This document shows positions 1 to 64,000 of a stretch of 64,000 nucleotides of DNA, piece by piece. The stretch lies in contig NZ_SNZE01000001.1 in NCBI RefSeq assembly GCF_004363775.1, positions 106,860 through 170,859 of the forward strand. Direction: 5' to 3'. The position numbers were made by a program, and so were the translations under genes. The notes under the pieces are model-generated. The model saw only the letters and a program-made list of their open reading frames with translations, was not told the DNA's origin and ran no database searches. Within the stretch, counting starts at the first letter, position 1. Each line of letters begins with the position of its first letter. The stretch comes from Hydromonas duriensis (GTDB taxonomy: Bacteria; Pseudomonadota; Gammaproteobacteria; Burkholderiales; Burkholderiaceae).

Positions 1-1
1 G

Positions 2-1774
2 AGCACAGCGAGCAGCTCAATTGCCTCGTTATCAACGCAGACATCGACTGCCTTGAGCACGACCGACAGTTCGATTGAATCATTGTCTACATCAAGTTCA
101 ACGGGATTGAGTGCGACCAACAGTGCAGTGGCGTCTTTGTCGACACAAACCTCAACAGCCTTGAGCACAACAGACAGTTCAATTGAATCACTGTCTACAT
201 CAAGTTCAACGGGATTGAGTGCGACCAATAGCGCGGTGGCGTCTTTATCAACTATGACTTTTTTGGGTTTGAGTACGTCTTATAGCTCAATTGCGTCGTT
301 GTCCACGGTTACATTCACAGGGTTTAGCACTGTTAATATTGCAATTGCATCATTATCAACGCAGACGGGCAGCACAGTAGCCTCTTTATCCACTGTTGTT
401 TCTTCAGGTATTTCCTCTGTGATGAGTAGTGTGGATAGCTCTGTTGCCTCGTTGTCCACATTAACAGAAACGAATGTCTCATCTTTGTCGACCACGACAT
501 CGACAGGATTGAGTACGACAAACAGTGCGGTGGCGTCTTTATCAACGGCGGTTTCCTCAATAGCTACAGCCACATTGAGTACAGCCAACAGTGCGATAAG
601 TTCGTTATCTACCATGACTTCAACAGGTTTTAGCAATGTGGACAGTGCGGTGGCGTCTTTATCGACGACGGTCTCATCCGTAGCTTCAACCACATTGAGT
701 ACGGCGAATAGTGCGATAAGCTCATTGTCAACCATGACCTCAACAGGTCTTAGTACCACCAATAGTACGATAGAGTCATTGTCTACCGCGACATCAGCAG
801 GCTTGAGTGCGACAGACAGTGCGGTTGCATCTCTATCAACGACGGTATCATCTTTGGCCTCAACTTCATTGAGTGGAGCTAATAGCACAATAGCCTCTTT
901 GTCAACGATGACCTCAACAGGCTTTAGTACCACAGATAGTGCAATTATGTCTTTATCGACAGCACATGAAGAGCAGAGCACCTCCGCTCGTGATACCGTT
1001 ACAACGCTCTCAACGACAGTCACCATGTTGTCTACTACATTTAGTACGAGCGATAGCACAATTGCCTCTTTATCCACAACGGTAAGCACCATTTATGAAA
1101 AAGGCACGAAATACTTCCATGCCAACTCAACCGAGGCGGATTCGGTGGCGAGTGGGCTTAATTCGGTTGCTATAGGTCCCAATTCTGTTGCCAGCGGCAC
1201 CAACTCGGTGGCTCAAGGCAATGGTGCAACCGCCAGCGGTACCAATTCGATGGCCTTGGGTACCAATGCCAATGCTTCGAGTGATAATTCTGTGGCTTTG
1301 GGTTCAAACTCAGTGGCCAATGGGGCAACATTGAGCAATACCGCGTACAACCCAGGCTCGGGCGCGATCGCAGGCACTACGCCCGTGGGTGAGGTGTCTG
1401 TCGGTGCAGCGGGGGCAGAACGACGCGTTACCAATGTGGCCGCGGGCTCGGATGATACAGATGCGGTGAACGTGAGTCAGTTGCGTAGTATGGCAGGCAT
1501 GATTAATACAAATGTTGACCAAAAACTCAACGATTTAGATAATAAGATGTCGGCGCGTGTTGCCGCCTCGCTGGCGCTTGAAGCCGCTCCTTATATCCCA
1601 GGTAAGTTGACCTATTACTCAGGTGTTGGTTATAGCGGTGGACAAACAGCTTTAGGGGTTTCATTGCGAAAAACGGCGGATAATGGTCGCTGGTCAATAT
1701 CGGGTGGTGTGGCTGGCTCTGATAAAGGTGGGGTTAATGCCCGTGTTGGTTTTGCGGGAGTTATTGGAGACTAG
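2..1774 (+). CDS. Trimeric autotransporter adhesin (YadA-like), 3' part
   Basis: The reading frame is open from the left edge, so the N-terminus and signal peptide lie outside the window. About the first 310 visible residues are Ser/Thr-rich and built of an 18-residue repeat (S-T/A-T/A-N/D-S-x-I/V-A/E-S-L-S-T followed by six variable positions), which fits a stalk. Next come YadA-head-type repeats (motifs such as NSVAxGxNSVA, around residues 370-430), a neck/HIM-like segment (VTNVAAGSDDTDAVNVSQL) and a C-terminal YadA anchor of about 75 residues that forms the trimeric outer-membrane pore. By family it is a surface adhesin exported through its own anchor (type Vc secretion). The last residues are VIGD, without the usual final aromatic residue of outer-membrane beta-barrels. 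Anchor assignment is secure; the ligand is unknown. Confidence 0.9.
   Translation, partial: STASSSIASLSTQTSTALSTTDSSIESLSTSSSTGLSATNSAVASLSTQTSTALSTTDSSIESLSTSSSTGLSATNSAVASLSTMTFLGLSTSYSSIASLSTVTFTGFSTVNIAIASLSTQTGSTVASLSTVVSSGISSVMSSVDSSVASLSTLTETNVSSLSTTTSTGLSTTNSAVASLSTAVSSIATATLSTANSAISSLSTMTSTGFSNVDSAVASLSTTVSSVASTTLSTANSAISSLSTMTSTGLSTTNSTIESLSTATSAGLSATDSAVASLSTTVSSLASTSLSGANSTIASLSTMTSTGFSTTDSAIMSLSTAHEEQSTSARDTVTTLSTTVTMLSTTFSTSDSTIASLSTTVSTIYEKGTKYFHANSTEADSVASGLNSVAIGPNSVASGTNSVAQGNGATASGTNSMALGTNANASSDNSVALGSNSVANGATLSNTAYNPGSGAIAGTTPVGEVSVGAAGAERRVTNVAAGSDDTDAVNVSQLRSMAGMINTNVDQKLNDLDNKMSARVAASLALEAAPYIPGKLTYYSGVGYSGGQTALGVSLRKTADNGRWSISGGVAGSDKGGVNARVGFAGVIGD
53..960 (+). repeat. 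54-bp (18-codon) degenerate tandem repeats in adhesin stalk
   Basis: The stalk-coding part is a run of 54-bp units in frame. Two consecutive 108-bp double units at about 53-160 and 161-268 are nearly identical in DNA, while later units have drifted, with some shortened or interrupted. Such arrays can change length by slippage or recombination, which would change stalk length without breaking the frame. Confidence 0.8.
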
Positions 1775-1876
1775 TTGGAGTGAAAAAAAGTTGGGGGCGT
1801 TGTCCCTCAATACTGTGGCATCAACCAATAATCAAATTTAGCTATATAGCTCAATTGAAGTTTAGAGGATTTAAAA

Positions 1877-2704
1877 ATGAAAACACATCAACAACTCATA
1901 TCCGCTACAGGCCTGATTTTGTCTTTATTTGCTGTGGGCGCGCAGGCGCAAAACACGGCGCAGGATTCTGCAGCCGTTCGTTTCCCTGAACTTAAGTACA
2001 CGTACTTAAAAACGGGCGATTTTGTTAATGTCGATAACTTAAAAAATGTCGGTACAGGTTTACATAAAGACCAAGTCCGCCGTTTATTGGGCAATCCACA
2101 TTTTAGCGAAGGCATTGGCAATCCGCATGTTTGGAATTATGCGTTTAACTTCTATATCGGTGCTGCGGGTGGTCAATACATCACTTGCCAATATCAGGTG
2201 CAATACGATGATAAATATCGTGTCAAAGCCACTTATTGGAAAGATGGGCAGTGTGAGAATGCCTTGTCTACCAAAAAAACAACTCCTGAGCCGATGATTC
2301 CTGTAAATATACCCGTCACTTTGCCCGTGACTTTATCTGCCGATGGTTTGTTTGCCTTTGGTCGCTCAGATTTGAACAGTTTGCAAGTATCAGGTCGTGC
2401 AAGCTTGCAGCAACTGGCCTCAAAAATAAACTCAAGTTCAGCTCAATTGAACTCAGTTTCAATTGTGGGTTACACCGATCGCTTTGGTTCGAGAGCGCAA
2501 AATCAAGCATTATCAGCGGCACGCGCTGCATCGGTGAAAGCATATCTGGTGCAACAAGGTGTGCCTGCTCACTTAATCCAAACCGAAGGTCGAGGGGCTT
2601 CAAATCCTGTGGTGAATTGTCCTGGTGCAAAAACACCTCAGGTCATCGCTTGTTTGATGCCCAATCGGCGCATTGAGGTGTTTGTGAAAGGAGAGTTCAA
2701 GTAA
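1877..2704 (+). CDS. Envelope protein with BamE/SmpA-like and OmpA-like domains
   Basis: 275 residues. An N-terminal signal peptide ends near AQA-QN (about residue 25). Residues about 55-135 resemble the SmpA/BamE fold (the segment around VGTGLHKDQVRRLLGNP is typical). Residues about 155-275 are an OmpA C-terminal peptidoglycan-binding domain (GYTDRFGSRAQNQALSAARA, then GRGASNPV and NRRIEV). By family it is likely periplasmic and tethers an outer-membrane structure to peptidoglycan. An AGAGGA ribosome-binding site lies upstream of the ATG. It follows the adhesin by about 100 bp in the same direction and could serve it, but that is inference. A strong terminator follows. Confidence 0.85.
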   Translation: MKTHQQLISATGLILSLFAVGAQAQNTAQDSAAVRFPELKYTYLKTGDFVNVDNLKNVGTGLHKDQVRRLLGNPHFSEGIGNPHVWNYAFNFYIGAAGGQYITCQYQVQYDDKYRVKATYWKDGQCENALSTKKTTPEPMIPVNIPVTLPVTLSADGLFAFGRSDLNSLQVSGRASLQQLASKINSSSAQLNSVSIVGYTDRFGSRAQNQALSAARAASVKAYLVQQGVPAHLIQTEGRGASNPVVNCPGAKTPQVIACLMPNRRIEVFVKGEFK

Positions 2705-2734
2705 GAAACCGTCAGCGTTTGCGTAAGTTTATTG

Positions 2735-2765
2735 AAAAATCCCGCTTCAAAGAAGCGGGATTTTT
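2735..2765 (+). terminator. Rho-independent terminator after OmpA-like gene
   Basis: Eight G:C-rich base pairs (CCCGCTTC with GAAGCGGG), extended by A/T pairs, close a three-base loop and are followed by a T run. It closes the adhesin/OmpA-like transcription unit. Confidence 0.9.
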
Positions 2766-2907
2766 ATGGGTTACATTGCTTTACCTGTTTTAGTCGAAGT
2801 TTGTCATAGGGGGTCAACTTTAACTTTAAGTGCTGGTTGAATTGAATAGACAGAGTGTTTACATTACCTAAAAAAATAGCCCTTTTGTGTTTTTAACTCC
2901 CTTGACT

Positions 2908-2940
2908 GCTCTTTACTGCTTGCTTCGTACTTTAAAGAGC
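2908..2940 (-). terminator. Possible weak hairpin after tagJ
   Basis: GCTCTTTA and TAAAGAGC form an 8-bp stem with a loop of about 17 bases directly after the tagJ stop codon. On the minus strand no T run follows the stem, so it may be only a 3'-end stabilising hairpin. Confidence 0.3.
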
Positions 2941-3777
2941 TTATTTAAACTCAATTCGGCGTGCATCCAACATGGACACATCGCCATTACTGCATGCCCA
3001 CACTCGTTGACCTAAAGCTGAGGTGGTGGTTTCCCCATTGTCTTGCCAAGTCGTCGCGCGAGCCAGTCGGGTGGCATCGTCACCTTGTTCTGAAAGCGGG
3101 TAGCGGCATGGCATGAAAGCGGGGAAGTTAGTGCCGTCGCGTAATGTGAAGTGAGCAATACCCCACACCAAATCACGCAAATCATCAGGAGCTGATAGTT
3201 CGACTGATTGTACGGTTTCTAACGCCAGCCACATATACTGACCTTTGACAATGACTTCAAACATTGGTCCGATGCGTGAATCGCTGTCAATCCACCAGTC
3301 AAAAGAGTGTTCTCCATTGTCTGTGGTGAAAGTGCCTGCATAGTCGGGTATTTGCGCAAAAGTGGTTTGGCGAACCTCGTCCGCATCGTCCCAGCGGCTT
3401 TGAGCGGATAGCCCCATTGCTTGAACAACGCCTGCGCTCCAATCAGGTGGTTCTTGTAAAAAATGGGGCAGTGATTCGCCTGCGAATACTTTACCGCGTT
3501 GTACTTCGGCGCGAATCAAGTCGCCATATATACGCGCCATAGGCGCGAGCGACTCGTCAAGTTTAGCGAGCGTTTGCAATTGCTGTAGGGCACGCTTCCA
3601 TTGACCCATGACAATCATGAGTTGAAAAAGGAGAAAACGTTTGTTGGTCGAAGATGGGTGCTTTTTGACATCTTGTTCGGCAGCGTTGAATGCTTCTTCG
3701 AGTGTTTGACCATTTAATAGTGCGGCTAGTTTACCGCTATCGGGCATGTTGGTTTGAGTTTCGGTTGTGGTGCTCAT
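2941..3777 (-). CDS. tagJ: Type VI secretion accessory protein TagJ (ImpE family)
   Basis: 278 residues with the ImpE/TagJ layout: an alpha-helical, TPR-like N-terminal half (about residues 10-110, including LLFQLMIVMGQWKRALQQL) and a C-terminal domain with the conserved stretch DSRIGPMFEVI near the middle. By family, TagJ binds the sheath protein TssB and helps recruit ClpV for sheath disassembly. A GAGAGGA ribosome-binding site precedes the ATG. It lies 52 bp after the FHA gene in the same direction, divergent from tssF-tssE-tssG-tssA. Its supposed partners TssB and ClpV are not encoded in this window. Confidence 0.88.
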   Translation of the reverse strand: MSTTTETQTNMPDSGKLAALLNGQTLEEAFNAAEQDVKKHPSSTNKRFLLFQLMIVMGQWKRALQQLQTLAKLDESLAPMARIYGDLIRAEVQRGKVFAGESLPHFLQEPPDWSAGVVQAMGLSAQSRWDDADEVRQTTFAQIPDYAGTFTTDNGEHSFDWWIDSDSRIGPMFEVIVKGQYMWLALETVQSVELSAPDDLRDLVWGIAHFTLRDGTNFPAFMPCRYPLSEQGDDATRLARATTWQDNGETTTSALGQRVWACSNGDVSMLDARRIEFK

Positions 3778-3829
3778 GCGTCCTCTCGTTGTGTTTGTAT
3801 AAAAATGTTATTGAGTTTTTTAATTCTGG

Positions 3830-5053
3830 CTACTGCTCAGTTGTAATATCCATGGCGGGCTTGGGTGGTGCTTTTTTTAGAGCGTTTAAAATCTCATCCG
3901 AAGACACTTTGTCACCGAGTGATGCGCTAAAGTTGTTGAGCCAATCGTCTTTGGAGTTGAGAGAGGCCTCCTTCGTCGTGGAGTTGATTTTGCCCGATGT
4001 TGTTTGGCGCGAGCGTTCAACGTTGGGCACAGAAAAATGTCCATCCATACTGCTGGTGTGGTGTTCTTTTTGAGTAAACTCGGGCGTCACATTTGGAATG
4101 TGCGCTCGGAGTTCTTGGTGTTGCAAGCTAAACAGTCGCAAAGGTTCGACATTGGTTTCAGCACTAAATAACTCATAGTCGTCAACATCAGTCAAGTCAG
4201 GCATGGCTTGGTCGATTTTTTTGCTGCTGGCGAGCAGTGCGTTAATGTTGGTTAAGTTGTCCAGCGGCAACATACGTTCTTGTCTGTGGTTGTCGATGGC
4301 AAACAAGTGGGCAAGTTCTGGGATGGGCTGATTATTGATAAAATCTTGCGTGGTTTGTCCTCGCCAATAATCCGTATTTTTACTGAGTAAAGATGGGTTA
4401 ATGATGGCCAGTTCGCTTTCTATCGCCAGCTGGTCCAACACGTCTAGGTCTTTAGTGGATTTCCCCGTAGTGCCCGCTTTGAGCGCGCTTAGGCGTGAAG
4501 AATCTGACTGAACTTCACGAAAAAAAGACTGTTCGTCAAAGTGGGTGCCAAGCCCCAAATCTTCAAAAGTGGTTTTGTCTTCAAGGTGGGCTTGTCCAAT
4601 GTGATGCACAGCACCCCTCTGTGGGTCTGAGAGAGCGATATTGTTGTCGCTTAATCCTGTAGAGGCAAGGTCGTCAAGTAGGAGGAGCTTTTTGAGTTCA
4701 TCAGTGTCGTTTAAAGATTGGTGGTCGCTGACGCATATTTGGCATAAACCAATCTCAATAATGCTGTTGTTTCTGAGAGGATAAGCTTTGTTAAAAGAGA
4801 GTTTTTGCCCATCAAGCGTGCAGCTGAATGAGTTGTGGATGCTTTTAATTTGCCAACAACCATCGACATAAAATAGCTCTAAGTGTTTGTCCCCAACATA
4901 AAATTCCTTTGCATCATATTGAGCAAATAGGGGATGAGCGGCGCCGATGACCATTAAGTCCCCAGTGGTCGTCCAATGGGTGTGTTCAACTTGCTTGCCT
5001 TGCACGCGTAATAAAGTGAGGGTTAGTTTGGAGTGGCTGGGCGTTTGACTCAT
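3830..5053 (-). CDS. FHA-domain protein associated with type VI secretion
   Basis: 407 residues. Residues about 45-110 can be read as a divergent forkhead-associated domain: the end of the fold (LDGQKLSFNKAYPLRNNSII) matches the usual position where FHA domains carry N-G, a bulky turn and a hydrophobic strand. The remaining 290 residues are low in recognisable motifs and rich in Asp, Ser and Thr, probably largely disordered. Position between tagJ and the tss genes suggests the Fha/TagH role of phospho-dependent control of the secretion machine, but the usual phosphothreonine-binding Arg/Ser pattern is not clear, so ligand binding is uncertain. Confidence 0.65.
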   Translation of the reverse strand: MSQTPSHSKLTLTLLRVQGKQVEHTHWTTTGDLMVIGAAHPLFAQYDAKEFYVGDKHLELFYVDGCWQIKSIHNSFSCTLDGQKLSFNKAYPLRNNSIIEIGLCQICVSDHQSLNDTDELKKLLLLDDLASTGLSDNNIALSDPQRGAVHHIGQAHLEDKTTFEDLGLGTHFDEQSFFREVQSDSSRLSALKAGTTGKSTKDLDVLDQLAIESELAIINPSLLSKNTDYWRGQTTQDFINNQPIPELAHLFAIDNHRQERMLPLDNLTNINALLASSKKIDQAMPDLTDVDDYELFSAETNVEPLRLFSLQHQELRAHIPNVTPEFTQKEHHTSSMDGHFSVPNVERSRQTTSGKINSTTKEASLNSKDDWLNNFSASLGDKVSSDEILNALKKAPPKPAMDITTEQ

Positions 5054-5198
5054 TCGATGACTCTAGTGTTTGATTAATGCTGTAAAACTTCAGTTTAATG
5101 CGTTGATTGTATATCAATGTGGTTGGAATAATTGGAAAATAGCATGTATACTTTGCCATCGCAATAAAAAAATAATTTAACCTTCTATAGAAGACAAT
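5054..5198. promoter_or_regulatory. Divergent promoter region between FHA gene and tssF
   Basis: This 145-bp gap must contain promoters for both type VI units. For the rightward unit a candidate sigma-70 promoter is TTGGAA (5123-5128), an 18-base spacer and TATACT (5147-5152), placing a start about 40 bases before tssF. No clear promoter was picked out for the leftward unit. Confidence 0.5.
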
Positions 5199-7076
5199 AT
5201 GGATCCGTTATTACTCGATTATTATAATAAGGAATTGATTTATCTTAGGGAGATGGGAGCTGAGTTTGCTCAGTTGCATCCCAAGATTGCCAGTCGCCTC
5301 GGAATGAAGGGCATTGAGGTGGCTGATCCTTATGTAGAACGCTTGCTTGAGGGCTTTGCCTTTTTAGCGGCGCGCACCCAAATTAAACTAGACTCAGAGT
5401 TTCCGCGCTTTACCCAAAGGTTGTTGGAGGTCATTTACCCCAATTACTTATCGCCAACGCCGTCCATGACCGTGGTGCAGGTCAATCCGAGTCCGAGCGA
5501 GGGTGATTTAAGCAAGGGTTTTCTAGTGTCCAGAGGGACACAGTTTTATAACCGCATTCGTGGCGAAAGCGACACAGAAGTGGTTTTTAAAACAACTCAA
5601 GATGTTCAGCTTTGGCCTATTTCGATTAAAACTGCCAAACTCACGGGCACACCACCAGATATTGTTCATTTGGATCGTTACGTTCCGCCGACGCAAACAG
5701 TCAAAGGCGCTCTGCGTTTTGTTATCAAAATTGATGGTGATCAGACTTTTAGCAAATTAAAAGACTTGGATCGTTTGCCTGTCTACCTTAAGGGTGAGGA
5801 GCGCATTGCCAGCCAGCTGTTTGAACTTATTCATGCACACAATGTCACGACTTTGGTCTGTCAGCCTGGAAAGGTGAATGATTCGCCTTATGTGAATCAT
5901 CATGGGGTTGAATTGGAAGGTTTTGAGCCTGAGCAAAGTGTTCTTCCTTTGCATTGGAATTCATTTCACGGCCATAATTTGATTCATGAGTACTTTGCGA
6001 ATCCAAATCGATTTTACTTTTTTGCTCTCACAGGCTTGGCAGAGGGGTTGAGTAAAATTGACGGCAAAGAAGCTGAAATTGTTATTTTACTGAATGACTC
6101 TTCAGAGGGTTTAGCGCCTCATGTCGATGTGGAGCAGTTTGCCCTGTTTTGTACACCCGTGATTAATTTGTTCGAAAAACAAGCCGATCGTATTGAGGTC
6201 ACGCCAAAACAAACAGAGTTTCATTTGGTGATGAATCGCCAACGACCGCTGGATTACGAAGTGTACAAAGTCACAGAAGTCATGGGGCAGGATGCTGTTT
6301 CGTCTAGTGATTTTTTATTTAGGCCGTTGTTTGAAACACTCAACCAAGATATGGGCAATTATGGACGCTATTTCTCGGTTAATCGTGAAATGCGTTTGGT
6401 GTCGGATTCCGCTCGCAAGTATGGGGCGCGAACACAGTATATTGGCTCTGAGGTGTTTTTAAGTCTAGTCGACCAGTTTGAGGCACCGTTTTCAGATGAA
6501 ATTCGTTACTTGTCGGTCACAGCCGAAGTCACTAACCGCGACTTGGCGGTGCTGATGCCGCGTAATGGCCGTAATGACCTGCATTGCAAACTGTCAATTC
6601 CCAGTAAAAATATTGGTATCATTCGTCCCATTTCGCCGACTCGAGCGCCTTTTGCATTACGTGAGCGAGCTTGGCGCTTGATTCGTCAATTGAGCTTTAA
6701 TTATCTACCTTTGAGCGAATTGGACGGACGTGAGGGTGGGCAGGCTTTACGGGACTTGTTGTCGCTATTTGTTGCCCATCAAGACGAAAATGCCAAACGT
6801 CAAATAGACGCTTTGTTGGCCAGCCAAGTGACAGCGGTCAATCGCCGTTTGCCTGGCAAGGGGCCTATTGTGTATGGTCGTGGTGTCGAGTGTGAAGTGA
6901 CGATTGATGAAGAAGGCTTCTCAGGTAACAGCCCGTTTTTATTCGGCTTGGTTTTAGAGCATTTTATTTCAAAACATGCCTCGGTCAATGTGTTTACCCA
7001 GATGACGTTGTCTAGTTTACAAAGAGGACATATTCATCGCTTTGCCAACCGCATGGGTCGCCGTACTGCCGTTTAG
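5199..7076 (+). CDS. tssF: Type VI secretion baseplate subunit TssF
   Basis: 625 residues, full length for TssF (ImpG/VasA). The N-terminus MDPLLLDYYNKELIYLREMGAEFA and the following KIASRLGMKGIEVADPYVERLLEGFAFLAAR region are diagnostic. TssF and TssG form the wedge of the cytoplasmic baseplate on which the Hcp tube and sheath are built. It is the first gene of a four-gene rightward unit, 15 bp before tssE. The ribosome-binding site is weak (AGAAGA), but the start matches the family start. Confidence 0.96.
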   Translation: MDPLLLDYYNKELIYLREMGAEFAQLHPKIASRLGMKGIEVADPYVERLLEGFAFLAARTQIKLDSEFPRFTQRLLEVIYPNYLSPTPSMTVVQVNPSPSEGDLSKGFLVSRGTQFYNRIRGESDTEVVFKTTQDVQLWPISIKTAKLTGTPPDIVHLDRYVPPTQTVKGALRFVIKIDGDQTFSKLKDLDRLPVYLKGEERIASQLFELIHAHNVTTLVCQPGKVNDSPYVNHHGVELEGFEPEQSVLPLHWNSFHGHNLIHEYFANPNRFYFFALTGLAEGLSKIDGKEAEIVILLNDSSEGLAPHVDVEQFALFCTPVINLFEKQADRIEVTPKQTEFHLVMNRQRPLDYEVYKVTEVMGQDAVSSSDFLFRPLFETLNQDMGNYGRYFSVNREMRLVSDSARKYGARTQYIGSEVFLSLVDQFEAPFSDEIRYLSVTAEVTNRDLAVLMPRNGRNDLHCKLSIPSKNIGIIRPISPTRAPFALRERAWRLIRQLSFNYLPLSELDGREGGQALRDLLSLFVAHQDENAKRQIDALLASQVTAVNRRLPGKGPIVYGRGVECEVTIDEEGFSGNSPFLFGLVLEHFISKHASVNVFTQMTLSSLQRGHIHRFANRMGRRTAV

Positions 7077-7091
7077 ATATAGGGAAAACCA

Positions 7092-7655
7092 ATGAATCAA
7101 AAAGTGCCACTGACACGCAAAGCTAAAATGGAGGAGGAACAGCAATTAAAACGGCGTCCCAATGACCATTTGTTGCCAACTTTGTTTGATCGACTCTTTG
7201 ATGATGCTCCCCGACGTAAAGGGGAGTTGGCCTCTGAATATACGGTGGATAAACGTCGCATGATGGAGATTGTTCAACGTGATTTGGCCTTTTTGCTCAA
7301 CACCAGTTCCGCCGAGCCAGATATGGATCGAGAGCGTTACCCGTTGGTCGCAAAATCGGTCATCAATTATGGTCTGCCTCCTCTTGCGGGTGAGCACATG
7401 GCGAGTAAGACGTGGCGTGAAATCGAGGCAATTGTTCGTCGAACGATTTTAGATTATGAACCACGCATTTTGCCAGATACGTTATTTATTTATCCTTCTA
7501 AGATGAAAGATAAAGAGGCAGACAAAGCGTATAACATGATGTCTTTTATGGTTAAAGGACAAATTTTTTTAGAGCCGTACCCAATGGAATTTACTGTGCA
7601 AAGTATTTTGGATTTGGAAAGTAATCGGTTTTTAATGCAAAAAGTAGGTGCTTGA
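7092..7655 (+). CDS. tssE: Type VI secretion baseplate subunit TssE (gp25-like)
   Basis: 187 residues with a gp25-like fold: LLPTLFDRLFDD near the N-terminus, RRMMEIVQRDLAFLLNT in the middle and YPLVAKSVINYGLPPLAG following. The closing part (FEP/LLP-type signature, here YEPRILPDTLFI, and EPYPMEFTVQSILDLES) is also typical. TssE joins the TssF/TssG wedge to the sheath. Here it lies between tssF and tssG, whereas in many clusters it precedes tssF. AGGGA lies upstream of the ATG. Confidence 0.93.
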   Translation: MNQKVPLTRKAKMEEEQQLKRRPNDHLLPTLFDRLFDDAPRRKGELASEYTVDKRRMMEIVQRDLAFLLNTSSAEPDMDRERYPLVAKSVINYGLPPLAGEHMASKTWREIEAIVRRTILDYEPRILPDTLFIYPSKMKDKEADKAYNMMSFMVKGQIFLEPYPMEFTVQSILDLESNRFLMQKVGA

Positions 7656-7664
7656 GGGTAGATT

Positions 7665-8762
7665 ATGACCGAGACAACGGCAAAGCAACAGCAAACCCAT
7701 CGTTATATTCACAACGCTCAAGAACAGCCGTGGAACCACGGCTTTACGCGTATGTTGCGTTGGTTTGGTGCGCGCTATCATTTTTTGCCCGCGGTGGGTG
7801 CAGCAGCGAAGCCTTCCGAAGAGGTTTTACGTATCGGGCAGTTGCCCAGCTTGATTTTTAGTCCGCGTGAAATTGCTGAAGTGAGCATTCAAAAAGGCAA
7901 AACTCACGTTAAAACCTATGGTTTGGGCTTGTGGGGGCCGAATGGACCATTGCCTTTACACTTTAGTGAAATGGCGATGCATCGCCGCGAAATGCAGCAT
8001 GACCATACCTTAACTAACTTCATTGACATATTCCATCATCGCTCAATGAGTTTGTTTTATCGGGCGTGGGAGATTAATCAAAGTACTGCGGGTTTAGATA
8101 GAAAACATAACGAGCGATTCTCTCGCTATTTGGCATGGTTGACAGGTAATGACCTGACGGAAATGTCGACAACGCATTTGCCCACTCATGCACAATTGTC
8201 AGCCGCTGCGCACATTAAACATCAGTCCAAAAACCCATCGGGCATCGCTCAGACTTTGTCTCAATATTATCAAGTGCCTGTTGAGTTGGAAGAGTACTAT
8301 TTTAATTGGATTACAGTTGACCAAGAAGATTGTACTTATTTAGCAAGAGGCGGACGCTCAGGTTCAAATGCCAGCTTGGGTCAAGGTGCCATGCTAGGCG
8401 AATATGTACCCGATAAGCAAAGTGCTTTTTTATTGACGATTGGGCCGTTAAGTTTATCTCAATACTTACGATTTTTACCTAATGGCGATGACCTGGGTTC
8501 TTTGATTGATTGGGTGCGAGCTTTTACAGGGCTTGAATACATGTGGATGCTCAAATTGTTGGTTAAGCAAGACGAAGCAACGCCAACACAGCTTGGTGGT
8601 ACTCAACAATTGGGTTGGAGCAGCTGGATGTCGGGCGACGAAAGTGTTCAAACCAAGTCCGTGACGGGTATGTTGTTTGAGCCCGAAAAATACATTTCTT
8701 TAGTCAAACAGCTGAAACGCGAAAAAGAGCATAAACAGCTCGTGCCAGCGTCAGTCAACTAA
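7665..8762 (+). CDS. tssG: Type VI secretion baseplate subunit TssG
   Basis: 365 residues, the usual TssG (ImpH/VasB) length. Recognisable signatures include an early LRWFGARY motif, RIGQLPSLIFSPREIAEV, GLWGPNGPLPLHFSE and, at residues about 200-235, a stretch around HIKHQSKNPSGIAQTLSQYY. TssG pairs with two TssF copies in each baseplate wedge. The ATG follows the tssE stop by nine bases and has the site GAGGG, so the two are probably translationally coupled. Confidence 0.95.
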   Translation: MTETTAKQQQTHRYIHNAQEQPWNHGFTRMLRWFGARYHFLPAVGAAAKPSEEVLRIGQLPSLIFSPREIAEVSIQKGKTHVKTYGLGLWGPNGPLPLHFSEMAMHRREMQHDHTLTNFIDIFHHRSMSLFYRAWEINQSTAGLDRKHNERFSRYLAWLTGNDLTEMSTTHLPTHAQLSAAAHIKHQSKNPSGIAQTLSQYYQVPVELEEYYFNWITVDQEDCTYLARGGRSGSNASLGQGAMLGEYVPDKQSAFLLTIGPLSLSQYLRFLPNGDDLGSLIDWVRAFTGLEYMWMLKLLVKQDEATPTQLGGTQQLGWSSWMSGDESVQTKSVTGMLFEPEKYISLVKQLKREKEHKQLVPASVN

Positions 8763-8803
8763 ATTAACTTAGCTAAAATAAAAACAGATAAAGGATAGTG
8801 TCA

Positions 8804-9850
8804 ATGAACGAGTGGTTAAATGCACATGCTAAATTATTAGAACCCATTAGCGCGGACTTGCCATGTGGTCATGATCTTGAATATGACCAAGATTTTATTT
8901 TGTTATTCGCCACTGTTGAGCCTAAAACTGAAGCGCAATACGGTGATTTCACCAGCGAGCCAGAAAGTATAAACTGGGGTGAAGTGGCTAAAAATACCGA
9001 ATCTTTGTTACAGAGAACAAAAGATATTCGCTTAATTATTCTGTGGTTGCGTGCGCAAATCAATGTCAATGGCGCACGAGGTTTAGCGACAGGTTTGAGC
9101 TTGCTTTATTTTCATATGCAAAAGTTCTCCGATGCCTTGTTTCCGATGGTTGTCATCGACGGTGAGCGAGATGAGCTGTATCGCACCAATGCACTCCTCG
9201 GTTTAAATGATGTTGAGACCATTTTAAGCGAGGTTCGTCAAATATTTCTAAGTCGAAGCAATGCATTTCGTTTACAAGTTCGGGATGTTGAGCGTGCATT
9301 GGCATCACCTAGACCATCCGATGCCATGCCGATTACCACAGTTGTTCAGCAACTGAATGTATTGTTGGACTCAGAAAGCGTCGAATTAAAAGCTTTAGAG
9401 GATTCTAGTCGTTTAATTAAAGACATCCAAAAATTGGCCAATGAGCAATTGCCAGATTTTTCACCAAACTTTGATGCGCTCATCAAAATTTTGAGCTGGT
9501 TTGATGCTGAAATGCCAATGGCTTTGCAAAAACACGGGCTGGTTAATCCTAGAAATTTAATCGCTCAAGAGCAAAAAACGCAAGAAGCGACAGAGGAATC
9601 CGCTGAACAGGCTCGCAGTAGCAACTTAAATTTCTTAAATGCCTCGCATGACGCAGCCAGCGGTCGTAGCCATGCGCAAGGTTTAATTCGACAAGCGCGT
9701 TTGTGGTTTGTACAAAATGAGCCCAGTAGTCCAGTTGTTTTGTTGCTCCAGCAAGCCGAGGGTTTGATTGGCAAACCCTTTGAACAGGTGTTTCAAGCCA
9801 TTCCAGCGGATTTGGTCGAGCAGTGGCGGAATAGCAGCTTGGACGAGTGA
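8804..9850 (+). CDS. tssA: Type VI secretion cap/assembly protein TssA
   Basis: 348 residues. An ImpA N-terminal domain occupies about residues 8-130 (LLEPISADLPCGHDLEYD is the family signature). The C-terminus has a short TssA1-like helix region (EPSSPVVLLLQQAEGLIGKPF). TssA proteins initiate tube/sheath growth and sit at the baseplate or at the distal end, depending on class; this short form fits the phage gp6-like class by length, which is inference. A GTG at 8798 is in frame, but the AAGGA site at 8791-8795 is spaced correctly only for the ATG at 8804. It is the last gene of the unit and is followed by a terminator. Confidence 0.9.
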   Translation: MNEWLNAHAKLLEPISADLPCGHDLEYDQDFILLFATVEPKTEAQYGDFTSEPESINWGEVAKNTESLLQRTKDIRLIILWLRAQINVNGARGLATGLSLLYFHMQKFSDALFPMVVIDGERDELYRTNALLGLNDVETILSEVRQIFLSRSNAFRLQVRDVERALASPRPSDAMPITTVVQQLNVLLDSESVELKALEDSSRLIKDIQKLANEQLPDFSPNFDALIKILSWFDAEMPMALQKHGLVNPRNLIAQEQKTQEATEESAEQARSSNLNFLNASHDAASGRSHAQGLIRQARLWFVQNEPSSPVVLLLQQAEGLIGKPFEQVFQAIPADLVEQWRNSSLDE

Positions 9851-9870
9851 GGCTTGAGTTAAAATAAAGA

Positions 9871-9905
9871 AAAGGGCGAATTCAAATTCGCCCTTTGTTT
9901 TTTTT
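9871..9905 (+). terminator. Rho-independent terminator after tssA
   Basis: AAAGGGCGAATT (9871-9882) pairs with AATTCGCCCTTT (9885-9896) and a long T run follows. It ends the tssF-tssE-tssG-tssA unit, showing that the other tss genes are not in the same transcript. Confidence 0.92.
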
Positions 9906-9983
9906 GAGTGATTTTTGATTTAATCAGTGTTGTTCTCAGGATAGTATTTCTTTTGTTTTTAATTTGAGTTGGCTGGAACAATC

Positions 9984-10388
9984 TTAGTGAAAATGCAAAA
10001 ACCGCGTCCAAGATTGATTGCGTGTCTCTGCATTGTTATCGGCATCATTCTTAAGACGTTGTTCCACTTGTACACGCTGTTGTTTAGACAGGCTTGCCCA
10101 TTCCGCCATACGCTCTTGCGCATTGTCTCGTTGGCTGCTGTTCATGCTTTGCAAGCGAGGCACGTGCTGTAGCCATTGTTGGCGTTGAGTGGTGGGAATT
10201 TGCTCCCAAGTGCTACGCAAAGGGCGCAGCATGGCTTGACTGTTGGCATCCAAGTCATCCCAGCTTTGTGCATAGGCAGTGACCGAGAACAGGCTAATAA
10301 AGCTCAGGCCAAGAGTCATCATCATGATCGATAAAGGGCGCATACCGTATTTAGCGCAGGGCTTGGATGAGGGTGTTTTTTTCAGCAT
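9984..10388 (-). CDS. DUF3106 family secreted protein
   Basis: 134 residues from the chosen start. After a hydrophobic signal sequence (LSIMMMTLGLSFISLFSVTAYA) come the regularly spaced Trp/Leu/Arg pattern (WDDLDANSQAMLRPLRSTWEQIP) and RQQWLQHVPRLQSM typical of DUF3106. The frame is also open upstream to 10442, but the ATG at 10388 has an AGGAA site and lies closer to the signal sequence. It overlaps the end of the DUF3619 gene by 38 bp. By gene order it is a periplasmic partner of the ECF sigma module; its biochemical role is unknown. Confidence 0.75.
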   Translation of the reverse strand: MLKKTPSSKPCAKYGMRPLSIMMMTLGLSFISLFSVTAYAQSWDDLDANSQAMLRPLRSTWEQIPTTQRQQWLQHVPRLQSMNSSQRDNAQERMAEWASLSKQQRVQVEQRLKNDADNNAETRNQSWTRFLHFH

Positions 10389-10890
10389 GGTTCGCCGTTC
10401 CTGTTGAAGAATGGTTGCTCGTGTTTTGTTTGTCTTTTTCAATGAAGTTGTTAAAGTCCTGATTTAAATAGGCTTGTAGCGGAACTTGCTCTTGCAAAAT
10501 AGCGTCAATATTTAAAGCGTTAACCGAGTCTGTTGGACTCGAAAGAGCCGTTGGGCTCATGGGCGAATCTATGGTCACATTATTTTGGGTTGTTTCGACG
10601 GCGATAAGGGCCAAGCAAAGAGTGGGAGCGGCAAATAACACTTTTGCCAGTGACGGCATGCGTTGCAACCAGTCAAGCATGCCATCATTGTGTTGGGGGT
10701 TGTTCTTGACGAGAGATGTTGAGGTTTGACTGAGGGCTTGTACACGCGCTGCACGCAAGCGTTCGTTGATGTCATAGGTTAAATGTTCGACACTTGAATC
10801 CAAGGTGCGACGCGTCAAACGAACTGCTTGCGCAAGTTCTTTGAGCGTTAAGTCTGTTGTTTTTTGGATGGAGTGTTGAGTTGGATTCAT
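10351..10890 (-). CDS. DUF3619 family membrane protein, possible anti-sigma partner
   Basis: 179 residues. A cytoplasmic N-terminal part of about 75 residues contains a helix pair (LKELAQAVRLTRRTLDSSVEHLTYDINERLRAARVQAL), followed by one membrane segment around residues 78-99 (VLFAAPTLCLALIAV) and a polar periplasmic tail. This topology and its four-base overlap with the ECF sigma gene (shared ATGA, 10887-10890) suggest an anti-sigma or sigma-regulating role. That function is inferred; DUF3619 has no experimentally assigned role that I know of. Confidence 0.75.
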   Translation of the reverse strand: MNPTQHSIQKTTDLTLKELAQAVRLTRRTLDSSVEHLTYDINERLRAARVQALSQTSTSLVKNNPQHNDGMLDWLQRMPSLAKVLFAAPTLCLALIAVETTQNNVTIDSPMSPTALSSPTDSVNALNIDAILQEQVPLQAYLNQDFNNFIEKDKQNTSNHSSTGTANHAEKNTLIQALR

Positions 10891-11483
10891 GATGTAATTC
10901 CTAGTTCTCGCAAAGCTTTGGCTAAACTGTGGCTGGCGCGTGAGCAGTGTGTTTTTACGCTGCCCTCAGAGCAACCCATGATTTCTGCGGTTTCAATCAC
11001 ACTGAGTTCTTCCCAATAACGCAGCAAAAAGGCTTCTCGTTGACGGTCAGGTAAGTTTTTTATCAGTTCTTCTATTATGTTGAGCATTTCTTCGCGTGAA
11101 ACGGTGTCTTCCGCAGAAATCGTGTGGTTTTCAGAGTTGCGCGCCAGTAAATTTTCTAAAATGTCAAAGCCTGCCTCATCATCAGCGGATTGTTCAAATT
11201 CAGAAAAAGTAGGTGTCCAGTAGTTTCGAACTTTACTGCGGCGAAAGTGATTGTGAATGGCATTTTGTAAAATACGGGTGAACAACATCGGCCACTCGGC
11301 GGGAGGCTTGTCTGAATATGTTTTGACTAAACTGAACATCGCGTCTTGCACAATATCGAGCGCATTTTCCTCGTTGCGAACGGCAAACAGAGCGTGTTTG
11401 TAGGCACGTCGTTCTACGCTGGCGAGAAATGCATCCAATGACTGATGCACGATGTTTGAATTATTTGGTGAAAAATCTGTCAT
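10887..11483 (-). CDS. ECF-type RNA polymerase sigma factor
   Basis: 198 residues. Region 2 (about residues 28-85: EENALDIVQDAMFSLVKTY, then LFTRILQNAIHNHFRR) binds core polymerase and the -10 element. Region 4 (about 140-190: LPDRQREAFLLRYWEELS and an HTH around ETAEIMGCSEGSVKTHCSRA) binds the -35. Between them is an acidic linker. It is first in a unit of three with DUF3619 and DUF3106, a conserved Burkholderiales arrangement. The ribosome-binding site is weak. Target promoters cannot be told from the window. Confidence 0.93.
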   Translation of the reverse strand: MTDFSPNNSNIVHQSLDAFLASVERRAYKHALFAVRNEENALDIVQDAMFSLVKTYSDKPPAEWPMLFTRILQNAIHNHFRRSKVRNYWTPTFSEFEQSADDEAGFDILENLLARNSENHTISAEDTVSREEMLNIIEELIKNLPDRQREAFLLRYWEELSVIETAEIMGCSEGSVKTHCSRASHSLAKALRELGITS

Positions 11484-11526
11484 TTTGAGTGCAAAAGGCT
11501 GCTTTTAATGTCGACAGCTTTTTGCC

Positions 11527-12048
11527 TTAAATTTCTTGAGTGTGAGTGAGGTAGTCTTGCCCGCGTGAGGCATAGTGATGCGCGTTATTGGGCAAAGCGG
11601 CTATTTCTTCCTCGGTCAGTAAACGCGCCATTTTAGCAGGTGAGCCGACAATCAGTGCGCCATCAGGGAAATTTTTTCCTTCAGTGACTAAAGCGCCCGC
11701 GCCAACAACGCTGTTTTTGCCAATCGTGGCACGGTTGAGGATAATTGCCCCCATGCCAATCAAGCTGTTATCATCCACCGTACAGCCGTGCAAGGTCACC
11801 CCATGCCCGATTGTGACGTTCGCGCCGATGCGAAGGGGGCAGCCGATATCGGTGTGTAAGATGCTGTTCTCTTGGATGTTGCTGTTTTCGCCAACGGTAA
11901 TGGTTTCGTTGTCGCCACGTAAAACCGAGCCGTACCATATGTTCGCGCCAATGTGCAGAATCACTTTGCCAATGAGAACGGCGGTTGGTGCAACGAAAGT
12001 TTTTTCAGCAACGATGGGTGCGTGCTCGTGAAAACGGTATAACGGCAT
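11527..12048 (-). CDS. Gamma-carbonic anhydrase family protein
   Basis: 173 residues forming a left-handed beta-helix of hexapeptide repeats. The three metal-binding His positions can be read in NSILHTD and in VTIGHGVTLHGC. Related proteins include YrdA, PaaY and CaiE; some are zinc-dependent carbonic anhydrases or thioesterases, others have unknown activity, so the reaction is not certain. A clear AAAGGGG ribosome-binding site supports the start. It is divergent from the DUF455 gene. Confidence 0.88.
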   Translation of the reverse strand: MPLYRFHEHAPIVAEKTFVAPTAVLIGKVILHIGANIWYGSVLRGDNETITVGENSNIQENSILHTDIGCPLRIGANVTIGHGVTLHGCTVDDNSLIGMGAIILNRATIGKNSVVGAGALVTEGKNFPDGALIVGSPAKMARLLTEEEIAALPNNAHHYASRGQDYLTHTQEI

Positions 12049-12159
12049 GTTTTTACCCCTTTAAAAGCGGTTAGAATAACGATAAATAACGAATAACAAA
12101 AAACGTATAACGAATTTTTATTTTTGTATGCGTTTTTTAACTATACGGACTTCACTGCT

Positions 12160-13011
12160 ATGACGCAAGTTTTACCCCCTTTTGATGTTCATTCGACTCA
12201 CTCGGTTGAGTTGCGTGAGGCTGCTTTATGGATTTTGGCAGTAAAAGATGTGGGCGAAAAGATAAAAGCGTGTGAAACGTTGCAAATGGTGGTGAAATCA
12301 GGCCGAGTACATGTCGAGGTTGAGCGTGCATTTTTAGATAATGAGGTGTTTCTTCAGCACACCCCAGGACGACCCGCACGCCCTGAATTATTGTCGGCTT
12401 TAGATGTACCGCGCCGTCGTTCAAATACCCTCGAAGGTCGATTGGCAAATTTACACGCACTGACACACATCGAGTTTAATGCCATTAATCTTGCTCTGGA
12501 TGCGATGGTGCGTTTCTCAGGCTTACCCGAAGCGTATTATTGGGATTGGTGGACGGTTGCCGTTGAGGAGGCGTATCACTTTACGTTACTGCGCAATCAT
12601 TTGCAAAAACTCGGTGCGGATTATGGTGATTTTGCCGCACACAATGGGTTGTGGGAAATGGCGGAAAAAACCAAAGACTCTTTAGGCGATCGCATGGCCA
12701 TGGTGCCTCGTACATTAGAGGCGCGCGGTTTGGATGCGTGCCCCGTGATGCGAGATAAATTAGCCGCACAAGGCGACGAGCGCGGTGCTGAAATTATTGA
12801 CATCATTTTACGTGATGAAATTGGCCACGTGGCGATTGGCAATCGATGGTTTTTATTTGCTTGCGAGCAAAATAGCGTGCATCCCGTGATGCATTACAAA
12901 GTGCTGGCCGAGCGACACAATGCGCCGCGCTTACGCCCGCCTTTTAATATCGCGGCACGTCGCGCAGCGGGATTTTTTGAAGAAGAGTTACAAGCATTGG
13001 CGGACTTATGA
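12160..13011 (+). CDS. DUF455 ferritin-like protein
   Basis: 283 residues. Family signatures are ELREAALWILAVKDVGEKI near the start, GRLANLHALTHIEFNAINLALD (an ExxH-like metal ligand site), WTVAVEEAYHFTLLRNHL and LRDEIGHVAIGNRWF. Together they give the paired Glu/His ligands of a di-metal ferritin-like four-helix bundle; substrate unknown. A TTG 36 bases upstream is in frame, but the ATG at 12160 is preferred because the extra residues are not family-like. The stop overlaps the murI start (ATGA), so the two are translationally coupled. Confidence 0.8.
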   Translation: MTQVLPPFDVHSTHSVELREAALWILAVKDVGEKIKACETLQMVVKSGRVHVEVERAFLDNEVFLQHTPGRPARPELLSALDVPRRRSNTLEGRLANLHALTHIEFNAINLALDAMVRFSGLPEAYYWDWWTVAVEEAYHFTLLRNHLQKLGADYGDFAAHNGLWEMAEKTKDSLGDRMAMVPRTLEARGLDACPVMRDKLAAQGDERGAEIIDIILRDEIGHVAIGNRWFLFACEQNSVHPVMHYKVLAERHNAPRLRPPFNIAARRAAGFFEEELQALADL

Positions 13012-13886
13012 CACAGACCCAAGCAGATATTCGTGCAACGCCTATTTTACGTGCGGCTCAAGGGCCGATTTTGACTTCGGTGGCGCGTGCGCCGATTGGC
13101 GTGTTCGACTCAGGCGTAGGTGGGTTAAGTGTTTGGAAACATTTACGAGCGACCTTGCCACACGAAGATTTTATTTATGTGGCCGATAATATCAACAGTC
13201 CCTACGGAGATAAAAGTGAATCGTGGATTCAGGCGCGTATGGTGCAGATGTTTGACTGGTTTGTTGCTCAAGGCTGTAAAGCGATTGTCATCGCGTGCAA
13301 CACCGCCACAGCCGCTGCCGCAACACATTTACGAGGGATGTATCCAGATGTTTTTATCGTGGGCTTGGAGCCCGCTATAAAACCTGCGCTCGCGTTAACT
13401 AAACATAAAACCATTGCCGTGCTCGCCACTGCTGGTACTGTGAGCAGTGCTAAATACGCGGCTTTGCTTCAGCGCACGGTTTTGCCAGAGTTAAATGTCA
13501 ACGTTTTGTCCATTCCGTGCGTGGGCTTGGCCGAACGTATTGATGCGGGTGAGGCGGATAACCCTGACACCTTGGGACTGATAGCCAATTATCTTGAGGC
13601 GGTGAAAAAAGCCAATGTCGATGTCGTTGTGCTCGGTTGTACCCATTATCCTTTTGTGGTGCAGCACTTTCGAGCATTGCTGAACGAGCATGTAAAAATT
13701 ATTGATAGCGGTGCGCCAGTTGCTCGTTATACCAAGGACGTATTGAGTGCTCGAGAAGGATTAAACCCAAAAAATGAGAAGGGTTCAAGCCAGTGGTATG
13801 CGTCATACATTACGCCTGACACCAACGCAAGGTGGGCGATGCTCACGGGTGAACAAGACGTGCATGTGCAAAAAATAACACTGTGA
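13008..13886 (+). CDS. murI: Glutamate racemase
   Basis: 292 residues. It interconverts L- and D-glutamate for peptidoglycan synthesis in the cytoplasm. Catalytic motifs are all present: GVFDSGVGGLSV near residue 31, the first catalytic cysteine in IACNTATAAA, and the second in LGCTHYPF. An unusual N-terminal extension of about 28 residues precedes the core; there is no methionine next to the core to suggest a shorter start, and the ATG overlaps the upstream stop. Confidence 0.95.
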   Translation: MTQTQADIRATPILRAAQGPILTSVARAPIGVFDSGVGGLSVWKHLRATLPHEDFIYVADNINSPYGDKSESWIQARMVQMFDWFVAQGCKAIVIACNTATAAAATHLRGMYPDVFIVGLEPAIKPALALTKHKTIAVLATAGTVSSAKYAALLQRTVLPELNVNVLSIPCVGLAERIDAGEADNPDTLGLIANYLEAVKKANVDVVVLGCTHYPFVVQHFRALLNEHVKIIDSGAPVARYTKDVLSAREGLNPKNEKGSSQWYASYITPDTNARWAMLTGEQDVHVQKITL

Positions 13887-13974
13887 TTTCAAAGCAATCG
13901 GCTTTTTGTTGCTACGCAAAAAGGGTGGACAAGAGCCAAGTGCGCTGGTAAAGTGCAAGCACAGGGCAGACAAA

Positions 13975-14000
13975 ATGAATGAAAAAAATTTTTCATTCAT
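13975..14000. repeat. 26-bp near-perfect palindrome upstream of phaR
   Basis: Two 12-base arms (ATGAATGAAAAA and TTTTTCATTCAT) flank a two-base AA centre, ending 31 bases before the phaR start codon. The position suggests an operator or an mRNA hairpin ahead of the ribosome-binding site. Confidence 0.7.
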
Positions 14001-14031
14001 CTTCACCAATACAATACAGGAGCACAAAATT

Positions 14032-14559
14032 ATGCGTAAACGCAGTGAACAACGCGTCATTAAAAAATACCCTAATCGCCGCCTGTATGACACACACACC
14101 AGTACATATATCACACTGGTCGATGTCAAACAAATGGTTTTGGACAACGAAGCATTTGAAGTGGTTGATGTTAAAACCAATGAAAATTTGACGCGCAGCA
14201 TCTTGTTGCAAATTATTTTAGAAGAAGAGTCGGGCGGTTTCCCTTTATTTTCCTCTACAGTGTTATCTCAAATCATCCGTTCTTATGGCAACGCCATGCA
14301 AGGCATGTTGGGCAGCTACCTTGAAAAAAACATGCAAGCGTTTGCCGAAATTCAAAACAACCTCTCCTCACAAACTCAGCAGGCGATGAATAATGATGCT
14401 TGGCAGCAATTATTATCCATGCAAGCCCCTATGATGCAAGGCATGATGGGAAACTATATCGAACAAAGTAAAAATATGTTTTTGCAAATGCAGGAGCAGA
14501 TGAACCAACAGGCCAGTGTGATTTTTAAAAACTTACATCAAAAGCCCGATGATAAATGA
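14032..14559 (+). CDS. phaR: Polyhydroxyalkanoate synthesis repressor PhaR
   Basis: 175 residues. The N-terminal DNA-binding domain (RVIKKYPNRRLYDTHTSTYI, residues about 7-26) and the following PHB-accumulation regulatory domain (LTRSILLQIILEEESGG) are diagnostic. The C-terminal half is Gln/Met-rich, with repeated MQGMMG-type motifs, fitting interaction with polyester granules. By family, PhaR represses phasin and its own gene until granules titrate it away. The frame runs further upstream, but this ATG has AGGAG at the right distance and starts the family-like sequence. No PHA synthase gene is in the window. The frame upstream (from 13906) overlaps a palindrome and is not used. Confidence 0.92.
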   Translation: MRKRSEQRVIKKYPNRRLYDTHTSTYITLVDVKQMVLDNEAFEVVDVKTNENLTRSILLQIILEEESGGFPLFSSTVLSQIIRSYGNAMQGMLGSYLEKNMQAFAEIQNNLSSQTQQAMNNDAWQQLLSMQAPMMQGMMGNYIEQSKNMFLQMQEQMNQQASVIFKNLHQKPDDK

Positions 14560-14582
14560 ATGTACTTGCGTGAATTCAGTCT

Positions 14583-14608
14583 AAAAAAGCCCCCAATGGG
14601 GCTTTTTT
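14583..14608 (+). terminator. Rho-independent terminator after phaR
   Basis: AAAAAAGCCCC and GGGGCTTTTTT form an 11-bp stem around a CAAT loop, followed by G and a further T run. Confidence 0.92.
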
Positions 14609-14806
14609 GTTTTTTAACCCCTTTGTTTAATTGATAAAACAAAGTGATTTTTTATTGCAAATATATTCATAGTACACATATGTTTATTTTTTCAGTTCAG
14701 CCCCTTGTAAGAATTGAGGACTAAATTGTGTTTGTGCCCATTCGATGGGTATGTAAAATTTTAATAACATGTTAGCGGGCAAGCCCCACATAAACAGGAG
14801 ACGACA

Positions 14807-15112
14807 ATGAAAGATAATCTTGTAGAAAAGATTGAGTCCAATGCCAATTATCAAAAATTGGTTAAGACTCGTTCAGGATATGGATGGATGCTGACGTGGT
14901 TAATGATGATTGTGTATTACGGTTATACATTGCTCAACTCTTTTGACAAAGAACTGATGTTTAAAAAGATGGGCGACGGTGTCACCACGTGGGGCATGCC
15001 AATTGGTCTATTTGTCATTGTGTTCACCATCGTGATTACAGGGTTGTACGTTCGCCGTGCCAACACTGAGTTCGATGCGTTGACAGAACAAATTCGTAAA
15101 GAGGTGCTGTAA
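14807..15112 (+). CDS. DUF485 membrane protein (YjcH-like)
   Basis: 101 residues with two membrane segments (about 27-47 and 65-86). The motif [14 protein letters not shown] near the start is the DUF485 signature. It is almost always coupled to the acetate symporter ActP; here its stop overlaps the actP ATG by one base. It probably assists ActP, but its precise role is unknown. A CAGGAGA ribosome-binding site precedes the ATG. Confidence 0.9.
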
Positions 15113-16860
15113 TGAAACTGATGACAAAATTAGCGTTGAGCGCAGGTGTTTTGGCGACTTCAAGCACAGTATGGGCGGCAGGAGCAGATTTGGGTCAAGC
15201 TGAAAAGCAAGCCACTAACTGGACTGCCATTATTATGTTTGTGGTTTTTGTGGTCTTTACTTTGTTTATTACCAAATGGGCGGCAGCGAGAACGAAATCA
15301 GCTGCCGATTTTTATACGGGTGGCGGTGGTATTACAGGTTTTCAGAACGGTTTGGCCATTGCGGGTGACTACATGTCTGCCGCATCGTTTTTGGGTATTT
15401 CGGCGGCAGTTATGGCCAACGGTTATGATGGCTTGATTTATTCCATCGGTTTCTTGGTCGGCTGGCCTGTGATTACCTTTTTGATGGCGGAACGTTTGCG
15501 TAATTTGGGTCGTTTCACCTTTGCTGACGTGGCTGCTTATCGCTTTCACCAGACGCCAGTGCGTGTGTTTGCCGCGACCAGTACTTTGGTGGTGGTGGCG
15601 TTCTATTTGATTGCGCAGATGGTGGGCGCGGGGCAGTTGATTAAGCTCTTGTTTGGCTTGGAATACTGGCACGCGGTGGTGATTGTCGGCGCTTTGATGA
15701 TGGTGTATGTCTTGTTCGGTGGTATGACGGCAACGACGTGGGTGCAAATTATCAAGGCCTGTATGTTGCTGGCAGGTGCGAGTTTTATGGCTTTTATGGT
15801 GATGGCCCAATTTGGTTTTAGTTTTGAAGCTCTGTTTGCCAAGGCGGTTGAAATTAAAGCCATGGTTGCGAGTAAAGATGCGAAACTTATTGCGGATGCC
15901 ACGGCTGCTGGTAAGGATGTGGCCGAAGCGGCTGCGGCGAAAGGCTTTGCAATCATGGGGCCAGGCTCTTTCATCAAAGACCCCATTTCAGGCATTTCTT
16001 TTGGTATGGCGTTGATGTTCGGTACAGCGGGTTTACCACACATTATGATGCGCTTTTTTACTGTACCGAATGCCAAAGAAGCGCGTAAGTCAGTGTTTTG
16101 GGCGACCACTTGGATTGGTTATTTCTACATCTTGACGTTCATCATTGGCTTCGGTGCGATTGTCTTGGTGAGTACGAATCCAGCATTTTTGGATGCCAAA
16201 GGTGCATTGCAAGGTGGCGGCAATATGGCTGCGATTCACTTGGCCAATGCGGTGGGTGGTAATATTTTCTTGGGCTTTATTTCAGCGGTTGCCTTTGCCA
16301 CTATTTTAGCGGTTGTGGCGGGTTTAACTTTGTCTGGTGCTTCAGCGGTTGCACATGATTTATATGCCACTGTGATTAAAAAAGGCAATGCCAGCAGTTC
16401 GGATGAATTGCGTGTCTCTAAAATCACGACTGTCGTTTTGGGCGTCGTGGCTGTGGCCTTGGGCATCGCATTTGAGAAACAAAACATCGCATTCATGGTG
16501 TCTTTGGCTTTCGCGATTGCCGCATCAGCAAATTTCCCTGTGTTGTTTATGTCTGTCTTGTGGAAAGGGGTCACAACCCGAGGTGCAACCATTGGAGGCT
16601 TCTTGGGCTTGATTTCTGCGGTGGGCTTAACCGTGATTTCTCCTGCGATTTGGGAGGCGGTTTTGATGAATCCTAAAGGTTCTGCCATGTTCCCGTACAC
16701 TTCGCCCGCCTTGTTCTCTATGGCGATTGGTTTCATCGGTATCTGGTTCTTCTCAATCACCGATAAATCAGCACGTGCGGCGGTTGATAAAGCTGGCTTT
16801 GCAGCACAAAAAGTTCGCTCAGAAACAGGTATTGGGGCAGCAGGTGCTTCAGGTCATTGA
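15112..16860 (+). CDS. actP: Cation/acetate symporter ActP
   Basis: 582 residues, sodium:solute symporter family. A cleavable N-terminal signal (ending near VWA-AG) precedes about 13 membrane segments. The ActP signature [26 protein letters not shown] lies at about residues 62-88. An Ala/Lys-rich loop at about residues 240-285, between two membrane segments, fits the insertion seen in ActP proteins. It imports acetate and other short acids with a cation. It follows the DUF485 gene, and downstream on the same strand are the DUF294 protein and exonuclease that often accompany actP. Confidence 0.95.
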
Positions 16861-16905
16861 TTCATCATTTAAATGAATGATGTGAATATTGTCATTGTCA
16901 TTTAA

Positions 16906-16938
16906 AAATAAAGCCCTTGGAAAACAAGGGCTTTATTT
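16906..16938 (+). terminator. Rho-independent terminator after actP
   Basis: AAATAAAGCCCTTG (16906-16919) and CAAGGGCTTTATTT (16925-16938) form a 14-bp stem around a five-base loop. The A-rich/T-rich flanks let it serve the convergent DUF4136 gene on the minus strand as well. Confidence 0.9.
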
Positions 16939-16976
16939 GTTAGATGTTGAGTTACGTTTAGATGATGCACCGATGT

Positions 16977-17585
16977 TTATTGTGCAGACGCTGCAGGTGC
17001 CGCAGGTGATGTGATGGGGGCTGGCAATTTAGTAAAAGTCTTGGCCACAGCTTTATCAATCAGGGGCAATAAACTTGACAAGCTTTGTCCAGTTACGTCT
17101 GCTTGAGCAACGCCTTCCCAAACCAGTTGATTGGCATTTGTGTCGACCAAATCAATATTTAAAGTACCGTTGTCATAGTTTCGTATGGTTGTATAAGCAC
17201 CACCAAATCCATCGTATAAACCATAGCGATAACCATAGTAACCACTAACTCCGTAAGTTGGGGCGGGCATGAAAGAAGTTGTGGCGTAGGTTTCTTGAGT
17301 GATGTTGGTGTTCAGGTTGACCAACAGTTGGGGTTTTGTGTTTGTCAAGGTAAACCCGCGCGCTTGCATTTCTCTGTTCACGTACTCTTTTAAGTGGCTG
17401 GTGAGCATGGATTCTGTACCTTGTTTTTTATCGGTACCCAGGGGGCTAAAATAGCTATAGGTATGGTATTTAGAAAAATCGGTGCCAGGTCGTGCAACAC
17501 CCGAAACATCAACAGATGCGCAACCTGTTAGTAAAGTGTAAGCAACAGCAGTGCTACACAAGGTTTGAATAAGTTTAGTACGCAT
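16977..17585 (-). CDS. DUF4136 lipoprotein
   Basis: 202 residues. The signal peptide ends in a lipobox LLTGC with Cys22 as the lipid-modified residue. Family features are FSKYHTYSYFSP near residue 38 and the C-terminal LVDTNANQLVWEGVAQADV. A Gly/Tyr-rich stretch lies in the middle (GVSGYYGYRYGLYDGFGG). The Pro/Ala-rich tail is disordered. It is probably anchored in the outer membrane facing the periplasm; function unknown. An AGAGGA site supports the start. Confidence 0.88.
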   Translation of the reverse strand: MRTKLIQTLCSTAVAYTLLTGCASVDVSGVARPGTDFSKYHTYSYFSPLGTDKKQGTESMLTSHLKEYVNREMQARGFTLTNTKPQLLVNLNTNITQETYATTSFMPAPTYGVSGYYGYRYGLYDGFGGAYTTIRNYDNGTLNIDLVDTNANQLVWEGVAQADVTGQSLSSLLPLIDKAVAKTFTKLPAPITSPAAPAASAQ

Positions 17586-17762
17586 GGGGGTTCCTCTCTT
17601 GGATTATGTATCGTTTTTCGAATAGATGTGGATTGATACTTTTTTACTGAAATTAAAGTTTATCATTGTTGTGAAAAAAGACCCGTCAAAGGTGTGTTTT
17701 TTTCGGTGTTTTAGTTTTTTTCATCGTTTTAATGCTGTTTTTGGCGTTAATAAGGAGCGTAT

Positions 17763-19574
17763 ATGCCCAACTCTTTCGATTTTTTTACCCCACCTTTTGA
17801 CACCTTGACGGTGATTGAGCAAGACAAGGTGCGTCAGTCCTTGGATGTGGCGTATTACCCAAAAGGTTCTGAAATCGTGGGTGTGGAGGTCAGTGAAGAC
17901 ACACCTTTGCATCTGATTTTAAAAGGAGAGGTGCATCAGCTTCGGGGCAATGCTTTTGTGTCATCTTTTGGTGAGCAAGATTGGTTTGATGGAAAATTAG
18001 TCATGATGGGGCGCACAGAGTTTCGTTATGTCGCCGCTGAAGAGGTGGTCAGTTATTTATTGCCAGCATCGTTGATTAAACAACTTGCGGTTGAAAATGC
18101 CCTGTTTGGTTCTTTGTTGTTTGCGGATATTTCTGAGCGGCTTAATGCAGCAGCGATGCATGACAAGCGTCGAGAGCTGCACAGTTTGGCGATGGCAAGG
18201 GTGAAAGATGCGTATTTGCGTAAGCCCCATTTTGTTGAGGCTCATGTCAGCGTGGTTGAGGCGACGCGGGTTTTGCGTGAACGCAACGCATCGCATGTAT
18301 TGGTGCAAGACGGTGAGCGGGTCGGTATTTTTACCAACACCAATTTATGTGACGCGGTGTTGCTTAACCGAGATTTGAACAGCATGCCCGTGCGTGAGGC
18401 GGCGCGTTTTGAGTTGTTGACGATTGACTTGAATGATGAAATCACAGAAGCCCTGCTTATTATGATTCGTCATCGCATCCATCGCTTGGTGGTTATGGAT
18501 AACAATCAGATTGTTGGTGTTTTAGGGCAGCTGGATTTGATGAGCTTTTTCTCGAATCATTCTCACCTTATTGCGCAACAAATTGATATGGCGCAAGACA
18601 TTGAAGAGTTGCGCGTGGCGAGCTCACAAATTGAAAAATTCATTCGCACGCAACATGGTTCAGGGACAAAAGTATCCGTCATTGCCCGCATGGTGCAAGA
18701 GCTGAATTTACAAGTGTTTAGTAAGTTGTGGTCGCTGCTGGCGCCGATGGATGTGCAGTTGAATACCTGTGTGTTGGTTATGGGCAGCGAAGGGCGTGGC
18801 GAACAAGTCCTGCGCACCGACCAAGACAATGCCTTACTGATTCGAGATGGTTTTGAATACGATGGTTTGGCTCAAGTGTGTGAACGCATGAATGAGGAGT
18901 TAAGCATCATGGGCTATCCATTGTGCAGTGGGAACATGATGATGAATAACCCGCTGTGGCGTCAACATTGCAGCGTTTTTAAAAAAACTATCACAGGCTG
19001 GATTTTTTCAAGTGACACGCAAGCCCCTGTGTATTTATCGACTTTTTTAGATGCCAAAGTGGTGTGCGGAGATGACACTTTATTCAATGATGTAAGAAAT
19101 CATTTTTTATTGGGGCAGCGCGATTATGCGGGGTTTATCAATCGCTTTGCTCAAGCCATCAATATGTTTGGTGATGCAGAACCCTCTTGGTGGCGCAAGT
19201 TTTTGCCGATTGGCGGGCATGACGAAATGGAATTGGACTTGAAAAAAGTCGGCATTTTTCCCGTTGTGCACGGGGTCAGAAGTTTGGCTTTGGAGAAAGG
19301 CATTGTCGCAACCAGTACCAAGGCGAGAATTGAGGCTTTGGTGCAGATGGGGGTGTTGGACGTTGAAACAGGGCGTAATTTAATTGAGGCCTTGTATTTC
19401 TTTTTGGCCGTGCGCTTAAAAAACAGCTTAAATTTGACCATCGAGCAAACGGGTTCAGCCGTGAATCCTAAAGATTTAAGTGCTTTAGACCGAGACTTGC
19501 TCAAGGACTGTTTGAATATCGTCAAGGACTTTAAGGTGTTCGTCTCACAGCATTTTCATTTGGAGGCATTTTAA
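17763..19574 (+). CDS. DUF294 nucleotidyltransferase-like protein with cNMP and CBS domains
   Basis: 603 residues: a cyclic-nucleotide-binding-like domain at about 10-130, two CBS motifs at about 155-265, then a DUF294 domain with GSEGRGEQ at 341-348 and TDQDN at 352-356, the GlnD-like nucleotidyltransferase signature, and a C-terminal helical region. Such proteins are thought to sense adenylates through CBS and to modify a protein partner. The substrate is unknown. AAGGAG precedes the ATG. The next gene is an exonuclease 36 bp away. Related genes cluster with actP and acetyl-CoA synthetase in other Proteobacteria, which links it to acetate metabolism. Confidence 0.88.
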   Translation: MPNSFDFFTPPFDTLTVIEQDKVRQSLDVAYYPKGSEIVGVEVSEDTPLHLILKGEVHQLRGNAFVSSFGEQDWFDGKLVMMGRTEFRYVAAEEVVSYLLPASLIKQLAVENALFGSLLFADISERLNAAAMHDKRRELHSLAMARVKDAYLRKPHFVEAHVSVVEATRVLRERNASHVLVQDGERVGIFTNTNLCDAVLLNRDLNSMPVREAARFELLTIDLNDEITEALLIMIRHRIHRLVVMDNNQIVGVLGQLDLMSFFSNHSHLIAQQIDMAQDIEELRVASSQIEKFIRTQHGSGTKVSVIARMVQELNLQVFSKLWSLLAPMDVQLNTCVLVMGSEGRGEQVLRTDQDNALLIRDGFEYDGLAQVCERMNEELSIMGYPLCSGNMMMNNPLWRQHCSVFKKTITGWIFSSDTQAPVYLSTFLDAKVVCGDDTLFNDVRNHFLLGQRDYAGFINRFAQAINMFGDAEPSWWRKFLPIGGHDEMELDLKKVGIFPVVHGVRSLALEKGIVATSTKARIEALVQMGVLDVETGRNLIEALYFFLAVRLKNSLNLTIEQTGSAVNPKDLSALDRDLLKDCLNIVKDFKVFVSQHFHLEAF

Positions 19575-19610
19575 AATGGAAGTCACCGCGTTGTCCTCAA
19601 AGGTATAACA

Positions 19611-20228
19611 ATGAAATCAGCTTGGCAAAACTGGAAAAACTATTGGTACAAACGCCATTTGACTGTATCTGATTATGCATTCTTGTTCGACACACCGCCA
19701 GAGAATGAATGGGTCAGCATCGATTGCGAAACCACAGGGTTGGATGTTAGGCATGACCATATTCTAACCATTGCGGCAGTGAAAATCGTGGGCGAGCGCA
19801 TCATGAGTAGCGAGCGGCTTGAATTGATGTTGTGCCCATCCAGTCGGGTCAGCCCAGACAGCATCCGCATTCACCACCTGCGAGAATCGGATGTGCAAGG
19901 CGGGATGTCCGCACAACAGGCCACGGATAGATTGTTGCGCTTTATTGGCTCACGTCCGTTGGTTGGCTATAACATCAAGTTTGATCAAAGCATGATAAAC
20001 CGCCTTGTTGCCCCGATTATTGGCATTGCCTTGCCCAACCCAACCATTGATATTGCACCGATGTTTCATCAGCTTCGCCAGCAACAACTCGGGCATGGTG
20101 ATATAGATTTAAGTTTCGCCAATATCACGCGCACGCTAGATTTGCCCACATGGGCTGCACATGATGCTTATAACGATGCGCTTATGGCCGCTTTGGTCTT
20201 TTTAAGTTTGCGTCATCGGTTGATGTAA
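19611..20228 (+). CDS. 3'-5' exonuclease of DnaQ/DEDDh type
   Basis: 205 residues. The DEDDh metal ligands are visible: Asp and Glu in SIDCETTGLD, Asp in YNIKFDQSMI, and His with Asp in AAHDAYNDALMA. It is shorter than the polymerase III epsilon subunit and lacks the PolC-binding tail. It is paired with the DUF294 protein, a combination that recurs in genomes next to acetate uptake genes. Whether it acts on DNA, RNA or a nucleotide signal is not known. Confidence 0.9.
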   Translation: MKSAWQNWKNYWYKRHLTVSDYAFLFDTPPENEWVSIDCETTGLDVRHDHILTIAAVKIVGERIMSSERLELMLCPSSRVSPDSIRIHHLRESDVQGGMSAQQATDRLLRFIGSRPLVGYNIKFDQSMINRLVAPIIGIALPNPTIDIAPMFHQLRQQQLGHGDIDLSFANITRTLDLPTWAAHDAYNDALMAALVFLSLRHRLM

Positions 20229-20478
20229 TTGACATTGATGCTCTAAAAAGAGGCACAAAATTCAATTTGCACCAAAATAAAGCAATAAAAAACACAGTTG
20301 CACCAAAAAGAACCTATAACCGCAACAATGCTTGCCTTAATATGCAAGGGAAGTTAAATAAAATGCGGATATAAGTAAACACAAATCAATAGGCGAATAC
20401 AGACATCACAGGTATCTCGCCATTGGTCACGTTGGTCAATTTTTTACACGTTGATATTGTTATTTTTTAGGAGGAACC
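20229..20478 (+). promoter_or_regulatory. glnA upstream region with direct repeats
   Basis: TTGCACCAAAA occurs twice (20267-20277 and 20298-20308), 31 bp apart, which is about three helical turns. The TGCACC core equals half of the NtrC consensus palindrome. A second pair TTGGTCA-CG-TTGGTCA lies at 20423-20438. No convincing sigma-54 -24/-12 element could be picked out by eye. An AGGAGG site precedes glnA. Confidence 0.5.
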
Positions 20479-21891
20479 ATGAGTGCCGTTGCAAAAGTCA
20501 TGCAGTTGATTAAAGACAATGAAGTCAAATTCATTGATTTTCGATTCACCGACACCAAAGGTAAAGAGCAACATGTGTCTGTACCTGTCTCGGCGTTTGA
20601 TGAAGACAAGTTTGAATCTGGCCAAGCGTTTGATGGTTCGTCAATCGCGGGTTGGAAAGGCATTGAAGCCTCGGACATGTTGTTGATTCCAGACCCAACC
20701 ACTGCGAACCTAGACCCATTTACAGCAGAAAGTACTTTGATTCTAACCTGCGACGTGATTGACCCCGCCGATGGCAAAGGTTACGAGCGCGACCCCCGCT
20801 CCATCGCTAAACGCGCCGAGGCTTACCTCAAGTCAACGGGCATTGGCGACACCGCATATTTTGGCCCAGAGCCTGAGTTTTTCATTTTTGATTCGATTCG
20901 TTACAAAACCGACATGCAAGGCTGTTTCGTGCGCATTGGTTCAGACGAAGCGGGCTGGTCATCTTCAGTAAAAACTGAAGGAGGCAACTTGGGCCATCGC
21001 CCCGGCACCAAAGGCGGCTACTTCCCTGTCGCACCGACCGACACATTCCAAGACATTCGTTCAGAAATGTGCTTGTTGCTCGAACAAATGGGCATTCCCG
21101 TCGAAGTTCACCACCATGAAGTCGCGGGACAAGGGCAAAATGAAATTGGCACAAAATTCTCTACTTTGGTACAACGCGCGGATTGGACTCAAGTATTGAA
21201 ATACATCGTGTTTAATGTCTCTCATGCGTATGGCAAAACCGCCACATTCATGCCAAAACCAGTCGTCGGTGACAACGGCTCAGGCATGCACGTTCATCAG
21301 TCCATTTGGAAAGATGGTGTGAACACCTTCGCGGGTGACGGCTACGCGGGTTTGTCAGAAACGGCTTTGTACTACATTGGCGGCATCATTAAACACGCTC
21401 GCGCTTTGAATGCAATCACCAACCCGTCGACCAACTCGTACAAGCGTCTCGTGCCACACTACGAAGCCCCTGTGAAATTGGCGTATTCGGCGAAAAATCG
21501 TTCCGCCTCAATTCGCATTCCATTCGTCGCGAATCCGAAAGGTCGCCGCATTGAAGCGCGCTTCCCAGACCCAATGGCGAATCCGTACTTGTGTTTCTCG
21601 GCCTTGTTGATGGCAGGTTTGGATGGCATCCAAAACAAAATTCACCCAGGCGACCCAGCGACAAAAAATTTATATGATTTGCCGCCAGAGGAAGATGCGC
21701 AAATTCCAACCGTGTGCACGAGTTTAGAGCAAGCTTTAGAGGCTTTGGACAAAGACCGCGAATTTTTGACGCGCGGTGGCGTGTTCACTGATGCGATGCT
21801 CGACGCATACATCGCGTTGAAAATGGAAGATGTGAATAAAATGCGCATGACCACGCATCCTTTGGAATTTGAGATGTATTACAGTCTGTAA
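20479..21891 (+). CDS. glnA: Glutamine synthetase type I
   Basis: 470 residues, the usual length. It condenses glutamate and ammonia with ATP. Signatures include [12 protein letters not shown] near residue 52, the ATP-binding region (the stretch around [16 protein letters not shown]), and the adenylylation site in NLYDLPPEE near residue 398, so activity is probably controlled by GlnE. It heads a region with ntrB and ntrC downstream. A very strong ribosome-binding site fits high expression. Base use at the third codon position looks more C-rich than in the neighbours, as expected for a highly expressed gene. Confidence 0.97.
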
Positions 21892-22017
21892 GCCTAAGCA
21901 GGTATAGGCTTTAAAAATCAGGGTAAACGACTTGTGTTGATTAAAGAGATGAAGCCAAGTTGTTTACCAGTTGATTGTTTTGTTATTCATAATTTTATCA
22001 ATAGAGAGATTCGTTTT

Positions 22018-22437
22018 ATGAGCGCTTGGAGCAAGTCTTATAGCCATGATATTGAAGCTGAATCCTCTGTTGTTTGGAGTGTGTTGATTGATACCGCCAC
22101 TTGGAAAGACTGGAATGCTGGTGTTAAGTCCATTCAAATAGAGGGTGATTTTATTGCAGGCACTCATTTCGCAATGGAGTTGCCTGACGGCGATATTATT
22201 CATAGCAAATTGGTTTCTGTTGTGGCGCAGCAGCGCTTTACTGATGAAAGTAAGTTGGGTGAAACGATTATTCAGGTTGAGCATCGTATCGAGCCTATTG
22301 CCGAGAACAAAACTCGCGTTATTTACGCTATTGATGTGCGTGGACCCGAATCTCAAGTTATTGGCGAAGCCGTGAGTGAAGATTTTCCTAGCGTGATGGA
22401 AAATTTAGGCAAATACATTGCTCACAAACGTAATTAA
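22018..22437 (+). CDS. SRPBCC-fold protein
   Basis: 139 residues from the chosen ATG, which has AGAGA upstream; a longer in-frame form begins at 21934 but its extra 28 residues are not family-like. The pattern EAESSVVWSVLIDTATWKDWN at the start and a C-terminal helix (VSEDFPSVMENLGKYI) fit the polyketide cyclase/SRPBCC ligand-binding fold. Its ligand is unknown. It lies between glnA and a small secreted-protein gene and ends before a terminator. Confidence 0.7.
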   Translation: MSAWSKSYSHDIEAESSVVWSVLIDTATWKDWNAGVKSIQIEGDFIAGTHFAMELPDGDIIHSKLVSVVAQQRFTDESKLGETIIQVEHRIEPIAENKTRVIYAIDVRGPESQVIGEAVSEDFPSVMENLGKYIAHKRN

Positions 22438-22516
22438 GCTAAAAAGAGAGAAACCCGTACTGAACAAATTCCTAAAAAATGGAAAAAAGGCTTCTTTTCT
22501 CGTGTGAGAAGTTGAC

Positions 22517-22550
22517 AGCGCTGATGCAATTTTGTATCAGCGCTTTTTTT
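22517..22550 (+). terminator. Rho-independent terminator after SRPBCC gene
   Basis: AGCGCTGAT and ATCAGCGCT pair around a ten-base loop, followed by seven T residues. It separates glnA-SRPBCC transcription from ntrB-ntrC. Confidence 0.88.
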
Positions 22551-22569
22551 ATGTAGACCGTTCATGCTC

Positions 22570-22575
22570 TATAAT
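22570..22575 (+). promoter_or_regulatory. Candidate -10 element (TATAAT)
   Basis: A perfect TATAAT lies just after the terminator and 28 bases before the next start codon. No good -35 is visible at 16-18 bases upstream. It may drive the unit of the small secreted protein, ntrB and ntrC independently of glnA. Confidence 0.4.
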
Positions 22576-22597
22576 GCGGGCATGGGAGGAGGCAATG

Positions 22598-23101
22598 ATG
22601 CGGGTTAAACAAATGGTGTTGGTGCTGTCGATGTTCGGTGCGTGGGCTTGTGCTGCTCAGGCGCAGATGCGAACCGAGGCTAAAATTTATGTCTGTCATA
22701 ACGAAAACGGTCAGTTGCTATTGCAGAACTTAAACATGCGCGCAAAATGCAGCGAACGAGTGGTGCGTGTGGTTGAACCGATGCCCCGTTCGCGTGTGTC
22801 ACCGCAAATGAGCGACCCTCAGCCCGCAAATGGCGCGATAATCGCAGGTGCGCAGGTCTCACCTGAAGTGCAACAACATCGAGATGCTTCACGTAGACAG
22901 ATTTTGGAGGGGGAGTTGGCACAAGCGCAGTCCATACTCAACCGTTTGCAAACAGAAACGCGTCATACATATTCAACGTCATTGGATAAAGATTTGAAAA
23001 AAAATTTAGCCATGGCACAAGCCAACGTCAAAGCTCTACAACGCGAAATTGCTCAGATAAAAGGCATGACCGACAACGACCTCCGTTTGGTGACTAACTA
23101 A
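22598..23101 (+). CDS. Small secreted protein, DUF4124-like, with coiled coil
   Basis: 167 residues. A signal peptide ends near AQA-QM. The mature start has a pattern resembling DUF4124 (IYVCHNENGQLLLQNLN, later a Cys in MRAKCSERV), giving two cysteines that could form a disulfide. Residues about 100-155 form a likely coiled coil (EGELAQAQSILNRLQTET, LAMAQANVKALQREIAQI). Two adjacent ATGs are possible; the second is better spaced from the GGGAGG site. Genes of this type often precede ntrB in Burkholderiales; function unknown. Confidence 0.7.
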   Translation: MRVKQMVLVLSMFGAWACAAQAQMRTEAKIYVCHNENGQLLLQNLNMRAKCSERVVRVVEPMPRSRVSPQMSDPQPANGAIIAGAQVSPEVQQHRDASRRQILEGELAQAQSILNRLQTETRHTYSTSLDKDLKKNLAMAQANVKALQREIAQIKGMTDNDLRLVTN

Positions 23102-23121
23102 TATATGGCTCAATATTGCAA

Positions 23122-24243
23122 ATGACCCGCTCAACAATCAAACCCTCTCCAGTGGCTCCCATAAACCTAACGATAGACGCCTTACAAAATGCGGTGGCGG
23201 TACTCGACGTTCAGGCGCGTGTTCAGCAGCTTAATTCGGCTGCGCAAATGATGTGGGGCAGTACCGTGGCTCATGCGCAAGGGGTTGGTATTGGACATTG
23301 GTTTGAGCAGGATGAGACGTTAACTAAACTGTTGCAACATATGTTGCTCGGCAAGAATGAAGTTTGTCGTGGGGTTTTGCGTCTGTTGCGTGTGCGTGAC
23401 GACATGAGCGACAGCGTACTGGTTCATGTCATTGTCTCGCCGCTGCATGAGCTGTCGCCGCTGTCCACGGTGGAATACTATTGTTTAGAATGCCATCAGT
23501 TGGGCGCGTATGAAAATGTCAACCAAGATGCGCAATGGCGCGCCCAAATGCACAACTATCAATTGCTCATGCGCCAATTGGCTCACGAAGTGAAAAACCC
23601 ACTAGGGGGCATTCGTGGCGCGGCGCAATTGTTACAAGATGAACTACAAGACAGCGCGCCTGAGTTGATGGAATACACTGAAATGATGATTGCGCAGGTC
23701 GATCGACTCAAAAACATGGTTGACCAGTTTCTTGTCCCTTATCGTCAAGGTGTGGGGCAGGCGAAAGGCTTAAATATCCATGAAGTGTGTGAAAGTGTCT
23801 ATCGTTTAACGCAAATTGAATTTGGCACACAAATTGTTTTGCAGCGCGATTATGATGTCAGTATTCCTGACGTGCGCGGTGTGGCCGACTATTTGCAACA
23901 ATTGCTGCTCAACTTGGTACAAAACGCAGCGCAAGCGGTTTTGCGCCAATGCACAGAAACGCCTAAAGTGATTATTCGCACACGGGTTGCGCGTCAATGT
24001 GTGGTGAATCAAGTCATGCAGCCGATGATGATTGAATTGTCGGTCATTGACAACGGCCCAGGTGTCTCGCCTGAAATTTATGACACTTTATTTTTGCCCA
24101 TGGTTAGCCAACGCGAGGGGGGGACGGGCTTGGGCTTGTCGGTTGCCATGCAAATTGCACAACAACATGGCGGTACAATTGAGGTACATAGCCGCGTTGG
24201 GCATACACAGATGCGAGTGTTGTTGCCACTGGCCTCCAGTTGA
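23122..24243 (+). CDS. ntrB: Nitrogen regulation sensor kinase NtrB
   Basis: 373 residues: PAS domain at about 15-130, HisKA domain with the phosphorylated His155 in LAHEVKNP, and a HATPase domain with the N box (LLLNLVQNAAQAV), G1 (VIDNGPGVSP) and G2 (GGTGLGLSVAMQIA). It has no membrane segment, as expected for NtrB (GlnL), which phosphorylates or dephosphorylates NtrC depending on PII. A TTG two codons upstream is also in frame. The ribosome-binding site is poor. Confidence 0.95.
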   Translation: MTRSTIKPSPVAPINLTIDALQNAVAVLDVQARVQQLNSAAQMMWGSTVAHAQGVGIGHWFEQDETLTKLLQHMLLGKNEVCRGVLRLLRVRDDMSDSVLVHVIVSPLHELSPLSTVEYYCLECHQLGAYENVNQDAQWRAQMHNYQLLMRQLAHEVKNPLGGIRGAAQLLQDELQDSAPELMEYTEMMIAQVDRLKNMVDQFLVPYRQGVGQAKGLNIHEVCESVYRLTQIEFGTQIVLQRDYDVSIPDVRGVADYLQQLLLNLVQNAAQAVLRQCTETPKVIIRTRVARQCVVNQVMQPMMIELSVIDNGPGVSPEIYDTLFLPMVSQREGGTGLGLSVAMQIAQQHGGTIEVHSRVGHTQMRVLLPLASS

Positions 24244-24276
24244 ACCATTAATTTATCTTTTGCGTAGGGAATATGA

Positions 24277-25731
24277 ATGGCTTACGGACTCAATGACCGT
24301 CCCACTGTTTGGGTGGTTGACGATGATAAAAGCATCCGCTGGGTGCTCGACAAAGCCTTGCAAAAATCGCGTTTGCCGTATCGAATGTTTGCAGATGGGC
24401 AAGAAGTCCTCGATGCCTTGAATCATTGGACGCGCACGCCTGAAAACATGCGCCAAGCGGGCGATTACCCCGCGTTACTATTGTCGGATATTCGCATGCC
24501 AGGTGTCTCTGGCATTTCGTTATTGCGCGACTTTAAACAGTTCGCCCCTGATGTGCCCGTCGTCATGATGACCGCCCATGCCGATTTGGAGAATGCCGTA
24601 AGCACCTTTCAAGAAGGCGCGGCAGAATACATTGCCAAACCTTTTGACACCGAAGAGCTGATGGCGTTGCTCAAACGATTTTTGCAACCCGTGACCCAAA
24701 CGACAACTGAAAGCACTTCCGAGCAAACGCAATTTGGTTTATTGGGTCAAAGCCCCGCGATTTTACAAATTTTGCGCACCATTGGCCGTTTATCTGCCAC
24801 TCAGGTGAATGTCTTGTTGACAGGCGAAACGGGCACAGGCAAAGAGCTGGTTGCGCGAGCGATTCATGCCACCAGTCGCGGTCATGACGCACCTTTTGTC
24901 GCCATCAGTACAGCCGCTATTCCCGCGCACATGCTCGAGTCCGAATTGTTTGGGCACGAAAAAGGTGCTTTTGTCGGTGCCAGTCAAATGCGAGCAGGAC
25001 GGTTCGAAGAAGCGGCTGGCGGTACTTTATTCTTAGATGAAATCGGCGACATGCCGCTGGATTTGCAAGCCCGTTTGTTACGGGTGCTATCCGAAGGGGT
25101 GTATTACCGAGTGGGCGGCAATGCCTTAATCAAAACCAATGTGCGCATCATCGCCGCCACCCACCAAAACTTAGCCGCACGGGTTGAGCAAGGTTTATTT
25201 CGGTCGGATTTGTATCATCGTTTAAATGTGATTGGCATTCATCTGCCGCCTTTACGTGAACGAGCAGAAGACATCCCTTTACTCATGCAGCATTTTTTAC
25301 AACAAGCCGCACATGATTTAGGTTTAAGTGCAGCAAAAATATTGTCCGAATCAGCGATGAACATCTGTCAAAAAGCCACTTGGCTCGGCAATGTGCGTCA
25401 GTTGGATAATGTGTGTCGTTGGTTGACGGTCATGACGCCGACTCAAATCATTAACGAAAACGATTTACCAAATGAGTTATCAGCATTGCCTGCCTTACCT
25501 CAAGATTCGGAAGCGGCAAGCCAGCCTAGCGTGTATTGGCAAGAGGCTTTGCGCTTAGCCGTGACGCAGGCACTTACAGATAAACAACCTGCCGTGATGC
25601 TTAAAATGCAAGAGCAGTTTGAGCAAGTGGTGATTGGCGAAGCCTTGAAATTTACGCACAATCACCGCCAAAAAGCGGCGGAATTGCTCGGTATTGGACG
25701 CAATACAATCACAAGAAAAGTCAGAGATTGA
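24277..25731 (+). CDS. ntrC: Nitrogen regulator NtrC with GAFVGA loop
   Basis: 484 residues: receiver domain with phospho-acceptor Asp71 in [13 protein letters not shown]+ domain with Walker A GETGTGK (183-189) and Walker B in [11 protein letters not shown], and a Fis-type HTH at the C-terminus ([19 protein letters not shown]). The sigma-54 contact loop reads GAFVGA (230-235), with Val at 233 instead of the conserved Thr; the codon is GTC. Receiver helix 2 to strand 3 carries a small insertion (residues about 50-63). It activates sigma-54 promoters such as glnA in nitrogen limitation. It is 33 bp after ntrB. Confidence 0.94.
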
Positions 25732-25770
25732 TTAAATCTGCTGAATCTATTTTTTATAGATAGATTTTGT

Positions 25771-26337
25771 TTAATTCTTTTTTTCTCTTGTTTTTAAAAG
25801 TCCCATTTGTTCTGGGTAGAATCCAGTGACTTCAGCATATTCGATTGACAATTGAATGAGTTCTTCCTCAATCGTCTCTTTGACCATGCGGTAGTGTAAA
25901 ACGCCGACTGTTTTTGAAGCGTAATCAATTGTGGCAACGCCAATCGGTATATTGGCGGACTTCGCGATGTGATAGTAGCCCATATGGATATAAGGCTTAT
26001 GACGACGAGTGCCTTCGATGGCGATGGCGAGCCAACAATTATCTTCTTTCAGAATGGCATTTTTCAATGTCGTGGTCAAATCAAGGTTGCCATCGCGTTT
26101 GATGCCAATGCCGCCGAGTGCTCGCATCAGCCAACCGACGGGTGGATAAAACCAAGTATGTTTGGCAACCCATCGCGGTTTGAGGCGAACGGCGAACTTC
26201 CATAAAAGCCCCATGGGAAAATCCCAATTGGATGTGTGTGGATAGACAATATAAATGCCATGTTTGTTTGGAGGTGGTGTATAAGCTGTTGTCCAGCCAA
26301 GTTTTTTTAGAATTTTTTTAGAAAGCCAACTCAACAT
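25771..26337 (-). CDS. Lysophospholipid acyltransferase family protein
   Basis: 188 residues. The catalytic HxxxxD motif reads HTSNWD. The glycerol-phosphate acyltransferase EGTR motif is visible as IEGTRR near residue 110. The start at 26337 has an AAAAGG site; a longer frame to 26433 would overlap the end of cca. It belongs to the PlsC-like superfamily and probably transfers an acyl chain in the inner membrane. Downstream of cca on the same strand as the lipid cluster, so it may act with it. Confidence 0.85.
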   Translation of the reverse strand: MLSWLSKKILKKLGWTTAYTPPPNKHGIYIVYPHTSNWDFPMGLLWKFAVRLKPRWVAKHTWFYPPVGWLMRALGGIGIKRDGNLDLTTTLKNAILKEDNCWLAIAIEGTRRHKPYIHMGYYHIAKSANIPIGVATIDYASKTVGVLHYRMVKETIEEELIQLSIEYAEVTGFYPEQMGLLKTREKKN

Positions 26338-26393
26338 ATTGTGCCTTTTAAGTTGTGGAAGTGTACGTGTTCTACCGTATGACGCATGACAAA

Positions 26394-27680
26394 TTAAGCA
26401 GATGGCATGGCATTTTTTTGACTGTTTTGCCATTCCAGCAAAATAGGCGCAATCGCCTCACACCGAGCCTGATGCAAAACAGCAGGAATTTTAGCAGGTT
26501 CGTTTTGCCATTGTGTCACTAAAGGCTGAATGTCCATATCTAAAACACGAGCCAATAAAGTTTTCCAAGCCTCAAACCACGGCGTTGGGTGATTGGGGTA
26601 ATCACCACCGCGCCCACGGGTGTCGGCCTGAGTGCACAGCAGCATGTCTTGAAAGCGCTCAGGGCGGCGCAGCGCATCGGTGCGCTTGAAAACGTCGATT
26701 ACTGTACCCGCCGTCAGTTCGGGTAAGTAGTAAAAAGTGGTGTGGTCCAGCGCGACCATCTTGGCCAAATCAGTGCAGGCGCGGGGCGCACGAATGCGTG
26801 TTGATAATGCCTGCGTCAACGGCACACCGCGCGCCTCATGACCTGTGTGGCGCGGTAAAATATCAGCGGGTGTATTGCCTTTACCCAAATCGTGACACAA
26901 CGCCGCGTAACGTGATTCAAGGCTCAAATTCATGCGCGCGCTCATATCCAAAACCATCATCACATGGATGCCCGTGTCAATTTCAGGATGATAATCGGCG
27001 CGTTGAGGCACGCCAAATAAAGCATCGACCTCGGGTAACCATTCGCGCAGCAAGCCACATTCGCGTAAAACTTCAATCATGCGCGACGGTTTGTTCTCCA
27101 TAAGGCCGCGCGCGATTTCTTGCCAAATCCGTTCAGGTACAAGTGCAGCGGTTTCACCAGAACTCACCATTTGTTTCATCAAAGTCATGGTTTCAGGCGC
27201 AACGGTAAAGTCAGCCCAACGCGCAGCAAATCGTGCCACACGCAAAATGCGCACGGGGTCTTCGCAAAATGCGGGTGATACGTGACGCAATACTTTGTTT
27301 GTCAAGTCCGCCTCGCCTTGGTAAGGGTCAACCAATTCGCCTAGAGCCCCATTGGGCAAAACCTCTCGTGCCATGGCATTGATGGTTAAGTCGCGACGAG
27401 CCAAATCGTCTTCGAGGGTGACATCAGGCGCGTAATGCACAGCAAAGCCAGTGTACCCTTGTCCAACTTTACGCTCCGTGCGTGCTAAGGCGTATTCCTC
27501 GTGCGTTTCAGGATGTAAAAAAACGGGAAAATCCTTGCCCACAGGTGAAAAACCCGCCGCTAACATGGCCTCAGGCGTGCCGCCAACAACAACATAATCC
27601 ACATCGTTGACCGATGAGCCAAGCAGCGCATCGCGTACTGCGCCGCCGACTTGGTAAGTTTTTGGGGTGGAAATAGTCAT
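26394..27680 (-). CDS. cca: Multifunctional CCA tRNA nucleotidyltransferase
   Basis: 428 residues. The class II nucleotidyltransferase head (YQVGGAVRDALLG, then DVDYVVVGG with the two catalytic Asp) and the RRDLTINAMA motif are present. Residues about 225-330 contain an HD phosphohydrolase domain (HVMMVLDMSARM, then CHDLGKGNTP). It adds or repairs the CCA end of tRNAs; the HD part gives phosphatase and 2',3'-cyclic phosphodiesterase activity in the E. coli enzyme. It lies between the lipid genes and the acyltransferase. Confidence 0.95.
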   Translation of the reverse strand: MTISTPKTYQVGGAVRDALLGSSVNDVDYVVVGGTPEAMLAAGFSPVGKDFPVFLHPETHEEYALARTERKVGQGYTGFAVHYAPDVTLEDDLARRDLTINAMAREVLPNGALGELVDPYQGEADLTNKVLRHVSPAFCEDPVRILRVARFAARWADFTVAPETMTLMKQMVSSGETAALVPERIWQEIARGLMENKPSRMIEVLRECGLLREWLPEVDALFGVPQRADYHPEIDTGIHVMMVLDMSARMNLSLESRYAALCHDLGKGNTPADILPRHTGHEARGVPLTQALSTRIRAPRACTDLAKMVALDHTTFYYLPELTAGTVIDVFKRTDALRRPERFQDMLLCTQADTRGRGGDYPNHPTPWFEAWKTLLARVLDMDIQPLVTQWQNEPAKIPAVLHQARCEAIAPILLEWQNSQKNAMPSA

Positions 27681-27857
27681 ACGTCTTTATTTTGAAATGG
27701 CGAGAAAGGTTTGGTTCATTGGGCAATAGTGCAATAGAAGCCCTGCATTATAGAACCAAACCCTTTGTTTGGTAAAAACGATGAGTAGTTTTAGTTAAGG
27801 TGTGAGTACGGTATTGCGCTGGATATAACCTATCAACCTAAATAATTCAAGTACTTT
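27681..27857 (-). promoter_or_regulatory. cca upstream region with -10 and inverted repeats
   Basis: On the minus strand TATAAT lies at 27747-27752. GGTTTGGTTC (27708-27717) pairs with GAACCAAACC (27753-27762), and ACCAAAC pairs with GTTTGGT at 27756-27774. The second arm is shared, so alternative hairpins are possible around the putative promoter. There is no T run for a clear terminator of the upstream cdsA-like gene. Confidence 0.4.
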
Positions 27858-28808
27858 TCAAGACCAAAAATACCGAGTGAGGTGGAAAAAGACAGGCGCA
27901 GAGAAAATAATCGAGTCTAAGCGGTCAAGCATACCGCCATGCCCTTCGATTAAGTTGCCCCAATCTTTGATGCCGCTGTCTCGTTTGATGGCCGACATGA
28001 CCAAACCGCCAAAAAAGCCCATGATGCACAATATAAATGACATTAAAGCTGCTTGGACTGGTGTGAAAGGTGTGAGCCAATAACAAGCCGCACCCAATAA
28101 AGTTGCACTTAAGACACCGCCGATAAAGCCTTCCCATGTTTTAGAGGGTGATAGTTTTGGGGCAATGGCATGTTTACCGCATATTTTCCCCCAGATGTAT
28201 TGCAACACATCACTGCCTTGGACAATTAGAATCAAGAAAGCAACCAACTGAATGTTATTTGTAAAGCCATTTAATTTGAGGGTGGTTATGGCGGCCACAT
28301 GGCTAATAAAAAACACACAAATCATCAAACCCCATTGAAACTTAGCGGTACGTTCCAAGAAGCGAACAGAATCGGCGGTGAATAAAGTTAAAATAGGCGT
28401 TAAGAAAAAGATGTAAATGGGTATAAAAATCATATACATCCCATACCAATCAATGCTGATTAAATAATATTGCATTGGAATGACAGCATAAAGTGCCAAG
28501 CGAATAGACCAATAATCGCCCCGTCGTTTGTAGAGCAAGGCGATGTATTCAGTGAGGGCCACTGCTGAAATCACAGAAAAAAGGAGCAAAATCGCGTAAC
28601 GCCCGAGGATGGCACACGCGAGTAAGATAAAAGCCATAACCCACCACGCATTGATGCGAGCGATTAGGTTGTCAATGACCGCATGAGGTTGTCCAAGCGC
28701 AACTTTCCAGCGCAGGACGTAGGCCACGCATGAAGCGACAATCAAAATGCACGCCACAATGAGCATTAATCGTTGGAATTCTGCCGAGATTTGAATCCAA
28801 GATAACAT
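27858..28808 (-). CDS. ynbB: CdsA-type phosphatidate cytidylyltransferase (YnbB-like)
   Basis: 316 residues with about eight membrane segments. The C-terminal CdsA signature is complete: SPSKTWEGFIGG, then SAIKRDSGIKDWGNLIEGHG and GGMLDRLDS. The enzyme makes CDP-diacylglycerol from phosphatidic acid and CTP. Its neighbours match E. coli ynbA, ynbC and ynbD, so it is best seen as the ynbB counterpart, a second CDP-diacylglycerol synthase rather than the housekeeping one (which would normally sit near uppS/dxr). AGAGA precedes the ATG. Confidence 0.88.
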   Translation of the reverse strand: MLSWIQISAEFQRLMLIVACILIVASCVAYVLRWKVALGQPHAVIDNLIARINAWWVMAFILLACAILGRYAILLLFSVISAVALTEYIALLYKRRGDYWSIRLALYAVIPMQYYLISIDWYGMYMIFIPIYIFFLTPILTLFTADSVRFLERTAKFQWGLMICVFFISHVAAITTLKLNGFTNNIQLVAFLILIVQGSDVLQYIWGKICGKHAIAPKLSPSKTWEGFIGGVLSATLLGAACYWLTPFTPVQAALMSFILCIMGFFGGLVMSAIKRDSGIKDWGNLIEGHGGMLDRLDSIIFSAPVFFHLTRYFWS

Positions 28809-28823
28809 AGGTTCTCTTTCTAT

Positions 28824-29237
28824 TTAAGATAGGGTTGTTATATAAATCAAGAGCAGTGTTTGCCCGAAGTGCGACAGTAAAAAATATCGAATCAAGCGGC
28901 GCGTACCTTTTAAGCGTTCGGTCGTGGAACGCGTGGCTTGTCCTTCACCTTGTTTTTTTAAAAGTCCAAGTTGATACAAGCCTTCATCTAGTTGAACGAA
29001 ATCGATGCCATTGTCGATGGATAAGCCTAAAAAAAGGCGGGCATCAAATAAAATGCGAATGCTCAGATATATGTTAAGCAGTCCCCACACTATCATCACG
29101 ACGCTAAATAAATGGGATAGCCGTGCTACAGATAACACGCCCAAAACGGTCATGCCAATGCCCCACACACAAACAGGCCATAGACTATTTAAAAAATGAG
29201 CGAGGACGTTAAATAGCGGTTGTTCTTTTTTAATCAT
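28824..29237 (-). CDS. Small membrane protein in the lipid cluster
   Basis: 137 residues, not recognised. Membrane segments are visible at about 15-37, 42-63 and 118-135, with a Lys/Arg-rich cytoplasmic loop (residues 90-113) containing TRSTTERLKGTRRL. It overlaps the stop of the upstream PAP2/DSP gene by eight bases and ends 15 bp before the CdsA gene, so it is part of this unit. E. coli ynbABCD has no counterpart that I know of. Confidence 0.65.
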   Translation of the reverse strand: MIKKEQPLFNVLAHFLNSLWPVCVWGIGMTVLGVLSVARLSHLFSVVMIVWGLLNIYLSIRILFDARLFLGLSIDNGIDFVQLDEGLYQLGLLKKQGEGQATRSTTERLKGTRRLIRYFLLSHFGQTLLLIYITTLS

Positions 29238-30561
29238 CAGACTGACTCAAATAAAAATGCAATGTGGCAAGTTGCTGTTCCGAAAGCACCACTTTTGAGA
29301 CATTGGCCTCAATCAAAGCCAATGCCGTCGGCACATCTTTCATGTGTTGACGAGACACCAGCCAATAAAGCACCGTGATAATCGAGCGAGAAAACCCCAG
29401 CGCACAACACACATGGACATTGCGCGTGTCGCCGAGAAGGCTTTTGTCAATATAAGAAGCGGCTTGTTGTATTTGCAGCAGCGATGGGCAAATTAAATCG
29501 AGGCAAGGGCTGCAATGCGCTGGCGTGCAATGTTTAGGGATGGCCATTTCTGCGGCTAAACTGACAAGGGTCGGGCGATTCAAAGAACGCCATTGCTGAT
29601 ACGTGGGCAGGCGACCGACGGATACGCGCGTCAGAACTGGATGGCTTAATCGAAGACGACGAGTCCATAAAAATTGGTTAAGCCGCGCCGCGAGAAGGTA
29701 AGGCGCAAACAAAACTTGAGCCGCCCACTTCATTCGCCCCAAGTGATTGATTTGAAAGCCATGAACATCCAACGCCAAATAATTAAGTGCAACCAAACCG
29801 AGCGATACAGAGGGCCACAATAACCACAGCCCTGCACCCTTGAACCAGCAAGCCAATAATGCAGACACCAATGCGGCCAATGCGTAACGCAAACCAAGCG
29901 TTATGCGTTTTGGCTCTTGGGTTCGATGCCATGATTGAAACATCGATTTAGTTTGTTCCAATGGCCAAAGCCATACACACAGCACCCCAACAAGTGCCCC
30001 CGTTGGCACATCAATAAAGTGATGTTGATAGGTTGTCAAAACGGATACACAAATCAGTGCAGTCCAAATGTGAACGAAAGCTCGCAGATAAGGCGAGCGC
30101 ACCAATCGTCGATACAAATCCCACATGATAATCGCAAGGGAAATGTGTAATGAAGGCGCTTGATTAAAAGGCTTGTCAAAATCTCGTAGGGCATTAAACA
30201 GCAAAGCGGGCGCACCACTGACCTCGGGCGCAGTAAACGAATATTGCAAAGGAAACAAGACAAAACAAGTGACAGAAATGAACTGTGCGCTCAACAACCT
30301 CAGAACATGCCGTTTAAGCTCGTGCTGAGTTCGAACAACAAACAAAGACAGCGCATAAAAAAGATTAAGGCTCCAATAAGGAAAAATCGTCCACGCCAAA
30401 AAAGGAGTGTGCCGCTCCCAGTCAAAAACAAAAGAGGGCACATCAATTTTTTGCGAGGCCCAATAATTACTCAGACCATAGCTGGAATAAAACACACTGC
30501 CCAATAATGCCAGCCATGCCAAAGAGCGACGCCACGTCGCGCGAGTCTCAAGTGTTTTCAT
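29230..30561 (-). CDS. ynbD: PAP2 / dual-specificity phosphatase fusion (YnbD-like)
   Basis: 443 residues. About residues 1-290 are a multi-span membrane PAP2 part with PSLHISLAIIMWDLYRR and TTYQHHFIDVPTG, the pattern of inositol-phosphoceramide synthase-like PAP2 enzymes. The C-terminal 150 residues are a soluble dual-specificity phosphatase with the Cx5R signature CALGFSR (Cys386, Arg392). In eukaryotes such DSPs (PTPMT1) can dephosphorylate phosphatidylglycerophosphate, so a lipid phosphate is a likely substrate. Layout and length match E. coli YnbD. Confidence 0.88.
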   Translation of the reverse strand: MKTLETRATWRRSLAWLALLGSVFYSSYGLSNYWASQKIDVPSFVFDWERHTPFLAWTIFPYWSLNLFYALSLFVVRTQHELKRHVLRLLSAQFISVTCFVLFPLQYSFTAPEVSGAPALLFNALRDFDKPFNQAPSLHISLAIIMWDLYRRLVRSPYLRAFVHIWTALICVSVLTTYQHHFIDVPTGALVGVLCVWLWPLEQTKSMFQSWHRTQEPKRITLGLRYALAALVSALLACWFKGAGLWLLWPSVSLGLVALNYLALDVHGFQINHLGRMKWAAQVLFAPYLLAARLNQFLWTRRLRLSHPVLTRVSVGRLPTYQQWRSLNRPTLVSLAAEMAIPKHCTPAHCSPCLDLICPSLLQIQQAASYIDKSLLGDTRNVHVCCALGFSRSIITVLYWLVSRQHMKDVPTALALIEANVSKVVLSEQQLATLHFYLSQSDD

Positions 30562-30574
30562 TGCAGATTACAAT

Positions 30575-32323
30575 TTACAATCGTTGCGCCAACGAAACAG
30601 TGAAAATACCGTCACTGTCAATCAACTCATTTAATTTTTTAAAACCGACTTGCTCGACCAACTGATCCATTTCGGCTTGATTTCGACGGCGCATGACCCA
30701 TGCCTGATGTCCACGGTGGCTGGTTAGTGCGCGAGCAATTAACTCAAGCTGAGGATGCCAAGGTTGATTGGTATAAATCAAATAACCGCCCGCTGGCACG
30801 GCTTGAGCCAAACCATCCAGCGAAGTGCGCAGGAGCTGGTTATCTGAAAACAGCTCGTATAAGCCTGACACCACAGCCAAGGTCGGTTTGGGCGATGTTT
30901 GGGCAATGCTCTCTTTGTCAAAAGCATCGGCTTGAATGAATTGAGCGATGTCTTGTAAACCTTTTTCTTGTATCAAGCGACGTCCATCTTGCACATTGAT
31001 GTCACTGTAATCTCTAAGCGTAATCGACTGAATCGCCTCACGATGAGCCAAGACCCCATCCATGATGTATCGACCATGACCCGCCGCAATATCCAAAATG
31101 TGAATGTCCTTTTGCGTCGCTCTTAAAGAAGCTATGGCCGATGCCAATAGCATTTCGATGTGAATCTTACGCTGGCGAATGCCGCGCCAGCCAGGCGAGT
31201 TAAGGTACTGTCTATCAATAAGACGACCCAATGCCGTTTTGCCAGTGGCTTGATTGCGGTACACGTAGTCCAAAGTGCTGCCAGAATCAAAGCCTGTTTG
31301 GTGCCCCAAACGAATACCCGTTGATAACCAACCGCCCAATTTTAAACTCAGGCGTGTGAGCTTCCAATATATGCCACGCAACGAATGCGGCGGCAGTTCT
31401 GCTGACAGCTCTCTTGCCTCATCGGCGGTATAACCGTACTGGTCTGCATGGTTAAAGTCGAGGCTGTGAATCGGTTGAGCGAACAATTGTTGGACAAAAT
31501 CCTTAATTTTATGGACGGCAATATATCGGTCTTTTTCGCCCAAAGTGTCATGGAGAAAGCCTGATAACACATGCTTACTTTTGATTGGACTGGCCAAGTT
31601 GGCATAAAAACGGTCTTGAGCTTTGCGTTTAACCACCCAGTCATTACCAGAAATAAGCAGTTGCACAGGCGTCGTGATTGCTTGGGCATCGTTCACAACA
31701 CGTTTAGCCGCTTGATACAAGCCTAACAGCACATTCACAGCAATTGGACGCGTGATGAGAGGGTCTGTGTCATACGAGTTCACCCGCTCTTGGTCTTGAG
31801 TTAAAAACTTCGCTTTGACGTAACTGTTCACGAAGAATAAACCACGCAACTTATAGAGCAAGCCCAATCCCTCTTTTGCAAAAGGCACATACAATTTAAT
31901 GTCAAAAGCTGGCGAAGCTAAACTCATGCCGCGAATTTTGGGGGCGTAATCATGAACCCATGTGCTGACTAAAACCGCACCGACGCTTTGGGCAATAATA
32001 AACGTGTCTTCTAAAACCACTTGATGGGCTGCGCCCAAGTGCAGCATAAAGGTCTGCACATCATGCACGGAAGCCGAAAAACTCGGGCTATAACCACGCA
32101 CACCCGATGAGCGGCCATGACCGCGCGCATCCCAAGCAAAAAACTCAAAGTCAGGTAAATCAAGCTCATCGACCAAATGCATCATGCGCTCAGAATGCTC
32201 ATGGCCTCGATGAAACAAGACAATACTGCCCTTCGGCGTGTCCGTTTGCGCTGGAAAATGACGATAGTAGATTGATGTATCGTCATGGCTCATAAACTGG
32301 TGTTCATTGAATGGACGTGACAT
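30575..32323 (-). CDS. ynbC: Alpha/beta hydrolase - SAM methyltransferase fusion (YnbC-like)
   Basis: 582 residues. The N-terminal half is a lysophospholipase-type hydrolase: oxyanion region FHRGHEHSERM, nucleophile elbow IAQSVGA with Ser113 (Ala-x-Ser-x-Gly rather than Gly-x-Ser-x-Gly), Asp in ISGNDWVV and His in GFLHDTLGEKD. The C-terminal half is a class I methyltransferase with motif I HILDIAAGHGRYI. The fusion is characteristic of E. coli YnbC. The frame extends upstream to 32380, but the ATG at 32323 has a GGGA site and starts after the upstream stop. The substrate is probably a lipid; unknown. Confidence 0.87.
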   Translation of the reverse strand: MSRPFNEHQFMSHDDTSIYYRHFPAQTDTPKGSIVLFHRGHEHSERMMHLVDELDLPDFEFFAWDARGHGRSSGVRGYSPSFSASVHDVQTFMLHLGAAHQVVLEDTFIIAQSVGAVLVSTWVHDYAPKIRGMSLASPAFDIKLYVPFAKEGLGLLYKLRGLFFVNSYVKAKFLTQDQERVNSYDTDPLITRPIAVNVLLGLYQAAKRVVNDAQAITTPVQLLISGNDWVVKRKAQDRFYANLASPIKSKHVLSGFLHDTLGEKDRYIAVHKIKDFVQQLFAQPIHSLDFNHADQYGYTADEARELSAELPPHSLRGIYWKLTRLSLKLGGWLSTGIRLGHQTGFDSGSTLDYVYRNQATGKTALGRLIDRQYLNSPGWRGIRQRKIHIEMLLASAIASLRATQKDIHILDIAAGHGRYIMDGVLAHREAIQSITLRDYSDINVQDGRRLIQEKGLQDIAQFIQADAFDKESIAQTSPKPTLAVVSGLYELFSDNQLLRTSLDGLAQAVPAGGYLIYTNQPWHPQLELIARALTSHRGHQAWVMRRRNQAEMDQLVEQVGFKKLNELIDSDGIFTVSLAQRL

Positions 32324-32342
32324 AAAAAATCCCATGTTAAAT

Positions 32343-32951
32343 TTAAATAGAGCGAGCTTCTTGTAACGCTTTTGTCGCACGATTGATGATGGTCAAAACC
32401 ACCATAAGAGCCAATACAGGCAATATCCAAGACGACCATTGAGGCAGCTTATCCGTCAAGCCAATCCAAAGTCCCAAAGCACCAAATACAAAAGCCCTGT
32501 CGCTTTTGCCCATAGGCCCGTCATAACGTCGAGACGCGCCAATGGTCACAGCTTGTACGCCAATGAACTCAGAGATGATGGATAAAATAATGACGCACGC
32601 AATCCAAAATGCTTGAAAAGGCTGAATAATCGCCAATGGCAGATATAAAGCAGCATCAGAAATAACATCCGTCAACTCGTTAAGTACCGCCCCCAACTTA
32701 CTTTGTTGCCCAAACTCTCGCGCCAACATCCCATCAATTGCATTAAAAGCCATGCGTATGAAAAACCAAATGGGTAACAGCAAAAAAGCGCCTCGAGGCA
32801 AGGGCATGAAAAACAAAGCGAAACCAATGAAAACGGAAACAAGGCATGCGGTCACTGTGACTTGGTTGGCTGTGATGCCGTTTTTATAGAGTTTTGTCAC
32901 CAATGGGCGCAGCGCGTTTTGAAAAAGCGGTTTGATTTTATAAATGGACAT
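32343..32951 (-). CDS. ynbA: CDP-alcohol phosphatidyltransferase family protein (YnbA-like)
   Basis: 202 residues with about five to six membrane segments. The family signature is present in altered form: NAIDGMLAR then LGAVLNELTD. In the canonical motif (D-x2-D-G-x2-A-R-x8-G-x3-D-x3-D) the first and third Asp are Asn here. By family it exchanges CMP of a CDP-lipid for an alcohol. The alcohol is unknown. It is the first gene of the minus-strand lipid unit and lies 19 bp before the ynbC-like gene. No clear ribosome-binding site is seen. Confidence 0.87.
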   Translation of the reverse strand: MSIYKIKPLFQNALRPLVTKLYKNGITANQVTVTACLVSVFIGFALFFMPLPRGAFLLLPIWFFIRMAFNAIDGMLAREFGQQSKLGAVLNELTDVISDAALYLPLAIIQPFQAFWIACVIILSIISEFIGVQAVTIGASRRYDGPMGKSDRAFVFGALGLWIGLTDKLPQWSSWILPVLALMVVLTIINRATKALQEARSI

Positions 32952-33271
32952 GTTTTTAGTGGGGGCAACTTTAAATTAGCTTATGTTGTTCTTTGTTTAT
33001 AGAAAAGATAGTAAAGTATAGTGATTTAATGAACGTATTTAAAAAAATAAATATTGTTATTTTGAAAATTGATGGCCTAAAATTTTACGTCAATAGTTTA
33101 TCATCAACCTATTTGATTGTAAGGGCAAATATAAATTGATTCTAATAAATAATTTGAGCTGATGTCTTTTGGATTGATTTCATTAAGGTTTATAAATTAA
33201 TTTTTGAGAGGTATTTTGATGGGCTCTAATCAATACGTAATCAACAAATAAATCGACTTTAAATAAAAAAT
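32952..33271. promoter_or_regulatory. AT-rich divergent region between lipid cluster and AraC gene
   Basis: 320 bp, strongly AT-rich, with no long frame. It must hold promoters for both directions. The only coding-like element is a possible 10-codon leader (see next entry). No clear operator repeat was found by eye. Confidence 0.6.
33219..33251 (+). CDS. Possible 10-residue leader peptide before AraC gene
   Basis: ATG plus nine codons and TAA encode MGSNQYVINK. It is preceded by GAGAGG at a good distance, a better ribosome-binding site than that of the AraC gene, which starts 20 bases after the leader's stop. It may allow translational coupling. This is a weak call because of its size. Confidence 0.25.
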   Translation: MGSNQYVINK

Positions 33272-34084
33272 ATGACTGAAAACATTAATTTTTGGCGAGA
33301 TTCCTCAATCCCTTTCATTGAGGTGAGGTCTGTCGCAGATGGGCGAAAAGTATGTTACGAGAAACATAGTCACGATACTTTTTCTATCGGCGCGGTGACT
33401 GCAGGTTACAGCCAATATGTCGGTGAAAATTTTTGTGAGAATATCAGCGCTGGAACGGTGGTGCTAATGAATGCGCGCGAGGTACACGCTTGTAATCCAA
33501 TCAATGCTCATCCTTGGTCATATATTATGTTCTATGTTGATTCTTCTTGGTTGATGCGCTTACAACATGATTTAGGGATAGCGACAGGCTTGCAGTTGCA
33601 AAAATTTGAATCTCGGATTAGCCATGATCAAGAACTATTTAAGGGCTTGTTATCATTATACGAGACCTTGATAGATGACAGACACGACGTATTATTTAAG
33701 CAAAGTGAGATATTAGAGTTCTTCGTTTTACTGCATGAAAAAAATAGATGTGTTCCCGAGCTTCGACAGACGTTTAATCCAAAGCTTAAAAAAGTTGCTG
33801 ACTTTATAGCACAAAGCTGTACTGATAAACTGACTTTAGATGTTTTATGCAGGGTTTCAGACTTAAGCCCTTTCTATTTGATACGAGCATTTAAGTGGCA
33901 ATATGGCATGACGCCTCATAACTACCTTATTAATTGTCGAGTGCAGTATGCTCAAACTCAACTTAAAAATGGACGAAGTATTGCTGATGTCGCTTTGGAT
34001 GCTGGTTTCACTGACCAAGCACATTTTCAAAGGGTATTTAAGCGCATCGTTGCAGCTACCCCTAATCAATACAAGGGGTGCTAA
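33272..34084 (+). CDS. AraC family transcriptional regulator
   Basis: 270 residues. The N-terminal cupin-like sensing domain covers about 10-150 (HSHDTFSIGAVTAGYSQY is typical of AraC_binding). The C-terminal double HTH covers about 170-270 (LTLDVLCRVSDLSPFYLIRAFK, then IADVALDAGFTDQAHFQRVFKR). It ends 17 bp from the convergent LysE-family exporter, a pairing common for regulators of amino-acid efflux, so it probably controls that gene. Base composition is more AT-rich than the surroundings, suggesting acquisition with the exporter. Confidence 0.9.
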   Translation: MTENINFWRDSSIPFIEVRSVADGRKVCYEKHSHDTFSIGAVTAGYSQYVGENFCENISAGTVVLMNAREVHACNPINAHPWSYIMFYVDSSWLMRLQHDLGIATGLQLQKFESRISHDQELFKGLLSLYETLIDDRHDVLFKQSEILEFFVLLHEKNRCVPELRQTFNPKLKKVADFIAQSCTDKLTLDVLCRVSDLSPFYLIRAFKWQYGMTPHNYLINCRVQYAQTQLKNGRSIADVALDAGFTDQAHFQRVFKRIVAATPNQYKGC

Positions 34085-34101
34085 TGCGTAACAATTTCGG
34101 G

Positions 34102-34701
34102 TTAATTTGATTGTTGTGACAAATAAACAGCGCTTGTTAATAATAAAAAACCCATGAATCGATTAAACCAGCGAACTTTTATAGGTTCATCCAAATAATG
34201 TCGTAAAAAACTACCCGCATACGCCCAAGCGGCCAGGGAGATGTAACACACAACAAAGTAAATGATTGAAAATTGGATGATTAGTTTTGTGTCACCTGCT
34301 GTGGTAAAAGCCCCCATTCCAGCGACTGCTGCAATCCATGCCTTTGGATTGAGCCATTGCATCAGAGCACCGTCACTGTAAGAAGGTGCTCGTTGATTTG
34401 TGTTTTTTTTAAGGCTGCCATCATCTTTAAATAATTGAGTTGCCATGTATACAAAAAATATCACGCCGAACCATTGAATATAAAAGGTGATATGAGGCAG
34501 GTGGCTAATTATTTTATGAAGCCCTAAACCAATGAAGAGTAATAAAAGTGTAAACCCTATTGTAGCTCCTGTTACATGCCGCATGGTGCGATTGAAGCCG
34601 AAGCGTAATCCTGAAGCAAGGGACACAAAATTAACAGGGCCTGGAGAAATTGAAGCCGCGAGAGAAAATGCAAACATAGATAAAAACAAAGAATAAGTCA
34701 T
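34102..34701 (-). CDS. LysE/RhtB family amino-acid exporter
   Basis: 199 residues with six membrane segments. The signature SISPGPVNFVSLASGLRFGF lies near residue 18 and LNPKAWIAAVAGMGAF near the middle. It exports an amino acid or a small amine. Start supported by AGGAGG. Convergent with the AraC gene. Confidence 0.9.
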   Translation of the reverse strand: MTYSLFLSMFAFSLAASISPGPVNFVSLASGLRFGFNRTMRHVTGATIGFTLLLLFIGLGLHKIISHLPHITFYIQWFGVIFFVYMATQLFKDDGSLKKNTNQRAPSYSDGALMQWLNPKAWIAAVAGMGAFTTAGDTKLIIQFSIIYFVVCYISLAAWAYAGSFLRHYLDEPIKVRWFNRFMGFLLLTSAVYLSQQSN

Positions 34702-34899
34702 AATTCCTCCTATTGAATGAAAGGCATCTTATTGTTTTTCCTTGTTTAAATATTGAATAAAATTGCTGTTTATAAATTTTTTTAGGATAACTAGAGTTAT
34801 GTTTCTTTAAAACTTCAACAAATATCAAGCAGTCATAAGGTCTAAGCTTTATCAACGCATGACAGCAAGAGCGATACAGGTTAAAATGCCAGCCTCCAA

Positions 34900-34933
34900 A
34901 AAAATGCACTTCGTGTTCGGCGAGTGCATTTTT
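34900..34933. terminator. Hairpin with A and T flanks upstream of rep
   Basis: AAAAATGCACT and AGTGCATTTTT form an 11-bp stem around a 12-base loop. It lies between the divergent lysE-like and rep genes, where no transcript obviously needs to end; it could limit read-through or act in the 5' region of rep. Confidence 0.5.
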
Positions 34934-34956
34934 ATATTTTATTCAATAAGTGCCCC

Positions 34957-37026
34957 ATGACTACACACGCTTCACCCAAAAAAATGAGCCTCAATCCGCA
35001 GCAGCAGCAAGCGGTCGACTACCTCGAAGGGCCTTGCTTGGTGCTGGCGGGGGCGGGTAGTGGCAAGACGGGTGTGATTACCCAAAAAATCACCCATTTA
35101 ATTAACAATTGCGGTTATGAACCGAAGCATATTCTGGCGGTGACCTTCACCAACAAGGCTGCGAAGGAGATGCAAGAGCGTGTGGCGAAGCTCATGGATG
35201 GCGTGCCTGTGAATTTGAAAGGGTTGACCATTTCGACGTTTCATTCATTCGGTGTCCACTTCTTACGTGCCGAAGCCAAACACTTGGGTTTAAAAGAGAA
35301 ATTTTCGATTCTTGACCAAGACGATTGTTTTTCAATTTTGCAAGAGTTGTGTGCGACCACGGACAAAGCCTTAATTAGAACCATGCAAAGCACGATTTCT
35401 TTGTGGAAAAACGGTCAAATCACGCCTGAACAAGCACTTAAAGAAGCCAAAGATGAGCAAGAGCTGCAATTTGCGCGGGTGTACGCCAATTACAATGCGA
35501 CGATTAAGGCTTATCAAGCCGTAGACTTTGACGATTTGATTCGTTTACCTGTTGAGTTGTTGCAAAGCAATGACGAGGTGCGCGACCGCTGGCAGGCGAA
35601 AATTCGTTACATCCTCGTTGATGAATATCAAGACACCAATGCCGTGCAATACCAACTGTTGCGCCAGCTTACGGGTGTGCGCTCGATGTTCACCGCTGTG
35701 GGCGATGATGACCAAGCAATTTATGCGTGGCGCGGTGCGACCTTGGATAATCTGAAACTGTTGCAAACCGATTACCCGCGCTTAAAGCTGATTAAGCTCG
35801 AACAAAACTACCGTTCCACCGAGCGGATTTTGAATGCAGCCAACGCCGTGATTGCGCACAATCCGAAGCTGTTCGACAAAAAATTGTGGAGTGAGTACGG
35901 CGAGGGTGACCCGATTCGCGTGATTCCGATGGCGAATGAAGAGGAGGAAGCCGAGAACGTGGTGATGCGTTTGCAGGCGCATAAAATCGCTAATCATGCC
36001 CAATTTGCGGATTATGCCATTTTGTATCGTGGTAACCATCAAGCGCGGGTGTTTGAACAAGTGCTGCGCAAGGAACGCGTCCCGTATGTGCTTTCAGGCG
36101 GACAATCCTTTTTCGAACGCGCCGAGATTCGTGACATCATGGCGTATTTTCGCTTGCTCAATAACATCAATGACGACCCCGCTTTTATTCGAGCCGTCAC
36201 AACCCCGAAACGTGGCATCGGTGCAGCCACGCTCGAGCACCTTGGTCAATACGCTGGGCGACGTGATATTTCATTATTCGAAGCGGTGTTTGAAACTGGT
36301 TTTGCGAGCATCTCCACGCCACGTCAACTGGGGCCTTTGCTTGAATTTGTTGAGTTTATCAATGAATTTGACGAACGCGCCGCGCGCGACGAAGCCCCTG
36401 AAGTGCTCGATGATTTAATCAAAGCCATTGGCTACGAAGTGTATTTATTTGAACACTTTGATGAGCGACAAGCACAAAATAAATGGAAAAACGTAGTTGA
36501 CTTCATGGCATGGATGAAACGCAGGGCAGAGGACGGCGACAAAAAACTCTCCGAAATTATTCAAAATATGGTGCTTATGTCCATGCTGGACAAGGGCGCT
36601 GAAGAACATAATGCGGTGCGCCTATCGACCTTACACGCTTCTAAAGGCTTGGAATATCCGCATGTGTTTTTGGTTGGAGTTGAGGAGGGCTTATTGCCGC
36701 ACATGTCGCGTGAAGACGTACTCGAAGACCCCAATCGCGTTGAAGAAGAACGGCGGCTGATGTACGTCGGTATCACCCGTGCGCGTAAAAGTTTGCACAT
36801 CACATGGTGTCAAAAACGCCGCCGTGGGCAAGACTTTGAAAATCGTGAAGCCTCGCGTTTCATTAAAGAAATGCAGCATGATAAAGATGCTAAACGTGAA
36901 AACTTAACCGATGTGCCACAAATCACGCCTAAACAACGGATTGAAATGCTCAAGGCATTGCTGGCAAAACAAGCGGGGCAACAAGAGTTACCTTTGAAAG
37001 ATTCTGCAACAGAAAAAGAGGGTTAA
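34957..37026 (+). CDS. rep: ATP-dependent DNA helicase Rep
   Basis: 689 residues from ATG 34957. Start of core: LNPQQQQAVDYLEGPCLVLAGAGSGKT with Walker A at residues 31-38; helicase motif II is VDEYQDTN, motif III VGDDDQAIYAWRGA, motif IV NYRSTERIL and motif VI YVGITRARKSL. It is closer to Rep than to UvrD in its N-terminus and length. It unwinds 3'-5' and helps replication forks pass obstacles. An in-frame start 33 bases upstream overlaps a hairpin and is disfavoured; ATG 34984 is also possible. Confidence 0.93.
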   Translation: MTTHASPKKMSLNPQQQQAVDYLEGPCLVLAGAGSGKTGVITQKITHLINNCGYEPKHILAVTFTNKAAKEMQERVAKLMDGVPVNLKGLTISTFHSFGVHFLRAEAKHLGLKEKFSILDQDDCFSILQELCATTDKALIRTMQSTISLWKNGQITPEQALKEAKDEQELQFARVYANYNATIKAYQAVDFDDLIRLPVELLQSNDEVRDRWQAKIRYILVDEYQDTNAVQYQLLRQLTGVRSMFTAVGDDDQAIYAWRGATLDNLKLLQTDYPRLKLIKLEQNYRSTERILNAANAVIAHNPKLFDKKLWSEYGEGDPIRVIPMANEEEEAENVVMRLQAHKIANHAQFADYAILYRGNHQARVFEQVLRKERVPYVLSGGQSFFERAEIRDIMAYFRLLNNINDDPAFIRAVTTPKRGIGAATLEHLGQYAGRRDISLFEAVFETGFASISTPRQLGPLLEFVEFINEFDERAARDEAPEVLDDLIKAIGYEVYLFEHFDERQAQNKWKNVVDFMAWMKRRAEDGDKKLSEIIQNMVLMSMLDKGAEEHNAVRLSTLHASKGLEYPHVFLVGVEEGLLPHMSREDVLEDPNRVEEERRLMYVGITRARKSLHITWCQKRRRGQDFENREASRFIKEMQHDKDAKRENLTDVPQITPKQRIEMLKALLAKQAGQQELPLKDSATEKEG

Positions 37027-37664
37027 GAAGCCTCTTTTTTTGGAAATGAGTAAGAATAAGCAAATCATCTCGTGACAAAAAGCGCGGTGCTTAAGCTTTA
37101 CGTTCTATGATGACGTCATGTTTGTTTAATCCACCTAAGGCTTCAAAGATTGCCTTGAAGCCTACTTGGATGTGACTGTCTATACCCAAGCATTGTGAAC
37201 TTAGACTTTCAGGCTTGGTATGAGCCGCAAGGTAGCCTTTGAGCACTTTTTCCACACGCTTAAGATTACGCAGCTTTATCGCATGTCATTTGAGTCGATT
37301 GAATGTGATATAAATTTCTGGTAAACTCGGAAATCGTAGCACCTTGTTGTGCGCTGCTTAAGCGCTACCAGCTGATATGAGAGGGCTGATTAAGAGGGCT
37401 TGCTACAACGTCAACGCGTCGGCCAAGTACACGACAAGCGTTTCAGGTTCTCACCTTTGAAGTGTTTTTTACAATCTACAGAAGAGCGTTTCGCGTTCTA
37501 TCTATCTTGTCCGTCGGCTGAGACCGATATCTTCAAGCATTGCGGCACTGACGCACGAAATCATGCCCGAGGCCACCCACTGGTCAACTTGTCAGTAATC
37601 CCGCATCGGTGAGCTGAGGCTGTTGCCTCACACTTTTTTCAACTGGAAAAAAGGAGTCCTCCCT
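37027..37664. other. 638-bp region without intact gene between rep and OPT gene
   Basis: It holds a decayed minus-strand cupin 3' end (next entry) and about 370 bp with no recognisable gene. A plus-strand frame at 37400-37612 has no family-like sequence and no ribosome-binding site. The last part has the AGGAG site of the OPT gene. It looks like a junction of foreign and native DNA. Confidence 0.6.
37092..37283 (-). pseudogene. Remnant of a cupin gene 3' end
   Basis: Read on the minus strand, the last 27 codons (GFKAIFEALGGLNKH then DVIIERKA and stop) match the end of the intact cupin gene at 41067-41429 (GFKGVFEVLDDLTKH, then YVISERKA). By hand I count about 61 of 81 identical bases. The upstream part of this frame (37 more codons) does not match the cupin, contains no start codon and is preceded by a stop. 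The remnant lies in the same orientation as the intact gene, on the other side of the OPT/DUF1177/PepE block. Confidence 0.75.
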
Positions 37665-39284
37665 ATGTCACAAATTTCCCAATCAAACATGCTTGCGCCT
37701 AATGACGCGCAGGTGCCGCCGTTTCATCCAAAAGCAGTGTCGGCTGCCAATCTGGTGTTGTTGGCATTGCTTAGCGTATTCGGCGCAGTCATTGGTATTC
37801 AACTGCTCGTCACGTTGGGCGTGACGCCCAATACTTCAATCATCGGGGCGTTAATTGCGATGATTCTGGCGCGCATTCCGTTGCAGATGTTGCGTGAATA
37901 CCGTTCGATTCATGCGCAAAATTTGGCGCAAAGTGCTATTTCTGCGGCCACTTTTGGTGCGGCGAACAGTTTATTGTTGCCAATTGCCATTCCATTCCTG
38001 ATGGGGCGCGCAGACTTGGTGTTGCCAATGTTTTTGGGGGTGGCGCTGGCGATGCTGCTTGATGCCTACATGTTGTACCGCATGTTCAACACAAAGGTAT
38101 TTCCTGCTTCAGGTGCTTGGCCTCCAGGTGTCGCCGCGGCTGAAGCCATTAAGGCGGGCGACAAAGGCGGCAAACAGGCGGCTTTGTTGGGGGCTGGCAT
38201 GATGCTCGGTGCGGTTGGCTCTTGGTTCAAAATTCCCATGTCGGCTTTTGGCACGGCCTTCATCGGCAATATTTGGGCTTTGAGCATGTTCGGCATCGGT
38301 TTACTGCTGCGAGGTTATGACCTGCGGCTGTTCGACTTTGATATCAGTAAAGCTTACATTCCTCATGGCATGATGATAGGGGCTGGTCTGGTGGCGTTGT
38401 TTCAAGTGGGAGCCGTGTTGTTTAAGAAAGCCAAAAAGGTTGACGCTCAGGATGAAGCGCTCAGTCGCAGCAACGTTGGCAAGACGCTGCGCTTGGGCGC
38501 GATTGGCTATATTGTGTTGGCTGCTGCTGTGTCCCTAATCGGTGGACTTTACGCTGACATGTCGCTTCCGATGTTGATTGCTTTTATTTTTTACGCTGCA
38601 TTTGCGGCCTTTGTTCATGAGTTGATTGTCGGTATTGCGGCGATGCATTCGGGCTGGTTCCCAGCTTTTGCCGTGGCGTTAATCACTCTGTTGTTGGGTT
38701 TGTTGCTGGGGTTTCCAGTCCCCGCGTTAGCTGTTTTGTGCAGTTTTTCGGTGGCCACTGGTCCCGCTTTTGCAGATATGGGCTATGACTTGAAAGCTGG
38801 CTACATCTTGCGTGGGCGAGGCACGAATCCAGTCTTTGAGCTCGAAGGTCGCAAGCAACAGTTGATTGCGGCCATACTTGCCTTTCTGATTGCGATACCC
38901 GTTGTCTATATTGCTCATACCATTTATTTTCCACAGGGCTTGGTACCTCCCGTGGCTAAGGTTTATGTGGCCACTATCAATGCTGGCGTTACACCTGGTA
39001 TCGCATCCTCATTATTGCTATGGGCTGTTCCTGGGGCATTGATTCAGTTGCTCGGTGGCCCAAAGCGGCAACTGGGCGTGCTGTTGGCGACGGGGCTGTT
39101 GATTTTTAATCCTATGGCTGGTTGGGCTGTCGGTGCGGGTATTGCGTTGCGCGTCATCATCGAAAAGATGGGTGGCTCCAAGGCTCGTGGTTACATGGAA
39201 GTATTTGCTGGTGGCGTGATTGCTGGCGACGCATTGTTTAGCTTCTTTAACGCCACCATTAACGCCAAGTTTGGCAAAAAATAG
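37665..39284 (+). CDS. OPT family oligopeptide transporter
   Basis: 539 residues with about 14 membrane segments. The sequence fits the bacterial OPT/YSL group: FGAANSLLLPIAIPFLMGR, the ASGAWPPGVAAAEAI stretch near residue 150, and GYDLKAGYILRGRG. It probably imports small peptides by a proton gradient. ATG 37665 is chosen because of AGGAG upstream; 14 extra codons are open before it. It is followed by a DUF1177 gene and peptidase E. Confidence 0.85.
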   Translation: MSQISQSNMLAPNDAQVPPFHPKAVSAANLVLLALLSVFGAVIGIQLLVTLGVTPNTSIIGALIAMILARIPLQMLREYRSIHAQNLAQSAISAATFGAANSLLLPIAIPFLMGRADLVLPMFLGVALAMLLDAYMLYRMFNTKVFPASGAWPPGVAAAEAIKAGDKGGKQAALLGAGMMLGAVGSWFKIPMSAFGTAFIGNIWALSMFGIGLLLRGYDLRLFDFDISKAYIPHGMMIGAGLVALFQVGAVLFKKAKKVDAQDEALSRSNVGKTLRLGAIGYIVLAAAVSLIGGLYADMSLPMLIAFIFYAAFAAFVHELIVGIAAMHSGWFPAFAVALITLLLGLLLGFPVPALAVLCSFSVATGPAFADMGYDLKAGYILRGRGTNPVFELEGRKQQLIAAILAFLIAIPVVYIAHTIYFPQGLVPPVAKVYVATINAGVTPGIASSLLLWAVPGALIQLLGGPKRQLGVLLATGLLIFNPMAGWAVGAGIALRVIIEKMGGSKARGYMEVFAGGVIAGDALFSFFNATINAKFGKK

Positions 39285-39369
39285 CCCCTATGATTGTTCC
39301 CCTCATTGCATGACTTGATGCTGTGAGGGGCTTCTTACTCAATTTATTTCAAACGCTAGGAGTATGCTC

Positions 39370-40299
39370 ATGAGCCTTGCACAGACTTTGCGGGTATTTG
39401 AATTACTTGACAGTGCTTATGCGAGCGGTCAAACGGTGGTTGACTTGCTGGCGTCGTATAGCAACGTGATGGTGACGACTACTCGGTTCAGTGGCACTAA
39501 AGGCGGGACGGATTTTGTTCGTATAGTGATACCAGGTGCTGCTGGTAAACTCATTGGTGGTGACGCACCTACGTTGGGTATCGTCGGTCGACTGGGTGGT
39601 CTTGGTGCGCGTCCCTCACGCATTGGTTTGGTGTCAGATGGCGATGGCGCAGTGGCGGCTTTGGCCGCTGGCTTGAAACTGGCACACATGCAAACCCAAG
39701 GCGATGGCCTGCCTGGTGATGTCGTTGTCGCTACTCATATCTGTCCTGATGCCCCCACTCGTCCCCATGAGCCTGTTGATTTCATGGATTCCCCCGTCGA
39801 CACCGAGGATATGAATGCACAGGAGGTCAGTGCCGATATGGATGCGGTATTGTCAATCGACACGACCAAAGGCAATCGCATCATCAACCACAAAGGCTTT
39901 GCAATTTCCCCTACCGTCAAGGAGGGCTATATTCTGCGAGTATCCGAGGATTTATTGCGCATCATGGAGATGACATCGGGCCGCGCGGCGGTCACCTTTC
40001 CAGTGACGATGCAAGACATTACACCTTATGGCAACGGTGTCTATCACCTGAACAGCATCTTGCAACCATCGATTGCCACATCGGCGCCCGTGGTTGGCGT
40101 GGCGATTACGGCGGAAAGTGTGGTGCCCGGTTGTGGCACAGGTGCCAGTCATGAGATTGACATCGCGGCAACGGCCCAGTTTGCGGTTGAAGTGGCCAAG
40201 GAATTTACGCGCGGCTCCTGCCAATTTTATGACTCGGACGAATACCAGAAGCTGCTGAGCTTGTACGGTTCGCTGGCGCATTTTCAACGTCGACAATAG
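39370..40299 (+). CDS. DUF1177 family protein
   Basis: 309 residues. Recognisable by its RLGGLGARPSRIGLVSDGDGA segment near residue 80, THICPDAPTRPHEPVDFMDSP near residue 120 and the C-terminal SHEIDIAATAQFAVEVAKEF. No catalytic role has been shown for this family that I know of. The AGGAG site is spaced for the ATG at 39370, not for the one at 39364. It follows the OPT transporter by 86 bp and precedes peptidase E, suggesting a part in peptide use. Confidence 0.8.
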   Translation: MSLAQTLRVFELLDSAYASGQTVVDLLASYSNVMVTTTRFSGTKGGTDFVRIVIPGAAGKLIGGDAPTLGIVGRLGGLGARPSRIGLVSDGDGAVAALAAGLKLAHMQTQGDGLPGDVVVATHICPDAPTRPHEPVDFMDSPVDTEDMNAQEVSADMDAVLSIDTTKGNRIINHKGFAISPTVKEGYILRVSEDLLRIMEMTSGRAAVTFPVTMQDITPYGNGVYHLNSILQPSIATSAPVVGVAITAESVVPGCGTGASHEIDIAATAQFAVEVAKEFTRGSCQFYDSDEYQKLLSLYGSLAHFQRRQ

Positions 40300-40360
40300 C
40301 ACGAAATCACCCATTCGGCCTCTTTACAGAGTACTAGACAGATGTTTTTTTAGGAGTACC

Positions 40361-41086
40361 ATGAAACTTTTATTGTTGAGCAATTCTCGCAGTCCAGATG
40401 GCGGTTATCTGACGCATGCACATGAGGCCATTGCCGAAATCGCAGGTGCGTGCAAACAGGCGGTGTTTATTCCTTTTGCTGGGGTAACCGTTGAATGGGA
40501 TGATTATTTGCATAAAGTACAAGAGGTGTTTTCTATACTCGGTATTGATGTGCAGTCTGCACACTGCGTAAGCAACCCAGTGGCTTTATTGGAGCAGGCC
40601 CAGATTATTGTGGTAGGCGGTGGTAATACCTTCAATTTGCTCAAGCATTGCCGTGAGCTTGGTCTGCTGCCAGTGATTAGCCAACGGGTGTTGGCGGGCG
40701 TACCCTACATTGGCTGGAGTGCGGGGGCCAACTTGGCTTGTCCCTCCATTTGTACCACCAACGACATGCCAATAGTCGATCCCAAAGGGTTTGATGCACT
40801 GGGTTTAATCCCGTTTCAGCTCAATCCGCACTATACCAACGCCTCGCCCAATGGGCATCAGGGGGAAACGCGTGACCAGCGTATTGCGGAGTACCTTGCC
40901 GCCAATTCGTCACAATGCGTGCTTGGTTTGCCAGAGGGCGATTGGCTGCGCATAACCGATTCAGCTGTTCAGCTCAATGGCTCTTGGCCAGCACAATTAT
41001 TCGAGGCAGGAAAAGCACCGCAAACGCTGACTTCTCCTGCTACGCTTTATCTTGATGCAATGAGGCTTAAGCCTTTCGTTCGCTGA
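40361..41086 (+). CDS. pepE: Peptidase E (alpha-aspartyl dipeptidase)
   Basis: 241 residues, peptidase family S51. The nucleophile is Ser120 in GWSAGAN, the same number as in the E. coli enzyme. PIVDPKGFDALGLIPFQLNPHY and PEGDWL are also typical. It cleaves dipeptides with N-terminal aspartate in the cytoplasm, fitting action on peptides brought in by the OPT transporter. Its last six codons and stop lie on the opposite strand of the final codons of the cupin gene (overlap 41067-41086). An AGGAG site precedes the ATG. Confidence 0.93.
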   Translation: MKLLLLSNSRSPDGGYLTHAHEAIAEIAGACKQAVFIPFAGVTVEWDDYLHKVQEVFSILGIDVQSAHCVSNPVALLEQAQIIVVGGGNTFNLLKHCRELGLLPVISQRVLAGVPYIGWSAGANLACPSICTTNDMPIVDPKGFDALGLIPFQLNPHYTNASPNGHQGETRDQRIAEYLAANSSQCVLGLPEGDWLRITDSAVQLNGSWPAQLFEAGKAPQTLTSPATLYLDAMRLKPFVR

Positions 41087-41429
41087 TGACGTAATGCTTG
41101 GTTAAATCATCTAAAACTTCAAAAACTCCTTTGAAGCCCGCTGGAATCACCACTGCGTCTCCCACCGTGAATTCGCGTGTTTCACCGTCTTCGGCAATAA
41201 TTCGACCTCGACCCGCCGTCACAAAAAAATACTCATCTTCTGTTGCGCCCATTTCGATGCGCCATGCGCCGACTTCACTTGACCAAATGCCCATGTACAC
41301 TTCGCCGCTGTTGTTGGTGAAGTGGTTCCAAGTGGTGCGTTTGGGCTGGCCTGACACGATGCGGTCGGGGCGTGGATGATCGTATTCTGGGGCAGGAGGT
41401 GTATCGGAAAAAAGTTGAATGCGTGCCAT
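41067..41429 (-). CDS. Cupin domain protein (DUF861/EutQ-like)
   Basis: 120 residues, a single-domain cupin of the cupin_3 type: VGAWRIEMGATEDEYFFVTAGRG then a VGDAVVIPAGFKGVFEV end motif. Such proteins bind a small ligand or metal; function unknown. AGAGGAC precedes the ATG. It converges with pepE and overlaps it by 20 bp. Confidence 0.85.
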   Translation of the reverse strand: MARIQLFSDTPPAPEYDHPRPDRIVSGQPKRTTWNHFTNNSGEVYMGIWSSEVGAWRIEMGATEDEYFFVTAGRGRIIAEDGETREFTVGDAVVIPAGFKGVFEVLDDLTKHYVISERKA

Positions 41430-41568
41430 GGTTTGTCCTCTATGTTATGTCTGCACGAGATGGGCAGAGTAGGCGTATACAACAAATACAATCGTGAAAT
41501 ACAATCATAACGTGATTGCCGATTGACATCAAAAAGTGGGTGCGGCGATTGTGGAAAATGGGTGGTGT

Positions 41569-42438
41569 TTATTGTGGGGTGTAGCTCAAGCGCACATAAA
41601 TGGGCGCGTAAGGCTCGGCTTGTGTGATTTCAAGCAGGGATTCGCGAGACAGCTCGAGCATGGCGATGAAGTTGACGACCAGCACGGACTTGCCTTGTCC
41701 ATCGGCGATGAGGTCGTTGAACAGTTCGCCAAACTCCATGAATTGACGGTGCTGCAATTGACGCAAAATACTGGTCATAAACTCGCGCACCGATAAGGTC
41801 TCGCGCGTGATTCGGTGTTTTTGATTGAGTTTGGCGCGTTTGAGAATGTCCTGCCAAGCCGACTTGAGGTCATCCAAGTTGACTTCAGGTAATGCGCGTT
41901 CAACGGTGTGGTCGATGTCCACTAAGGCGCGTTGAAAATCACGACCAAGCACGGGCAGTTGTCCCAGTCCAAAGGCGGCCAGCTTAATTTGTTCGTATTC
42001 GAGTAGGCGGCGCACCAGTTCGGCGCGGGGGTCTTCAACTTCTTCACCCGTATCTGATTTTTTGACGGGGAGCAGCATGCGCGATTTAATTTCGATTAGC
42101 ATCGCCGCCATCAGTAAATACTCGGAAGCCAGTTCAAGATTGGTCTTGCGAATTTGGTCAACATAAATTAAATATTGTGTTGTGACCTGTGCCATGGGGA
42201 TGTCAAGAACGTTGAAATTTTGCTTGCGAATCAAGTAAAGCAATAAGTCCAACGGGCCTTCAAATGTCTCAAGAAAAATTTCCAGCGCATTGGGCGGGAT
42301 GTATAAATCTTGCGGCATATTGAACAGCGGTTCGCCATACAGTCGCGCAAATGCCAAACCATCCACCACATCGGGAGTGGTGTCTGGCTTTGCATTTAGA
42401 AGAATGGCTTCGTCTAATGAGACGTTGTGTTGCGTCAT
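41569..42438 (-). CDS. scpA: Segregation and condensation protein A
   Basis: 289 residues. The N-terminal signature FEGPLDLLLYLIRKQNFNVLDIPM (residues about 58-82) and SEYLLMAAMLIEIKSRMLLP are diagnostic. The C-terminus has a winged-helix-like part with FMEFGELFNDL. ScpA is the kleisin that joins SMC and ScpB to condense the chromosome. The 56 residues before the signature are longer than in many ScpA proteins. It follows the DUF3460 gene by 27 bp. Confidence 0.93.
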   Translation of the reverse strand: MTQHNVSLDEAILLNAKPDTTPDVVDGLAFARLYGEPLFNMPQDLYIPPNALEIFLETFEGPLDLLLYLIRKQNFNVLDIPMAQVTTQYLIYVDQIRKTNLELASEYLLMAAMLIEIKSRMLLPVKKSDTGEEVEDPRAELVRRLLEYEQIKLAAFGLGQLPVLGRDFQRALVDIDHTVERALPEVNLDDLKSAWQDILKRAKLNQKHRITRETLSVREFMTSILRQLQHRQFMEFGELFNDLIADGQGKSVLVVNFIAMLELSRESLLEITQAEPYAPIYVRLSYTPQ

Positions 42439-42465
42439 TATGTTTGGTTGAGTGTGACTATTTTA

Positions 42466-42645
42466 TTAATTATAAACATAAGGTTTTTGGGCGACGCTGG
42501 CTTCTTTGAATTCGCGTTGCAAGCGCAAATCTTGAGGCTTGTCCCATAAGCGGGCGCGACCTTGACGCTGTTCTTGTTCAAGTTTGGGTTCTGTGTTTTT
42601 GAGGTTTTTCAAAAACAAAGTGATGTCGGATTCATAACGCGCCAT
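42466..42645 (-). CDS. DUF3460 family small protein
   Basis: 59 residues starting MARYESDITLFLKNLK and ending VAQKPYVYN, which is the DUF3460 pattern. The middle has a charged stretch with RARLWDKPQD. Small size means it is easily missed. It lies just upstream of scpA on the same strand, a usual place in Burkholderiales. Function unknown. Confidence 0.85.
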   Translation of the reverse strand: MARYESDITLFLKNLKNTEPKLEQEQRQGRARLWDKPQDLRLQREFKEASVAQKPYVYN

Positions 42646-42835
42646 TTTATTGCTCCAAATGCTAAATTGATGACAGGAATTGTTTACAATGGAGGCTATT
42701 TTTTTTGCGCCTCAATTTCCCGCATCATTTTACTCGAAAACTTTGAGGGCGGGCGCGCGTTTTGATGGTGTTTTGATGTCTTAAAAGAGTGCTTAGGTCT
42801 CTTTTTCTTAATCTTTTGTTATTGGAATTGTCATT

Positions 42836-44626
42836 TTGAAGTTGTTTTTTTGTTCATCGCAACAACGCCAATTGCGCGTTGTTCCAATATTGCGCCGCTG
42901 GTTGAACCAACTGGCAGCGGTGTTATTGTGGGTGGGCATGGTGCAAGGTGCGTGGGCCAACAACTATAAAGTCACTGTGGATGCGCCGAAAGAGGTGAAA
43001 GAGACTTTGCAGTCTTATTTGGATATCGTGCGCTATCAGACCCGTGAAGACATCCGTGATGAGTACTTGGATTTTTTGATTGACCAAACGCCTGAACAAG
43101 CGGCGAGTTTATTGGCGACTCTGGGGTATTTTGATGCACGAACTGAGGTGGTTCACAATAATAAAGAAGACGATGGTGCGAAGCCTGATTTGACGGTTAA
43201 GGTGTCGGTCGGTTCGCGTGTCATGGTCGAGAGTGCGAAGCTCGAAGTGCAAGGTTTAATTAAACAACAAGACCCTAAACGCATTAACACCTTAGAATTT
43301 GACTGGTCTTTACAAGAGGATGAGCCGTTTACCCAAAATGATTGGAGCTTGTCGAAAACGTTGCTTTTGCGCAAAACTCAGTCGGAGGCTTATGCAGCCG
43401 CTCGGTTCTTGAAGACTAAAGCATATATCGATCCCGATACAAAAAAAGCCCAACTTTCAGCCACGTTGGATTCAGGGCCTTATTTTACGCTCGGTGAAAT
43501 TGATGCGGCTGGCTTAAGACGTTATCCAGCAAGCGTTGTGAAAAATGTCAATGTCATCAAGGTCGGTGAAGCCTACAATCGCCAAAAATTATTGGATTTG
43601 CAAAAACGTTTGCAAAATTTACCTTATTTTTCAAGTGTTTTAGTCGATATTGAGCAAAATCCAGACGATGCGCAGTTGACGCCAATTAAAGTTAAAGTCG
43701 TGGAATTGCCAACCCAAAATTTCACGGGTTTGCTTGGCTATGGTACCGACGCAGGCTATCGAGCCAATGTGCAATACAGCCACTACAATGTGTTTAAACG
43801 AGGTTGGATTTTTGATACCAAGTACGATTGGCAGCAAGAAAAACGCACAGGGACGATGTCTTTGACGACGCCCCAAAACTCAAAGCATTTTGCTTGGAGC
43901 TTGGCGGGCAAAGTCGAAGATGATTTAACTGTGGATGTTCCTTGGCGAGAGTCGCAGATTGGTTTGCACTATGGTCGAAAACTGGAGCGCACCGCTCTTT
44001 CGTATGATTTAGATTATTTTCATAGTCGTTTTGGTGATTTCAATACTCATGCGACGGTTTTGGGCGTGTCATGGACTAAAAATAATGTGGACAACCCAGC
44101 TTTTCCGCGCAAAGGTTATGCGATTGAAACCTCCATCGGTGGCGCGTCTAAAAATGCGGGCTCAACTGCTAGTTTCTTGCGCCTTTATGGTCGTTATCGC
44201 TATTTCATTCCTTTTCTTAAAAGTGACTCTCTTCTTTTGCGTGCAGAGGCGGGTGCGGTTATTTCAAAAGACAGTATCTTTGATGTGCCTTCGAGCCTCA
44301 CCTTTTTTGCGGGAGGAAGCAGTTCTATTAGGGGTTACTCGTATCAGGCGATTGGTGTTGAATATGACGGCGAGACGGGTTTCCCAGGGCAGTATTTAGG
44401 CACCGCTTCAGCCGAGTACACGCATTGGTTCAATAAATCATGGGGGGCAGCGGCTTTTTATGATGTGGGTACGGTCACCAACAGTTTAACCGATGTGAAG
44501 TTGTATCAAGGTTTTGGTTTAGGTGCGCGTTGGCATAGCCCTGTGGGGCCGATTCACTTTGACTTGGCGTATGGCTATCCGCGTAAAAAATTATCCCCAC
44601 ACATTTCAATTGGGATTTTGTTCTGA
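42836..44626 (+). CDS. tamA: Translocation and assembly module protein TamA
   Basis: 596 residues, Omp85/BamA family. A basic N-terminus and hydrophobic stretch (LNQLAAVLLWVGMVQGAWA) form the signal peptide. About residues 45-270 hold three POTRA domains, and 270-596 a 16-strand barrel. The family motif for the lid loop appears as SSIRGYSYQAIG. The likely start is TTG (42836) with GGA nine bases upstream; no ATG or GTG fits ahead of the signal peptide. It overlaps tamB by one base. TamA/TamB help insert outer-membrane proteins and move phospholipids, and could serve the adhesin. Confidence 0.9.
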   Translation: MKLFFCSSQQRQLRVVPILRRWLNQLAAVLLWVGMVQGAWANNYKVTVDAPKEVKETLQSYLDIVRYQTREDIRDEYLDFLIDQTPEQAASLLATLGYFDARTEVVHNNKEDDGAKPDLTVKVSVGSRVMVESAKLEVQGLIKQQDPKRINTLEFDWSLQEDEPFTQNDWSLSKTLLLRKTQSEAYAAARFLKTKAYIDPDTKKAQLSATLDSGPYFTLGEIDAAGLRRYPASVVKNVNVIKVGEAYNRQKLLDLQKRLQNLPYFSSVLVDIEQNPDDAQLTPIKVKVVELPTQNFTGLLGYGTDAGYRANVQYSHYNVFKRGWIFDTKYDWQQEKRTGTMSLTTPQNSKHFAWSLAGKVEDDLTVDVPWRESQIGLHYGRKLERTALSYDLDYFHSRFGDFNTHATVLGVSWTKNNVDNPAFPRKGYAIETSIGGASKNAGSTASFLRLYGRYRYFIPFLKSDSLLLRAEAGAVISKDSIFDVPSSLTFFAGGSSSIRGYSYQAIGVEYDGETGFPGQYLGTASAEYTHWFNKSWGAAAFYDVGTVTNSLTDVKLYQGFGLGARWHSPVGPIHFDLAYGYPRKKLSPHISIGILF

Positions 44627-47600
44627 TGCGTATGTTAAAAAATCACGGATTTTGGTTGAAAGGCCCATTTATTCTTGGACATGAGTCGGGAGGTGAACCG
44701 TTGACCTCCGATATTTTGGATGCGCCAAGCGCTTCAACTGTATCTGGCGAAAACACGCCCAAACCCAAAAAAAAGACGCGCTGGTGGCGTTATGTGTTGA
44801 TGTGTGTCGTTCTTGCGCATGTGTTGGTTATTGGTGCGGGCATTGTCATGATTCAATCCGAGTCGGGGACAAAAAAACTATGGGCGATTGCAAACACCTT
44901 AACCAACGGTCGTATTCAAGCCGATTGGAATTCTGGCAGCCTCGCCAAGGGTGGCTCAGCGAGTGAAATTAACATACATCTGGCACCGTCGGTACACGTA
45001 GACATTCGCCAACTCTCAGGCGAGTGGTCTTGGGATGTGTTTCCGTTCAGATGGAATGTGGCTCATTTAAAAGCCAATACGATAGATGTGACGCTATACC
45101 CACAACCCGACGACAATACGCCATTGGATAAAGTCACCTTGCCTTTGGCGCTTGATGTCAAACGGTTGCAAGTCAATACCGTTAATTTAATCAGTGGTTT
45201 AGATACGACGGTGTTAAGCGATATCGACGGCGCGCTGTCAACGGATGGTCGACACCATCAGATTAACTTGGCCCAACTGACGCAAGGCTCGGCTCATTAC
45301 AATGGGCAAGTCGATATCGATGGCGTCCGCCCTTTCCCCATTAAATCTAAACTTCAAGCGACTTCGGAATACGAGGGGCATGATTACACGATAGATGTAG
45401 CCGCAACGGGCGATTTTTATGATTTGATGATAGACCTGAAAGCGAGCGGTGGTTCTCAAGCACAACCCTTGACAGGTTCAGCTCAACTGGAACTGCAGTT
45501 GCTTGATAATTATTACATCCATCAGGGGCAAATCAACATCACCCATTTGAATCCATACGCATTTTGGGACAAATTGCTCAAAGCCGATTTAGACATCACG
45601 TTTGTTGCCGCGCGTCAGGCGGCCGAAGTGAAGTTAAAAGCAGGTTCAGCCAATCGTCAGCCCGCCGAGGGCAGTTGGAAAGTCATTAATCATGCGCCCG
45701 CGCCCCTATCGGATTTTTCTTTGCCAATTGAACAGGCAACGGGCAATTTTAAACTCACAACAGAACAACAAGACATCAGTCAAATTGATTTATTGCTCAG
45801 TCACAATGGGCGCATCACAGGTGCAGGGACGTGGAAAGACAAGCAAGGCGATTTTAAGCTCGCAGTTAAAGATTTCGATTTGAAAAATGTCCATCCCAAA
45901 ATGATGTCCACTCGTCTGTCTGGACCACTCGACTTGGATATTACAAAAGGCAACCAGCACATTCTCAGCACCTTAAATAATAGTGGAGGCAATAACCTGC
46001 AACTATTTGCAGATGTCAACATCAATAAAGAGCGGGTTGAAGTCAAGCAAGCCCGTGTGTCTGGTCAAGCCAATGCCAAAATTGAGTTGCAAGGCCAACT
46101 CAAATACACAGAAGGTTTGCCTTTCGAAGGCAAAGCGCAGTTGTTGCAATTTAACCTAGCCGAGCTGGGGGCGTTCCCAAGCAGTCGTTTGGCAGGGAAT
46201 TTTGATGTGAATGGTGTCATCAAACCCGATGTTAAACTCAATATTAAAGGCGTACTAAATGACAGCGTCTGGGCAGGTGTGCCCGCCCAAGGGCGAGTGG
46301 ATGTCAGCTACAACGCACCCGATACTTTAGCAGCGCGTGAGTTGGATGTGGCGATTGGCGTCAATAAATTTTTTGCTAAGGGTGAGATGGGCATCAGCAA
46401 AGACAGCCCGAATAAACTGGCCTTTAACATCAATGCGCCGAATTTAAGCCAATTGCAATTTGGCTTTGGTGGCAGTCTCATGGCGAAAGGGGATTTAACA
46501 GGCAGTTTATTTCATCCCAGAGGCGTGGTCGATGCCACTGCAACCGATTTGAAAATAGGGGCGCAAGCCGTCCGACAAGCCGTCCTGAAGGGTGAATGGA
46601 GTTCGGGAGCGCAAGCCCCAATGAACGTGCAGTTGGATGTGCAGGGCTTCGGCAATGATTTGATAAAGTTGGATACGCTAAATCTTAACGTCGCGGGTAC
46701 GCAAGCCTCGCACCAATTTAACGGTAAATTGCAGGGGCGTGTTCTGATTGTCCCAGAGGGCAAATCTACAGAAACTGTTAAAGATGGCAAGACGTTAAAA
46801 TTGACAGGTCAGCCAGCCGTACAATGGATTTTAAACGCGTCCGCACAAGGCAGTGGTAGCTTAGTTGAAACAGGTTGGCGTGGACAAATCAATCAATTTA
46901 TCAATCAAGGACAGCCGAATATCCTCTTGCAACATCCCGCGCAGGTTGCATTTGAACAAGGCGAGTTGCAGTTTAAAAACCTCGATGCGCAAGTACAATC
47001 CGCGCGATTGAGTGTAGAAAGCCTGAATGTGATGGGCGCTCGCATCAGCAGCCGTGGCCGCATCAATAATCTGGTTATTCCAGAATGGCTCACTTGGCTC
47101 AACATTAAATTACCGTTTTACAGCGACATGAGCATTAAAGGCGAATGGGATATGGCGATGGGCAACTCGCCCACGGGTGGTTTTAGGTTCGAGCGTGAAA
47201 AAGGCGATTTGTGGCTCGATAAGCGGCAGAAAAACACCATCGCCCTTAGTCAGCTCGTGCTGGATGGGCGTATGGCTGGGCGCAACTTGAATCTCACTGG
47301 CAATTTAGACTCCGAACGCTTGGGTAAGGTCAATAGTAGTGGATACATTGGTTTGGTTGGCAGTCCATCGGGATGGGTGATAACCAATACGTCTCCTGTT
47401 AATTTGACTGCTCAGGCGCAATTGAATCAATTGGAGCAATTTAACAGCCTTCTAGGCGCCAATATTCGCCTTAAAGGACAAATGCAAGCGGATATGCGTG
47501 TCGGCGGCACGGTCGGTGCGCCCGTGGTCAGTGGCATGCTGACGGGGCAAAATTTAGATGTGTTGCATGTTGAGCAGGGCTTTCGCCTTAAAGACGGTGT

Positions 47601-48690
47601 GGTGCGTTTAAAATTGACCGATACCGCTGTTGACTTTGAACAGTTTGACTTCAACGGTGTGGAAGGTCGGTTGTCGGTTCGAGGCCAAGCATCATATGGC
47701 GCGGGCGGACGATTGTTGACCGCACAAGTGTCAATGGATAAATTGCGCCCATTTGTTCGATTGGATCGTCAGCTTGTTTTAAGCGGGCAAGCCGAGCTGG
47801 GTTATGATGGTCTTAATCAGTTGGAAATCAAAGGCAAGATTCGTGTGGACAGGGCGTTGATTGACATGCCGCCCAGTTTACCGCCCAGCTTAGGTGATGA
47901 TGTCGTGGTGTGTGCGAAAGACCCAGCCAAGTCAATTAAATGTGATGCTAAGGATAAAGATAGCCCTGAAAGTCCATCGGGTATTGTGCCAAGTGTGAAT
48001 TTGGTTGTAGACCTTGGTGATAACTTCCGCTTCAACGGACAAGGTGCCGATGTAAAGTTGGCGGGTAGTTTGAATTTAGAGGGGACCAATGGTTCACCAC
48101 TGCGGGCAAAAGGCGTGGTACGGATAACCGACGGCACATACAAGTTTTATGGACAAATACTCACCGTTGAACGTGGTTTAATCACATTCCAAGGCCCATT
48201 GGATGACCCCGCACTTAATTTATATGCTGCGCGTACCATCAGCGCCGCTGAAGTGGGGGTTGAGTTGACGGGTACTTTAGCAGACATTCGAGCGCGTTTG
48301 ATTTCGACACCTGAAATGCCCGATGAAGAAAAACTCTCTTGGTTATTGTTTGGTCGTTCATCGAGTAACTTATCAACGGGAGACGGCAGTGCCATTGCTG
48401 GCGCGGCTGCGATTCTATTGGGCAGCGACAAGGGTCGCCAAATTACCGAAAAACTCGGCATTGACAGCTTCAATTTTGGTTCATCTGAAAATGGTTTAAC
48501 GGGCACAGTTGTCGGTGTTGGTAAACGACTGTCTGATCAATTTTCGGTGTCGTATGAGCACGGGTTGAATGCGGTTGCGGGCGTGGTTAAAATCACATGG
48601 AATTTATCGCGCCACTGGCAGTTGTTGTTCCGTGGTGGCTCCATTAATGGTGCAGATGTGCAGTACAGCCGACGGTTCGATCGACTCTAA
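44626..48690 (+). CDS. tamB: Translocation and assembly module protein TamB
   Basis: 1354 residues, the usual size. An N-terminal membrane anchor lies at about 52-74 (YVLMCVVLAHVLVIGAGIVMI) after an unusually long cytoplasmic tail of about 50 residues. The middle forms a long beta-taco. The C-terminal DUF490 domain covers about the last 300 residues (RALIDMPPSLPPSLGDDV, then GRGLITFQGPLDDPALNL-like elements and EEKLSWLLFGRSS). It spans the periplasm and links to TamA. The ATG overlaps the tamA stop. Confidence 0.93.
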   Translation: MRMLKNHGFWLKGPFILGHESGGEPLTSDILDAPSASTVSGENTPKPKKKTRWWRYVLMCVVLAHVLVIGAGIVMIQSESGTKKLWAIANTLTNGRIQADWNSGSLAKGGSASEINIHLAPSVHVDIRQLSGEWSWDVFPFRWNVAHLKANTIDVTLYPQPDDNTPLDKVTLPLALDVKRLQVNTVNLISGLDTTVLSDIDGALSTDGRHHQINLAQLTQGSAHYNGQVDIDGVRPFPIKSKLQATSEYEGHDYTIDVAATGDFYDLMIDLKASGGSQAQPLTGSAQLELQLLDNYYIHQGQINITHLNPYAFWDKLLKADLDITFVAARQAAEVKLKAGSANRQPAEGSWKVINHAPAPLSDFSLPIEQATGNFKLTTEQQDISQIDLLLSHNGRITGAGTWKDKQGDFKLAVKDFDLKNVHPKMMSTRLSGPLDLDITKGNQHILSTLNNSGGNNLQLFADVNINKERVEVKQARVSGQANAKIELQGQLKYTEGLPFEGKAQLLQFNLAELGAFPSSRLAGNFDVNGVIKPDVKLNIKGVLNDSVWAGVPAQGRVDVSYNAPDTLAARELDVAIGVNKFFAKGEMGISKDSPNKLAFNINAPNLSQLQFGFGGSLMAKGDLTGSLFHPRGVVDATATDLKIGAQAVRQAVLKGEWSSGAQAPMNVQLDVQGFGNDLIKLDTLNLNVAGTQASHQFNGKLQGRVLIVPEGKSTETVKDGKTLKLTGQPAVQWILNASAQGSGSLVETGWRGQINQFINQGQPNILLQHPAQVAFEQGELQFKNLDAQVQSARLSVESLNVMGARISSRGRINNLVIPEWLTWLNIKLPFYSDMSIKGEWDMAMGNSPTGGFRFEREKGDLWLDKRQKNTIALSQLVLDGRMAGRNLNLTGNLDSERLGKVNSSGYIGLVGSPSGWVITNTSPVNLTAQAQLNQLEQFNSLLGANIRLKGQMQADMRVGGTVGAPVVSGMLTGQNLDVLHVEQGFRLKDGVVRLKLTDTAVDFEQFDFNGVEGRLSVRGQASYGAGGRLLTAQVSMDKLRPFVRLDRQLVLSGQAELGYDGLNQLEIKGKIRVDRALIDMPPSLPPSLGDDVVVCAKDPAKSIKCDAKDKDSPESPSGIVPSVNLVVDLGDNFRFNGQGADVKLAGSLNLEGTNGSPLRAKGVVRITDGTYKFYGQILTVERGLITFQGPLDDPALNLYAARTISAAEVGVELTGTLADIRARLISTPEMPDEEKLSWLLFGRSSSNLSTGDGSAIAGAAAILLGSDKGRQITEKLGIDSFNFGSSENGLTGTVVGVGKRLSDQFSVSYEHGLNAVAGVVKITWNLSRHWQLLFRGGSINGADVQYSRRFDRL

Positions 48691-48828
48691 TAAAACATAA
48701 ATTTATATCGAAAACCATTCTAAGGCCGTTTTAAAACCATGTGGCATCCGCTCATGGTAAAAGTGGTACTTGTATTCCCATATAAGACCGTGGATGATGG
48801 ACGTTACATATTTTTTAAGGAGAGCATG

Positions 48829-50016
48829 ATGGCGAGCATGGCACGAGCACAATTTGTTTGGGACGATGTATTGTTATTACGAGAGCAGTTGACGGATGAA
48901 GAACGCATGGTATGGGATACCGCCACGGCCTACGCTCAAGACAAGCTCAAACCACGGGTACTGAATGCGTTTCGGAATGAGTCCACAGACCCCGCCATTT
49001 TCAAAGAAATGGGTGAGCTGGGCTTGTTGGGCGCGACCATCGCCCCTGAATACGGCGGTTCTGGTCTGAATGATGTGTGCTATGGTTTAATTGCCTATGC
49101 GGTAGAGCAAGTGGATTCAGGGTATCGTTCGATGATGAGTGTACAAAGCTCATTGGTGATGGTGCCGATTGAGGCTTTTGGTACAGAAGCGCAAAAACAA
49201 AAATACTTACCTCGCCTAGCCACAGGTGAGCTCGTTGGTTGCTTCGGCCTCACCGAACCGAACCATGGCTCAGACCCTGGCAGCATGCAAACCCGTGCAA
49301 AAAAAGTCGATGGCGGTTATGCCTTAAGTGGTCAAAAAATGTGGATTACCAACTCACCCATTGCCGATGTCTTTGTGGTTTGGGCAAAAGACGATGAGGG
49401 TGATATTCGTGGCTTTGTGCTGGAAAAGGGTTGGAAAGGGCTGACCGCCCCTGCCATTCATGGCAAAGTCGGACTGCGCGCCTCGATAACAGGTGAAATT
49501 GTCATGGACGACGTGTTTGTGCCTGAAGAAAATGCCTTTCCTGATGTGCGTGGTTTGAAAGGGCCTTTCACGTGTTTGAACTCTGCGCGTTATGGCATTG
49601 CATGGGGCGCGCTGGGTGCGGCCACCGATTGTTGGCACACAGCGCGGCAGTACGTACTTGACCGCCAACAGTTTGGTCGTCCGCTTGCCGCCAATCAGTT
49701 GATTCAAAAAAAATTGGCGGATATGCAGACCGAAATCACTTTGGCTTTACAAGGTTGTTTGCGTCTCGGTCGCCTCAAAGAGCAAGGAAAAGCTGCGGTT
49801 GAAATCACATCCATGATGAAACGCAACTCGTGCGGCAAAGCACTCGACGTTGCCCGTCTCGCACGCGACATGCTCGGTGGCAATGGCATCGCAGATGAGT
49901 TTGGTGTCGCCCGTCACTTGGTCAACCTAGAAGTGGTCAACACTTATGAAGGCACGCATGACATTCACGCTTTGATTTTGGGACGCGCACAAACAGGCAT
50001 ACAAGCCTTTTTTTAA
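48829..50016 (+). CDS. Acyl-CoA dehydrogenase, probably glutaryl-CoA dehydrogenase
   Basis: 395 residues. Signatures: [14 protein letters not shown] (FAD/substrate loop), [15 protein letters not shown], and [17 protein letters not shown] with the catalytic-base Glu in [15 protein letters not shown] carries the Arg that fits the glutaryl-CoA group, which oxidises and decarboxylates glutaryl-CoA to crotonyl-CoA in lysine and tryptophan breakdown. The frame is open upstream, but AAGGAG at 48817-48822 places the start at ATG 48826 or 48829. Substrate specificity is inferred from these motifs. Confidence 0.82.
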
Positions 50017-50096
50017 AAACGATTATTTTAAAAGCGACAATAAATGCGGGCATCCGTTCATCGAGTCGCCGCAAGAAATCTGTCCCATTGGGTTAC

Positions 50097-50141
50097 GTTT
50101 TGCCAAAAGCCAAAACAGGCGATTGGCAAAACAGCTATAAT
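50097..50141 (+). promoter_or_regulatory. Inverted repeat and -10 element upstream of the deaminase gene
   Basis: GTTTTGCCAA (50097-50106) and TTGGCAAAAC (50123-50132) form a 10-bp inverted repeat with a 16-base gap, followed by TATAAT at 50136-50141. This layout fits an operator that overlaps a promoter. No T run follows the stem, so a terminator for the upstream gene is unlikely. Confidence 0.45.
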
Positions 50142-50176
50142 CAAAAGTTATATCACAACTCGAAAAAGAAAAACTT

Positions 50177-51493
50177 ATGAATCACACCACTCATTTTGAC
50201 ACCCTCATTCATGCCCGTTGGCTGGTCACTATTGAAAAAGACAACGAAGTGCTTGAGCACCATACACTGGCCATTCGTCACGATAGCATTGTCGCCATAG
50301 TCCCCACCGCCGATGCGGCTGAATGGACGGCCGATGAGGTCGTCAGTTTAAGTGAACATGTGCTGATGCCTGGCATGGTTAATTTGCATGGGCACAGTGC
50401 CATGACGCTGTTGCGAGGCTATGCCGATGACCTGTCTTTGATGGACTGGTTACAGAATCACATTTGGCCTGCAGAAGGTCAGCACGTCAACCATGATTTT
50501 GTACGAGACGGCAGCCTGATTGGCATGGCAGAAATGTTCCGCTCTGGTACGACCACCATCAACGACATGTATTTTTATCATCAAGCCGTTGCAGAGGCGG
50601 CTCAAACCGCAGGCATGCGCACGCTGGTGGGCGCATCTATTTTAGAGTTTCCAACCAACTACGCAAAAAATGCGGATGAATACATCCAGCGCGCCATGGC
50701 TGAACGAGAGGCGTATCTCAATGACCCACTCATCACGTTCACGCTCGCCCCGCATGCGCCCTATACCGTGTCGGATGACACGTTCAAAAAAATCGTCCAA
50801 CTGAGCGAACAACATGACATGCTCGTGCATTGTCACATTCATGAAACCGCACAAGAAGTGAGCGACAGCCTGAAAGAGCATGGTCAACGTCCTTTTGCTC
50901 GTTTACACAATCTGGGCGTGCTCAATGACAAACTCATCGGCGCGCACATGGTGCATCTGAATGATGAAGAAATAAACCTCGCGGCCCGCCTTAAAGTGGC
51001 AGCGGCGCACAACCCCTCATCAAACATGAAATTGGCGTCAGGTATTGCGCCCATCCAAAAAATGTTGGATGCAGGAATGACCGTTGGCATTGGTACGGAT
51101 GGTGCCGCCTCAAACAACAAGCTCGATATGTTCGCCGAGACCCGCTCCGCTGCACTGCTCGCCAAAGTGGGCACGCTCAATCCGCTGGCTGTTCCAGCCG
51201 CAACCGCTTTACGCATGGCGACCTTAGAAGGCGCAAAAGCATTGCATCTGGACGACAAAATTGGCAGCCTCAAAGTAGGTAAACGCGCAGACCTCATTGC
51301 AATCGACATGGGCAGCCTTGAAACATCGCCGACTTTTAATGTGGTTTCTCATCTTGTTTACAGCGCAGGTCGAGAAAATGTCACGCACACATGGGTCAAC
51401 GGTCAGTGCGTCATGCGTGCGCGTGAGTTGACCACGTTAGATGAAACCGCATTAAAAGCCAAGGCGCATGAATGGCGTCAGCGCATTCAATAA
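50177..51493 (+). CDS. TRZ/ATZ-family amidohydrolase, MTA/SAH deaminase-like
   Basis: 438 residues. Metal-binding motifs: NLHGHSAMTLLRG, HCHIHET and GIGTDGAASNN; LAPHAPYTVSDD is also typical. The family includes MtaD, which deaminates 5'-methylthioadenosine or S-adenosylhomocysteine. Exact substrate is not certain from sequence alone. It is a cytoplasmic single-gene unit with a terminator behind. Confidence 0.85.
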   Translation: MNHTTHFDTLIHARWLVTIEKDNEVLEHHTLAIRHDSIVAIVPTADAAEWTADEVVSLSEHVLMPGMVNLHGHSAMTLLRGYADDLSLMDWLQNHIWPAEGQHVNHDFVRDGSLIGMAEMFRSGTTTINDMYFYHQAVAEAAQTAGMRTLVGASILEFPTNYAKNADEYIQRAMAEREAYLNDPLITFTLAPHAPYTVSDDTFKKIVQLSEQHDMLVHCHIHETAQEVSDSLKEHGQRPFARLHNLGVLNDKLIGAHMVHLNDEEINLAARLKVAAAHNPSSNMKLASGIAPIQKMLDAGMTVGIGTDGAASNNKLDMFAETRSAALLAKVGTLNPLAVPAATALRMATLEGAKALHLDDKIGSLKVGKRADLIAIDMGSLETSPTFNVVSHLVYSAGRENVTHTWVNGQCVMRARELTTLDETALKAKAHEWRQRIQ

Positions 51494-51565
51494 ACCCATA
51501 AACGCATGTGATAACTGAATGCAATAGCAAAATGCAATAACAAAATGTTGATGTGTATCCAATCA

Positions 51566-51597
51566 TTAAAAAGCCCCGTGTGTTGCGGGGCTTTTTA
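51566..51597 (+). terminator. Rho-independent terminator after deaminase gene
   Basis: TTAAAAAGCCCCG and CGGGGCTTTTTAA pair around an eight-base loop, with the T run inside the stem's 3' arm. Confidence 0.9.
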
Positions 51598-51714
51598 ATC
51601 ACCATTGGGCTTGCATTGGGTTTGGTTGTCCCCGCTCATTGCAGACGATTGCCTTGACTTACATGGCATGCACTGCCAAAATCATTGCATTCATAACTCA
51701 GCGAAAGCACAGGC

Positions 51715-52767
51715 ATGCGAGCGATTATTGTCGGTTACGGTTTGGCGGGACAGGTGTTTCATGCGCCATTGTTACGCGCGGCGGGTTTTGAGGTCACGGC
51801 GATCGTGGCTCGAGATGCTCAAAGGCGCGCGCATGCGGCAGCGGATTTCCCTCACGCCCTTTTATGTGATGATTTGACTCAAGCTTTGAGTCAAAGCGCG
51901 GCCGAGCTTGTCGTCCTCGCCAGTCCAACGGCGACGCATGCACCGCTTGGGATTGAAGCCCTCGAAGCAGGGCGGCATGTCGTGATAGACAAGCCATTTG
52001 CAGTGAATCAAGCCGAAGCCGATGCCTTGATTGAGGCTGCACAGCGAGCTGAAAAACTGCTCATTCCCTTTCAGAATCGTCGCTGGGACGCTGATTTTTT
52101 AACCCTAAAAACGCTGATGGACGAGCAAAAGTTGGGGCCGATTATGCGATACGAAGCGCGTTTTGACCGCTTTAATCCGATTGTAAAAGACCGCTGGCGT
52201 GAACACAATATTGAAGGCGGCGGTTTGCTCTACGACTTGGGACCACATCTTGTCGACCAAGCACTACAGCTCTTTGGCGCACCTGAGTGGGTGTTTTGTA
52301 CTCAGCTCATGCAACGGGATAATGCTCAAACGGATGATGGGTTTGAATTGATTTTAGGTTCATCACGCACGGACTATCCCTATGTTGCACTCGGTGCATC
52401 GATGTTTTCACCTGACGGCATACAGGCCGCGCCACGTTTCAAAGTCAACGGTCGCCAAGCCACTTGGCTAAAACATGGTTTTGACCCACAAGAAACGCGT
52501 TTACGCTCAGGCGTGATTCCAACGCAAGACGATTGGTGCAGTGAAGTGGATGAAGCACGCGGCTTCTTGATTGATGGCACTACGGGTGAGGTTAGTCGCA
52601 CGGCTGCGGGCATAGGCCAATGGCCTGTTTTTTATAAGCACGTCCGAGCCGCGATGTTGGGCGAGGCCCGTGCGCCCGTTTTGGCGACACAAGCCCGATG
52701 GACATGCGCCGTCATAGACGCGGCGCGTGAAAGTGCCCGCAATGGGCAACGGGTATATTTGACATAA
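51715..52767 (+). CDS. Gfo/Idh/MocA family oxidoreductase
   Basis: 350 residues. The N-terminal Rossmann fold has GYGLAGQVFHAP near residue 8 and the catalytic-lysine motif reads VIDKPFAVN (usually EKP). The C-terminal substrate domain has GGGLLYDLGPHLVDQALQLFG with the conserved Asp/His. It resembles YdgJ-like NAD(P)-dependent oxidoreductases acting on a polyol or sugar; the substrate is unknown. Confidence 0.87.
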   Translation: MRAIIVGYGLAGQVFHAPLLRAAGFEVTAIVARDAQRRAHAAADFPHALLCDDLTQALSQSAAELVVLASPTATHAPLGIEALEAGRHVVIDKPFAVNQAEADALIEAAQRAEKLLIPFQNRRWDADFLTLKTLMDEQKLGPIMRYEARFDRFNPIVKDRWREHNIEGGGLLYDLGPHLVDQALQLFGAPEWVFCTQLMQRDNAQTDDGFELILGSSRTDYPYVALGASMFSPDGIQAAPRFKVNGRQATWLKHGFDPQETRLRSGVIPTQDDWCSEVDEARGFLIDGTTGEVSRTAAGIGQWPVFYKHVRAAMLGEARAPVLATQARWTCAVIDAARESARNGQRVYLT

Positions 52768-52784
52768 AATGTTAGGTAAAAATA

Positions 52785-52816
52785 ATAAAAACCGAACCAT
52801 TCAGTTCGGTTTTTAT
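52785..52816 (+). terminator. Rho-independent terminator, bidirectional
   Basis: ATAAAAACCGAAC and GTTCGGTTTTTAT form a 13-bp stem with a six-base loop between the convergent oxidoreductase and CxxC-protein genes. Confidence 0.92.
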
Positions 52817-52828
52817 GAGGTTGGGCTT

Positions 52829-53062
52829 TTATTTAAACGCATCCGCCTCAACCAGTCGACCCACTTGCCCCATGCAGATTGCGCATTGACCTTTTAAGAT
52901 TAAGTCACCATGCTCGGATTTCCCCGTGGCATTAAACATGACCGTATTGTTGCGACAATGGGTACAGTAGACGTTGCTTAGAATGACTTTCTTTGTGTCA
53001 ATCGGTAACAAGCTCCACAGCTGAGCGGCTAAGGGCGTGAATTTGGGCAATTTGAGAGTCAT
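52829..53062 (-). CDS. Small protein with two CxxC motifs
   Basis: 77 residues. Two pairs, CTHC near residue 33 and CAIC near residue 60, suggest a zinc ribbon. I do not recognise a family. It lies alone, convergent with the oxidoreductase and sharing the terminator. The length and in-frame CxxC motifs support a real gene. Confidence 0.6.
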   Translation of the reverse strand: MTLKLPKFTPLAAQLWSLLPIDTKKVILSNVYCTHCRNNTVMFNATGKSEHGDLILKGQCAICMGQVGRLVEADAFK

Positions 53063-53384
53063 ATGCTGATGCTATCTGGTATTTTTAATTGAATTTTACC
53101 CCCCAACTTAGTTACATTTAGCAGTAAAAAAAGCAGGGATTAGTGCGAATCCACTCACTGCATTTACGGCACATCACCGATTGCAGAGTGAGCAAGTGCG
53201 TTATTGTAAGTCCAAAGTCACTGAGACGCAAAGTTCAATTGACCTGCTCGGTCAATGTCTTGGGTTGAATCTACTCTTTCGTGCTTACAAAAAAGCCTTG
53301 GACTACCGACTCTGTCGTCCAAGGCTCTTGCAATTGTCGCTCTCAACTGTCTGTCGATATGCGCATTTTTAAATGCAGATATTG
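53063..53384. other. Intergenic region between CxxC gene and gcvP
   Basis: 322 bp without a believable gene. It holds a 7-bp inverted repeat ATTGACC-N5-GGTCAAT (53238-53256) and the gcvP terminator. A plus-strand frame at 53181-53372 runs through these structures and has no family-like sequence. Confidence 0.6.
53288..53326 (-). terminator. Rho-independent terminator after gcvP
   Basis: AGCCTTGGAC (53294-53303) pairs with GTCCAAGGCT (53317-53326). On the minus strand the stem is followed by six T residues (complement of 53288-53293), so it closes the gcv unit. Confidence 0.85.
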
Positions 53385-56213
53385 TTACTCATATTGACTC
53401 ATAGGGATGCAAGCGCAGAACAAGTTTCTATCGCCATATACATTGTCCACGCGCGCAACGGGAGGCCAGTACTTGCGCGTGCGCAAAGAGCTGACGGGGA
53501 AGGCGGCTTGCTCGCGTGAGTACGCATGCGTCCATTCGTTGCCGCACACCACGGTAGCGGTATGCGGGGCATGCTTAAGTGGATTGTCTTCGGGGCTGAG
53601 TTCGCCGCGCTCCACCTGAGCAATTTCTGCGCGAATGGTTGCCATTGCTTCAATGAAACGGTCCAATTCGGCTAAAGGCTCGCTTTCTGTTGGCTCAATC
53701 ATCAATGTCCCTGGCACAGGAAAACTCATGGTCGGCGCGTGAAAGCCAAAGTCCATCAGACGCTTGGCGATGTCGTCAACGGTAATGCCCGCCGTGTCTT
53801 TGACGCCACGCACATCAACGATACATTCATGAGCCACCAAACCACTTTCAGCTGTGTACAAAATTGGGAAATGCTCGGAGATGCGTTTGGCTAAATAATT
53901 GGCGGATAAAATAGCGACTTTTGAAGCTTCGGTTAAGCCCGCCGCGCCCATCATGGCAATGTACATCCATGTGATTGGCAATACGCCTGCGCTGCCATAA
54001 GGTGCGGCAGACACCGCGCTGATGCCGTTGGCATCACGTTGGTAACCCACAGCATTCAGGTTCGGTAAAAATTCAGCCAAATGCGCAGCGACACAGACAG
54101 GGCCAACACCGGGGCCGCCACCGCCATGAGGAATGGCGAAAGTTTTGTGCAGATTTAAATGAGACACATCGCCGCCGAACTCACCAGGGGCGCATAAACC
54201 GACCATGGCATTCATATTCGCACCGTCCACGTACACTTGACCGCCATGCGCGTGAATGATGTCGCAAATGTCCGTGATGCTTTTTTCAAATACCCCGTGC
54301 GTCGATGGGTAGGTAATCATCAAAGCGGCGAGATGGTCGCTGTGCTGTTCGGCTTTTGCTTTCAAATCCGCCACATCAACGTTGCCGCGTTCATCGCACG
54401 CAACCACAACCACACTCATGCCAACCATCGCGGCAGACGCAGGGTTCGTGCCATGCGCCGATGCGGGAATCAAGCAAATGTTACGGTGCGACTGCCCACG
54501 GCTGGAGTGGTATTTTTGGATGATGAGCAAGCCCGCATACTCACCTTGCGAACCTGCATTCGGTTGTAAGCTTACGGCAGCGTAGCCTGTTGCCGCGACC
54601 AACATCGCCTCAACTTCATGAATCATCGCGCGATAACCGACTGTTTGGCTATTGGGCGCAAAAGGGTGAATCTGGCTGAACTCGGGCCACGTCACAGGCA
54701 GCATTTCCGAAGTCGCGTTCAACTTCATCGTGCATGAACCCAAAGGAATCATCGTGCGGTCAAGCGCGAGGTCTTTGTCGGATAAATCGCGCAAATAACG
54801 CAACATGGCGTGTTCAGAATGATGCGTGTTAAATATAGGATGGGTCAAAAACGCAGATTGGCGTTGTAACGCCGCAGGAACGGTATTCTCATCCAACGGA
54901 GCCCATGTCGCACCGAATAATTTAAGCAACGCTTGAGCATCCGCAACAGTGGTCGTCTCATCCACCGACAGGCCGACATGTTCAGCATCAATCGCCCGCA
55001 GGTTAATTCCAGCCGCCTGCGCCGCTTGATGCAAGGCCGATGCGTCGTTCACCTTCAAGGTCAACGTGTCAAACCAAGTGCCGTTCACCACGCTCACACC
55101 CGTTGATTTCAACGCCGTGGCAATAGAAGAAGTCATGTGATGCACACGTGCACCAATTTTTTTCAAACCATCCGCGCCGTGATACACCGCGTACATGCTC
55201 GCCATAATCGCAAGCAAGGCCTGAGCCGTACAAATATTAGACGTCGCCTTGTCGCGGCGGATATGCTGCTCGCGGGTTTGCAATGCCAAGCGCAAAGCAG
55301 GCGCACCTTGTGCATCCACCGACACACCCACCAAACGACCAGGCATCGAGCGTTTAAACGCATCACGGGTTGCCATAAACGCAGCATGAGGGCCGCCGAA
55401 ACCAAACGGCACGCCAAAACGTTGGGTATTGCCAATCACAATATCCGCACCCCATTCGCCAGGGGCTTTGAGCTGCGTGAGCGCGAGCAAATCCGACGCG
55501 GCGATCACCGCCTTGCCTTGCTCATGAGCCTTTTGAGCCAGCGCACTGTAATCCATCAACGCGCCACTGGCGGCGGGATATTGTACGAGCACCGCGAAAC
55601 AGTCATTCGTCAACGACTCATCGATATTAGCGACCACGCGCACCTCAATATTGAGCGGCAGCGCACGGGTTTGAATCACCTCAAGCGTCTGCGGGAAAAT
55701 ATCTTCCGAGACGTAAAACACATTCGACTTCAACTTGCTGTTGCGCATTGCTAAAGTCATCGCCTCCGCCGCCGCCGTCGCTTCATCGAGCATCGACGCG
55801 TTGGCAATGTCCATCGCGGTCAAATCAATAACCATTTGTTGAAAATTCAACAAGGCTTCCAAACGCCCTTGAGAAATTTCAGGCTGATACGGCGTGTAAG
55901 CCGTATACCAAGCTGGGTTTTCTAACACATTGCGCAAAATCACCGCAGGCGTGTGCGTGCCGTAATAACCTTGGCCGATGAAGCTTTTAAAAACTTTGTT
56001 TTGTGCCGCATGTTCACGCAAGCGAGCCAAAGCGGACTCTTCCGAGAAGCCCGAGCTGAACTCGCCTAACGTCATGTCGCTGCGGCGGATGTTGTCGGGC
56101 ACAACGGCGTTGATGAATGTGTCTAACGACTCAAAACCCAGTGCTTTGAGCATATGGGCTTGGTCAGTGGTGGATGGGGCGGTGTGGCGGGTGGGGAAAG
56201 TGGTTGAGGTCAT
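53385..56213 (-). CDS. gcvP: Glycine dehydrogenase (decarboxylating), P protein
   Basis: 942 residues, a single-chain P protein. The pyridoxal-phosphate lysine lies in [18 protein letters not shown]. The N-terminal half starts with [15 protein letters not shown], and [14 protein letters not shown] is another landmark. It decarboxylates glycine and passes the aminomethyl group to lipoyl-GcvH. The start lies two bases after the stop of the AlbA_2 gene, with AAAGGA inside the end of that gene. It is separated from gcvH and gcvT by two unrelated genes. Confidence 0.97.
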
Positions 56214-56215
56214 GG

Positions 56216-57331
56216 TTAAATTTCCTTTTGATTTTGAAATTCGGTATAAATATCTAGTAGCTCGTAAAATAAACGGTTTTGCTCTTTATTATCCAGAGTA
56301 GGTTCATTGCTTTTAATATTCAACTTCGTCTTTGAAAAGCTAAGGAAGTCTTGTAATTGATTTTCTGATTCAAAAACTGGAATATCAAAATTTTGAGAAG
56401 AAGTGACTCTGTTCAGGTTTTTAGAGTCGTCTCTATCCTTGAAATGATTGAGCATGAAATTGTGAAAACAATATTCGAAACTATCTTTTAAATAATAATA
56501 AATTCGTCCACTGCCAACCGCCGACCAATCTGGGTTGACGATGTTTTTTTTGCCACCATCAAAATTGCAGCACACACACTGGAACAGTTTTGTGTTGTGA
56601 TAGTAAAAAGTCCAGCAGTAAGTGTTATTGCCTGACGTGTATGAATAACCGATTTCACCTCTTGCCCACTCCAGTGTCTCGCAGCCTTGTTCTGCAAATG
56701 CCTCTGTACTTTGAATGGTGAATTCAGGATGATATTTATAATAGAATTTGCCCTCATCATCGTGAGCCCAGTTTTCGGCATCATTCAAATAAAGTCGCAA
56801 TTTCTCCAAAGGGGGCTGGGTTAAGCCGAAACGTTCTCTCCACATTTGCTCAATTTGTTTTGAGTTTGCGGATGAGTTTTGCGGGGTGTTGCTGTCCATT
56901 ACTCGCGAGTAGATGTGATGAGCACGTATGACGACTTGTTTCGAGGGCTGTTTTGGCTCTGTTATGTCTTTGGTTATGTAATATGGCTTGTGTGGCTGAT
57001 TTTTGATTGTCAAAACGTCAATCTCTTTGTCGTCGTATTTGATTGATTTTAAAGAAATATCTGGGTAAAGTTGGTCAGAGAATGACTGGGCTCTAAACGT
57101 GTCAATAAGTTGCGCTTGTGTTTTCCTGTTTTTGCTAGGAACACCAATGACTTCGCCGCTGTTGTTGACGCCATAAATTAAAAAACGGTCGCCTTGATGC
57201 TCGGTATTCGCTAGACAAATAATGTCGTGAATTAATTCTGCATTGTTTGCGTGATGAGACTCTTTGAAGTCCCAATATTGCCCTTCTTTTTTGCTATTAA
57301 TCAACTCTTTAATTGTGTCTTGAAGTTCCAT
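56216..57331 (-). CDS. AlbA_2 (Schlafen-like) domain protein inside the gcv genes
   Basis: 371 residues. The N-terminal domain (about 10-140) has [28 protein letters not shown] and then [10 protein letters not shown], typical of the AlbA_2 putative DNA/RNA-binding domain. The C-terminal 230 residues are not recognised; they are rich in aromatic residues and Asn. The gene is AT-richer than gcvP and has a weak ribosome-binding site. It ends two bases before gcvP, so gcvP may be translated by coupling. AlbA_2 proteins include transcription regulators and defence-associated proteins; which of these applies is unknown. Confidence 0.75.
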
Positions 57332-57413
57332 TGTTTTGCCAAATATAATGTGCCTAAATTTTTAGGTCACAATAAACGTTTTGTGAATGCCTCACTGCAG
57401 TTTCAAAAAACCT

Positions 57414-57479
57414 CGTCATTGCGGGCTTGACCCGCAATCTCCGTGTATCGGGAGATGCCGTGTCGAGCACGGCATGACG
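57414..57479. repeat. 66-nt cloverleaf-like palindromic element
   Basis: Every base fits a four-way junction. Outer stem: CGTCAT (57414-57419) with ATGACG (57474-57479). Arm 1: TGCGGG-CTTGA-CCCGCA (57420-57436). Arm 2: ATCTCC with GGAGAT (57437-57456). Arm 3: GCCGTG-TCGAG-CACGGC (57457-57473). It lies after the stop of the GIY-YIG gene (minus strand). Its first 28 bases recur inverted at 57924-57951. Confidence 0.8.
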
Positions 57480-57535
57480 CCGTTTAGAGTTGACATGATG
57501 CTGTTTAGGTTTGACATGACGCGGATTGGGGTAGG
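57473..57535. repeat. Three degenerate 21-bp direct repeats
   Basis: Units starting CATGACGCCG (57473), CATGATGCTG (57494) and CATGACGCGG (57515) follow each other at 21-base steps just downstream of the GIY-YIG gene. The first unit overlaps the end of the cloverleaf element. Confidence 0.55.
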
Positions 57536-57551
57536 CGCTGCTTGATGCGAG

Positions 57552-57908
57552 CTAGGTACGGCGCGACGCGGGGTTGGTACCATATGACGCATAGTGTGTT
57601 TTCACTGCATCAATATATTCTTGTGTCACACCAATCGAATCCGCCAAGTCCAGCCAATTTGGGTTCGTTGTCTCAATCAAGTCATTTTTCCATGCTCGTT
57701 TCCAGTTTTTCAGCTGCTTTTCTCGTGTAATCGCATCAATCATTGCATTTGTCGATTCAAAATACACCAATTTATCGACGTTGTATTTTTCGGTAAAGCC
57801 TTTTTGAATCTTGGCTTTGTGTTCTGCGACACGGCGCGTTAAATCGTTGGTGACGCCGATGTAAAGCACCGTGTTGTGTGTATTGCTCATTAAATAAACG
57901 TACGCCAT
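57552..57908 (-). CDS. GIY-YIG nuclease family protein
   Basis: 118 residues. The domain has YVYLMSN then VLYIGVTNDLTRRVAEHK with the catalytic Tyr/Arg, and the Glu in FESTNAMIDAITREKQLKNWKR. It is one of the short single-domain GIY-YIG proteins, close to the YhbQ/UPF0213 type. The last ten residues (around YGTNPASRRT) are read from the adjoining repeat zone. AAGG precedes the ATG. It sits between gcvH and the AlbA_2 gene and is flanked by inverted repeats. DNA cleavage activity is likely by family but not proven. Confidence 0.88.
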   Translation of the reverse strand: MAYVYLMSNTHNTVLYIGVTNDLTRRVAEHKAKIQKGFTEKYNVDKLVYFESTNAMIDAITREKQLKNWKRAWKNDLIETTNPNWLDLADSIGVTQEYIDAVKTHYASYGTNPASRRT

Positions 57909-57923
57909 AGTTGCCTTGGTTGG

Positions 57924-57951
57924 GGAGATTGCGGGTCAAGCCCGCAATGAC
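57924..57951 (-). repeat. 28-bp inverted copy of the cloverleaf element's first part
   Basis: On the minus strand it reads GTCATTGCGGGCTTGACC and continues to ATCTCC, identical to 57415-57442. It ends 15 bases upstream of the GIY-YIG start codon, so the rest of the cloverleaf is missing here. Confidence 0.85.
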
Positions 57952-57979
57952 TCGTGTGCAGTCATGACGAGGGTTTCAT

Positions 57980-58348
57980 TTAACCATTCTGTGCTTCGTA
58001 ATCCGCTTCACTCAACAGACCATCCAACTCAGCCGCATTGCTCGGCGCGATTTTAAATAACCATGCGTCATACGGTTTTTCGTTGACTTGTTCGGGCGTG
58101 TCGGCAATCGCATCGTTGCGCGCGGTGATGGTGCCGCTGATGGGGGCGTAAATGTCGCTGGCGGCTTTGACTGATTCGACGACGGCGACGTTTTCAGTGG
58201 CGTTGACTTGACGGCCAACTTCGGGCAATTCGAGAAAAACGATGTCGCCAAGTGCTTCTTGTGCGTGGTTGGAGATGCCTACAGTGACGGTGCCGTCGGT
58301 TTCGAGGCGTGCCCATTCGTGGCTGGCGGCGAATTTGAGTGTGCTCAT
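57980..58348 (-). CDS. gcvH: Glycine cleavage system H protein
   Basis: 122 residues from the ATG with an AGGAG site; a frame 12 codons longer is open upstream but lacks that site. The lipoyl-lysine is Lys61 in ESVKAASD. GcvH carries the aminomethyl group from GcvP to GcvT on its lipoyl arm. It lies 101 bp after gcvT in the same direction. Confidence 0.96.
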
Positions 58349-58449
58349 GTTGTTGCTCCTAAAGGTAGGGTGGGCATCGCCCACCGTTGTGAATGTGTTT
58401 TGCTTGTACAGGCTGTGTATTGCCTGTTGCGCGAATCGTGTGTTTGTGG

Positions 58450-59559
58450 TCAGACCGCGATGATTTTACCATTGCGTACAAATGGCATTTTTACTACTTT
58501 TGCGTTGAGTGCTTTGTCGCGGATGATGACTTGTACGGTGTCGCCAATCGTCACGCCCAGCGGCAGGCGGGCAAAAGCGATGGATTGTTGCATGGTCGGG
58601 CTGAATGTGCCGCTGGTGGTTTCGCCTTCACCGTGGGCGGTTTTGACGGTTTGGTGACTGCGCAGAATGCCTTTGTCTTGCAAAATCAGACCGACGAGTT
58701 GCGCGGTGGCACCGTGGCTTAATGCGGTTTTACCGATGAAGTCGCGCTCGGATTGTAAATCGACGGTCCATGCCAAGCCTGAGTTGAGCGGGTTGACTGT
58801 TTCGTCCATGTCTTGACCGTATAAGTTCATGCCTGCTTCGAGGCGCAGTGTGTCTCGTGCGCCTAAACCTGCGGGGCGAACGCCTTGTTCGGCGAGTTGT
58901 TGCCACACGGTCGCTGCGATGGTGGCTGGTACGGCGATTTCAAAACCGTCTTCGCCTGTGTAACCTGTACGCGCGACCATCCATTCACCATGTTCGTGTT
59001 CGATACGGGCGGCGTTGAATGGTTTGAGCTGTTCAGATGGGGCTTGTGTGAAAGGGAATGCGGCCCAAACTTTGGCGCGGGCATTCGGGCCTTGAACGGC
59101 GATGAGTGCAAAATCAGGGCGCGGGTTGATGTTGAGTCCAAACTCGCCGACGGCGTTTTGTTCATTCAACCATTCAATGTCTTTGTCGGCCGTGCCCGCG
59201 TTGACCACGAGGCGAAAGAAGTCTTCGCTGAAATAGTAGACGATGAGGTCATCAATTACCCCGCCTTCTGGGCGCAGCATGCATGAATATAAGGCTTTGC
59301 CTGAGATTTGGAGTTTATCGACGTTGTTGGCAAGGAGGTAGCGTAAAAAATCACGCGTTTTGTCGCCAGTGATGTCGACCACTCGCATGTGCGAGACGTC
59401 AAACATGCCCGCATCGCCGCGCACTGCATGATGTTCTTCGATTTGCGAGCCATAGTTGACGGGCATGTCCCAGCCGCCAAAGTCAACCATGCGTGCATGT
59501 GCAGCCAGGTGAGTGGAGTGTAAAACTGTTTGTTTTAAAGCAGAAATAGCAGAAGTCAT
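58450..59559 (-). CDS. gcvT: Glycine cleavage system T protein (aminomethyltransferase)
   Basis: 369 residues. Landmarks are [24 protein letters not shown] near residue 24, GMFDVSHM and [12 protein letters not shown] (folate-binding domain). It transfers the methylene group from lipoyl-GcvH to tetrahydrofolate and frees ammonia. It is the first gene after the glycine riboswitch, so the whole gcv unit is probably glycine-induced. Confidence 0.96.
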
Positions 59560-59611
59560 GAGGTGGCATCCCGGGAAAGTCTATACGGCGTAGACTTGTT
59601 TTTAAAATCCC

Positions 59612-59814
59612 GTTCTGTCCTTGATACCTGAGAGATTGTGGCAAAACGATGTTTTGCGCGCCCCTTCGGTGGTCGGCGACATGCAACGTTGACGTGATGT
59701 GCGACGCTCTCCAGAATAATATAAAGCTGCTTGCTAGTCCTTTTGCCTGAGAGTTTTTGGGTGTTCACCTTCGGCGACTGTCCTTTATTTTGCTTGGACA
59801 ATTCTCTCCTAACA
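59612..59814 (-). ncRNA. Tandem glycine riboswitch upstream of gcvT
   Basis: On the minus strand two aptamers follow each other. The first begins AGGAGAGAAT (about 59812), has CGCCGAAGG and ends CTCTCAGGCAAAAGGAC (about 59737). The second begins CTGGAGAGC (about 59713), contains ACCGAAGGGG and ends ATCTCTCAGGTATCAAGGAC (about 59616). These are the conserved glycine aptamer elements. The tandem form usually switches gcv genes on when glycine is high. About 50 bases follow before gcvT; no clear terminator stem is seen there, so control may act at translation. Confidence 0.92.
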
Positions 59815-59815
59815 A

Positions 59816-60198
59816 GAGGCCACACTTTACGAGTAAAAGGAGTGAAAGTCAAGAAAGGCAAATCAAGCCTAATTAAGATAAACAGGTTGGATTCGTTTAT
59901 ATGTGGCTTGTCAGGCATGCGGTAGAGATATGATAGGGATATGATATGTCTTAAAAAAAATAGCTGATAAATCGTGAATATTCAGACACAACCGCTTTTA
60001 ATCGCTTTTCGTTCTTTGTTTGTGTTGTGGCTGCTTTAAAAATTTAAATTAGAGCTGTAAAATTTGATGAAATCAGGCAAGAATTCATGTACGATTCAAA
60101 AGTTGCAGTGTGTAAAACATATTTTAATCACAATATAAAACCAGATTAAATCCTGATGAAAACCACGGCTTAATCAATTGACACCAAAGGAGTTTCAC
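59816..60198. promoter_or_regulatory. Region between glycine riboswitch and BMP gene
   Basis: About 380 bp, AT-rich toward the right end, without a gene. It must hold the leftward promoter of the gcv unit and the rightward promoter of the BMP-type ABC genes. No single promoter stands out. Minus-strand frames that run through the riboswitch are not genes. Confidence 0.5.
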
Positions 60199-61215
60199 AT
60201 GAAGAAGAATATTTTATTACTTTCAGCTTTTGCTGCATTGACCTTGGCCGCTTGCGGTGCTAAGGATAAAAACAAAGATGCAGCATCTGATGCTAAAGCC
60301 GAAGGTCGTCGCCCAGCGATTATTTTTGATGCGGGTGGCAAGTTTGATAAATCATTTAACGAATCAGCTTATAACGGTGCGGAAGCCTTTAAAAAAGAAA
60401 CGGGTAAAAGCTACATGGATTTTGAGCTGAAAAACCCAACGGAGCTTGAAGGTGTTTTGCGTAAAATGGCGCAACGTGGGGGCGACCCTATCGTGACATT
60501 GGGATTTAATAGCTCTGAAGCCTTGGGCAAAATTGCCAAAGAGTTGCCCAAATCAAATTTTGTACTTGTCGATTCAGAAGTGAAAGAACCTAACGTAAAG
60601 TCAATTTTGTTCCGTGAAGAAGAAGGCTCATTCGTGGTCGGTGCATTGGCGGCGATGAAATCTGCTTCTGGTAAAGTTGGTTTCATTGGCGGGATGGATA
60701 TTCCTGTGATTCGTAAGTTCTCTTGTGGTTTTGAACAAGGCGCGAAATACGTTAATCCTAAAGCTGAAGTCATCGCCAGCACGGTCGGCACGACGGGCGA
60801 GGCTTGGAACAATCCGACGAAAGGTGGCGAGTTAGCAAAAGCGCAGTTTGACCGTGGTGTGGATGTGGTTTTTGCTGCTGCAGGTGGCACGGGTAATGGT
60901 GTGTATCAAGCGGCTAAAGACAACAAAAAATTCGCGATTGGTGTAGACAGCAACCAAAATCACCTTTTTCCTGGCACGATGCTCACCTCAATGGTTAAAC
61001 GCGTTGATGTGGCTGTGAAAAAAGCCTTTACTGATGCAGCCTCAGGCCAATTTGCGGGCGGTACTGTGTCATTGGGCTTGGCTGAAAATGGTGTGGATTG
61101 GGCAGATGATGAAAATAATAAGAGCTTAATCACTGCAGATATGCGCACTAAAGTGACGCAAATCAAAAAAGACATTGTGGATGGTAAAATTAAAATCGCT
61201 TGCGACGGTAAATAA
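60199..61215 (+). CDS. BMP family ABC transporter lipoprotein
   Basis: 338 residues. Signal peptide with lipobox LAAC and lipid-modified Cys19. The mature part has the BMP/PnrA pattern: GGKFDKSFNESAYNGAEAFK near residue 45, GFIGGMDIPVIRKFSCGFEQGA near residue 165 and AAGGTGNGVYQAAK near residue 230. Homologues bind purine nucleosides, so it is probably the substrate-binding part of a nucleoside importer with the ATPase and permease that follow. AGGAG precedes the ATG; a hairpin separates it from the ATPase gene. Confidence 0.92.
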   Translation: MKKNILLLSAFAALTLAACGAKDKNKDAASDAKAEGRRPAIIFDAGGKFDKSFNESAYNGAEAFKKETGKSYMDFELKNPTELEGVLRKMAQRGGDPIVTLGFNSSEALGKIAKELPKSNFVLVDSEVKEPNVKSILFREEEGSFVVGALAAMKSASGKVGFIGGMDIPVIRKFSCGFEQGAKYVNPKAEVIASTVGTTGEAWNNPTKGGELAKAQFDRGVDVVFAAAGGTGNGVYQAAKDNKKFAIGVDSNQNHLFPGTMLTSMVKRVDVAVKKAFTDAASGQFAGGTVSLGLAENGVDWADDENNKSLITADMRTKVTQIKKDIVDGKIKIACDGK

Positions 61216-61233
61216 GCCCGCCCACTTACAATG

Positions 61234-61265
61234 AGCAAAAGCCAATTCGTTGGCTTTTGCTTTAT
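61234..61265 (+). terminator. Hairpin with TTCG loop after BMP gene
   Basis: AGCAAAAGCCAA (61234-61245) and TTGGCTTTTGCT (61250-61261) form a 12-bp stem with a TTCG tetraloop and an interrupted T tail. It probably stops part of transcription, so that the binding protein is made in excess over the ATPase and permease. Confidence 0.7.
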
Positions 61266-61411
61266 TATTTTATGAATCTAAAAATAGTAATGACGTTTAC
61301 CTTAAAGTAATGCCGATAAGGCATTGCGAGGGGCTGCGTCGTTCAAACAATCTTTATATTTGAGGTCAGGGCTGCTGTTGACCTTAGGTTTTGAATATAC
61401 TCGGAGCTGCG

Positions 61412-62977
61412 ATGTCCAATACACTAAAACAAAAATCATCCGAGGCCATGGCTGTCGAGATGCGACACATCAACAAACGTTTTGGAGCGGTGTGGGCAAA
61501 TCGAGATATTGATTTATCAATTCCTAAAGCGACCATTCACGGCATTATTGGTGAAAATGGCGCAGGTAAATCAACGTTGATGTCTGTCTTATACGGATTT
61601 TATGAAGCTGATTCAGGTGACATTTTAATTAATGGGCAGGCGGTACGAATCGCTAATTCAACTCAAGCCATTGCCAAAGGCGTTGGCATGGTGCATCAGC
61701 ACTTTATGTTAGTTGAGCCGTTGACTGCCTTAGAAAATATTTTACTTGGGGCGGAAGATTCATGGTCTTTGGACGCTTCTAAAACCAAAGCCCGTGAAAA
61801 GCTGGCGGCGATTTCAAAGCAATTTGGCTTGGAAGTGCCCTTAGATGAGCCTGTTGGCGATTTGGCGGTTGGCGTGCAACAGCGGGTGGAAATTCTTAAG
61901 GCGTTGTATCGCCGTGCCAATATTTTGATACTTGACGAACCTACGGGCGTATTGACACCACAAGAGGCGGATCAACTGTTTGATGTGTTGCGCGACTTGC
62001 GAGAGCAAGGCGTGACGGTGCTCATCATTACGCATAAGCTCCGTGAAATTATGGACGTTACGGACAATGTGTCGGTCATGCGCAGCGGTCAAATGGTCGC
62101 GCATCGCAAAACCAGTGACACCAGTGCTGAAGAGCTTGCTGAGTTGATGGTGGGTCGTCCTGTGGCTAAAGAGTTGCCGAAAGGTGCGACTGACCAGTCT
62201 CAAGTGTATTTGTCCGTTAAAAACCTGTCTTATACCGATGTCAAAGGCATTCAGCGTTTAAAAAACGTGTCGTTTGAATTACGCTCGGGCGAGATTGTTG
62301 GCTTGGCGGGAGTATCGGGCAATGGTCAAACCGAGCTTTTGAAAATTTTATCGGGTGAGATGCGCGGCACAAGCGGTACGATAGACTTCGTTGCCGATGG
62401 TCAACCTGAATATACTTGCCAAACGTGGCCACATCCCAAAGCGTTGCGCCAGCTTGGCGTGGCTCATATCCCCGAGGATAGGATTGGACAGGGTTTGCTG
62501 AAAAATTTCAGTATGGCCGAGTCGTCTATCTTGGGCTATCACCACGACGTTTCAATTGGCTCTCGTTTTACACTCAGCGTGCAAAAAATTCGAGACACGG
62601 CCTTGCGACTCATTAAAGCGTTTGATGTGCGCCCAGGCTTGCCTGAGATTCGTTCTGCGAATATGTCGGGCGGTAATCAACAAAAACTCATCATTGCCCG
62701 TGAAATGACGCGCGAACCCAAAGTGCTTTTGGTTGGGCAGCCGACGCGTGGTGTCGATATTGGCGCGATAGAGTTGATTTATAAAGAGCTGGTTAAGGCT
62801 CGTGATGCAGGAGCCGCGATTTTGGTGGTTTCGGTCGAATTGGATGAGGTACTGACCTTGTCGGATCGAATTTTGGTGATGAACCAAGGTCAACTGACGG
62901 GTGAGCTCAAAGCGGCCGATGCAGACCCTAGAACCATTGGCATGATGATGGCCAGTTCAGATGCGATGAAAGTGTAA
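61412..62977 (+). CDS. ABC transporter ATP-binding protein (two ATPase domains)
   Basis: 521 residues. The N-terminal domain has Walker A GENGAGKST (47-55) and Walker B ILILDEPTGVL. The second domain starts with GVSGNGQTELLK, with the altered Walker A common in sugar and nucleoside importers, and has MSGGNQQKLIIAREM and LLVGQPTRGVDIGA. The layout equals YufO/RbsA-like double ATPases. Start ATG 61412 has CGGAG upstream. It follows the BMP gene and precedes the permease by two bases. Confidence 0.93.
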   Translation: MSNTLKQKSSEAMAVEMRHINKRFGAVWANRDIDLSIPKATIHGIIGENGAGKSTLMSVLYGFYEADSGDILINGQAVRIANSTQAIAKGVGMVHQHFMLVEPLTALENILLGAEDSWSLDASKTKAREKLAAISKQFGLEVPLDEPVGDLAVGVQQRVEILKALYRRANILILDEPTGVLTPQEADQLFDVLRDLREQGVTVLIITHKLREIMDVTDNVSVMRSGQMVAHRKTSDTSAEELAELMVGRPVAKELPKGATDQSQVYLSVKNLSYTDVKGIQRLKNVSFELRSGEIVGLAGVSGNGQTELLKILSGEMRGTSGTIDFVADGQPEYTCQTWPHPKALRQLGVAHIPEDRIGQGLLKNFSMAESSILGYHHDVSIGSRFTLSVQKIRDTALRLIKAFDVRPGLPEIRSANMSGGNQQKLIIAREMTREPKVLLVGQPTRGVDIGAIELIYKELVKARDAGAAILVVSVELDEVLTLSDRILVMNQGQLTGELKAADADPRTIGMMMASSDAMKV

Positions 62978-62979
62978 TC

Positions 62980-64000
62980 ATGACAAATCAAAAACAACAA
63001 AAAATACCGCAGCATAAACAACACAACCAAGGCTTGCCTGTTTGGCTCACTGGGTTTGCCATCCCTTTTGTACAACTGATTTTGGCTTTCGGTTTGGCCT
63101 CTTTATTGGTGTTGGCGATAGGACAAAGTCCGCTGGATGTCATGACTGTTTTGGTGCGAGGTGCTTTTAATCTTGATACGGGTTTACCCTCTACGCTGTA
63201 TAACGCCACCAGTCTGATTTTTACAGGGTTGGCTGTGGTGGTGGCTTTCCATGCGGGGCTGTTTAATATTGGTGGTGAAGGGCAGGCATATTTTGCAGGT
63301 TTGGGCGTGACGTTGGCATGTTTGGCGTTTGGTCACGTGCTTCCTGCGCCCTTGATGTTTATTGTGGCCATTATTGGCGCTTTAGTTTTTGGTGGGGCTT
63401 ATGGGTTTATTCCTGGGGTCTTACAAGCCAAGCGCGGCGCGCATGTGGTGGTGACCACCATCATGTTGAACTACATCGTCTTTGCATTTATGAACTATGC
63501 GATGCGCTTTTGGTTGTCAAAAAGCGAAGGTTCTACCGACTCCGCTAACTTTGCTGAAAGTTCGGTTTTACCTCGACTTGCCGACATGATGCCATTTTTA
63601 GGTTTCTCGGATACACCCTTGAATTTTTCCTTTTTCTTGGCTTTGCTGACCGCTGGTTATGTGTGGTGGCTGATTTGGCGCTCGCGTTTGGGTTATGAAA
63701 TTCGTGTGGTGGGGCAAAATCCTCAAGCGGCGGTGTATGCGGGTATTTCTGTTTCAAAGACCGTCATCTCGACCATGGTCATTTCGGGTGCGCTTGCAGG
63801 TTTAATGGCGGTCAATGTGGTCTACGGTGCGCAGGGCCGTTTGAGTTTATCGTTCACTTCTGGCATTGGTTTTATGGGCATTGCGGTTGCACTGATGGGG
63901 CGTAACCATCCCGTCGGCGTGGTGCTGTCCGCCTTGTTGTTTGGTGCGCTGGCGCAGGGTGGTTCGGAGATGCAGTTTGAATTACCTGACATCAGTCCAG
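62980..64000 (+). CDS. ABC transporter permease, 5' part
   Basis: At least 340 residues; the frame is open to the window edge. After a polar, Gln-rich N-terminus of about 20 residues come at least eight membrane segments. The stretch HAGLFNIGGEGQAYFAGLG and the loop VVGQNPQAAVYAGISVSKTV are typical of BMP-linked (YufP/RbsC-like) permeases. It is two bases after the ATPase stop. A second permease is expected beyond the window. Confidence 0.92.
   Translation, partial: MTNQKQQKIPQHKQHNQGLPVWLTGFAIPFVQLILAFGLASLLVLAIGQSPLDVMTVLVRGAFNLDTGLPSTLYNATSLIFTGLAVVVAFHAGLFNIGGEGQAYFAGLGVTLACLAFGHVLPAPLMFIVAIIGALVFGGAYGFIPGVLQAKRGAHVVVTTIMLNYIVFAFMNYAMRFWLSKSEGSTDSANFAESSVLPRLADMMPFLGFSDTPLNFSFFLALLTAGYVWWLIWRSRLGYEIRVVGQNPQAAVYAGISVSKTVISTMVISGALAGLMAVNVVYGAQGRLSLSFTSGIGFMGIAVALMGRNHPVGVVLSALLFGALAQGGSEMQFELPDISP

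Follow-up and report, generated by a model that had tools for sequence, protein, structure and literature searches.

A short gene for a GIY-YIG nuclease lies between perfect inverted repeats in the midst of the glycine cleavage operon of Hydromonas duriensis, and this arrangement raises the question of whether gene and repeats belong together or have met by chance. The stretch of DNA analyzed here, termed the window in the following, comprises 64,000 nt of contig NZ_SNZE01000001.1. A first-pass annotation made from the letters of the window had offered two readings, a mobile unit that may use its own nuclease or a REP-type repeat pair that has captured a nuclease gene. The arms are indeed REPs, but the locus does not stand alone as a mobile unit, and chance capture does not account for it either; it is one case of a widespread pairing of a gene with a repeat. 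In our best reading, the GIY-YIG enzyme is the missing partner of the CGTC-tagged REPs.

Anatomy of the unit at the gcvH site

The unit and its surroundings contain the following features (window coordinates).

53385-56213, minus strand: gcvP
56216-57331, minus strand: SLFN/AlbA_2 neighbor gene, outside the unit (profile match)
57407-57419, plus strand: 13-nt arm AAAACCTCGTCAT on the outer side, matching the inverse of 57964-57976 at 92%
57414-57479, plus strand: complete two-arm REP dimer (REPIN-like), composed of arm ATTGCGGG, a 7-nt spacer and arm ATGCCGTG
57415-57442, plus strand: outer REP arm on the left, with a CGTC tag that starts at 57414, stem ATTGCGGG, loop CTTGA and tail CTCC; inverse of 57924-57951
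57473-57535, plus strand: three diverged 21-bp direct repeats leading from the REP dimer to the gene, 81% and 71% identical to the first copy
57552-57908, minus strand: single-domain GIY-YIG nuclease gene, 118 aa (Pfam GIY-YIG, E 2.7e-17)
57924-57951, minus strand: REP arm on the right, an inverted copy of the left one; the tag, here AGTC, is at the end that faces gcvH
57980-58351, minus strand: gcvH, intact beside the unit and outside it (profile match)
58450-59559, minus strand: gcvT
59605-59821, minus strand: two glycine riboswitch aptamers upstream of gcvT

The arms at 57415-57442 and 57924-57951 measure 28 nt each, are 100% complementary as an inverted repeat and stand 481 nt apart, just as the first-pass annotation had described them, and the gene between them is indeed a short GIY-YIG gene. 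Its placement between gcvH and the AlbA_2 gene in a riboswitch-controlled operon was also recognized correctly, the order on the minus strand being gcvT, gcvH, the GIY-YIG gene, the SLFN/AlbA_2 gene and gcvP behind the glycine riboswitch aptamers. The statement that the repeats enclose nothing but this gene needs amendment: the gene lies inside, but the left arm belongs to the dimer at 57414-57479 and the three 21-bp repeats are enclosed as well.

A 25-nt core of the REP is present in two copies in the window and occurred in none of 100 dinucleotide-preserving shuffles of it, even when three mismatches were allowed. Pairing of ATTGCGGG with CCCGCAAT around the loop CTTGA yields a stem of 8 bp and a loop of 5 nt. 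According to folding calculations, the left arm forms a hairpin of -9.1 kcal/mol as single-stranded DNA (z -4.66), and the region of the right arm (57921-57954) a hairpin of -10 kcal/mol (z -4.11); for the region of the whole REP dimer (57412-57482), -21.9 kcal/mol (z -4.45) was obtained. The second arm of the left dimer has a stem (ATGCCGTG) different from that of the outer arm (ATTGCGGG). The outer 13-nt arm AAAACCTCGTCAT is possibly the remnant of a further arm, or a chance match. Among the five genes around the unit that were scanned with profiles, no transposase was found; the first-pass annotation had seen none either, which holds for this neighborhood but not for the genome, where one Y1/RAYT-type match resides on contig C33. 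The list of repeats for 57200-58200 contains no target-site duplication beyond the features described above.

Likeness to CGTC-tagged REPs

The arms of the window are CGTC-tagged REPs. Excerpts of the survey of this class (Di Nocera et al., 2013, PMC3733652) describe a stem of 8-9 bp starting with AT, a loop of 4-5 nt, a short tail that is mostly CCA, an unpaired tag at one end with the variants TGTC and CCTC, and an occurrence mostly as inverted dimers. CGTC REPs are widespread bacterial repeats, and dRS3 of Neisseria as well as RPE-6 and RPE-4 of Rickettsia belong to them (PMC3733652). Held against these excerpts, the window has the tag (CGTC at 57414-57417 in the left arm, AGTC in the right one) and an 8-bp stem starting with AT that is closed by a 5-nt loop. 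Its tail is CTCC and not the usual CCA, which is also usual in the other loci. Its REPs, too, are repeated mostly as inverted dimers, with heterodimers as in family 2 of the survey. The abstract states that CGTC REPs 'apparently lack a dedicated transposase', and Table 1 marks them as lacking an association with transposase genes (PMC3733652). An enzyme gene for these repeats is not reported in the excerpts of the survey, whereas the window has one nested between the arms.

We found no paper that pairs a GIY-YIG enzyme with CGTC REPs in different phyla and none joining the terms GIY-YIG and repetitive extragenic palindromic, in a search with most subscription papers and preprints outside its scope. 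A gene inside a REP dimer or a parallel for the DUF559 genes treated below was likewise not found among the part of the matches that was listed, and DUF559 together with palindromic appeared only in papers that, judged by title, are on other subjects.

The GIY-YIG protein

The window protein matches the Pfam GIY-YIG profile over positions 1-76 of 78. Residues Y16, R26, H30, E63 and N82 are invariant in 30 related sequences, and Y5 is present in at least 90% of them. Conserved residues of this type presumably represent the catalytic set of GIY-YIG enzymes, and we regard the five invariant ones as putative catalytic residues. The predicted structure (mean pLDDT 90.5) finds its best matches in UPF0213 protein BH0048 (PDB 1ZG2, E 8.5e-4) and in the N-terminal domain of UvrC (1YD6, E 0.054). 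A sequence search of the PDB returned nothing at E<=0.01, and NCBIfam gave only weak matches, all below the family cut-offs. The sole other GIY-YIG match in the genome lies in a 643-aa frame that we take to be UvrC. Thirty-two plasmid records, some of them chromosome-sized, match at E<=1e-12 with a best identity of 61.6%. A phage origin was rejected with 0 matches at E<=1e-8 in 50,697 phage records.

Homing endonucleases of the I-TevI type have the GIY-YIG catalytic fold in common with the window protein, although the structural match to the catalytic domain of I-TevI is weak (E 1.6). Unlike in these systems, neither an intron nor an intein was seen, and a protein of 118 aa is too short to accommodate a DNA-binding domain of its own. 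We rejected homing, as the presumed target flanks the gene and is not split by it, and whole arms occur uninterrupted elsewhere in the genome.

Ssn, a GIY-YIG family of site-specific single-stranded nucleases with a repeated target termed NTS, has reportedly been described from N. meningitidis in Nature Communications in 2025. The work is said to have found effects on natural transformation in Neisseria, where the cognate repeat reportedly reaches hundreds of copies. A homolog from N. gonorrhoeae, presumably Ssn, is 50.6% identical to the window protein over 85 residues and resides among dRS3-type CGTC repeats. Ssn and the window unit alike combine a single-domain GIY-YIG nuclease with a repeated sequence, the presumed target in the case of the unit. 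Ssn is reported to cut single-stranded DNA. With 8 copies in its own genome and 34 in that of a relative (G003), the window repeat stays far below the hundreds reported for Neisseria. The window protein probably belongs to the Ssn family of single-strand nucleases, and if these accounts of Ssn hold, the locus is a member of the Ssn kind.

The window repeat in its own genome and genus

A search of the genome and of close relatives for the repeat had been suggested in the first-pass annotation, and it yielded counts between 0 and 34 in seven genomes. In the 2.43-Mb genome of the window (G000), the REP arm occurs in 8 copies at up to 3 mismatches, while a reversed control pattern occurs in none. 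Six of the eight copies lie elsewhere and without a GIY-YIG gene; only at the window unit is the gene enclosed. Five of these six are single arms of two-arm dimers whose spacer is short; they reside on contigs C8 (three copies), C9 and C18. The three copies on C8 belong to a 155-bp tandem array near a uvrC-like frame, the copy on C9 lies before a carB-like gene, that on C18 behind an hsdS-like gene and the sixth on C17 (all gene names assigned by eye from the translations). The array region on C8 (31662-31996, L003-L005) holds three CGTC REP dimers.

Counted in the same way with up to 3 mismatches, the relatives contain 10 (G001), 3 (G002), 34 (G003), 0 (G004), 14 (G005) and 0 copies (G006, a neighboring genus). 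G001 and G005 are without a cognate enzyme gene, yet they harbor their 10 and 14 copies. The cognate gene is present in G003, the genome with 34 copies, which has a second gene of this kind in addition: the ATTGCGGG repeat goes with the gene beside gcvH, the ATTCCCGC repeat with the other.

GIY-YIG genes and flanking repeats across phyla

A scan of GTDB species genomes returned at least 579 relatives of the window protein, the best 80 of which were taken as a many-phyla set. The records include Pseudomonadota, groups of Bacteroidota, Omnitrophota, Fibrobacter, Patescibacteria and others. A flanking inverted pair was sought within 400 bp of the gene, other positions in the same loci serving as controls; 75 of the 80 loci were usable, L062, L091, L117, L122 and L123 being dropped for less than 150 bp of flank. 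Among these best-scoring relatives, an inverted-repeat score of at least 14 was reached by 50/75 GIY-YIG loci vs 3/375 control positions, and a score of at least 18 by 36/75 vs 0/375. The flanking arms mostly read GTCAT...CCA.

GTC-tagged perfect hairpins are concentrated around the genes of the same best 80 loci: 157 of them were counted in the 76.9 kb that lie no farther than 500 bp from the gene (2.04 per kb) and 38 in 320 kb beyond 1.5 kb (0.12 per kb), a 17-fold difference in density. At least one such hairpin is present in 58/80 loci and hairpins on both sides in 37/80. The tags of the nearest hairpins face outward in 73 of 96 cases (p 3e-7). Units delimited by outward tags on both sides (28 loci) have a median length of 375 bp and range from 345 to 521 bp.

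Within the order of H. duriensis, 76 of 399 genomes match at E<=1e-10 and 63 at E<=1e-20, the latter with 80 places; the cut at E<=1e-20 was set after the match list was known. Seventy-nine of the 80 places and five from genus genomes outside the sample make up a set of 84 loci, of which 83 were usable (L194 was not). The place left out (L028 in G052) holds a truncated copy with an inverted-repeat score of 11; its genome was counted as gene-bearing. Scores of at least 18 were obtained for 51/83 loci vs 36/415 mismatched-flank controls, a control that is inflated by repeat types shared between loci. The remaining 32/83 have no flanking inverted repeat of that score. Close loci reach it in 5/9 cases, and none of the eight loci with more distant GIY-YIG proteins exceeds a score of 11. 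A short-loop CGTC hairpin is absent in 24 of the 62 gene-bearing genomes scanned, 16 of which still have an inverted repeat scoring at least 18. The association provides a candidate enzyme for the CGTC REPs and predicts, genome by genome, what this enzyme should be specific for.

DUF559 and RAYT-like loci as controls of specificity

DUF559 loci were drawn from 200 genomes of the same order; 30 were fetched and 28 were usable, two being cut by contig ends. Within 400 bp of the gene, a CGTC hairpin is present at 0/28 DUF559 vs 46/84 GIY-YIG loci, and a C/T-rich hairpin at 24/28 vs 1/84. In outer flanks, each of the two hairpin types was found in 2/27 cases, and the distant GIY-YIG loci have neither (0/8 each). 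Flanking inverted repeats with a score of at least 18 are present at 14/28 DUF559 loci vs 0/82 inner controls and 10/112 mismatched-flank pairs. The palindromes of the DUF559 genes (L257-L286; in the genome of the window G000:C29:8906-9220, L276) are their own and of the C/T-rich CCCTCCCC...GGGGAGGG type. DUF559 and C/T-rich palindromes are a second nuclease-repeat pairing, and the double dissociation suggests that nuclease families without relation to one another maintain separate repeats.

One gap in genus g108 (L129 locus) brings the two pairings together. Eight genomes were searched and the site was found in seven (G353, G169, G380, G268, G238, G297 and G206; not in G325). Four of the seven carry a REP-GIY-REP unit, the copy in G169 with an in-frame stop. 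In the other three, the gap is occupied by a bare C/T-rich repeat (G238, which is not a virgin empty site for this reason) or by a DUF559-like gene with C/T-rich repeats (G297, recognized by eye, and G206, supported by a profile). Two nuclease-repeat pairs that are unrelated to each other have this gap as a common landing place.

Occupancy of this gap by REP-GIY-REP in four genomes and by other repeats or a DUF559-like gene in three means that hot spots exist, and it is what would be expected if REPs merely gathered in intergenic gaps around dispensable small genes, with no functional link between the two. The 6/8 copies of the window REP that lie apart from any GIY-YIG gene fit such an explanation as well. 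DUF559 genes, however, are also small and accessory and have a different repeat at their sides, and the repeat type follows the similarity of the enzymes (see below), so that we consider a mere meeting at hot spots very improbable. According to the first-pass annotation, a repeat found singly all over the genome and without GIY-YIG genes would have to be seen as an ordinary REP element associated by chance. Gene-less copies do exist, six in number and five of them in dimers, but the inference of chance fails because of the association across loci (50/75 and 51/83), the covariation of repeat and enzyme and the lack of CGTC repeats at DUF559 genes. Capture by ordinary REPs was rejected on the grounds of this association and the double dissociation.

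REPIN/RAYT systems combine GTAG REPs with a Y1 tyrosine transposase, the RAYT. Like the window, they feature inverted REP pairs, non-autonomous dimers and a gene flanked by its own REP type. The window unit differs in its CGTC tag and in its gene: RAYT loci are recognized by a Y1 gene flanked by REPs, and the unit contains a GIY-YIG nuclease gene instead. Both kinds of repeat and enzyme, CGTC with GIY-YIG and GTAG with Y1, occur in the genome of the window. It is therefore conceivable that a RAYT moves the REPs and that the GIY-YIG gene is a passenger; Y1_Tnp matches were detected in 4/4 genus genomes searched, G000 having one, and G001 has REPs and a Y1_Tnp match without a cognate GIY-YIG gene. 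The RAYT-like gene of G000 (C33:12650-12985, L250), however, lies amid GTAG-tagged repeats that have the form GTAGGGTGGGCA..GCCCACC, and the exact core of the window REP is absent from its 3.3-kb locus. The entry for CGTC repeats in Table 1 of the survey, no association with transposase genes, points the same way (PMC3733652). We regard the passenger explanation as improbable, the GTAG repeats around the RAYT-like gene making this enzyme an unlikely mobilizer of the window REP. Comparison of the GIY-YIG, DUF559 and RAYT-like loci reveals three genes in one genome, each beside its own repeat type. The GTAG-type repeat has a single exact pattern match in the window, at 58365-58385 just upstream of gcvH.

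Enzyme type, repeat type and copy number

In the order set, protein distance predicts the distance between repeat stems (Mantel r 0.55, p 0.001, n=67, with shared ancestry partly remaining; 17 of the 84 loci had no usable repeat head or a low gene score and were left out). The share of pairs with stems within one base of each other falls from 47% at protein identities of at least 70% to 38% at 60-70%, 15% at 50-60% and 0.9% at 40-50%. The many-phyla set, i.e. the best 80 of at least 579 relatives, gave r 0.34 (p 0.0005, n=59, shared ancestry again partly remaining) and r 0.28 for the 1,382 cross-phylum pairs; 21 of the 80 loci were left out for want of a detected repeat, and nine of the 59 had no phylum and were pooled as one group. 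A test with paralogues fell short of significance, the REP of the nearest protein elsewhere being closer in eight cases, farther in six and tied in five. Where this nearest protein was at least 80% identical, the repeat differed by one base at most in 6/6 cases, a subset picked post hoc.

The enzyme is also linked to REP abundance. The common REP type GTCATTCCCGC(N4)GCGGGAATCC is present in 35/63 genomes with the gene vs 44/336 without it (odds ratio 8.3), and shuffling within 24 genera gave p 0.003. Four or more further copies of this type were counted in 13/17 genomes whose gene is flanked by that very type, in 3/21 with a gene flanked by another CGTC type and in 4/24 gene-bearing genomes without a short-loop CGTC hairpin, the last group being the one in which G052 (8 copies, not scanned) is listed. 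At least four copies of the common type also occur in 28/336 genomes without the gene. The enzyme is not needed for the persistence of REPs, as these 28 genomes and the REPs kept by G001 and G005 demonstrate.

A proposed repeat-specific endonuclease nested in its own repeats

The explanation that we consider likely is that the unit is a small gene for a repeat-specific GIY-YIG endonuclease, nested in its own cognate CGTC REPs, which would spread by cutting of single-stranded hairpins and subsequent repair. The enzyme would most likely recognize the REP as a single-stranded hairpin and then cut there. Single-stranded REPs could, for instance, be provided by lagging-strand DNA or by incoming transforming DNA. 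REPs may be kept and spread when cut copies are repaired from intact ones or recombine with them; more rarely, such events would spread the complete block of REP, gene and REP, which measures about 0.35-0.5 kb. The flanking arms would make the gene part of the copied DNA, and the gene-less two-arm dimers would represent the non-autonomous form. Movement by the unit's own nuclease is plausible on this basis. GIY-YIG enzymes hydrolyze DNA and are not known to join strands. This counts against the proposed spread by cutting and repair, as do the non-significant paralogue test and the fact that no insertion was caught among the sites compared below.

A bolder and more tentative extension is that REP-GIY-REP, with its approximately 375 bp, might be a minimal self-spreading element that relies on its hydrolytic nuclease and host repair instead of a transposase and is the autonomous parent of the CGTC dimers in many phyla, with DUF559 as a second, independent case. 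In that case, a general class of genome parasites would exist beside RAYT/REPIN, made up of small nucleases that each lie within palindromes of their own.

Comparison of orthologous sites

An empty site between the neighboring genes in a relative was among the suggestions of the first-pass annotation, and the outcome is mixed. G001, the nearest relative compared (GcvH 93% identical), has gcvH and the AlbA_2 gene about 90 bp apart and lacks the GIY-YIG unit. The gap contains no GTCA/TGAC and thus no REP of the window kind, and the genome as a whole yielded no GIY-YIG match of the window kind. Another short palindrome, GGGTGCAAT..ATTGCACCC, is present in the gap. In G003, however, the unit is present next to gcvH, as in the window. 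G001 may have lost the unit, and because G003 has it at gcvH despite a GcvH identity of 84% only, loss by G001 and insertion elsewhere are equally likely. An AlbA_2-like frame lies between gcvH and gcvP in the window, and a similar frame is found in G001; a gcvP-like frame follows directly after gcvH in G002, G005 and G009, and G004 has another long frame there (all by eye).

The C9 dimer provides no clean empty site, the flank beyond the dimer being unalignable in G001, G002 and G005. Neither a fresh insertion nor a target-site duplication was seen at the compared sites, whose boundaries are too diverged for a junction. Within a genus, the genes often keep their place and the REPs change, a pattern that resembles long residence more than active hopping.

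Genes that remain at one site within several genera would also be in line with a domesticated host function, in which the enzyme regulates DNA uptake or recombination via cutting of REPs and is neither selfish nor mobile. The effects on natural transformation reported for Ssn in Neisseria point in the same direction. An essential role is not what the distribution resembles, being patchy with 63/399 order genomes at E<=1e-20 and without the gene in G001, and GIY-YIG copies are broken by stops in several genomes (e.g. G104, G159, G169 and G400). We see a host function as a real, if less than even, possibility. It overlaps with the repeat-specific endonuclease that we prefer, since recognition of the REP is a step common to both.

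A longer array of REP dimers lies beside a GIY-YIG gene in G003 (C29:1-450, L020), and the contig ends inside this array. Less than 150 bp of contig remain on one side of the gene in 5/80 loci among the best 80 of at least 579 relatives. Genome assemblies may break at these repeats.
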